From an uncultured Bacilli bacterium (GTDB taxonomy: Bacteria > Bacillota_I > Bacilli_A > RF39 > UBA660), in assembly GCA_944332205.1 (NCBI GenBank), contig CALVJN010000017.1, forward strand, positions 1 to 33,540: a stretch of 33,540 nucleotides of DNA, written 5' to 3'. The notes below the pieces were generated by a model. The model searched no databases. It saw only the letters and a list, made by a program, of their open reading frames with translations, and was not told the DNA's origin. Shown here in pieces: positions 1-33,540 of the stretch. Position 1 is the stretch's first letter, and every line of letters begins with the position of its first letter. The position numbers were made by a program, and so were the translations under genes.

Positions 1-11
1 AAAAGAAAAAA

Positions 12-39
12 TTGACAAATATTTAATGTTTGTTAAAAT
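12..39 (+). promoter_or_regulatory. Predicted sigma-A promoter at left edge
   Basis: TTGACA at 12-17 and TAAAAT at 34-39 are separated by 16 bases, with a TG one base before the -10. Transcription would start near 46 and meet the hairpin at 73-108 within about 60 bases, so the product would be a very short RNA or the 13-codon ORF starting at 47. It may equally be an accidental match in AT-rich DNA. Confidence 0.35.
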
Positions 40-72
40 TATATTAAATGGTGCGGTTGAAATTACAATTAA

Positions 73-108
73 AAAAAGCAGTATATTAAGATTAATATAC
101 TACTTTTT
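73..108 (-). terminator. Bidirectional terminator after the DUF378 gene
   Basis: An 8-bp perfect stem (81-88 with 93-100) is extended outward by A-tract/T-tract pairing across one mismatch. The A-run at 71-77 reads as a U-run on the minus strand, so it can end the minus-strand gene that stops at 140. The T-run at 104-108 lets it work on the plus strand too. Confidence 0.7.
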
Positions 109-139
109 CATATCTGAAAGTTCGTCTTATTAGTGAACT

Positions 140-346
140 TTACTTTTTAATTTCATCATGCTCAAATAGCAATCCAATATTTATAATACCAGCAATGGCT
201 ACAATTATGTAGATTATTTTTGAAATAATACTATCACTTCCATCAAATAATGATGCAATTATATCAATTTCAAATAATCCTACCATTCCCCAGTTAAGAG
301 CACCTATAATTGTTAATACTAGTGCAATTTTTTGAAGTATTCTCAT
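140..346 (-). CDS. DUF378-family small membrane protein
   Basis: This is a 68-residue integral membrane protein. Two hydrophobic segments (about residues 5-27 and 42-62) are joined by a short acidic loop. The stretch IGALNWGMVGLF near residues 14-25 is the hallmark of the DUF378/YuzA family, whose function is unknown. An AGGAGG site lies just upstream of the ATG on the minus strand, and length fits the family. It stands alone, divergent from the lipoprotein gene at 455. Family assignment is fairly sure; no role can be stated. Confidence 0.85.
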   Translation of the reverse strand: MRILQKIALVLTIIGALNWGMVGLFEIDIIASLFDGSDSIISKIIYIIVAIAGIINIGLLFEHDEIKK

Positions 347-419
347 TTTTGCCCTCCTTTTATTAATATACTATCCTAATTTTTACTATTTATTCATGAA
401 TAATCTTTATTTAATTCAA

Positions 420-425
420 TATAAT
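420..425 (+). promoter_or_regulatory. Predicted -10 box for the lipoprotein gene
   Basis: A perfect TATAAT lies about 30 bases before the start codon at 455, at a fitting distance for a short leader. No convincing -35 hexamer is visible at the right spacing. Confidence 0.4.
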
Positions 426-454
426 TAAATGAAAATAAAAATATGGGGTGAAAA

Positions 455-1456
455 ATGAAAAAAAATTTTTTAATTATTTTATTTATAGCTATCTTTCTTT
501 TTTCAGGATGCACGAAAGATAGTAAATCTAATATTGTTGATAAGTTAAATAAAAAGATAGATGGTTTAGATGCTTATCAAATAAATGGTGTTCTTTCTAT
601 TTCTAATAATGAGGATACATATAATTATGATGTTGTAGTATCTTATAAAAAAGATGATAATTACAAAGTTAGCTTAATTAATAAGTCTAATGGCCATGAA
701 CAAATTATTTTAAAAAGTAACAATGAGGTTTATGTTATAACACCAGCACTTAATAAAAGTTTTAAATTTCAAAGTAGTTGGCCTGATAATAATTCACAGA
801 TTTATATTTTGAGTTCTATTTTAAATGATATTAATTCAGATGATGAAAAAATTATTGATGAAGTAGATTCAGGGTATGTTATTACAACAAGAGTGAATTA
901 TCCTAACAATATAGGGTTAGTAAAGCAAAAGGTTTATGTTGATAAAGATGCGAACATTCTGAAAGTAGAAGTTTTAAATGATTCAAGTATTGTTGAAATG
1001 GTTATGAAATTTGATAAAATAGATGATAATCCAACTTTTGACGATAATTATTTTGAACTTAATAGCATAATATCTGATATTGAAACACCAGATACTACAG
1101 AAGAAGAAACTAGTGCGATAGATGATATTATATATCCATTATATATTCCATCAGGAACTGTATTAGTTGATCAAGAAACAATTCCTAAGGAAGATGGGGA
1201 AAGAATTATTTTGACTTTTGATGGTGAAAAACCATTCTTGTTAGTTGAAGAAACTTCTAGTATTGAGGATGAATTTTCAATTGTTCCAATATTTGGTGAA
1301 CCACAATTCCTTAATGATACACTAGGTGCTATTACTGATAATTCAGTTAGCTGGTCTAGCAATGGAATTGACTATTATTTAGTTTCTGACGTAATGGGAA
1401 AAACTGAACTTATTGAGATTGCTAATTCAATAAGTACTATCCCTATAATGAAATAG
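455..1456 (+). CDS. LolA/GerS-like lipoprotein with DUF4367-like C-terminus
   Basis: This 333-residue exported lipoprotein has a signal peptide at residues 1-18 and a lipobox LFSGC with the lipidated Cys at 19. Residues about 30-200 are rich in beta strands and resemble the LolA fold seen in Gram-positive proteins such as GerS: repeated short strands, VYVITPALNKSFKFQSSWP, and a KVYVDKDANILKVEV strand pair. The C-terminal part (about 230-333) resembles DUF4367, ending in a Trp-Ser-Ser-Asn-Gly-Ile-Asp-Tyr-Tyr-Leu segment and an ELIEIANSI helix. GGGGTG precedes the ATG. A role in envelope or lipid handling is inferred from fold only. Confidence 0.7.
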   Translation: MKKNFLIILFIAIFLFSGCTKDSKSNIVDKLNKKIDGLDAYQINGVLSISNNEDTYNYDVVVSYKKDDNYKVSLINKSNGHEQIILKSNNEVYVITPALNKSFKFQSSWPDNNSQIYILSSILNDINSDDEKIIDEVDSGYVITTRVNYPNNIGLVKQKVYVDKDANILKVEVLNDSSIVEMVMKFDKIDDNPTFDDNYFELNSIISDIETPDTTEEETSAIDDIIYPLYIPSGTVLVDQETIPKEDGERIILTFDGEKPFLLVEETSSIEDEFSIVPIFGEPQFLNDTLGAITDNSVSWSSNGIDYYLVSDVMGKTELIEIANSISTIPIMK

Positions 1457-1486
1457 ACACTTTATTAAGTGTTTATTTTTTTTTTT
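1457..1486 (+). terminator. Terminator after the lipoprotein gene
   Basis: A 6-bp stem (1457-1462 with 1467-1472) with a 4-base loop is followed by a long T-run. It begins right after the stop codon, and its T-tract runs directly into the next promoter. Confidence 0.75.
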
Positions 1487-1491
1487 CTTCG

Positions 1492-1500
1492 TGTTATAAT
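1492..1500 (+). promoter_or_regulatory. Extended -10 promoter (TGTTATAAT)
   Basis: TG, one base, then TATAAT at 1495-1500 sits a few bases behind the T-tract of the preceding terminator. The T-tract takes the place of a -35 box. The predicted start near 1507 leaves a leader of only about 10 bases before the ATG at 1517. Confidence 0.6.
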
Positions 1501-1516
1501 TTTGTTGGTGATATTT

Positions 1517-2053
1517 ATGAGTAATAGAGAAAGAAGAAGAAAGTTAAAAAAATTCGAAAGGCAATCTACTGGAGAAAATGATGAAATTGTAAGAATGATC
1601 AAAGTTTTTGCAATTGTTGTTCTGGCTCTTGCTTCATTTTATTTTATTTTTGCAATATATAATGGAGAGATTTCTTTTGGTGATAAAGATAAAGATGATG
1701 AAGAAGTTACAATTCAAAATATAAAAATATTAGCTGGTTCTACATTTAATAGAATAGATAGTGAATATTATGTTCTTTTTTATGATTTTGAGGGTGATTA
1801 TGCTACATATTGCTTAACTATTTATAATTTGTATAATCAAAAAGAAAATCATTTAAAAATGTATGTTGTTGATTTAAATGATGCGTTTAATAAAAAACAT
1901 GTTGTCGATTCTATGAATTTAGTTAATGTTAGTAGTGCTAACGAATTGAAAGTTATGGATTCTTCTTTAATTAAAGTAAAAGATGGAAAGGCAGAATTTG
2001 TAATATCTGGAAATGAAGAATTATCTAAGTATCAAGATACATTATTAAAATAA
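1517..2053 (+). CDS. Membrane-anchored protein, possible degenerate thioredoxin-like fold
   Basis: This 178-residue protein begins at the ATG at 1517, preceded by GGTGAT. A GTG at 1469 in the same frame lies inside the preceding terminator and is rejected. A basic N-terminus (RERRRKLKK) is followed by one membrane segment (about residues 29-48), so the rest is predicted to be extracellular. The pattern YYVLFYDFEGDYA, then KMYVVDLND, then SSLIKVKDGKAEFVISGNEE resembles strands of a thioredoxin fold, but no CxxC motif is present, so redox chemistry is unlikely. It lies directly before an S41 protease gene. Function is unknown and the fold is an inference. Confidence 0.6.
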   Translation: MSNRERRRKLKKFERQSTGENDEIVRMIKVFAIVVLALASFYFIFAIYNGEISFGDKDKDDEEVTIQNIKILAGSTFNRIDSEYYVLFYDFEGDYATYCLTIYNLYNQKENHLKMYVVDLNDAFNKKHVVDSMNLVNVSSANELKVMDSSLIKVKDGKAEFVISGNEELSKYQDTLLK

Positions 2054-2070
2054 TATAATTCTTTTTTTTT
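2016..2070 (+). terminator. Possible terminator overlapping the CDS end
   Basis: AAGAATTAT (2016-2024) can pair with ATAATTCTT (2055-2063), enclosing a small inner hairpin, and a T-run follows. The 5' arm is inside the coding sequence. The loop is about 30 bases long, so this is weaker than the other terminators here. Confidence 0.4.
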
Positions 2071-2081
2071 ACTTTTTTTTA

Positions 2082-2090
2082 TGATAATAT
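2082..2090 (+). promoter_or_regulatory. Extended -10 promoter (TGATAATAT)
   Basis: TG, one base, then TAATAT at 2085-2090 lies just after two T-tracts. It would start a transcript near 2097, about 19 bases before the S41 protease start codon. There is no separate -35 box. Confidence 0.45.
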
Positions 2091-2115
2091 TATTGTGTAT
2101 AATAAGAGGTGGATT

Positions 2116-3393
2116 ATGACTAATAATTCTGATTATAAATTAAAAAAAGTTAAAAATAAAAAGAAGAAGCATTTAGATAAGATAGTGGAAAGTGATGAAA
2201 AATTTCAGAAAAATTTTAAGAATGATAGTACAACTTTTAATTTGCTTGAAGTTATCATAGTAATGATTATAACAGTATTGTTTGGTATAGTGATAGGGTG
2301 GTTTATTGGTTATATTAACAATAATAATAAATCACAATATCTTAATAATAGAGATGATATTAAAGAAATAATAGATGTTTATGATAACTTAGTAGATGAG
2401 TATTATAAGGATATTGATAGTAATCAATTGATTACAGGTGCTATTAATGGGATGATGAATAGTTTAGCTGATCCTTATTCTATATATATTGATCCGAATA
2501 CTGCAAATTTATTTAATGACGAACTTACAGGAAGTTTTACAGGAATTGGAGTTGAAATAGTATTATATGATGATTCACTTCCTGTTATTATTAATGTATT
2601 AGATAATACTCCTGCTAGTAGTGCTGGTATTATGCCAAATGATGTATTATATAAAATTGATGGTAAAGATATACAGGGACTTTCAATATTTGATATTACT
2701 TCTATGATAAAAAATGGTAGTATAGGTGAAGAAGTTAAAATAACGGTATTGCGAAATGGTACTGAAAAAGAATTTATTTTAAAAAGAGAAAATATTGAGA
2801 TTGAATCGGTTTTTGTTAATTATTATGAAAATGGTGATAATAAAATAGCTATTATTAGTATTTCAAAATTTGCTAAAAATAGTTTTTTGCAATTTGAAAA
2901 AATATATAATGAAGTTTTAGATAATAATGTTGATTCGCTAATTATTGATGTTAGAAATAATAGTGGTGGTTATTTATCGGTTGCAAAAAATATTTCTTCT
3001 TTGTTTTTAGATAAAAATGATGTTATTTATCAAAAAAAATATAATGATAATATTGAAATTATTAAGTCTGATATTGATAACGTTATTGATATGAATGTTG
3101 TAATTTTAGTAAATGAAGAAACAGCTTCTTCGGCTGAAGTTTTTGTGGCTGCGTTAAAAGAAAATTTAGATATTGATGTTGTTGGAACTAATACTTACGG
3201 CAAAGGAACTGTTCAAAAGATAATGGAACTTTCTGATGGGGCATATATAAAATATACAGTTCAAACATTATGTACTCCGAATGGTAATGATATAGATGGT
3301 ATTGGTATTGTACCTGATTTTGTTGTAAATTTAGAAAATGATTCTGATAGTCAGCTTAATTTTGCAATTGAGTTATTAAGTAAAGGAGAGTAA
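2116..3393 (+). CDS. S41-family C-terminal processing protease (CtpA-like)
   Basis: This 425-residue membrane-anchored serine protease would cleave exported proteins near their C-termini. The ATG at 2116 is chosen because AGAGGTGG lies just upstream; a GTG at 2095 would precede it. One membrane segment at about residues 44-68 follows a Lys-rich cytoplasmic tail. A PDZ domain spans about 140-225 (TGIGVEI, PASSAGIMPNDVLYKIDG). The protease core has VRNNSGGY, the catalytic Ser338 in TASSAE and Lys363 in YGKGTVQK. The 25-residue spacing matches the Ser-Lys dyad of CtpA/CtpB. It is co-transcribed with the pseudopilin gene 5 bases downstream. Confidence 0.93.
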   Translation: MTNNSDYKLKKVKNKKKKHLDKIVESDEKFQKNFKNDSTTFNLLEVIIVMIITVLFGIVIGWFIGYINNNNKSQYLNNRDDIKEIIDVYDNLVDEYYKDIDSNQLITGAINGMMNSLADPYSIYIDPNTANLFNDELTGSFTGIGVEIVLYDDSLPVIINVLDNTPASSAGIMPNDVLYKIDGKDIQGLSIFDITSMIKNGSIGEEVKITVLRNGTEKEFILKRENIEIESVFVNYYENGDNKIAIISISKFAKNSFLQFEKIYNEVLDNNVDSLIIDVRNNSGGYLSVAKNISSLFLDKNDVIYQKKYNDNIEIIKSDIDNVIDMNVVILVNEETASSAEVFVAALKENLDIDVVGTNTYGKGTVQKIMELSDGAYIKYTVQTLCTPNGNDIDGIGIVPDFVVNLENDSDSQLNFAIELLSKGE

Positions 3394-3398
3394 AAGTT

Positions 3399-4019
3399 AT
3401 GATATATAATAAAAAAGGATTTACTTTGATAGAGATAGTTGCTGTAGTAATTATTATAGGTATAGTTTTTACTATTGCAGTTCCGATGGTTTCTTCTTAT
3501 ATATTGGATTCTAGAAAAACAAGCTATTATGGTAGTATTTCTGCTTATGTTGAAACTATACAGAGTGAGTATGATATGAGGGAATTTGGTGATTATATTG
3601 ATGATTCTGAAATTATGTTAGTTCCGATTAAGCTTATAAAATTGGAAAGTGGTGATTCTGATTCTACACCATTTGGATATTATGATTATAATAAAAGTTA
3701 TGTTGTAATTAAATCTTCTGTTTATACTAATGAATATTATGCTAATTTTTTAGATGATGCTAATTATGGAGTTTCTAATTTAAATATAAATTCTATTTCT
3801 AAAGGTAGTATTAAGAATATAAACAGCGATGATATTATTGGACTTAATTCTTTTATTAGTTGTGTTAACAACAAGTATAATTTAAATGATAATGTTTTTT
3901 CCTTTAATGGCAAAGAATATAGTGCTTGTGATTATAGAATTTATAAAAAAGAGTATTCTGATGATTATCAATGTAGTGGTAATAGTGATATTCCGGTTAT
4001 AGTAATGTGTGAAAATTAA
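3399..4019 (+). CDS. Type IV pilin-like / pseudopilin protein
   Basis: This 206-residue protein carries a class III prepilin signal: a short basic leader (MIYNKKG), cleavage expected after Gly7, Phe at +1 and Glu12 at +5 in GFTLIE, then a hydrophobic helix to about residue 30. The remainder is a Tyr/Ser/Asp-rich extracellular domain. Four Cys in the last 60 residues (SCVNN, SACDY, YQCSG, VMCEN) could form disulfides. AAAGGAG overlaps the end of the S41 gene, giving a two-gene operon. No prepilin peptidase or pilus ATPase is in the window, so whether it builds a pilus is open. Confidence 0.85.
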   Translation: MIYNKKGFTLIEIVAVVIIIGIVFTIAVPMVSSYILDSRKTSYYGSISAYVETIQSEYDMREFGDYIDDSEIMLVPIKLIKLESGDSDSTPFGYYDYNKSYVVIKSSVYTNEYYANFLDDANYGVSNLNINSISKGSIKNINSDDIIGLNSFISCVNNKYNLNDNVFSFNGKEYSACDYRIYKKEYSDDYQCSGNSDIPVIVMCEN

Positions 4020-4083
4020 TATTTTATGAATATAAAAATTCTTGATAAGTTACTTATACATATACGCTTTTGTCTATTTATGA

Positions 4084-4344
4084 GTGCAATGTTATATCTC
4101 TATCAACATTTCGTAATACTTTTAATTATGGCAACTCCGCATGGAATAAGAAAAATTTGTTAGGCGTTGGTAATTATTATGGAATAGGTTTTATTCATAA
4201 GTTACAGAATAATTTAATAGCCTGTTATAATGATGTGTACATAGTTATAATTTTAATTCATCAGGATTAGGAGGAGTTATATCGTTTAATAATGGAATGG
4301 GTAGTTATTATGATGGAATGGGTGGAATATCATTATCATATTAG
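4084..4344 (+). pseudogene. Decayed 3' end of a secreted-type protein gene
   Basis: Two overlapping frames give protein-like text. The first reads FRNTFNYGNSAWNKKNLLGV and onward. After a frameshift near 4240 the second reads NFNSSGLGGVISFNNGMGSY and ends at the TAG at 4342-4344. The Gly/Asn/Tyr-rich composition suits an extracellular protein. No intact start or ribosome binding site is seen. I do not recognise the family. The rest of 4020-4400 holds nothing else that I can identify. Confidence 0.35.
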
Positions 4345-4415
4345 TATAATTGTGTGACGCAGTTTATCTAAATTTATAACTATTTATTTTCCGTGATGAA
4401 GTGGAGATGATTAAT

Positions 4416-4745
4416 ATGTATAATTTTGAAAAAATGGAACATGAAATAATTGATTTGATTGAAGATGATTGTATATTGTTATGTGATGGAACTGAAAAAA
4501 ATATAAGTATAATATTAACAAATTTTAGATTAATCTTGCTTGATTATCTAAGTGATGATTATCGAGAAGTTATGAGAATATCAAGGGGAATGAATTACTT
4601 AAAAAGTAAGGAACCATTTTTATCTATCAATTTAGAAGATCTTGTTAAAGTTGAGCATGGTGATTATGATAAGTATATTTTGAAGAACGGAAATTATTTC
4701 TTTTTGAAGACAAAGCTACTTATCAACAAAATATATAAGATATAA
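4416..4745 (+). CDS. Small protein, possible bacterial PH-like domain
   Basis: This 109-residue soluble protein starts at the ATG at 4416, which has GTGGAG nine bases upstream. A GTG at 4401 and an ATG at 4407 lie in or next to that site and are less likely. The pattern DDCILLCDGTEKNISIILTN followed by FRLILLDY, then KSKEPFLSINLEDLVKVEHG, resembles the strand-turn-strand core of bacterial PH/GRAM-like domains that are often membrane-associated. This is an inference from pattern only. There are no membrane segments or signal peptide. It lies between two decayed stretches. Confidence 0.55.
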   Translation: MYNFEKMEHEIIDLIEDDCILLCDGTEKNISIILTNFRLILLDYLSDDYREVMRISRGMNYLKSKEPFLSINLEDLVKVEHGDYDKYILKNGNYFFLKTKLLINKIYKI

Positions 4746-5171
4746 TTTTAAAACATTTGCAACTTTTTACAATAAATTGTTTTTTTTACGAAAAAATGAA
4801 AGACTTCATATTTTTTGATAGTAGAAATTATATTTTAGTAGACTATTATGATATTTATAGAGCCAATAACGATGTGTAGAACCCCAAATATTACCAATTT
4901 AAGAAACTATACAAGGAATTGTGTAGTTTTTATTATGAACAATTTTCTGTTTTAACTCTTTCATTCCATGACAAAGTTCATCTGATATTCAAGCATTGTG
5001 TTTATATATTAAATATTACTCAATTGGTTATAACTATTTTTATTATAAGAGCTAAATCGTACTTTATATTTTTTTATACTTTCTAATAGGAATTTTATAT
5101 TTTTGTTTTTTTATTAATTTATTATATTGTTTTCAATTGCTAGATTTAATTATCCTTCAACATTATTTTTA
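4746..5171. other. Gene-poor tract with minus-strand remnants
   Basis: No intact gene is visible on either strand. Short minus-strand runs such as DELCHGMKELKQKIVHNKN (about 4920-4980) and KVRFSSYNKNSYNQLSNI (about 5020-5075) look protein-like but are broken by stops and frame changes. They may belong to the decayed gene at 5172-5810. A strong hairpin lies at 4904-4935. Confidence 0.4.
4904..4935 (+). terminator. Strong hairpin with GGAA loop and T-run
   Basis: An 11-bp stem (4904-4914 with 4919-4929, one G-U pair) is closed by a GGAA (GNRA-type) tetraloop and followed by TTTTTATT. It lies 159 bases after the small PH-like gene, so it may end that transcript or a separate small RNA. Confidence 0.6.
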
Positions 5172-5810
5172 TCATTTCATTTTAAATAATCCTATTGCCA
5201 CATTTTCATTTACAATCATTTCATGTTTTTCTTTTTGTTTACCAATTCTAGGAAAATCTAAAGGTCCAAATTCAAATACACTATTATTAATGTAATTATA
5301 GAAAGATGCTTTAAAAAAAATAGAATTTTAGGATGATTAATGTATAAATGATTCGTAGTTTTTTCTTTTTTAGTAAGTGAATTAATCACATTTTTGGTAT
5401 TATAAATTTTTTCTTCTATTAGATTTATATCTTGTATGCAAGTGATAATTAATTTTTTTGTTAATTATTAGCTAATAAGTATATTTTTCTTTTCAATAGT
5501 AACTTCTAGATTTCCAACTATTCTGAAAATAAGGGGTGTTTTTAATTTGTTATAATTTACCTTTTTTTGTGAAATTTATTAAAATCACTTGGTTTAGAAT
5601 AAACTTTATTTCTACCTATTTCTCTTAAATAGTTGAATGGAAATTTATTTAATTTAATTAAAATTTGGTTAATACTTTTTAAACTATCTTCAATGTTTTT
5701 TCTTTATAAGAAGGATAATAATAATTTGTGTGATAATATTCATCCTTTAAATAACAAACAAATTGCTTGGTATAATTACCATTACAAAATTAACTGTATA
5801 ACAATTGTAT
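5172..5810 (-). pseudogene. Frameshifted, unrecognised gene on minus strand
   Basis: Reading the minus strand gives one continuous-looking protein in several frames. The first piece runs about 5797-5563 (YYHTNYYYPSYKEKN, YLREIGRNKVYSKPSDFNKF). The second runs about 5541-5468 (TPLIFRIVGNLEVTIEKKN). The third runs about 5460-5320 (LIITCIQDINLIEEKIYN). The last runs about 5305-5172 (SVFEFGPLDFPRIGKQKEKH) and ends in TGA. At least three frame changes separate them, so the gene is dead. The ancestral product was roughly 200 residues or more. I do not recognise the family. Confidence 0.5.
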
Positions 5811-5878
5811 ACTTTCAAATTTAATTTACATATGAAAAACAACATCATTTTTTTATGAAAAAATGTTAAAAAAAAAGC

Positions 5879-5908
5879 TTGATTTTAAGGCTATGGATAT
5901 GGTATACT
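5879..5908 (+). promoter_or_regulatory. Promoter of the S10 ribosomal cluster
   Basis: TTGATT at 5879-5884 and TATACT at 5903-5908 are 18 bases apart, and a TG one base before the -10 makes it an extended -10 promoter. It precedes about 14 kb of co-directional ribosomal genes. The predicted start is near 5915. Confidence 0.75.
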
Positions 5909-5914
5909 TTTAGA

Positions 5915-6032
5915 CGTGTGGCTGCTTAGATGTGTGAGGTTGCTGATACGCCAGGCAAAGTTGCTAGGAATAATTCAGGTTATTTACACGGAGCAAGTCT
6001 ATACGACGATATAGGCGAGAGGAGGATTTAAT
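5915..6032 (+). promoter_or_regulatory. S10-operon leader RNA
   Basis: About 118 bases lie between the predicted start and rpsJ. They are markedly less AT-rich than the neighbouring intergenic DNA, which suggests selected structure. A small stem (5999-6003 with 6010-6014) sits just before the AGAGGAGG site. Inference: a leader controlling the cluster. I cannot tell which ribosomal protein, if any, binds it. Confidence 0.5.
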
Positions 6033-6338
6033 ATGTCAAATATTATTCGTATTAAATTAAAAGCATATGATCATAGAATTCTTGATAATGCTGCAACAAA
6101 AATAGTTGAAACTATTAAAAGAACTGGTGGAGTTATTAGTGGTCCAGTTCCACTTCCAACAGATGTTGAAAAATTTACTATTTTAAGAGCTGTTCATAAA
6201 GATAAGGATTCGCGTGAACAATTTGAAATGCGTACGCATAAGAGATTAATTGATGTTAAAAATCCAAGTAAGGAAGTTATTGATGCTTTAGCACATTTGG
6301 AACTTCCTAGTGGTGTTGACATTCAAATTAAACAATAA
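6033..6338 (+). CDS. rpsJ: 30S ribosomal protein S10
   Basis: This 101-residue protein of the small-subunit head also acts in transcription antitermination with NusB in many bacteria. Family signatures are [14 protein letters not shown] at the N-terminus, GPVPLPT in the middle and [12 protein letters not shown], and length matches the usual 100-103 residues. GAGGAGG precedes the ATG. It is the first gene of the long ribosomal cluster and follows a structured leader, so its promoter drives everything to rplQ unless internal promoters exist. Confidence 0.98.
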
Positions 6339-6358
6339 TTTTAGTGGGAGGAAATGAA

Positions 6359-7087
6359 ATGAAAGGAATCTTAGGTAGAAAAATTGGAATGACTCAGGTT
6401 TTTACTAAAAGTGGAAAACTTGTACCTGTAACAGTTGTAGAAGTAGAACCTAATGTTGTAACTCAAATTAAGACTAAAGAAAAAGATGGTTATGATGCAA
6501 TTCAATTGGGTGCTGTTACTGTTAAAGAAAAAAGTTCGAATAAAGCGAAAATCGGTCATACGAAAAAAGCAAATACTACTCCTAAGCGCTTCTTAAAAGA
6601 ACTTAGAGGAGTAAACGTTAATGACTATACTTTAGGTCAAGTAATATCAGTAGATTTGTTCAAAGAAGGAGAAATTGTTGATGTTAGTGGTATAAGTAAA
6701 GGAAAAGGTTTTCAAGGAGTTATTAAACGTTATAATCAAAGTCGTGGGCCTATGGGACATGGTTCACAGTATCATAGAGGTGTAGGTTCTCTTGGAACAC
6801 TATTACCAATGCATGTATTAAAAGGAAAAAAATTACCAGGGCATATGGGTAATGTTGCAACGACAATTCAAAATTTGGAAGTTGTATCTGTTGATTTAGA
6901 AAATAATGTTATCTTAATTAAAGGTAATGTTCCTGGTCCAAAAAAATCTTTAGTTATGATTAAAACTTCTGTAAAAAACGGTGAAAAGTCTAATGAAGCT
7001 CTTGAGTTAATTTCTTATGAATTAGTTGAAGAAAAAAATGATGTTACTGTTTCAGAAGAGTCTAAAGAAGAAAAAGTTGGAGAATAA
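6359..7087 (+). CDS. rplC: 50S ribosomal protein L3
   Basis: This 242-residue protein helps initiate 23S rRNA folding and reaches the peptidyl-transferase centre. The start is the ATG at 6359 because GGGAGG lies just before it; an in-frame GTG at 6344 overlaps that site. Signatures include [32 protein letters not shown] and KKLPGHMGN. The protein is about 30 residues longer than the usual 205-215, through an acidic tail (ending [11 protein letters not shown]) that is probably disordered. A 55-base gap separates it from rplD. Confidence 0.98.
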
Positions 7088-7142
7088 TCGTCATAGTTAA
7101 TTTCTAAGTTTTAATTAAATATGATGAAGGGAGGAATTATAG

Positions 7143-7763
7143 ATGACAAAAGTTGCACTTTTAAATATAAAAGGTGAAAAGATTGAAGATATTAAATTAA
7201 ACGAAGATATTTTTGGTATAGAACCAAACAAAAAAGTTTTATATGATGCTATTATTTTGTCTCGTGCATCATTAAGACAAGGAACTCATAGTACTAAAAC
7301 TCGTTCAGAAGTTAGTGGTGGAGGAAGAAAACCTTGGAGGCAAAAAGGTACTGGGCATGCACGTCAAGGATCTATTAGAGCTGTTCAATGGAGAGGCGGA
7401 GGAATTGCTTTTGGGCCTGTTCCTAGAGATTATAGTAAGAAAATGAATCGCAAAGAACGTCGCCTTGCTCTTAAGAGTGCCGTTGCTAGTAAAATTAAAG
7501 ATTTTGTTGTAGTAGATGAATTAGTTGCTTCTACGCCAAAAACAAAAGATATGGTTAAAATTTTAACAACACTAAAATTAAATGATGTAAATACATTAAT
7601 TATTGTTAAAGAACTTGATGAAAATTTAATACTTGCATCTAGAAATATTTCAAACGTTTTATTAATAGAAGCAAACGAAATAAATGTTTTAGATTTAGTT
7701 GCTGCTAATAAAGTTTTGATTACTAAAGATGCATTAAGTGTTATAGAGGAGGTGCTAAAATAA
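7143..7763 (+). CDS. rplD: 50S ribosomal protein L4
   Basis: This 206-residue protein has a long loop that lines the peptide exit tunnel, and it regulates the S10 operon in some bacteria. The loop signature [19 protein letters not shown] at about residues 59-77 is clear, followed by [10 protein letters not shown] and an arginine-rich stretch. Length fits the family. AGGGAGG precedes the ATG. Only one base separates its stop codon from rplW, so the two are translationally linked. Confidence 0.98.
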
Positions 7764-7764
7764 T

Positions 7765-8049
7765 ATGGATACAAAGTATTTAGAAATTATAAAAGCACCA
7801 ATAGTTACTGAAAAAAGTTCAAAACTTGCTCAAGAAGAAAGCAAATATGTGTTTAAAGTAGATTCAAAAGCTACTAAAACAGAAATTAAAAATGCTATTG
7901 AGAAAATTTTTAAAGTTAAAGTAGAAGAAATTTCTACAATGAATATTAAGCCTAAGAAAAGAAGAGTTGGACGTTATGCTGGTGTTAGCAATAGAGCTAA
8001 GAAGGCTATTGTTAAATTAGCTGATGGTCAAACTATTGATCTTGGCTAG
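7765..8049 (+). CDS. rplW: 50S ribosomal protein L23
   Basis: This 94-residue protein lies at the exit of the peptide tunnel, where trigger factor and SRP dock. The N-terminal [11 protein letters not shown] and the basic loop [20 protein letters not shown] mark the family. Its AGGAGGTG site lies inside the end of rplD and the start follows that stop after one base, which suggests coupling. Confidence 0.97.
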
Positions 8050-8063
8050 AAGGAGGATTACTT

Positions 8064-8891
8064 ATGGCAATTAGAAATTATCAACCAACTACTAATGCGA
8101 GACGTAAGATGAGTTCTTTAGTTAACGAAGAAATTACTACGGATACTCCTGAAAAAAGCTTGCTAGTTAGTTTAAATAAGAATGGTGGTCGTAACAATCA
8201 AGGTAAAATTACTGTTAGACATCATGGTGGTGGTGTTAAAAGAAAATATAGGATAATTGATTTTAAAAGAAATAAAAAGGATATTATTGGTAAAGTAGCT
8301 ACTATTGAATATGATCCAAATAGAAGCGCCAATATTGCTTTAATCAATTATGTTGATGGAGAAAAAAGATATATTATTGCACCAAAAGATTTAAAAGTTG
8401 GTATGGAAGTTATTTCATCTGATAATGCTGATATTAAAGTTGGTAATGCACTTCCTTTAGTTAATATTCCAGTTGGTACTGTTGTTCATAATATTGAGCT
8501 TAAACCTGGTAAAGGTGGAGAACTTGCTAGAAGTGCAGGATCTAGTGCTCAAATATTAGGTAGAGAAGGAAATTATGTTATGCTTCGTTTATCTAGTGGT
8601 GAACAAAGAATGGTTTTGGGAACTTGTTATGCAACTGTTGGTGTTGTTGGTAATGAAGATTATGAATTAGTTAAGCTTGGTAAGGCTGGAAGAAAACGTC
8701 ATTTAGGTATCAAACCTACAGTACGTGGTTCTGTTATGAACCCTAATGATCACCCACATGGTGGTGGAGAAGGTCGCGCTCCTGTTGGTCGTAAAGGACC
8801 AGTTACACCTTGGGGTAAACCAGCATTAGGTTATAAAACTAGAAAGAAAAAAGCATCAGATAAATTAATTGTGCGTCGTCGCAGTAAGTAG
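8064..8891 (+). CDS. rplB: 50S ribosomal protein L2
   Basis: This 275-residue 23S rRNA-binding protein is needed for subunit joining and peptidyl-transferase assembly. Signatures are [16 protein letters not shown] (about residues 52-67), the SH3-like middle, and the conserved C-terminal [15 protein letters not shown] that contains the functionally important His. The basic tail [17 protein letters not shown] is complete. AGGAGG precedes the ATG. Confidence 0.98.
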
Positions 8892-8905
8892 GAAGGAGAT
8901 TATTT

Positions 8906-9175
8906 ATGGCAAGAAGTCTTAAAAAAGGTCCTTATGTATTTGAAAGATTATTAAATAAAGTAAGAGAACTAAATAAAAGTGGAAAAAAAGAAGTTATTAA
9001 AACTTGGTCACGCCGTTCTACAATATATCCTGACTTTATAGGACATACATTTGCAGTTCATAACGGTAAAGAATTTATTCCAGTTTATGTTACAGAAGAT
9101 ATGGTGGGACATAAGCTTGGAGAATTTGCCTTAACTCGTAAATTTGGTGGTCATGGCGAAGACAAAAATAAATAA
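8906..9175 (+). CDS. rpsS: 30S ribosomal protein S19
   Basis: This 89-residue small-subunit head protein contacts S13 and the A-site region. [10 protein letters not shown] at the N-terminus and the central block [20 protein letters not shown] are diagnostic. GGAAGGAG overlaps the end of rplB. Its TAA ends at 9175, 17 bases before the chosen start of rplV. Confidence 0.98.
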
Positions 9176-9192
9176 TGACTAGGAGGGAAAAT

Positions 9193-9525
9193 ATGGAAGC
9201 TAAAGCAATTGCAAAATCTCTTAGAATATCACCTATTAAAGCAAGACTTGTTATTGATTTAATACGTGGTAAAGATGTTAGTGTTGCATTAAATATATTA
9301 AATAATAGAAATAAACAATCTAGTAAACTTATTTTTAAAGTTTTAAATTCAGCTATAGCAAATGCTGTTAATAACTTTAAGTTAGATGAGAATAAGCTAT
9401 ATGTTAAAGAAGCTAGAGTAGATGCTGGTCCTGTTATGAAAAGGCATATGTTTGATTCAAGAAGTCATATAGGACATAAAGATAGAAGAACTAGTCACAT
9501 TGTTATAGTTGTGGCTGAAAAATAA
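9193..9525 (+). CDS. rplV: 50S ribosomal protein L22
   Basis: This 110-residue protein has a beta-hairpin lining the exit tunnel. The start is the ATG at 9193 because AGGAGGG is centred about 10 bases upstream. An in-frame ATG at 9175 overlaps the rpsS stop and lies before that site, so it is rejected. RISPIKARLVIDLIRGK at the N-terminus and DAGPVMKRHMFDSRSH in the hairpin region are typical. Confidence 0.97.
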   Translation: MEAKAIAKSLRISPIKARLVIDLIRGKDVSVALNILNNRNKQSSKLIFKVLNSAIANAVNNFKLDENKLYVKEARVDAGPVMKRHMFDSRSHIGHKDRRTSHIVIVVAEK

Positions 9526-9543
9526 TCTTATAAGGAGGTTAAT

Positions 9544-10197
9544 ATGGGACAAAAAGTTAGTCCAGTTGGACTTAGAATTGGAATTAACAGAAGTTGGGAA
9601 GCTAATTGGTATGCTAACAAAAAAGATTTTAGTAAGTATTTAGAGAATGACTTGAAGATTCGTAAATTCCTAGAGAAAAAATTAAAAGACGCTGGTGTTA
9701 GTTCTATAGAGATTGAAAGAAATACAAAAAGATGTGAAGTTATAATTCATACTTCTAAGCCTGGTGTTATTATTGGTAAAGGTGGAGAAGAAATTGAAAA
9801 TTTAAAAAGAGAAATTTCTAAATTGGTTAGTGAAGATGTTCAAATTTCAATTGTAGACATTAAAAAACCTGATTTAGATGCTACTCTTGTTGCTAATAGC
9901 ATTGCAGCCCAAATTGAAAATCGTGCATCTTTCAGAATGGCTCAAAAGAAAGCTATTAGAAATGTTATGAAAGCTGGAGCTAAAGGAGTTAAGACTTTGG
10001 TTTCTGGTAGATTAAATGGTGCAGATATTGCGCGTAGTGAAGGATATTCTGAAGGAACAATTCCATTGCATACTTTAAGAGCTAATGTTGATTATGCTGT
10101 TAGTGAAGCAGATACTACTTTTGGTAAAATTGGTGTTAAAGTATGGATTTATAAAGGAGAAATTCTTCAAGATAAAAAGGCTAAAGGAGGTAATTAA
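9544..10197 (+). CDS. rpsC: 30S ribosomal protein S3
   Basis: This 217-residue protein at the mRNA entry tunnel contributes to helicase activity and decoding. It begins [20 protein letters not shown]. It contains a type II KH domain with the GxxG loop [11 protein letters not shown] at about residues 76-86 and ends with [11 protein letters not shown]. Length is normal. AAGGAGG precedes the ATG. rplP starts two bases after its stop. Confidence 0.98.
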
Positions 10198-10199
10198 TT

Positions 10200-10631
10200 A
10201 TGTTAATACCATCAAGAACTAAATATCGTCGTGTACATAGATTACCTTATGAAGGTCGTTCAAAAGGTAATACTGAATTGCACAATGGGCAATATGGTTT
10301 AATGGCAGTAGAAGGTGCTTGGATTACTGCTAATCAAATCGAAGCAGCACGTGTTGCTATGACGCGTTATATGAAACGTGGTGGAAAAGTGTTTATTAAT
10401 ATTTTTCCACATATGCCTTTAACTAAAAAACCACTTGGTACTCGTCAAGGAAAAGGTAAAGGTAATGTAGAAGCTTGGGTAGCTGTAGTTAAATCTGGTA
10501 AAATTATGTTTGAAATATCAGATGTTACTGAAGATGTTGCAAGAGAAGCACTACGACTTGCATCACATAAACTACCAATCAAGACTAAATTTGTAAGTAA
10601 GGAAAATGGTGGTGATATAAATGAAGGTTAA
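10200..10631 (+). CDS. rplP: 50S ribosomal protein L16
   Basis: This 143-residue protein is needed for A-site tRNA accommodation. [14 protein letters not shown] at the N-terminus and [20 protein letters not shown] at about residues 66-85 are diagnostic. AAGGAGG lies in the end of rpsC. The last 11 bases overlap the start of rpmC, the largest overlap in the cluster, indicating coupled translation. Confidence 0.98.
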
Positions 10632-10821
10632 TGAAATTAGAAATCTAACCACTGAAGAAATTATTGCTAAAATCAAAGAAACAAAGGAAGAATTATTTAA
10701 TTTACGTTTTCAACAAGCAACTGGTAATTTAGAAAAACCTTCAAGAATCAGAGAATTAAGGCATCTTGTTGCAAGACTTAAGACAGTACTTCGTGAAAGA
10801 GAATTAAATGAGACTGAGTAG
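10621..10821 (+). CDS. rpmC: 50S ribosomal protein L29
   Basis: This 66-residue two-helix protein sits near the exit tunnel and interacts with L23. Family features are [14 protein letters not shown], the [19 protein letters not shown] core and an Arg-rich C-terminal helix. The ATG lies inside rplP, with GGTGGTGAT as a plausible binding site upstream. The stop codon is followed directly by the rpsQ binding site. Confidence 0.96.
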
Positions 10822-10829
10822 GAGGGTAT

Positions 10830-11087
10830 ATGGAAAAGACAAATAGAGAATTAGTTGGAAAAGTTGTAAGTTCTGTAAATAATAAGACAATAACTGTATT
10901 AGTTGAAACTTATAAAAAGCACCCATTATATGGTAAAAGAGTTAAGTCTTCAAAGAAATATGCAGTGCATGATGAAAGCAATAAAGCAAAAGTAGGAGAT
11001 GTAGTTAGAATCGTTGAAACTAAGCCGATATCTAAAACTAAGAGATTCTACTTAAAAGAAATAGTAAAGGAAGCAGTTATTTTATAA
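10830..11087 (+). CDS. rpsQ: 30S ribosomal protein S17
   Basis: This 85-residue OB-fold protein is an early 16S rRNA binder. Signatures are [29 protein letters not shown] and [13 protein letters not shown]. Its AGGAGGG site overlaps the rpmC stop codon (TAGGAGGG), so expression should be coupled to rpmC. Length is typical. Confidence 0.97.
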
Positions 11088-11111
11088 CTCTTAGGTGAAG
11101 GAGGATTAATT

Positions 11112-11480
11112 ATGATTCAACAAGAAAGTCGTTTAAAAGTTGCTGACAATTCAGGTGCTAGAGAATTATTGGTAATTAGAGTACTTGGTGGAAGCAAGGT
11201 TAAAACTGGTAATATCGGTGACATAGTTGTTGGTACAATTAAAAATGCCACACCTAATGGAACTGTAAAAAAAGGAAAAGTTGTTAAAGCTGTAATTGTT
11301 AGAACAACATTTGGATTAAGAAGAGAAGATGGATCTTATATTAAATTTGATGATAATGCTTGCGTTATTATTAAAGATGATAGGAGTCCAGTAGGAACTC
11401 GTATTTTTGGCCCTGTAGCTAGAGAACTTCGTGATAAAGATTTTATGAAGATTGTATCACTAGCTAAGGAAGTACTATAG
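11112..11480 (+). CDS. rplN: 50S ribosomal protein L14
   Basis: This 122-residue protein forms an inter-subunit bridge with 16S r[23 protein letters not shown] at the N-terminus and the [11 protein letters not shown] block near residue 97 are diagnostic, and length is the usual 122. GAAGGAGG precedes the ATG. It is the first gene of the spc part of the cluster; no separate promoter is obvious in the 24-base gap. Confidence 0.98.
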
Positions 11481-11489
11481 GAGGATATT

Positions 11490-11795
11490 ATGAACTTAAA
11501 AGTAGGAGATAAAGTTATAGTAATTGCTGGATCTAGTAAAGGTAAAGAAGGTAAAATTACAAAAGTTTTAAGAGCTGAAAATAGAGTTATAGTTGAAGGA
11601 TGCAATATAGTAAAAAAACATAAAAAAGGTAATGGGCAAGAAACAGGAGGTATTCTTGAAATTGAAGCTCCAATTCATGCTTCTAACGTTATGATTATTG
11701 ACCCTAAAACTAAGAAAAGAACTAGAATAGGGCATACTATAGAAAATGATAAGAAAGTTAGAGTAGCTAAGAAATCTAACGAGAAGATTGATTAG
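11490..11795 (+). CDS. rplX: 50S ribosomal protein L24
   Basis: This 101-residue assembly-initiator protein binds the 5' end of 23S rRNA. The KOW motif [20 protein letters not shown] starts at residue 4, and [18 protein letters not shown] follows. TAGGAGG overlaps the rplN stop, coupling the two genes. Confidence 0.97.
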
Positions 11796-11814
11796 TGAAA
11801 GGAGGGATTAATTT

Positions 11815-12354
11815 ATGAACCGCCTAAAAGAAAAATATTTAAATGAAATCGTTCCAAGTTTAATGAAAAAGCATAATTATAAAACTGTTATGGAAGTTCC
11901 TAAGTTAGAGAAAATTGTTATTAATATGGGTGTTGGTGATGCTACTGGTAATTCTAAATTATTAGATGCAGCAGTAAAAGATCTTGAAGTTATTTCAGGA
12001 CAAAAACCAGTTGTTACAAAAGCAAAAAAGTCTATTGCTGGATTTAAAGTAAGAGAAGGACATTCAATTGGTTGTAAAGTTACTTTAAGAGGAGATAATA
12101 TGTATAACTTTATGGATAAGTTAGTTTCAATCGGTCTACCTCGTGTTCGTGATTTTAGAGGTGTTTCACCTAAAGCTTTTGATGGTAGAGGTAATTACAC
12201 TTTAGGAATTAAGGAACAATTAATATTTTCAGAAATAGAATATGATAATGTTGTTAAAGTACGTGGAATGGATATTGTATTTGTAACAACTGCAAAATCT
12301 AATGAAGAAGCTTATGATTTATTAAGTGAACTTGGAATTCCATTTAGAAAGTAA
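11815..12354 (+). CDS. rplE: 50S ribosomal protein L5
   Basis: This 179-residue protein binds 5S rRNA and contacts P-site t[16 protein letters not shown] (about residues 31-43), [20 protein letters not shown] and [12 protein letters not shown] are family signatures. Length is the usual 179-180. AAAGGAGGG precedes the ATG. Confidence 0.98.
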
Positions 12355-12368
12355 TTGGAGGGTAAATA

Positions 12369-12554
12369 ATGGCAAAAAAAAGTATGATTGTTAAAGCTAA
12401 TAAAAAGCAAAAGTTTAAAGTGCGTGAATATACTCGTTGTAAAAGATGCGGTAGACCTCATGCAGTTATGAGTAAATTTGGAATATGCCGTATTTGCTTT
12501 AGAGAATTAGCTTATAAAGGACAAATACCAGGAATTAAGAAATCAAGCTGGTAA
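12369..12554 (+). CDS. rpsZ: 30S ribosomal protein S14, zinc-binding type
   Basis: This 61-residue S14 is of the short type with a zinc ribbon formed by Cys24, Cys27, Cys40 and Cys43 (CKRCGR and CRICFREL). This form is typical of Gram-positive bacteria at this place in the cluster. Because it needs zinc, many Firmicutes also keep a Cys-free copy elsewhere; none is in the window. GGAGGG precedes the ATG. Confidence 0.97.
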
Positions 12555-12574
12555 TTGGGAAGGAGGATTTTATT

Positions 12575-12976
12575 ATGGCTGTAGTAACTGATACAATTGC
12601 AGATATGTTAACACGTATTCGTAATGCAAATTCAATGGGTTATGCTGAAGTAACCATTCCTGCTTCTAAATTAAAAATAGAAATGGCAAAAATTTTAAAA
12701 GAAGAAGGATTTATTAAAGACTATAAAGTTTCTAGTGAAAATGTTCAAAAGACTATTGAATTGACACTTAAATATGGAAATAAAAAAGAAAGAGTAATTA
12801 CTGGATTGAAGCGTATTTCTAAACCAGGATTAAGAGTTTATGCTAAGAGTGATGAAGTGCCAAAAGTATTGAATGGATTAGGAATAGCAATTATTTCTAC
12901 ATCAAAAGGTATTATGACAGACAAAGAAGCTCGTAAACAAAATCTTGGTGGAGAAGTTTTAGCTTATATTTGGTAG
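12575..12976 (+). CDS. rpsH: 30S ribosomal protein S8
   Basis: This 133-residue protein of the central 16S domain is the feedback regulator of the spc operon in E. coli. [17 protein letters not shown] at the N-terminus, [13 protein letters not shown], and the C-terminal [19 protein letters not shown] are diagnostic. GAAGGAGG precedes the ATG. Whether it autoregulates here is not visible. Confidence 0.98.
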
Positions 12977-13000
12977 TCTATAAAGTAAGGAGGCCTTGAA

Positions 13001-13531
13001 ATGAGTCGTATAGGAAATAGAAAAATTGAAATACCTAGTGGTGTTACAATTACTGAAGAAAATGGAATGGTAAAAGTTATTGGACCTAAGGGTGAACTTA
13101 CTACTAGTTTAGTAAATGGTATTACTGTTAATATAGATAATAATACAATAGAAGTTTTAAGAAATAATGATAATTTTAAATCAATGCATGGGACAATTAA
13201 TGCTAATATCAATAATATGATATTGGGTGTTACTAAAGGTTTTGAAAAAGCTTTGGAAATTGTTGGTGTAGGTTATCGTTTTTCACAAAAAGGAAACGTA
13301 CTAGTTATTAGTGCTGGATATTCTCATCCAGTTGAAATGCAAATTCCTGATGGTATTACAATTGAATTACCAAGTAATACGGAACTTACTATAAGAGGTA
13401 TTGATAAAGAAAAAGTTGGAGAATTTGCAGCAAATGTTAGAAAAGTTAGACAACCTGAACCTTATAAAGGAAAAGGTATTCGTTATAAAGACGAACACAT
13501 TATTCGTAAGGAAGGTAAGAAAGCTGCTTAA
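13001..13531 (+). CDS. rplF: 50S ribosomal protein L6
   Basis: This 176-residue protein lies near the elongation-factor binding site. It has two repeated alpha/beta domains. The start MSRIGNRKIEIPSGV and the C-terminal QPEPYKGKGIRYKDEHI block are diagnostic. AAGGAGG precedes the ATG. Length is normal. Confidence 0.98.
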   Translation: MSRIGNRKIEIPSGVTITEENGMVKVIGPKGELTTSLVNGITVNIDNNTIEVLRNNDNFKSMHGTINANINNMILGVTKGFEKALEIVGVGYRFSQKGNVLVISAGYSHPVEMQIPDGITIELPSNTELTIRGIDKEKVGEFAANVRKVRQPEPYKGKGIRYKDEHIIRKEGKKAA

Positions 13532-13556
13532 AATTTAAGATAAGGAGAAGTTACTT

Positions 13557-13919
13557 ATGATTAAGAAAGAATCAAGAAATGCTATGCGTGTTGAAAGACA
13601 CAAAAGAGTAAGAAAAGATGTACATGGTACAAGTGCTGTTCCAAGACTTAATGTGTTTAGATCAAATTCAAATATTTTTGCACAAATTATAGATGATGAG
13701 TCTGGTACTACAATAGTTAGTGCTTCATCACTTGACAAAGATCTAAAATTAACTAATGGAAGTAATGTAGAAGCTGCAAGTAAAGTTGGTGCAAAAATTG
13801 CAGAAGAAGCAAAAAAAGCAAATATTAAAAAAATAGTGTTTGATAGAGGTGGATATCTTTATCATGGACGTGTTAAGGCTTTAGCTGAAGCAGCACGTGA
13901 AAATGGTTTAGAATTCTAG
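13557..13919 (+). CDS. rplR: 50S ribosomal protein L18
   Basis: This 120-residue protein carries 5S rRNA into the large subunit with L5. [19 protein letters not shown], and [20 protein letters not shown] near the C-terminus, are family signatures; the basic N-terminus binds 5S rRNA. AAGGAG precedes the ATG. A 14-base gap with AAGGAGGG leads to rpsE. Confidence 0.97.
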
Positions 13920-13933
13920 AAGGAGGGTAATTT

Positions 13934-14443
13934 ATGCAAAATAAAAATAGTGACCCAAAAGCAAAGACTTTAGAAGAACAAGTTGTTGAAATTAAGAGCG
14001 TTGTTAAAGTTAATAAAGGTGGTAGACAAAGAAGATTTTCTGCTACTGTTGTTGTTGGGGATAGACATGGTCAAGTTGGACTAGGAATGGGAAAAGCAAA
14101 TGAAGTACCGGATGCTATAAAGAAAGCTATTCAAGATGCTAACAAAAATTTAATTAAAGTACCTTTAACTGAAGATAGAACAATTGCTTATGAAGTTGTA
14201 GGAACAAGAGGAGCTGCTAAAGTTTTATTGAAACCAGCTTCTGCTGGTACAGGTGTTGTTGCCGGTGGTGCTGTAAGAGCTGTTCTTGAACTTGCTGGTA
14301 TTCGTGATATTCTATCTAAGTCACTTGGAGCTAGAACTAAAAATAACATGGCTAATGCTACACTTGATGCTTTAAAACAAATTAAAACACCTGAACATAT
14401 TGCTAAATTAAGAGGAAAAACAGTAGAGGAGATTTTAGGATAA
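13934..14443 (+). CDS. rpsE: 30S ribosomal protein S5
   Basis: This 169-residue protein is needed for decoding accuracy and mRNA unwinding. The double-stranded RNA-binding part holds [20 protein letters not shown], and the C-terminal fold has [20 protein letters not shown]. The usual TIPHEV signature reads TIAYEV here, a small divergence. Its TAA shares one base with the ATG of rplO. In most bacteria rpmD lies between these two genes, and here it does not. Confidence 0.97.
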
Positions 14444-14886
14444 TGAAGTTACATGAATTAGAAAAAAATATTGGTGCTACTCATAAAAGAAAAATAGTTG
14501 GTCGTGGTAGAGGTTCAGGTTTAGGAAAAACAAGTGGTAAAGGTCATAAAGGACAAAATGCTAGAAGTGGCGGAGGAGTAAGAGCTATATTTGAAGGTGG
14601 ACAAACACCATTATATAGGCGTCTTCCAAAAAGAGGATTTAATAATTATGAATTTGCAACTAAATATGCAGTTATTAATGTTAGTGATTTAAATAGATTT
14701 GAAGATGGTACTGTTGTATCTCCTGCTTTATTAAAAGAAGTAGGATTAGTAAAAAAACAACTTGATGGTATTAAAGTTTTAGGGAATGGAATTCTTGAAA
14801 AGAAATTAACTATTCAAGCTCATAAATTTTCAAAGACTGCACTAGAAAAAATAGAAGCGTCAGGAAGTAAATTTGAGGTGATGTAA
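14443..14886 (+). CDS. rplO: 50S ribosomal protein L15
   Basis: This 147-residue late-assembly protein has the Gly/Arg-rich N-terminal extension [20 protein letters not shown] that threads into 23S rRNA, then a globular domain. The ATG overlaps the rpsE stop (TAATG). GAGGAG lies upstream inside rpsE, so translation is probably coupled. Length is normal. Confidence 0.97.
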
Positions 14887-14887
14887 T

Positions 14888-16153
14888 ATGTTTCAAAATT
14901 TGAAACAATTATTCGCGCCTACTAACAAAGATTTAAGAGTAAGAATATTATTTACATTGGGTGCGTTAGCATTGTTTATTATAGGGACATATATTCAAAT
15001 ACCGGGAACACCTAATTTAGATATGTCATCTACTGCTTTCGGTACATTAAATGCATTTACCGGGGGTGCAATGCAAAAGTTTTCAATATTTTCATTAGGT
15101 GTAATGCCATATATTACTGCATCAATTATTATGCAGCTATTACAAATGGATATAGTTCCTTATTTTAGTGAACTAAAAGATGAAGGGCCAACAGGTCGTC
15201 AAAAAATTAATAAAATAACTAGATATATGGGTATTATATTTGCATTTATTGAAGGTTTTGTTTTTGCTATAGCATTTTTAGGAGAAGGTAAAAGTACTAT
15301 AGATTATATGTATGTTGCTACAGTTATAACAGCGGGTACAGCATTCTTATTGTGGCTAGGGGATCAAATTACTCAGAAGGGGTTAGGCAATGGTATGTCA
15401 TTAATTATTATGGCTGGTATTATTGCTACGCTTCCTGCAATGTTTGTTACTGCTTTTGAAGAGCTTATATTAGCTGATACTTTCGCAATGGGTATTGGTA
15501 TTGCTATTTTTGTGGCTTTTGTAATAATATATTTTCTTGTTATAATTGGAGTAATTTTTATGCAAGAAGCAGAAAGAAGAATTCAAATCCAATATGCAAA
15601 TAAATCTACTAGTGTTTTTGGAGCTAATCAATCATATATGCCCATAAAAATTAATACAGCTGGAGTTGTACCGGTGATATTCGCTTCGAGTTTACTTACA
15701 ATACCAGCGGTTATTGCACAATTTGTAAATAATAATGGATTTTCTAATTTTGTTAGTAATTATTTGACATATACAAAACCAATAGGATTTGTTATATTTG
15801 TATTATTAATTTATTTCTTTGCATATTTTTATACATTTATACAATTAAGACCAGAAGAACTTGCAAAGAATTTAAAAAATAATGGTGGTTTTATTCCGGG
15901 AGTGAGACCTGGGAAAGACACTGAAAATTATATTTCGAAAGTATTATCGAGATTGACTGTTTTTGGTGCATTATTTTTAGTTATTATATCTGCACTACCA
16001 ATAATATTTTCTGCATTAACTGGTCTTTCTTCTTCGGTATCTGTTGGTGGTACTAGTTTACTTATCGTTGTTGGAGTTGCATTAGAGACATATAGACAAC
16101 TAGAAGGAAGTTTACTTACACGAAATTACAAAAAAGGATACAGTAGAAGATGA
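14888..16153 (+). CDS. secY: Protein translocase subunit SecY
   Basis: This 421-residue integral membrane protein forms the Sec channel for secreted and membrane proteins. About ten membrane segments can be followed. The plug region after IQIPGTP, SLGVMPYITASIIMQLL, the GLGNGMSLIIMAGI loop, and the cytoplasmic loop with PGVRPGKDTENYI are all family signatures. The start follows rplO after one base, with GAGGTGATG overlap. Its TGA overlaps the adk ATG by four bases. Confidence 0.98.
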   Translation: MFQNLKQLFAPTNKDLRVRILFTLGALALFIIGTYIQIPGTPNLDMSSTAFGTLNAFTGGAMQKFSIFSLGVMPYITASIIMQLLQMDIVPYFSELKDEGPTGRQKINKITRYMGIIFAFIEGFVFAIAFLGEGKSTIDYMYVATVITAGTAFLLWLGDQITQKGLGNGMSLIIMAGIIATLPAMFVTAFEELILADTFAMGIGIAIFVAFVIIYFLVIIGVIFMQEAERRIQIQYANKSTSVFGANQSYMPIKINTAGVVPVIFASSLLTIPAVIAQFVNNNGFSNFVSNYLTYTKPIGFVIFVLLIYFFAYFYTFIQLRPEELAKNLKNNGGFIPGVRPGKDTENYISKVLSRLTVFGALFLVIISALPIIFSALTGLSSSVSVGGTSLLIVVGVALETYRQLEGSLLTRNYKKGYSRR

Positions 16154-16818
16154 AGAATTTAGTATTATTAGCAGTACAAGGTGCAGGTAAAGGAACTTTA
16201 GCTAAAGCACTTAATGAAAAATATGGATATATTCATATTTCAACAGGTGATATTTTACGTGAAAGAGCTTCACTTGATGATGAGACCGGAAGAGAAATAA
16301 AAAAACTAATTGATAATGGTTTGTTTGTTTCAGACGAGTTGATTTTTAAAGCTATTGAAGATAAAATTAAAAATATTGGTAATTCTAAAGCATATATTAT
16401 GGATGGTTGTCCTAGAAATTTAGAACAAGCTAAAATGTATGATGCAATGGTAGAAAAATTAAATATAGATGGTGGTATTGTAATAAACATGACTATACCA
16501 AAAGAATTACTATTAAAAAGAATTACTGGTAGAAGAATGTGTAAAGATTGTGGAGCAATATACAATATTTACAATGAAAAATTGAAATCAAAAATTGATA
16601 ATATTTGTGATAAATGTGGTGGTTCATTATATCAAAGAGTAGATGATAATCCAGAGGCTCTTAAAACTAGAGTTGAAACTTATTTTAAAGTTACATCTCC
16701 AGTAATTGACTACTACAAGAATAAAGGAATTTTGTACGAAGTAGATTCTACAGATTCTGAAGAAACGCTTAAGTCTGTTGAAAATATATTGAAATCTCTA
16801 GGTGATAAAATTGATTAA
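16150..16818 (+). CDS. adk: Adenylate kinase, zinc-type lid, altered P-loop
   Basis: This 222-residue enzyme converts ATP and AMP to two ADP. The LID domain carries a zinc ribbon at Cys131, Cys134, Cys153 and Cys156, typical of Gram-positive enzymes. TGDILRE and the RITGRR block are present. Two normally invariant places differ: the P-loop reads AVQGAGKGT where GPPGAGKGT is usual (first Gly replaced by Ala8), and DGFPR reads DGCPR (Cys87). The catalytic Lys and Arg residues are kept, so activity is likely. The start overlaps the secY stop. Confidence 0.95.
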   Translation: MKNLVLLAVQGAGKGTLAKALNEKYGYIHISTGDILRERASLDDETGREIKKLIDNGLFVSDELIFKAIEDKIKNIGNSKAYIMDGCPRNLEQAKMYDAMVEKLNIDGGIVINMTIPKELLLKRITGRRMCKDCGAIYNIYNEKLKSKIDNICDKCGGSLYQRVDDNPEALKTRVETYFKVTSPVIDYYKNKGILYEVDSTDSEETLKSVENILKSLGDKID

Positions 16819-17557
16819 TATTAAGAGCAATCGTGAAATAGAATTTTTAAAGATTGCTGGTTCTATTGTTTATCAAACTCATCAATATTTGAAACCTTTT
16901 ATAAAAGAGGGAATAACTACTAAAGAACTCGACACTCTTGCTGAAAACTTTATTAGAAGTAAAGGAGCTATTCCTTCTTGTAAAGGATATCATGGATTTC
17001 CAGCAACTTTATGTACTAGCATAAACCAAGAAGTAGTTCATGGCATTCCAAGTAATAGAAAATTAAAAAATGGAGATATAATATCTATTGATATTTGTGT
17101 TTGTTATAAAGGTTATCATGGAGATTCAGCTTGGACATATAAAGTTGGAAATGTATCTAATGATGTTGAAGATTTATTAAAACATACTGAGGAAGCTTTA
17201 TATGAGGGTTTGAAAATGGTTAAACCAGGAAATAGGATTGGGGATATTTCAAATGCAATACAAAAAATTGCAGAAAAATATCATTTAGGAATTGTTAGAG
17301 AACTTTGTGGTCATGGTGTAGGTCATAATTTACATGAGGAACCTGATATTCCAAATTATGGTAGAGCACATACTGGTGCTTTGATTAAGGAAGGAATGGT
17401 ATTTGCTATTGAGCCAATGTTGAATTTGGGTGACGCAGATATTTGTATATTAGAAGATGGTTGGACAATAGAAAGTTATGATAACAGTCCATCTGCTCAT
17501 TTTGAGCATACTGTTTTAGTTACTAAAGATGGATATCAAATTTTGACAGGAGAGTGA
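16811..17557 (+). CDS. map: Type I methionine aminopeptidase
   Basis: This 248-residue enzyme removes the initiator Met from new proteins. The start chosen is TTG at 16811, overlapping the end of adk. It gives [17 protein letters not shown], the normal family N-terminus, and AGGTGAT lies just upstream; a GTG at 16802 is part of that site. The two-metal ligands Asp94, Asp105, His168, Glu201 and Glu232 plus His78 line up with E. coli at a constant offset of three. It stops in TGA just before infA. Confidence 0.96.
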
Positions 17558-17561
17558 AAAA

Positions 17562-17780
17562 ATGGCAAAAGAAGATACAATCGAAATAGAAGGTAAAGTT
17601 CTAGAAATTATACCAGGTGGAAAGTTTAAAGTAGAACTTGAAAATGGTTACATTGTGGAAGCTCACGTTTCTGGTAAAATCCGAATGAATTACATTCGCA
17701 TCTTACCAGGAGATACCGTAATGTTAGAACTATCGCCTTATGATTTAACACGTGGGCGTATAACCTATAGAAAACCATAG
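17562..17780 (+). CDS. infA: Translation initiation factor IF-1
   Basis: This 72-residue single OB-fold protein binds the 30S A site during initiation. [33 protein letters not shown] and [15 protein letters not shown] are diagnostic, and length is standard. GGAGAG from the end of map serves as binding site. It lies between map and rpmJ as in other Firmicutes. Confidence 0.98.
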
Positions 17781-17789
17781 GAGGGATAA

Positions 17790-17906
<117 letters not shown>

Positions 17907-17924
17907 TGAAAGGGAGTGTAATTT

Positions 17925-18290
17925 ATGGCTCGAATTAAGGGTGTAGATATTCCTAATGATAAGCAAGTTGAAACTTCAATAACTTATATTTATGGAATAG
18001 GTAGAAATTTAGCAAAAAAGATAGTTACTGATGCAAAAGTAGAAGGTAGCAAAAGAGTTAAAGATTTGGATAATGATGAATTAACTAGATTACGTGATGA
18101 AGTATCTAAATATGTTGTTGAAGGAGATTTAAGACGTGATGTTAATATGAACATCAAGACTAAAATGGAAATCAATTCATATCAAGGTACACGTCATAAA
18201 AAAGGTTTACCTGTTAGAGGTCAAAGTACTAGAAGTAATGCTAGAACTCGTAAAGGAAAAGGTAAAATTATTGCTAATAAAAAGAAATAA
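17925..18290 (+). CDS. rpsM: 30S ribosomal protein S13
   Basis: This 121-residue head protein contacts the P-site tRNA and L5. [20 protein letters not shown] with the following [11 protein letters not shown], and the basic tail [20 protein letters not shown], are diagnostic. GAAAGGGAG precedes the ATG. It is the first gene of the alpha part of the cluster. Confidence 0.98.
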
Positions 18291-18322
18291 TAATTAATAT
18301 ATGTTAAAAGGAGGAAAAAAAC

Positions 18323-18706
18323 ATGGCTTATAAGACAAGAAAGAAAAAAGTCAAGAAAAATGTTCCTGAAGGTGTAGCTCATATTCATTCAACATTTAAT
18401 AATACAATTACTACTATAACAGATAAAGAAGGTCGTGCTGTTTCTTGGGCTAGTAGTGGTGCTTTAGGTTTTAAGGGAAGTAAAAAATCAACACCATTTG
18501 CTGCTGGTATGGCTGCAGAAGCTGCTGGAAAAGCTGCTTATGAACTTGGTATGAGAAAAATTGAAGTAAATGTTAAAGGGTTAGGACCAGGAAGAGAAAC
18601 TGCTATTAGATCACTTCAAACAGCAGGGTTGGAAATAACTTCAATTACTGATGTAACACCAATTCCACATAATGGATGTCGTCCACCAAAACGTCCACGC
18701 GGATAG
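18323..18706 (+). CDS. rpsK: 30S ribosomal protein S11
   Basis: This 127-residue platform protein lies near the E site. [35 protein letters not shown] and the C-terminal [13 protein letters not shown] are diagnostic. AAAGGAGG precedes the ATG. Length is normal. Confidence 0.98.
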
Positions 18707-18737
18707 TTTGCTGTTAATAAATAAAGGAGGTAGTTTC

Positions 18738-19688
18738 ATGATAGAATTTGAAAAACCAAATTATAAAATAACTGATTATGTAGAAAGTAATTTTTATGGT
18801 AAGTTTGAAATTGAACCACTTGAAAGAGGATTCGGTACAACTTTAGGTAATGCGTTAAGGCGTGTTATGTTGTCAAGTCTTCCAGGAAGTGCAATTAGTA
18901 GTGTAAAAATTGATGGTGTTTTGCATGAATTTCAAACTATTGAAGGTGTAGTTGAAGATGTTACAACAATCATTTTGAATTTAAAACAAGTAGTTATTAA
19001 AAATCATGCAAAAGAAATGAAAATAGTTAGAATTAATGCTACTGCGGAAGGTCCTGTTACTGCAGGAGATATTGAACATGACGCTGACATTGAAATAATT
19101 AATCCTAGTTTAGTAATAGCAAATGTTGCTAAAGGTGGAAAGTTAATTATGGAAATGACTGTATCTAATGGTAGAGGTTATGTTAGAAGTGAAGATAATA
19201 AGAGACTTTTAGATATCAAAAAAGTTGGAGTTATTGCAATTGATTCAATTTTTTCTCCAGTAGAAAGAATATCTTATGATGTCGAAAGTGCTCGTGTAGG
19301 ACAAGATGAGAGTTATGATAAATTAATTCTTAACGTTTGGACAAAGGGTTCAATAAAACCTGAAGAAGCAATAGCTTTAGCTTCTAGAATTCTAATTGAA
19401 CATTTCAGTATTCTTACTAATTTAAGTAATATTGCTGATATGACTGGAATGATGATAGAAAAAACTGAAGATCCAAAGGTTAAAGCATTGGAAACTACAA
19501 TTGAAGATTTAGATTTTTCTGTTAGAGCATATAATTGCTTAAAAAGAGCAAATATTCATACATTACAAGACTTAGTAAATAAGAGCGAGAATGATATGAT
19601 GAAAATACGTAATTTAGGGAAGAAATCTTTAAAAGAAGTATTAGATAAAGTAAGAGATTTAGGTTTAATTTTACGTAGTGATGATTAG
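18738..19688 (+). CDS. rpoA: RNA polymerase alpha subunit
   Basis: This 316-residue subunit starts polymerase assembly and binds UP elements and regulators. The start is the ATG at 18738, preceded by AAAGGAGG; an in-frame extension back to 18672 would overlap rpsK and is rejected. The N-terminal domain has EPLERGFGTTLGNALRRVML (assembly). The C-terminal domain (about 245-316) has the helix-hairpin-helix-like NCLKRANIHTLQDLV and RNLGKKSLKEV. Length is normal. Confidence 0.98.
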   Translation: MIEFEKPNYKITDYVESNFYGKFEIEPLERGFGTTLGNALRRVMLSSLPGSAISSVKIDGVLHEFQTIEGVVEDVTTIILNLKQVVIKNHAKEMKIVRINATAEGPVTAGDIEHDADIEIINPSLVIANVAKGGKLIMEMTVSNGRGYVRSEDNKRLLDIKKVGVIAIDSIFSPVERISYDVESARVGQDESYDKLILNVWTKGSIKPEEAIALASRILIEHFSILTNLSNIADMTGMMIEKTEDPKVKALETTIEDLDFSVRAYNCLKRANIHTLQDLVNKSENDMMKIRNLGKKSLKEVLDKVRDLGLILRSDD

Positions 19689-19702
19689 TAAGGAGGGAAA
19701 TT

Positions 19703-20044
19703 ATGTCATATAGAAAATTAGGTGTTGATAATAAACATAGAAGAAGTATGCTTGCTAATTTAGTTAAAGATGTTATTATGAATGGTAAAGTTATTACAAC
19801 AGAGACAAGAGCTAAAGAAGTTCGTAAGTTTGTTGATAAAATGATTACTTATGGAAAAGATGGTAGTCTAGTTTCTAGGCGTAGTGCTTTAGCATTCCTT
19901 CATAATGATAATGAAGTTGTTAAGAAAATATTTGATGAGTTAGCTGTAAAATATGCTACTCGTAATGGTGGTTATACTAGAATATTAAAATTAGATGAAA
20001 GACGTGGAGATAACGCTTTACTAGCTATTATTGAATTAGTTTAA
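19703..20044 (+). CDS. rplQ: 50S ribosomal protein L17
   Basis: This 113-residue protein lies near the exit tunnel. It begins MSYRKLGVDNKHRRSMLANL and keeps the central TETRAKEVRKFVDKMIT block. AAGGAGGG precedes the ATG. It is the last gene of the S10-spc-alpha cluster, and a strong terminator begins ten bases after its stop. Confidence 0.98.
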   Translation: MSYRKLGVDNKHRRSMLANLVKDVIMNGKVITTETRAKEVRKFVDKMITYGKDGSLVSRRSALAFLHNDNEVVKKIFDELAVKYATRNGGYTRILKLDERRGDNALLAIIELV

Positions 20045-20053
20045 TTAAGATAG

Positions 20054-20084
20054 ATATTTACTGTAATAAGTAAATATTTTTTTT
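20054..20084 (+). terminator. Terminator of the ribosomal cluster
   Basis: A 9-bp perfect stem (20054-20062 with 20069-20077) with a 6-base loop is followed by a run of T residues to 20084. It marks the end of the roughly 14-kb transcription unit. Confidence 0.85.
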
Positions 20085-20413
20085 ATGTAATTATTGATAA
20101 AAAAATAAACATATTACAAGCTAAAAAATATAGAATAATATTATGAGAAAGTATTTTAATAGAACTATTAGTAGTAATAATATGAGGAATATTAATAATA
20201 ATATCAATACTATAAGTAATAGGAAATAGAAGCGATGGTGTAATAGTTATAGTGATAAGTTATCTAGTAAGTATAACAGGAAATATAAAGGGTTATTAGG
20301 AAGAATTTATAACTATATATGTAATAGGGGGGTGTAAATGGTTATTTTATAATATACTGTGTTGTTAATTTAAAGGTATAACTTTTAAGTAAATATATTT
20401 TCTTAATTTTTAG
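20085..20413 (+). other. Intergenic tract with possible decayed membrane-protein gene
   Basis: No intact gene is visible. One plus-strand frame between about 20122 and 20290 reads as hydrophobic protein text (ELLVVII, GILIIISIL, VIGNRSDGVIVIVISYLVSI) broken by two TGA and one TAA. It could continue after a frame change as KGLLGRIYNYICNRGV to about 20337. This may be a dead membrane-protein gene, or simply what alternating A and T bases encode. A 28-codon ORF at 20143 has no binding site. Confidence 0.3.
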
Positions 20414-20442
20414 TGGACTATTTTAAATAATTGTAATATACT
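20414..20442 (+). promoter_or_regulatory. Predicted promoter of the anchored-protein gene
   Basis: TGGACT at 20414-20419 and TATACT at 20437-20442 are 17 bases apart. The predicted start near 20449 leaves a short leader containing AGAGGAG before the ATG at 20468. Confidence 0.5.
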
Positions 20443-20467
20443 ATTTTATATAGTAGAGGAGATTGTT

Positions 20468-21880
20468 ATGGGTAGGAAAGTAAAAAAAATTTTGATTGGT
20501 TTATTTGTTATTATTGGTGTTATAGCAATATCAGTTGGTGTTGTTTTAATGTTACAACAAAGCGATAGAGAGATTTTTACTGAATCATTTAAGAAAAATT
20601 TTAATAGTATAAAAAATATTCAAAAAGATAATGATTTTGTTTTGGGTAGTATATCAGATTTAAAAGAAGATTTAAAAGTTAAGTTAAGTACTGATACTTC
20701 TATTGAATCATTATTAGATACAGCAAGTATTAAGGGAGATTTTTATTTAGATAGTTATGCTCAAAAATTATATACAACTTTCGATGTAGAATCAAATCTT
20801 GAAAAATATTCAATTGAAGCAGTTTTAAAAGATTCTAAACTTTATCATATGATTAAAGATGTGTATTCTAAATATTATTATACAGAAGTTGACTTATTTA
20901 GCGATACTAATAATGATGAGGTAAACATTGATTTTACAGTTGTTTTTGACTATCTTGAAGAAGCAATTATTGATTGTGTTACTGATGATAATTTAACAGT
21001 AGAAGATAAAAAGATTACTTTAGGTGATGAAACTGTTAATACTAAGAAATATACAGTTGATTTTACTCAAAAAGATGTAGTTAACATTTTAAAATCAATT
21101 GCTAGTAAGTTAAAAAATAATAAGGAATTGTATGACTATTTGTCTACATTGTTTACAACTTCAACAAATGGTGAAAGTTTAGATGAATATATTTCTATGC
21201 TAGATGATATGTTAAAAGATTCTGATGATACTGATACTTTTATATCATATGTTATGTATCTAGATGGTGAAGATGTAGTTTCAAATGAAGTAGCTATTAA
21301 CATTAAATCAGAAGAAAACACTGTTACTTTACGTTTTACTATAAATTCTTATGAAAATAAATCTGGTTACAATAATTTTGAGATTTATTTATCTGCAATG
21401 GGTATTAAAGTGTTTAGTTTTGAATTACTAGGAACTAGTGATACAAAGTATGATATTTCAATGAATATATTGAATTCACTTAGTATTGAAGGAACTCTAG
21501 AATCTTCTAGTTCAAAGTTTAATCTTGTGCTTGAAGGTAATATGCCTGAATCTGCGCTAGATGATTCATCCTCTTCAGCTGAATTAAAAGAATTTTTAAG
21601 CTTAGATTTATTAGTAGAAGAAGTTACTAAAAATGAAGAATATAACATAAACTTAATTCTTAAATTATCTGGCGATGAAGATATTCAGTTTAGTTCAACA
21701 AATAAGCTTTTAATTGGTGAAGAAGTTCCAGATATTGATGTTTCTGATAGTGCTGATATGGTAGAAATGACAGATGCTGAAATTGAAGCATTTAATAAGT
21801 TGTTTGGTAATTTCATTGATAATGGTTTAACAGATTTAGAAGATAGTATGGGAGGTATTGGAAAAGACTTATTATTTTAA
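20468..21880 (+). CDS. Membrane-anchored extracellular protein, unknown function
   Basis: This 470-residue protein has a basic N-terminus (MGRKVKK) and one uncleaved-type membrane segment at about residues 8-28, with no lipobox. The large acidic remainder should lie outside the cell. It consists of many short strands with Ser/Thr/Asp-rich turns and repeated patterns of the form hydrophobic-strand, acidic turn, KLY or KYD. This resembles the beta-rich architecture of LolA-like or similar surface proteins, but I do not recognise a family. AGAGGAG precedes the ATG. The 3' end forms part of a terminator. In related Bacilli rplQ is followed directly by ecfA1, so this gene is an insertion there. 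Confidence 0.7.
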   Translation: MGRKVKKILIGLFVIIGVIAISVGVVLMLQQSDREIFTESFKKNFNSIKNIQKDNDFVLGSISDLKEDLKVKLSTDTSIESLLDTASIKGDFYLDSYAQKLYTTFDVESNLEKYSIEAVLKDSKLYHMIKDVYSKYYYTEVDLFSDTNNDEVNIDFTVVFDYLEEAIIDCVTDDNLTVEDKKITLGDETVNTKKYTVDFTQKDVVNILKSIASKLKNNKELYDYLSTLFTTSTNGESLDEYISMLDDMLKDSDDTDTFISYVMYLDGEDVVSNEVAINIKSEENTVTLRFTINSYENKSGYNNFEIYLSAMGIKVFSFELLGTSDTKYDISMNILNSLSIEGTLESSSSKFNLVLEGNMPESALDDSSSSAELKEFLSLDLLVEEVTKNEEYNINLILKLSGDEDIQFSSTNKLLIGEEVPDIDVSDSADMVEMTDAEIEAFNKLFGNFIDNGLTDLEDSMGGIGKDLLF

Positions 21881-21892
21881 GTCTTTTTTTTT
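21862..21892 (+). terminator. Terminator embedded in the 3' end of the gene
   Basis: A 10-bp stem (21862-21871 with 21878-21887) includes the last codons and the stop TAA of the preceding gene and is followed by a T-run. The next promoter starts six bases later. Confidence 0.8.
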
Positions 21893-21898
21893 GTTTTA

Positions 21899-21907
21899 TG
21901 ATATAAT
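21899..21907 (+). promoter_or_regulatory. Extended -10 promoter (TGATATAAT)
   Basis: TG, one base, then TATAAT at 21902-21907 directly follows the terminator T-tract; no -35 box is separate from it. The predicted start near 21914 falls at the GGAG binding site, so the leader would be only about 12 bases. Confidence 0.65.
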
Positions 21908-21925
21908 AAATTTGGAGTTGATATT

Positions 21926-22681
21926 ATGAAAGCATTAATAACTGGTGGCTCTTCTGGAATAGGCTATAGCATGGCTAAATATTTAAGTAGTCTTGGTTAT
22001 GATTTGATTTTGGTATCACGCGATAAAGAAAAATTACAAAAAATCCAGAAAGAATTACCAACAGAAGTAAAAATTATTGTTGCAGATTTAACAAGCGAAG
22101 CTAAATTGAAAGAACTTTATGTTTTATGTAAAAATGATAATATTGATATACTTATAAATAATGCTGGTTTTGGCTTATTCGGTATCTTTTCTGACACTGA
22201 TTTAAGTAAAGAATTAGAAATGATAGATGTTAATATTAAGGCTACTCATATATTAACTAAATTGTTTTTAAAGGATATGAAAAAAAGAAATAATGGGTAT
22301 ATTCTTAATGTTTCTAGTGCTGCTAGTTTTCAAGCTGGTCCTTTAATGGCAACTTATTATGCTACTAAATCATATGTAACTAAATTAAGTCTTGCTATTT
22401 ATGAGGAATTAAGAAAAGAGAAATCTAATGTTCATATTTCTTGTTTGTGCCCTGGGCCTGTTAAAACTAATTTTAATAATGTAGCCAACGTTCAATTTGC
22501 TATGAGATCACTTAATAGTGATGATGTAGCAAAATATGCTATAGAAAAAATGTTTAAAAATAAGTTAATTATTATTCCTGGTTTAAAAATGAAATTAGCT
22601 ATATTTTTTAATAGATTTATTTCTTTAAAATTTGCATTAAAAATAGTTTATAGGTTTCAGAAAAAGAAAGAAAAAAAATAA
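21926..22681 (+). CDS. Short-chain dehydrogenase/reductase
   Basis: This 251-residue classical SDR uses NAD(P)H to reduce or oxidise an unknown substrate. The Rossmann motif TGGSSGIG is at residues 6-13, NNAG at 78-81, and the catalytic set is Ser131, Tyr144 and Lys148 (YYATK). The CPGPVKTNF block is also typical. The C-terminal 40 residues are hydrophobic and basic (IIIPGLKMKLAIFFNRFISL), as in membrane-associated SDRs of the DltE type that act on lipids. That substrate is an inference. GGAG precedes the ATG. It has its own promoter and terminator. Confidence 0.9.
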   Translation: MKALITGGSSGIGYSMAKYLSSLGYDLILVSRDKEKLQKIQKELPTEVKIIVADLTSEAKLKELYVLCKNDNIDILINNAGFGLFGIFSDTDLSKELEMIDVNIKATHILTKLFLKDMKKRNNGYILNVSSAASFQAGPLMATYYATKSYVTKLSLAIYEELRKEKSNVHISCLCPGPVKTNFNNVANVQFAMRSLNSDDVAKYAIEKMFKNKLIIIPGLKMKLAIFFNRFISLKFALKIVYRFQKKKEKK

Positions 22682-22697
22682 ATCTTTCTTTTTTTTA
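22661..22697 (+). terminator. Terminator embedded in the SDR gene end
   Basis: An 11-bp purine/pyrimidine stem (22661-22671 with 22683-22693) contains the last Lys codons in its 5' arm and the stop codon in its loop. T residues continue to 22696. Confidence 0.65.
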
Positions 22698-22706
22698 AAA
22701 ATAAGA

Positions 22707-22712
22707 TATAAT
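22707..22712 (+). promoter_or_regulatory. Predicted -10 box before the ECF-like genes
   Basis: A perfect TATAAT lies ten bases after the T-tract of the preceding terminator. There is no TG extension and no clear -35 box. The predicted start near 22719 leaves an 18-base leader that holds GGGAGAG. Confidence 0.5.
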
Positions 22713-22736
22713 AAACATTATTGGGAGAGTGATTGT

Positions 22737-23549
22737 ATGAATAATTTATTAGTTTTGGATAATTTATCAGTTGGTTATAAGGATTTAACAATTTATAAAG
22801 ATTTGTCTTTTAATATTGCTGAAAATACAATTACTTCTATTTTATGTCCAAATAACAGTGGCAAAAGCACATTAATTAAAACATTAAGCGGAATTAATTG
22901 TGGATTATGTGGTAGCATAGTGCTAAATAATGTAAAATTAACTAAAAGAAGTTTTAAAAAATATATTCGTGATGTTGGTGTTGTTTTAGAAGATATAGAC
23001 CGTCAGTTTATTACAAATAATGTCAAAGATGAAATAATATTTCCACTTGTTAATTTAGGTTATAACAAAAGCGTTATTGATAAACATATTGAAGATATTA
23101 CCAAGATTTGTGAACTTGATAATATATTAAATAAAAAAATAGATAGTCTTTCTAATTATGATAAAATTAAAGTTTTAATTGCTAGTAGTATTATTCATTT
23201 TCCTAAAATATTGTTATTAGATGATCCTTTTAGATTTTTAAATCTTAAAGAACAAAAAAAAATTTTGAATATTTTAAATAATATAAAAAACAATTGTAAT
23301 ATTTCTATAATTTTTACAACTTCGCAGTTTTCTTCAATAATTGATTTAGACAACATTATTGTTTTAGGTAATGGAAAAATAATTATGCAGGGAAATTATA
23401 AAGATATTATAAAGAAAGATAACGAATTAAGTAAATTAGGCATTGAGATACCTATTATGATAGATTTATCTTTAAAATTACAATTTTATAGTTTGCTAGA
23501 TGACATATGTTATGATGTTGGGGGGATTGTTGATAAATTATGGAAATAA
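22737..23549 (+). CDS. Degenerate ECF-transporter ATPase (EcfA1-like)
   Basis: This 270-residue protein has the EcfA/CbiO layout and sits at the ecfA1 place before truA-rplM-rpsI. In ECF transporters this ATPase powers vitamin uptake. Here the motifs are eroded. Walker A is CPNNSGKST (residues 37-45; two Gly lost, Lys43 and Ser44 kept). The Q-loop Gln is Glu85. The signature LSGGQ is LSNYD (138-142). Walker B keeps Asp162, but the catalytic Glu is Asp163. The H-loop His is Ser196. It may still bind nucleotide; rapid hydrolysis is doubtful. The reading frame is intact and overlaps the next gene by ten bases. Confidence 0.8.
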   Translation: MNNLLVLDNLSVGYKDLTIYKDLSFNIAENTITSILCPNNSGKSTLIKTLSGINCGLCGSIVLNNVKLTKRSFKKYIRDVGVVLEDIDRQFITNNVKDEIIFPLVNLGYNKSVIDKHIEDITKICELDNILNKKIDSLSNYDKIKVLIASSIIHFPKILLLDDPFRFLNLKEQKKILNILNNIKNNCNISIIFTTSQFSSIIDLDNIIVLGNGKIIMQGNYKDIIKKDNELSKLGIEIPIMIDLSLKLQFYSLLDDICYDVGGIVDKLWK

Positions 23550-24229
23550 TTTTAAGAAATAATTTTAATTATAGAAAAAAAATTGATGTTGAAGAAGGTA
23601 CTATTATATCTTTACAAGTTACTAATTTTAAGGCTATTATTAGTAATTTGATTGATGATTATAGATTCGTTAATATTGACAATAGTCAAGTGTATTTTTT
23701 AGGTGAAAATGTATATGAGGAAATAAATTTATATAGCAATACTTATAATTTAAATTTAATTAAAGATATTTTTGATATTTTTGGATTAAATGATAGCTTT
23801 TTTGATAATAAGATTGAAGATTTATCATATACTGAAAGAGTATATTTAAATATAATTAGAAATTTATCTTTAGGTAATAAAAAAATTTTATTTTATGATG
23901 TTTATAATTATTTAGATTATGCTAATCAAAAAAAGATAAAGAATTTACTTTTATATTTAAAAGAAAAAAAATATACTATTTTTATAACAAGCAAAGATGT
24001 AAATGTTTTATATAAACTTGCTGATTATTCAATTTTATGGAATAAAAATAATTTTGATTATGGCAAGACAGATGATTTATATACAAATGTTGAAAAAATT
24101 TTAAAATTTAATTTAGAAGTACCAGTTCTATCATTAATTACTTATAAAGCTCTTAAAAACAAAAATGTAAAATTATTTTATAGTAAAGATGTAAGAGATG
24201 TTATAAAGGATATTTATAAACATGTATAG
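23540..24229 (+). CDS. Pseudo-ATPase at the EcfA2 position
   Basis: This 229-residue protein can be aligned to an ABC ATPase only by its skeleton. The Walker A site reads LQVTNFKAI (all Gly lost, Lys31 left). The signature keeps LSYTERV in place of LSGGQxxRV. The Walker B site reads ILFYDVYNYLD, with Asp kept and catalytic Glu replaced by Val. The switch reads FITSKD with Ser in place of His. No ATP turnover is expected. The intact frame and overlaps of 10 and 8 bases with both neighbours suggest it is still expressed, perhaps as a structural partner of the first ATPase. Confidence 0.7.
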   Translation: MEIILRNNFNYRKKIDVEEGTIISLQVTNFKAIISNLIDDYRFVNIDNSQVYFLGENVYEEINLYSNTYNLNLIKDIFDIFGLNDSFFDNKIEDLSYTERVYLNIIRNLSLGNKKILFYDVYNYLDYANQKKIKNLLLYLKEKKYTIFITSKDVNVLYKLADYSILWNKNNFDYGKTDDLYTNVEKILKFNLEVPVLSLITYKALKNKNVKLFYSKDVRDVIKDIYKHV

Positions 24230-24809
24230 TGTTAATTGGAAAATTAGAGCTTTAATAGCATCAATACTTATTGTAATAACTTCTTTAATAAATAATTATT
24301 ATTTGTTTTGGCTATTATTATTTTATTTACTATTAATTTCAATTGTTGATAGGAATATTAAATCTTTGCTTTTAAATTTTTTAATAGTTTTAATCCTTTT
24401 ATTTTGTTTTTATACTTCCAAGATAAGATTATTACTTAAAATAATTTGTATTATAAATATTTTAGTTTTATTCTTTTGCTCTTTTACTAAAAATGAAAGA
24501 AACTTTATTAAATTTAAAATATTGTATAAATATAGAAAAAGTTCTCGAAAAAAATTATTTTATAAATATAATAGTGATAGAGTAATTTCTTTTAATAAAG
24601 AAAAAGCATTAAAATTATATAATGAAAATGCTAATGTGGATAACAAGATAAAAAGAGATATGAATTTTTTATATCTTTGTGGCAGGATTAGATTTTATGG
24701 TTATAGTAATAAACTTGGTAATTATATGAACAGAAAAGTTGGAATATATGATTTTATTTTTTTAATAGTATTTATATTTTTTATTATTCTTTGTATTTAT
24801 TTTTGGTAG
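24222..24809 (+). CDS. Membrane protein at the EcfT position
   Basis: This 195-residue protein has hydrophobic segments at about residues 8-30, 32-45, 48-63 and 68-87. A basic soluble stretch with many Lys/Arg/Tyr follows (about 90-170), and then a C-terminal membrane segment (about 173-194). EcfT proteins in this place usually have about 265 residues and two Ala-Arg-Gly type coupling motifs, and I see neither. It is probably a reduced or diverged EcfT partner of the two altered ATPases; sequence similarity alone does not prove it. It starts inside the preceding gene by 8 bases and ends just before truA. Confidence 0.55.
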   Translation: MYSVNWKIRALIASILIVITSLINNYYLFWLLLFYLLLISIVDRNIKSLLLNFLIVLILLFCFYTSKIRLLLKIICIINILVLFFCSFTKNERNFIKFKILYKYRKSSRKKLFYKYNSDRVISFNKEKALKLYNENANVDNKIKRDMNFLYLCGRIRFYGYSNKLGNYMNRKVGIYDFIFLIVFIFFIILCIYFW

Positions 24810-24818
24810 GTGAAGTTT

Positions 24819-25556
24819 TTGCGATACTTAATTTATTTTTCTTATGATGGTAGCAATTTTAATGGCTTTCAAAAACAGCCAGATAAAAGGTGTATTGAAA
24901 ATATGCTTGAAGATGCTTTGTATAATATTAATAATTACACAAAAACAAAAGTTATTGGAGCTGGAAGAACAGATAGAGGGGTTCATGCTCTTTGTCAATG
25001 TGCACATTTTGACTTAAATATTGACATTACTTTATATAAGTTAAAATGTGCCTTAAACAGTTTGTTACCATCTGATATTCATGTTTTTAAAGTTATTCAG
25101 GTAGATAGTCAATTTCATGCTCGTTATATGGTTAAATATAAAACTTATAATTATGTTTTGAATTGTGGCGAATATAATCCAATAGAAAGAAATTATGTAT
25201 ATCAATATTGTAAAGAATTAGACGTTGATAAAATGAAGTTAGCTATTAAAGATTTTATAGGAATTCATAATTTTAAATGTTTTGTTTCAGAGTCTGCGGT
25301 GAAAGAAAATTATGTTAGAGAAGTTTATAATGCATCTATAAATGTTGACAATAGTAAAATAATTTTTAGTTTTACGGCGACTGGTTTTATGAAATATCAA
25401 GTTAGAAATATGGTTGGTACACTTGTGAAGATTGGCAGTGGAAAACTTGAGGCTGATTTTATTAAAAATGTTTTTTTAGATAACACGTTAAAAAAGTATA
25501 TTACTACTATAAAACCAGAGGGATTATATTTAGTTGATATTGAATATTTTAATTAA
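24819..25556 (+). CDS. truA: tRNA pseudouridine synthase A
   Basis: This 245-residue enzyme makes pseudouridine at positions 38-40 of tRNA anticodon stems. The catalytic Asp is Asp52 in GAGRTDRGVHA. YDGSNFNGFQKQP near the N-terminus, and FTATGFMKYQVRNMVG toward the C-terminus, are family signatures. The start chosen is TTG at 24819, giving MRYLIYFSYDG with AGGTGA five bases upstream. A GTG at 24810 is part of that site. It follows the ECF-like genes directly, as in other Firmicutes. Confidence 0.95.
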   Translation: MRYLIYFSYDGSNFNGFQKQPDKRCIENMLEDALYNINNYTKTKVIGAGRTDRGVHALCQCAHFDLNIDITLYKLKCALNSLLPSDIHVFKVIQVDSQFHARYMVKYKTYNYVLNCGEYNPIERNYVYQYCKELDVDKMKLAIKDFIGIHNFKCFVSESAVKENYVREVYNASINVDNSKIIFSFTATGFMKYQVRNMVGTLVKIGSGKLEADFIKNVFLDNTLKKYITTIKPEGLYLVDIEYFN

Positions 25557-25602
25557 CGCTAATTATTTTTTTATTTATAGTGGCAAAATTAAATTATATT
25601 TA

Positions 25603-25631
25603 TTGACTTTTTAAAAGCCTTTTAGTATAAT
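25603..25631 (+). promoter_or_regulatory. Sigma-A promoter of rplM-rpsI
   Basis: TTGACT at 25603-25608 and TATAAT at 25626-25631 are exactly 17 bases apart, the best consensus promoter in the window. The predicted start is near 25638. Confidence 0.85.
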
Positions 25632-25637
25632 TTTAAT

Positions 25638-25704
25638 CGGTACATTTAAATCCCCACATAAGTTTGACTTTGGGAAGGTTAAACTTAAGTAAAAGGAGAA
25701 AATT
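25638..25704 (+). promoter_or_regulatory. L13-type leader RNA with possible pseudoknot
   Basis: The leader before rplM holds a 10-bp hairpin (25659-25668 with 25678-25687, one G-U pair). Its loop contains GGGA at 25672-25675, complementary to TCCC at 25651-25654 just upstream, which would make an H-type pseudoknot. Position and size fit the L13 leader class of Firmicutes, thought to mediate autoregulation by L13. Class membership is inferred from place, not from a model search. Confidence 0.6.
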
Positions 25705-26136
25705 ATGACAAGTTATATGCAAAAAAAAGAAACAATTGAACGTAAGTGGTATGTTATTGATGCACAAGATGCTGTTCTTGGACGTGTAGCCGCAAAAGCT
25801 GCTCATATGTTACGTGGAAAGCATAAAGCAACTTATACTCCTCATATTGACTGTGGTGACAACATAATTATTATAAATGCTGATAAAGTTGTTTTAACAG
25901 GAAACAAGATGGAGGATAAAAAATACTATAATCATTCAATGTATCCAGGTGGATTGAGAGTTAGAACTGCAAAAGTTATGAAAGAACAATATCCAGTTGA
26001 AATGGTAGAAAGAGCTGTAAAAGGAATGTTACCTCATACAAGGTTAGGTCGTCAAATGTATAAGAAATTATTTGTTTATGCAGGTAGTGAACATCCTCAT
26101 ATGGCACAAAAGCCAGAAAAGATAGAAGTTAAATAG
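25705..26136 (+). CDS. rplM: 50S ribosomal protein L13
   Basis: This 143-residue early-assembly protein has the signatures [37 protein letters not shown] and [27 protein letters not shown] precedes the ATG. It forms a two-gene operon with rpsI, 13 bases apart, driven by the promoter at 25603 and preceded by a structured leader. Confidence 0.98.
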
Positions 26137-26149
26137 GGAGGTATAAATA

Positions 26150-26575
26150 ATGGCAAAGAAAGAAAAAAACATTTATTATGGTACTGGTAGAAGAAAATCA
26201 AGTATTGCAAAAGTTAGATTGATTTCTGGTACTGGGAAAATTACAGTAAATGGAAAAGATGTACATGAATATCTACCTTATGAAACTTTAATTATGAATT
26301 TATCACAACCGCTTGAATTAACTAATACAAAAGAAATTTTCGATGTTAATGTTGATGTTTGTGGTGGTGGTTTTTCAGGGCAAACTGGAGCAATTCGTTT
26401 AGGAATAGCTAAGGCTTTATTAGAATATGATTCTACAACTCCAAAAGATAGTGAAAATAGTTATAGAAAGTTGCTAAAAGCAAATGGACTTATTACTAGG
26501 GATTCTAGAATTAAAGAGCGTAAAAAACCAGGTTTGAAAAAAGCAAGACGTGCACCACAATTCTCAAAACGTTAA
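26150..26575 (+). CDS. rpsI: 30S ribosomal protein S9
   Basis: This 141-residue head protein has a C-terminal tail (ending RRAPQFSKR) that contacts P-site t[19 protein letters not shown], the [19 protein letters not shown] block and [16 protein letters not shown] are diagnostic. GGGAGG precedes the ATG. The operon ends with a terminator 11 bases after its stop. Confidence 0.98.
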
Positions 26576-26586
26576 TATGTTTATTT

Positions 26587-26609
26587 ACCCAATTTATTTG
26601 GGTTTTTTT
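26587..26609 (+). terminator. Terminator of rplM-rpsI
   Basis: A 6-bp stem (26587-26592 with 26598-26603) with a 5-base loop is followed by a T-run. Confidence 0.8.
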
Positions 26610-26614
26610 ATTAT

Positions 26615-26640
26615 AAAAAAGGCTTTAATAAGCCTTTTCG
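26615..26640 (-). terminator. Bidirectional terminator between convergent genes
   Basis: A 9-bp stem (26617-26625 with 26630-26638) has an A-run on the left and T-run on the right, with a TAAT loop. It begins directly after the stop codon of the minus-strand microprotein gene, which it probably ends, and backs up the rpsI terminator. Confidence 0.8.
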
Positions 26641-26781
26641 TTAGCGACAATTATTTCTTGAGTCACAATTTCTAAATAAACATATTATAATAAATACTAC
26701 TATTATAATCCATAACCAACTATAGTTATTATTGTTTTGACATCCCCAGTAAATTGGACAACCATATTCAAATCCGTACAT
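26641..26781 (-). CDS. 46-residue cysteine-containing membrane microprotein
   Basis: A small gene with all signals in place: AAAGGAG eight bases before the ATG, a TATAAT upstream at 26807-26802, and a terminator at its stop. The product has a short Gly/Tyr/Cys/Asn-rich head (MYGFEYGCPIYWGCQNNNN), one membrane segment at residues 22-36 (WLWIIIVVFIIICLF), and a tail RNCDSRNNCR. Cys residues are at 8, 14, 34, 39 and 45. The layout recalls YjcZ-like and other tiny Gram-positive membrane proteins of unknown role. Homology is not shown. Confidence 0.75.
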   Translation of the reverse strand: MYGFEYGCPIYWGCQNNNNYSWLWIIIVVFIIICLFRNCDSRNNCR

Positions 26782-26801
26782 AAGATATCTCCTTTCTATG
26801 T

Positions 26802-26807
26802 ATTATA
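26802..26807 (-). promoter_or_regulatory. -10 box of the microprotein gene
   Basis: TATAAT on the minus strand lies about 20 bases upstream of the start codon. The DNA further upstream is an A/T tract without a clear -35 box. Confidence 0.5.
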
Positions 26808-26892
26808 TTTTATTTTTTTATTTTGGTAATAATAATTACCTATTTTTTATTGTTATTTTTGTTATTATTTTTCATATATTGTAGTGATATTT

Positions 26893-27573
26893 ATGTTAAA
26901 AGTTAAATTTAAATTTTTTTTAGTCGTTATATTGGTATTAATTATTTTAATTATTGATAAATCTGTTGCTATATCACATATTGATGAATTTCCATTATTG
27001 GGGAAAGTTATATTTATTGATGCAGGACATGGAGGACGTGATCCAGGTGTAGTATATGGAAATGTTTATGAAAAAGATATTAATTTGGAAATTTCAAAGT
27101 TGTTAGAAGAAAAACTATCTTTGAAAGGTGCAACTGTATTTTTAACTAGAGATAGTGATATAGATCATTCTAGTATTTATGATGCACACAAAAAAAGAGG
27201 TGATTTATATCGTCGAATTAAAATGATAGATGATAATTATTTAAAAGTTGATATTTATTTATCTATTCATATTAATTGGTATAAGGATTCTTATTACAAA
27301 GGAGCAGAAGTTTTATATTATGATGGTAATAAATTTAATAAAGTTTTAGCATCAAGTATTCAAGAAAGCCTAAAAATTAATACTTCGACAAACAGAGAAA
27401 TAACAACTACAAATCTTTATATGTATAAGTATATTAATACTCCTGGAGTACTTATAGAGTGTGGATTTTTATCTAATTATCAGGAAAGAAAATTATTACA
27501 AGATAAAGCATATCAAGAAATTCTTGCAAATAGTATAACGTATGGCGTTATTGAATATTTTAATAATATTTAG
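26893..27573 (+). CDS. N-acetylmuramoyl-L-alanine amidase (Amidase_3, CwlD-like)
   Basis: This 226-residue enzyme cuts the bond between muramic acid and the peptide stem of peptidoglycan. The ATG at 26893 is chosen because GTGAT lies just upstream; a GTG at 26884 overlaps that site. A signal anchor covers residues 8-28. The zinc ligands are His46 (DAGHGGRDPG), Glu60 and His126 (SIHINW), and the catalytic Glu is Glu189 in LIECGFLSN. There are no extra wall-binding repeats, as in CwlD, which acts on the spore cortex in spore formers. Whether this organism sporulates is not shown. Confidence 0.92.
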   Translation: MLKVKFKFFLVVILVLIILIIDKSVAISHIDEFPLLGKVIFIDAGHGGRDPGVVYGNVYEKDINLEISKLLEEKLSLKGATVFLTRDSDIDHSSIYDAHKKRGDLYRRIKMIDDNYLKVDIYLSIHINWYKDSYYKGAEVLYYDGNKFNKVLASSIQESLKINTSTNREITTTNLYMYKYINTPGVLIECGFLSNYQERKLLQDKAYQEILANSITYGVIEYFNNI

Positions 27574-27625
27574 GATTTTTTAATTTTATGAATAAAAATA
27601 CTATTAGTGATGGTAAGGAGATTAT

Positions 27626-27910
27626 ATGAAAAGAATTACATTAATAATAGTATTTTTAATTAGCTTTTTTTTATCTGAGAAAGTTTTAGCTAGAGAAGCT
27701 ATGTTTTCTTCTTCGGAAAGTTTAAATTCAATTTCTTATGTTAAGCATGATGGACATTATTATTATTTTAGGAATGCAAAGGCTATTAGAAATGTTTTAA
27801 ATAGTAATATAGCTTATTGTATTGAACCCTTTGCTACTTTAATTGATGGAACTAATTATACAGGATTTATTGAATATGATAGTATTTTTAATTTATCAAA
27901 GGAGCGATAA
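27626..27910 (+). pseudogene. Truncated thioester-domain surface adhesin
   Basis: This 94-codon remnant starts with a signal peptide (residues 1-22) and AAGGAG before the ATG. It then enters a thioester (TED) domain: Cys65 in AYCIEP is the residue expected to form the internal thioester, followed by GTNYTGFIEYDSIFNLSKER. In TED proteins this last part runs on into a helix, usually with Trp and Ile and then a YGY motif. Here a TAA interrupts it, and the next codons (QRLF) still resemble the family before homology is lost. The Gln of the thioester and the wall anchor are missing, so the gene is probably dead. Confidence 0.65.
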
Positions 27911-28246
27911 CAAAGGTTATTTGAAACTCCTAGGAAAGTTGATAAACAACTAACTTTCATAATAATACCATAATTTTAATGTTCTTCCAATAGTTTTATG
28001 CAAATTTATTAATGTAAATGATGTAATTTAGTCTAAATTAATTTTATGAGTCAATGTAAAATTTAGTAAAAAAGTTCCACTTTCTAGAAAAAGAACACTA
28101 TATTTATATTTGTGAAACAAGAACCCAAAATTGGCTATATAATATTACAAAAAAGTAATTTAGCATTGATACTAAATTCTATATTTCAAATTGAGGAAAT
28201 GGGTCAGAAATTGATAATTCTCATTTTTTTCGGTTCTACTATGCTA
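27911..28246. other. Remnant tract behind the broken adhesin gene
   Basis: About 340 bases without an intact gene. A plus-strand frame at about 28191-28270 reads EEMGQKLIILIFFGSTMLLK and could be the eroded C-terminal membrane anchor of the adhesin, but no LPxTG sorting motif is seen. The boundary with the defence-like island falls here. Confidence 0.35.
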
Positions 28247-28267
28247 CTAAAAAATAGCAAACTATTT
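28247..28267 (-). terminator. Terminator of the three-gene minus-strand operon
   Basis: On the minus strand AAATAG (28267-28262), loop TTTG, and CTATTT (28257-28252) are followed by more T residues. The 5' arm contains the TAG stop codon of the last gene. Confidence 0.65.
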
Positions 28268-28804
28268 TAAAAATTTTTTTCCAATTTTATAATATGTTTC
28301 AATAATCTCATTTTTTAAATCAATAAAATCACTATAATCAATTATATTATTGTTTAATAGTGCTGAATTAATTAAATTGTTATCATGTAATTCTCTTAAG
28401 CTGTTAAGTTTTTTCGTAATTTCTTTATTACTTTCTTCACTAATACATTTCATAATAGGAGTTATAATATTTTTTTCTGAAATTATTTTTTTATTAAATT
28501 CTACTATCAATTTTTGAGATTCTAATTTTCTTTTGTTTAAATTCAGTTCACTATTGTTTTTTAAACTTTCTAACTTAGATATTTCAGTTTCAATAATTTC
28601 ATTTAGATTGTCAGTTCTTTGCGGAATATTTATTAATTTATACCAAGATAGATTATAATCATTTAATTTGTCTTTTTTTTGCCTTGACTTTTCAAATATA
28701 AAGAAAAGTATAACTGCACCAACATTTATTGTTGCAATTACGATATTTACTATTTCTACCCAACTGATTTTATCATTAATAACACAATTAACTACTTCGT
28801 TCAT
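28262..28804 (-). CDS. Membrane-anchored coiled-coil protein, third gene of STAS/ATPase operon
   Basis: This 180-residue protein has one membrane segment at about residues 16-38 (IVNIVIATINVGAVILFFIF). A long Lys/Glu/Asn-rich helical part follows (about 60-175), predicted to form coiled coil in the cytoplasm. No enzymatic motif is seen and I do not recognise a family. AGGTAAAT inside the end of the preceding gene serves as binding site, and only two bases separate the genes, so the protein should be made together with the DUF4325-like protein. It could be the membrane effector or sensor of the system (inference). Confidence 0.75.
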   Translation of the reverse strand: MNEVVNCVINDKISWVEIVNIVIATINVGAVILFFIFEKSRQKKDKLNDYNLSWYKLINIPQRTDNLNEIIETEISKLESLKNNSELNLNKRKLESQKLIVEFNKKIISEKNIITPIMKCISEESNKEITKKLNSLRELHDNNLINSALLNNNIIDYSDFIDLKNEIIETYYKIGKKFLK

Positions 28805-28806
28805 AT

Positions 28807-29136
28807 TTACCTCATAACATCAATGTTGTTTAATGCGTCATTAATTCCATCAGTAATGCTAATAAATGCATTTTCATTACAATCAAATTCATACTTTTCT
28901 AAAAATTTTTCTTTTGTTTTAAAATATCTAACGCTTTTTCCAAATGCACCTAAGAAAAATGATGGGTTAATAGATACAATATTTTTGGGAATAATAATTA
29001 TATATTGGTGTTGATCTATATCTAAAGTATCTATTGAAAATTTTTTTCTTTGCGTGTCACCTAAATCTCGTCCTGATAAAACTAATAAATCATTGATTTT
29101 TTTGATTCCTTTTGTGATTTCAATATTTTTTCTCAT
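28807..29136 (-). CDS. STAS-like protein of the DUF4325 type
   Basis: This 109-residue protein has a short N-terminal part with LVLSGRDLGDTQR, then an alternating strand-helix pattern. The conserved-looking block SFFLGAFGKSVRYFKTKEKF (about residues 59-78) and an ending of the form ITDGINDAL both fit DUF4325, a STAS-like domain often found beside GHKL ATPases. It probably acts as binding partner or switch of the ATPase encoded just upstream, by analogy with anti-sigma/anti-anti-sigma pairs. AGGAGG lies in the 3' end of the ATPase gene. The usual phosphorylatable Ser cannot be assigned with confidence. Confidence 0.75.
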   Translation of the reverse strand: MRKNIEITKGIKKINDLLVLSGRDLGDTQRKKFSIDTLDIDQHQYIIIIPKNIVSINPSFFLGAFGKSVRYFKTKEKFLEKYEFDCNENAFISITDGINDALNNIDVMR

Positions 29137-30417
29137 TTATTTTTCCTCCTTAATTTTTTTTAAATATTCCTTATCTACATAAAATTCACATGATATTATT
29201 GTTCCTGGAAATTTGTTATTTAAAAGTTTTACATACTTTTCATCGGGTCTTTTATTTAAATCATTGGTTTTGTTAAATGCGATTACTTTGGTTCCTTTTC
29301 TTTCTTTACTATCTTTTAAAGTATATGTTCCATCAAATAAAATATGTGTATGTCCAGATAAAATAATCATCTTAGGAATTTCATTGTTTATAGTTTTTCC
29401 TAATTCTGTAAAGCTTTCAATAAATTTTATTGTTCCAGTACCTCTATCATTGTCATCTGTTTTTTTTCTACTTATCATCCATTGTAATGCAAAGACTGTC
29501 CATGAACTTTCTTCGTTCCAACCAAAATCAAATAATTTTTCATGATATTTTGTTTGATTTTCTAGTTTCTTTTTTGTTTTATCACTGATAGTATTATATT
29601 TTAAACTTTCATATATAGTATCTCCTAAACTAATAAAAGTTAATTTCCCTTTAGGTACTTTTTCACTTTTTACATTCTTGCTAAAATGACCACTAACATA
29701 CCAAATACCGTTTTCTCCACAATGTTGATTGGCATTATCAATTATTTCACCAACTAATTTATTGAAATGGTTTACACCTTCATCGTTTAAGACAAACCCA
29801 CTAGTCTTTAGACAGTTATTATAATACTCGATAACTTTATTTGTCATTAAGTTTGTATCTTTTTCATACGCAAAAGGATCTAATCTTCTTACATCCGGGC
29901 TCTCAACCTTACTTATTCCTAAATGTTTAATTAAACCGCTATTTAAAAATATTTCGATGGCTGATTCGGATTTGGGATAATTTCCTGCTAGGCCTATTTT
30001 TAAACCAATCTTTTTTCTGAGTTCTAATCCATTTAAAACGATAATATCCGTAACTAATGAAGCATCTAATCCTAGCATCTCACAATTTGAATAATCAAAA
30101 TATATTTTTTTGATTTTCCAATTAAATATGGCAGAATTAATTTGTTTTAAAATGTTTATAGTTTCATTTGCATTTTCTATAAAACAAAATGCCTTTGGAA
30201 TAGAAATTATAACTTTATCTTTTATTTTTACAGGTTTTGCATAAAATTTATTTGTATTTAATATATTTAAAACTTTATTTTGAATTTTCTTTTTCTTTTT
30301 TTTAGTTGGTGCCATTATATTACGAAATGGATTATATGTTTTATTCTTTCTTTTTATTTTATTTCTTTCTATTTTTTTGCATCGATTTTTTTCAAAATCA
30401 ATTTTATTTCTGCCCAA
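29137..30417 (-). CDS. STAS-like plus GHKL (HSP90-type) ATPase protein
   Basis: This 426-residue protein has a very basic N-terminal tail (about 1-56, with a run of six Lys). A STAS-like domain follows (about 60-170; IKKIYFDYSNCEMLGLDASL), then a GHKL ATPase domain (about 195-415). The N-box reads EIIDNANQH (Glu224, Asn228, His232), the G1-like site SLGD (Asp266) and the glycine-rich lid DRGTGT (about 325-330). The last strand is FPGTIISCEF. The start is uncertain: TTG at 30417 follows GAGGTGGTGATT, while an in-frame GTG at 30429 overlaps that site. It is the first gene of a tight three-gene operon and is probably the ATP-dependent sensor or switch. Confidence 0.8.
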   Translation of the reverse strand: MGRNKIDFEKNRCKKIERNKIKRKNKTYNPFRNIMAPTKKKKKKIQNKVLNILNTNKFYAKPVKIKDKVIISIPKAFCFIENANETINILKQINSAIFNWKIKKIYFDYSNCEMLGLDASLVTDIIVLNGLELRKKIGLKIGLAGNYPKSESAIEIFLNSGLIKHLGISKVESPDVRRLDPFAYEKDTNLMTNKVIEYYNNCLKTSGFVLNDEGVNHFNKLVGEIIDNANQHCGENGIWYVSGHFSKNVKSEKVPKGKLTFISLGDTIYESLKYNTISDKTKKKLENQTKYHEKLFDFGWNEESSWTVFALQWMISRKKTDDNDRGTGTIKFIESFTELGKTINNEIPKMIILSGHTHILFDGTYTLKDSKERKGTKVIAFNKTNDLNKRPDEKYVKLLNNKFPGTIISCEFYVDKEYLKKIKEEK

Positions 30418-30443
30418 AGGAATCACCACCTCTCATTTAAGAT

Positions 30444-30452
30444 ATTATATCA
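30444..30452 (-). promoter_or_regulatory. Extended -10 promoter of the STAS/ATPase operon
   Basis: On the minus strand TG, one base, TATAAT (30449-30444) lies about 27 bases before the TTG start. No -35 box is seen. It faces away from the restriction-gene promoter 50 bases off. Confidence 0.6.
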
Positions 30453-30498
30453 TCTTTTACCATTTTTTGTATATTCTCATTAATTTAAAGTAATTTTA

Positions 30499-30507
30499 TG
30501 TTAAAAT
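30499..30507 (+). promoter_or_regulatory. Extended -10 promoter of the restriction gene
   Basis: TG, one base, TAAAAT at 30502-30507, with a predicted start near 30514, lies 24 bases before the ATG. There is no good -35 box, which would suit modest expression. Confidence 0.5.
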
Positions 30508-30537
30508 ATAAATGTAATTAATCTTTGGAGGTGCACT

Positions 30538-32511
30538 ATGGCATTTAAATCATATAGTTGGTCTATAGGGACTACTAGTTTTAGAACGAGTCAATTAAAT
30601 TATAAAATAGAAAGACAATTACAATTATTAAAAGAATTTTGGAATAATAATCCTAATGCAGAATGGAATAATGACACACAAGAAAAATATTATAATTATT
30701 TAAAAGAAAATAACTTTTTGGATGGAGAAGCAAAAATTCCAGATAAAGATGCAAGAGAAAAAACATCTGGTTTAGCTGATATAGGCGTTTTAACTAGAGA
30801 TAGAAAATTAACTGAAGTTGGATCTAATATTGAACGATTATTATATAAGCCAATGAATAAAAATAATATATTTATGATTTCTGAAGATAGTTATAAATAT
30901 TTATTGCAATTTTTAAAATTACAAATTAATAATGATGATATTAAAATAAAACCATTTATAGCACTTATTTATATGATTGAAAATTTAGATTACTTATCTT
31001 ATGATGAATTTACTTATTTACTTCCACTTTGCAAAAATAAATATGATGTCACCAAAATGGTTCAAACAATAAAAAATGCTGAAAGATCTGGAGTTTCTAT
31101 TGATGAAATTATTACAACAAAAATATTTGAAATGAACAATTATGTACAAGCTTTATATTATTTTAGTAAAGAATATCCTGTAACAGAGGAAACATTTGAA
31201 AAAATAGGATTAAATAGAAAAAGCAAAACATACGACAGACCTTATAATGCTATTTATCATACTTTAGTTGATTTAGTATTTCATTTAAAGCATGAAAGTT
31301 TTGATGATAGACTTCTAAAATATAAAGAATTATTTGATGAATGTAAAAAAATATCAGGAAATGCTAGAATGTTATGGCAAGATTATTTATTCATGGGATA
31401 TAGGATAAATAAAATTGATGAAGAATTTGATAAGAGGTTTAAAGAACTTGATATTAGTTTGACTAAAAATATAATTGATTTTAAAAAGGAATTTTTTATT
31501 AAATTACATTTATTTAAATGGAAAGTAAATTTGAAAGATTTTTTTGATTTAAATAAACGATATTTTTCATTAACGGACATTATAAAATTTGAGGATGAGA
31601 AGATAGAATTAGATATATTGCCAAAATACTATTTTAAAAATATAATTGATGATTTGCTTAATGAAAAGTTGTTAGAAGATAATGATTATTTAAATAAATT
31701 TTATTCAGATATCCCAATAGAAAATATTTCACCATACTATAATATTAATATAGATGATGTAATTAATAATATTAATGAGGAATTAGGAACAAATTTAACA
31801 GTTAATAACATTAATACATATATTAAGGATGAAAAATTAAAGAGCTTTAATGAGTTAATAGATAATAAATTTAAAACAACTGATTTAATTAGAATATTAG
31901 AGCAAATAAAAAATAGAAATGATGAAGAACTAAATTCATATATTACAGATGATGCAAATATACCAACAATTTTTGAGTACATACTTGGAATAGCTTGGTA
32001 TAGAATTAGTGGAAAAAAAGGAAACATTTTAGACTATATGAATTTAAGTTTAGATGCCAACTTCTTGCCAAAGACACATGCTGGTGGCGGAATGGCAGAC
32101 ATTGTATATAAGTATGATAAGGATACATACCCCAAACATGATTTATTAATTGAAGCAACGATATCTGGCTCTACTGGTCAAAGAGTTATGGAAATGGAAC
32201 CTGTTTCTAGACATCTTGGTGAAAATATAAAACTTACTGATAATTTAAATGATTATGCTTTATTTATTGCACCTAATTTGGAAGAAAGGATAATCTTAGA
32301 TTTTAGAAATATGAAAACAAGATTTTATCCAAAAGGAAATGGCGAATTTATTGAAGGCTTAAAAATTATACCAATTGATATTGATATACTGAAAAAGATA
32401 CTTGAAAAAAATATGGATTATAATGAAATATATAAATGGTTTGATAAGGCATTTAAATCAAACGTCCCTGATCCTATTTGGTATAGAGAAGAAATTTTTG
32501 AAAATATATAA
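30538..32511 (+). CDS. AlwI-family type II restriction endonuclease
   Basis: This 657-residue protein matches the AlwI family of type IIS enzymes in layout. The N-terminus (SYSWSIGTTSFRT, then QLQLLKEFW) and a long helical recognition part are followed by the C-terminal nuclease region with FLPKTHAGGGMADIVYKY and LLIEATIS. Asp521 and Glu539-x-Thr541 are candidate residues of a PD-(D/E)XK-type site (inference). AlwI itself reads GGATC, and the enzyme here need not have the same target. GGAGG precedes the ATG. A terminator follows, then the methyltransferase gene, so both could be expressed separately. Confidence 0.82.
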   Translation: MAFKSYSWSIGTTSFRTSQLNYKIERQLQLLKEFWNNNPNAEWNNDTQEKYYNYLKENNFLDGEAKIPDKDAREKTSGLADIGVLTRDRKLTEVGSNIERLLYKPMNKNNIFMISEDSYKYLLQFLKLQINNDDIKIKPFIALIYMIENLDYLSYDEFTYLLPLCKNKYDVTKMVQTIKNAERSGVSIDEIITTKIFEMNNYVQALYYFSKEYPVTEETFEKIGLNRKSKTYDRPYNAIYHTLVDLVFHLKHESFDDRLLKYKELFDECKKISGNARMLWQDYLFMGYRINKIDEEFDKRFKELDISLTKNIIDFKKEFFIKLHLFKWKVNLKDFFDLNKRYFSLTDIIKFEDEKIELDILPKYYFKNIIDDLLNEKLLEDNDYLNKFYSDIPIENISPYYNINIDDVINNINEELGTNLTVNNINTYIKDEKLKSFNELIDNKFKTTDLIRILEQIKNRNDEELNSYITDDANIPTIFEYILGIAWYRISGKKGNILDYMNLSLDANFLPKTHAGGGMADIVYKYDKDTYPKHDLLIEATISGSTGQRVMEMEPVSRHLGENIKLTDNLNDYALFIAPNLEERIILDFRNMKTRFYPKGNGEFIEGLKIIPIDIDILKKILEKNMDYNEIYKWFDKAFKSNVPDPIWYREEIFENI

Positions 32512-32539
32512 AAGATAGTTGTGAATCTATCTTTTTTTT
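32511..32539 (+). terminator. Terminator of the restriction gene
   Basis: An 8-bp perfect stem (32511-32518 with 32527-32534) with an 8-base loop is followed by T residues to 32539. It starts right after the stop codon, and its T-tract touches the next promoter. Confidence 0.8.
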
Positions 32540-32547
32540 GATATAAT
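32539..32547 (+). promoter_or_regulatory. Extended -10 promoter of the methyltransferase gene
   Basis: TG, one base, TATAAT at 32542-32547. Its first T is the last T of the terminator tract. The predicted start near 32554 leaves about 40 bases of leader. Confidence 0.65.
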
Positions 32548-32593
32548 TATATAAGAAAATACGATGCCGAAAATGGAAATGGAGATGTAAAAT

Positions 32594-33540
32594 GTGAAAA
32601 CAATTTCGATTAATAATAGAAGATATATAGGTAGCAAAGCACGGATGATTGATTTTATTGAAAATACTATAAAAAAAGAAAAAATTGAATTTTCTTCATT
32701 TTTTGATTTATTCGGTGGAACTGGCATAGTTGGTGATTTTTTTAATAATCAAAAAACTAAAATATATGTTAATGATTTGTTGAAATCTAACTATTTATCT
32801 TATCTATCATGGTTTGGCAATGAAAAAATAGATAAAAACAAAATAAAATTGTATATAGAAAAATATAATTCACTTTCTGACTTAGAAGAAAACTATTTTT
32901 CAATTAATTTTAGCGATACTTATTTTAGTAAAGATAATTGTAAAAAGATTGGTTATATAAGAGAAGATATTGAAACTAATTATCTTTCTAATAACTTAAA
33001 TACAAGGGAAAGAGCAATACTTATAACATCTTTATTGTATGCAATGGACAAAATTGCAAATACAGTTGGACATTATGACGCATATAGAAAAAATGGAGAT
33101 TTAGATAAAAAGTTAGAATTATGCATGCTTGATTTAAAATCTAATACAAATAATAAAAATAATAAAGTTTTCAACGAAGATGCTAATGAATTAGTTAAAA
33201 ATATAAAAGCAGATGTTGTTTATATAGATCCACCATATAATTCAAGACAATATTCTGATGCATATCATTTATTAGAAAATGTTGCAATGTGGGAAAAAAA
33301 TGAAGTACATGGTGTTGCTAAAAAAATGGAGAGAAATGGAATAAAGAGTAAATATTGTTCCGTATCGGCTCCACTTGCTTTTAAAGACTTAATTGAAAAT
33401 ATAAATGCGAAATATATAATTGTTTCGTATAACAATATGGGTGCTAAAGGAGCTGGCAGATCACAAGCAAAAATTAGTGATGAAGATATTATTAATACTT
33501 TGAGAATGAAAGGTAAAGTCAAAGTATATGAAACTGATTT
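32594..33540 (+). CDS. D12-class N6-adenine DNA methyltransferase, partial
   Basis: The frame is open from GTG at 32594 to the end of the window (315 codons, 3' end missing). GGAG lies nine bases upstream, and an in-frame TAA at 32588 excludes an earlier start. The product begins with an RRYIGSKARMIDFI motif typical of Dam/D12 enzymes. It has the S-adenosylmethionine motif FGGTG at residues 40-44 and the catalytic DPPY at 212-215 followed by NSRQYSDAYHLLEN. It would protect the host target of the neighbouring endonuclease by N6-adenine methylation. AlwI-type sites are asymmetric, so a second methylase or domain may lie downstream. Confidence 0.88.
   Translation, partial: MKTISINNRRYIGSKARMIDFIENTIKKEKIEFSSFFDLFGGTGIVGDFFNNQKTKIYVNDLLKSNYLSYLSWFGNEKIDKNKIKLYIEKYNSLSDLEENYFSINFSDTYFSKDNCKKIGYIREDIETNYLSNNLNTRERAILITSLLYAMDKIANTVGHYDAYRKNGDLDKKLELCMLDLKSNTNNKNNKVFNEDANELVKNIKADVVYIDPPYNSRQYSDAYHLLENVAMWEKNEVHGVAKKMERNGIKSKYCSVSAPLAFKDLIENINAKYIIVSYNNMGAKGAGRSQAKISDEDIINTLRMKGKVKVYETD

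Follow-up and report, generated by a model that had tools for sequence, protein, structure and literature searches.

ECF modules, whose two ATPases normally power the import of vitamins, count as transport machines and are pursued as antibiotic targets. In an ABC dimer, each nucleotide site is built from Walker A and Walker B of one subunit and the signature of the other, and in the degenerate-site ABC heterodimers of the TM287/288, TAP and CFTR type the site that is kept is catalytic and transmembrane domains are present. In Bacilli, the usual place of ecfA1-ecfA2-ecfT is between the ribosomal operon and truA, and the same place is found in relatives within the class. In L. delbrueckii, replacing the catalytic Glu of just one EcfA, whichever of the two, by Gln is enough to stop both ATP hydrolysis and transport (PMC10368641). 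The coupling helices CH2 and CH3 of EcfT are anchored via X-Arg-X motifs in EcfA and EcfA', respectively (PMC10368641), and EcfA dimers on their own, with no membrane subunit present, can close on AMP-PNP (PMC4820897; PMC10368641).

Gene order and motifs at the locus

The window, that is the whole stretch of 33,540 nucleotides analysed here, belongs to a genome of 1.25 Mb in 34 contigs that is 95% complete. Three frames, overlapping by 10 bp (A1/A2) and 8 bp (A2/T), are located downstream of an SDR gene (21926-22681); further upstream still are rpoA and rplQ. The truA gene starts at 24810, abutting the end of ecfT, and is followed by rplM and rpsI. The features are as follows:

22737..23549, + strand: ecfA1 (A1), intact frame of 270 aa, EcfA1-derived ATP-binding subunit
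22845..22871, + strand: Walker A of A1 (CPNNSGKST, residues 37-45), GKST kept, first Gly replaced by Cys
22989..22991, + strand: Q-loop position of A1 (E85; LEDI), Gln replaced by Glu, as in all congeners
23148..23162, + strand: signature position of A1, LSNYD versus LSGGQ by motif comparison
23220..23225, + strand: end of Walker B of A1 (D162-D163), Mg-binding Asp kept, catalytic Glu replaced by Asp (DD for DE)
23322..23324, + strand: H-loop His of A1 replaced by Ser (S196; TTS for TH) by motif comparison
23418..23546, + strand: C-terminal domain of A1 (residues 228-270), conserved strongly across the family
23540..24229, + strand: ecfA2 (A2), intact frame of 229 aa, EcfA2-derived subunit, P-loop deleted
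23822..23836, + strand: signature region of A2 (LSYTE), conserved, LSxTEK in most congeners
24095..24226, + strand: C-terminal domain of A2, ending DVRDVIKDIYKHV, nearly invariant in the genus
24222..24809, + strand: shortened ecfT (T), intact frame of 195 aa
24690..24692, + strand: Arg157 of T, invariant in 24 aligned EcfT, at the position of the C-terminal X-Arg-X anchor

An earlier note on this DNA had described an ECF module in its ancestral synteny, A1-A2-T before truA-rplM-rpsI, with overlapping starts, a shortened EcfT-like protein and two ATPases that are open frames without key residues. This description agrees with the gene order, overlaps and protein lengths found here, and the state of the ATPases is common to all ten congeneric loci, which is more than chance would give.

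The best NCBIfam match of A1 is ECF_ATPase_1 (TIGR04520, E 1e-43, far below its cut-off), and EcfA1 of L. delbrueckii is among its best PDB sequence matches. A2 is matched weakly by the NCBIfam ECF ATPases (best E 2e-6) and by nothing in a Pfam search, but aligns with EcfA2. The AF2 models have a pLDDT of 94 for A1 and 95 for A2 and the closest folds are EcfA chains in both cases (for A1, 6zg3_F with TM 0.89), a likeness that is partly built in, as the AF2 alignments took in intact homologues. By homology and fold (for A2 by weak profile match, synteny and fold) the locus thus has two EcfA subunits.

Among congeners, the first Gly of the A1 Walker A is Cys or Ser with GK[ST][ST] retained in all, and the H-loop reads TTS or ITS. 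In A2 of the window the P-loop is absent and LSYTE is found at the signature, YDV for DE and TSKD for TH; the Q-loop Gln is missing from both subunits. A2 ends in ~20 residues (KLFYSKDVRDIIKDIYKHV) that hardly differ between species in which the protein is otherwise ~50% identical. The claim that all five motifs of A1 are altered stands for the first Gly of Walker A, the Q-loop, the signature, the Glu and the His, but Lys, Ser and Thr of Walker A and the Walker B Asp are intact. Likewise A2 has indeed lost its P-loop, catalytic Glu and H-loop His, but its signature region is conserved in relatives. Therefore, the erosion is selective and not uniform. With Glu and His gone from both subunits and the P-loop from A2, the locus is not predicted to form a catalytically competent ATPase site.

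T has no match in Pfam and NCBIfam profile searches and falls below Pfam CbiQ detection; its assignment as EcfT is made by alignment, position and the invariant coupling Arg. Its 195 aa compare with 241-286 aa in canonical relatives; the hydrophobic segments are present and the coupling-helix region is reduced. The other Arg anchor (SRG) is lost, leaving one of two X-Arg-X motifs, and the kept Arg, at the second-anchor position, would contact A2. An EcfT with coupling helices and two such anchors is hence not recognisable in the window.

Further genes of the window were noted in passing. The gene at 20468-21880, for a 470-aa protein that has a single hydrophobic segment at its N-terminus and matches nothing in Pfam, lies 5' of the SDR gene across the genus, but is evolving fast. 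The SDR gene itself (PF00106) adjoins A1 in several intact loci and in 47 of the 58 loci that were initially taken to be EcfT-less, a set including two (L212, L227) later found to have an ORF at the EcfT position. An SDR oxidoreductase as functional partner of A1-A2 is a possible lead and no more. At 30538-32511, a 657-aa ORF has by eye the look of a restriction endonuclease and is flanked by a STAS/ATPase-like ORF on the opposite strand (29137-30429).

Selection on the pair and loss of EcfT in relatives

The locus is present in 10 of 11 genomes of the same genus. In the eleventh (G002) truA is missing as well, and instead of a true loss there is probably an assembly gap. All ten congeneric loci (45-82% identity) have three open frames and the same defects in A1 and A2. 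As these are independent assemblies, assembly error as the source of the motif loss, which had been considered, is excluded for the genus. Between the window and its nearest congener, dN/dS (NG86) is 0.22 for A1, 0.24 for A2 and 0.24 for T, compared with 0.11 for truA and 0.04 for SDR. Therefore A1, A2 and T are under purifying selection, which is weaker than on the neighbouring genes. In 12 pairs of related species, all scored EcfT-less, A1 and A2 have dN/dS values of 0.05-0.38, usually lower in the C-terminal 39 residues with the overlap excluded. Simple decay, of which frameshifts in relatives would have been a sign, does not fit: no frameshifts were found, the frames are open, dN/dS across relatives is well below 1 (about 0.05-0.4), 79 of 80 loci retain the 10-bp overlap of A1 and A2, and conservation of the C-terminal domains is strong. 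One apparently truncated A1 (L237) is due to a contig edge.

The comparison was extended to the family, the data being MAGs. Of 24 other genera, each represented by one genome, nine have a Pfam-recognised EcfT, three a diverged EcfT, eleven the order A1-A2-truA without EcfT, and one (G028) is without the pair. A collection scan with the A2 alignment of the genus yielded 80 loci from named records, all from uncultured gut Bacilli, one of them Candidatus Faecimonas (GTDB order RF39). Between A2 and truA, 56 of the 80 have no EcfT-like ORF; in 23 an ORF occupies the EcfT position, and one locus is truncated. The 23 include, as very diverged cases, ~190-aa hydrophobic ORFs that are beyond the EcfT profile (L212:5536-6114 and L227:5551-6120). 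The lack of a membrane subunit, as expected of a soluble ABC protein, is seen in 56 of the 80 loci and in 11 of the other genera, two samples that overlap; the window itself keeps a short EcfT. A profile of the short EcfT found no EcfT-like gene elsewhere in 12 family genomes without EcfT at the locus. The idea that EcfT-less loci carry a substitute membrane subunit downstream of truA was also dismissed, as the extra ORFs there are varied and by eye none is EcfT-like. In most EcfT-less loci A2 and truA are separated by a short gap and do not overlap. Many EcfT-less genomes (L171, L179, L182, L184 and others) carry a two-gene insertion between truA and rplM, with products of about 250-390 aa and 100-145 aa, the second Ala/Thr rich.

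In a truA+L13+S9 tree of 101 loci, the intact EcfT-bearing loci are basal, some of those with intact motors having a PF07456 S-component, and the EcfT-less loci are derived. The presence of EcfT changed at least five times on this tree, a count from quick trees that is a guide only, as several forks have low support, long branches meet and the diverged ORFs of L212 and L227 could raise the number. One locus (L089) is EcfT-less inside an otherwise EcfT-bearing clade; its A1 keeps GPNGCGKST and its A2 has lost the P-loop, a pattern which suggests that one-sided erosion may have evolved repeatedly. A graded series leads from intact modules (G012, G026) through short EcfT and EcfT-less loci to remnants and complete loss (G028). 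In the remnant (G018), A1 has 149 aa and A2 183 aa; the P-loop lobe is gone and the C-terminal domain still fits the family pattern. The A1 P-loop is also gone in G030. Therefore, nucleotide binding and even the pair itself can be dispensed with in some genomes.

The earlier note had also suggested a search of the genome for S-components and for a second, intact EcfA/T set. Neither was found: profile searches of the window genome were negative for PF12822, PF07456, PF02632, PF07155 and PF09515, with unrecognised types possible, and for a CbiQ-type EcfT. The ten stand-alone ABC ATPases screened as a possible second EcfA pair are FtsE, LolD/MacB-like, DrrA-like, SufC and TagH-like proteins. The five S-component families have no match above cut-off in the genus. 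Within the family, just six genomes have a PF07456 match above cut-off, each of them also with an EcfT that Pfam recognises, and PF12822 passes its cut-off in only one of these six; the other three are nowhere above cut-off. In three genomes with an intact ECF module (G014, G025 and G012, with L099, L100 and L101, respectively) a PF07456 S-component-like gene adjoins an ApbE-like lipoprotein of the FMN transferase type and a small NusG-II-like protein, joined in two of the three by an FMN-binding-like protein. These neighbours were named by eye, and the arrangement resembles flavin or electron-transfer loci.

A probable residual nucleotide site and its possible role

Over 66 loci scored EcfT-less, the mean pairwise identity of A1 is 0.74 in Walker A and 0.58 in the C-terminal domain and that of A2 is 0.56 in the signature and 0.55 in the C-terminal domain, while Q-loop (0.25), helical domain (0.22) and signature (0.28) of A1 and Walker A and Q-loop of A2 (0.14 each) drift; the 66 include L212 and L227 with their diverged EcfT-like ORF and the cut-short L193, and the contrast should not change. 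As Walker A of A1 and the signature of A2 are conserved and the opposite halves are at background, the site between them appears to be kept and the other one abandoned. Judged by its residues, the pair thus conforms to the degenerate-site heterodimer pattern, one composite site retained and one lost. Conservation outside the retained motifs is modest. The A1 P-loop is kept in 64 of the 66 EcfT-less rows of the tree and the A1 catalytic Glu in only three of them; across loci this position holds D, N, S, E, Q, Y, G or C, and the H-loop His is lost. None of the 66 rows has an A2 P-loop of canonical length; seven EcfT-less A2 show GKS or GKT after a 3-residue deletion in the P-loop and were counted as degenerate, a shifted register being possible. 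To call the ATPases catalytically eroded was therefore correct as to the catalytic residues, which are gone, and incomplete in that one composite nucleotide site is selectively retained.

The explanation that we favour, with a probability of roughly 0.6, is that a former ECF motor has ceased to power transport and has been retained as a non-catalytic EcfA1-EcfA2 heterodimer in which one nucleotide site is left, here with the shortened EcfT as a membrane tether. Conversion to a non-transport device, one of the alternatives named earlier, is supported because most relatives have no EcfT and yet retain the two ATPases; the pair probably has a new job outside transport. From the published loss of activity upon Glu-to-Gln change, the X-Arg-X anchoring and the closure on AMP-PNP, we infer a dimer that binds nucleotide without hydrolysing it. 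Its origin would be the general ECF module EcfA1-EcfA2-EcfT of Bacilli, with the powering of transport lost in this clade. A1 and A2 would pair via their C-terminal domains, and one nucleotide would be bound between the A1 P-loop and the A2 signature without useful hydrolysis, the other site being dead. The bound nucleotide may stabilise or switch the dimer, which could act as a scaffold or as an adenylate-responsive regulator for a partner. For the window genus we would expect the pair to be held at the membrane by the shortened EcfT, which retains one of two Arg anchors, and for most other genera a soluble pair. More tentatively, and at somewhat less than even odds, membrane-free, non-hydrolysing EcfA1-EcfA2 pairs of several lineages may sense adenylate charge by the residual site and the C-terminal domains and regulate a client, forming a new class of ABC-derived complex.

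Other explanations share part of this evidence. The graded series down to the remnants and the loss in G028, the faster evolution of A1 and A2 than of truA and SDR, and the coincidence of S-component loss with erosion would also be expected of a slow relic, a module that became useless after S-component loss and is degrading gradually in reduced genomes, its place at the ribosomal operon and its overlapping frames aiding truA translation. We consider this unlikely, as frameshifted copies are lacking and dN/dS is well below 1 throughout, as translational coupling needs neither the conserved residues nor both C-terminal domains, and as A2 and truA mostly do not overlap in EcfT-less loci. A soluble, weakly active ATPase heterodimer, which performs mechanical work on a non-transport client as PhnK/PhnL do, appears quite improbable. 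ABC ATPase pairs without membrane domains exist, PhnK/PhnL remodelling C-P lyase for example (PMC9947105), and the present pair still has Walker A, the Walker B Asp and the signature region that faces them. However, both PhnK and PhnL are reported to require ATP binding and hydrolysis (PMC9947105), whereas here the one site is without a base, A1 has no fixed residue at the catalytic Glu position and the H-loop His has disappeared.

Slow turnover is conceivable in the window genus, in which A1 has Asp and not a neutral residue at the catalytic position. Nevertheless, a working but very slow or unusual ECF importer there, with the Asp as weak catalytic base and with unrecognised S-components, is highly improbable. 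All three subunits are kept, A1 retains Walker A and Asp-Asp, EcfT keeps one Arg anchor and diverged S-components can escape Pfam; but such an importer would have to work without an A2 P-loop, without a catalytic Glu in either subunit and with an EcfT that lacks one anchor and part of its coupling helices. In the ECF transporter that was studied, one E-to-Q exchange already leaves an inactive mutant (PMC10368641), the five S-component families are without a match above cut-off in the genus, and the same altered pair occurs in related genera without EcfT.

Comparison with known systems

If the favoured explanation, a non-catalytic heterodimer, is correct, this clade shows a motor that outlives transport, membrane subunit and catalysis while selection guards particular residues. 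It would provide a natural dissection of which parts of EcfA serve something besides ATP-powered transport, and the series from intact modules to remnants is material for studying the transition of an ABC ATPase to a pseudo-enzyme. There is a warning for annotation as well: automatic pipelines would call these proteins ECF transporter ATPases and infer vitamin uptake in gut bacteria that are probably without it. A limited search of the open-access literature returned no description of such EcfA pairs.

The group II ECF module (Type III ABC; L. delbrueckii ECF-FolT2, PDB 5JSZ, 8BMS) is like the present locus in ancestry, fold and gene order, in its place between ribosomal operon and truA and in heterodimeric ATPases with C-terminal domains. 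Unlike there, catalytic Glu, H-loop His, Q-loop Gln and the A2 P-loop are missing here, EcfT is short or absent, and no recognised S-component was found. With the heterodimers of the TM287/288, TAP and CFTR type the pair shares the asymmetric loss of one composite site and the retention of the other; here, however, even the kept site is without catalytic residues, and there is usually no membrane subunit. Finally, PhnK/PhnL of C-P lyase are likewise ABC subunits without a membrane channel, but are reported to need ATP hydrolysis (PMC9947105), whereas the pair described here appears to be non-hydrolytic.
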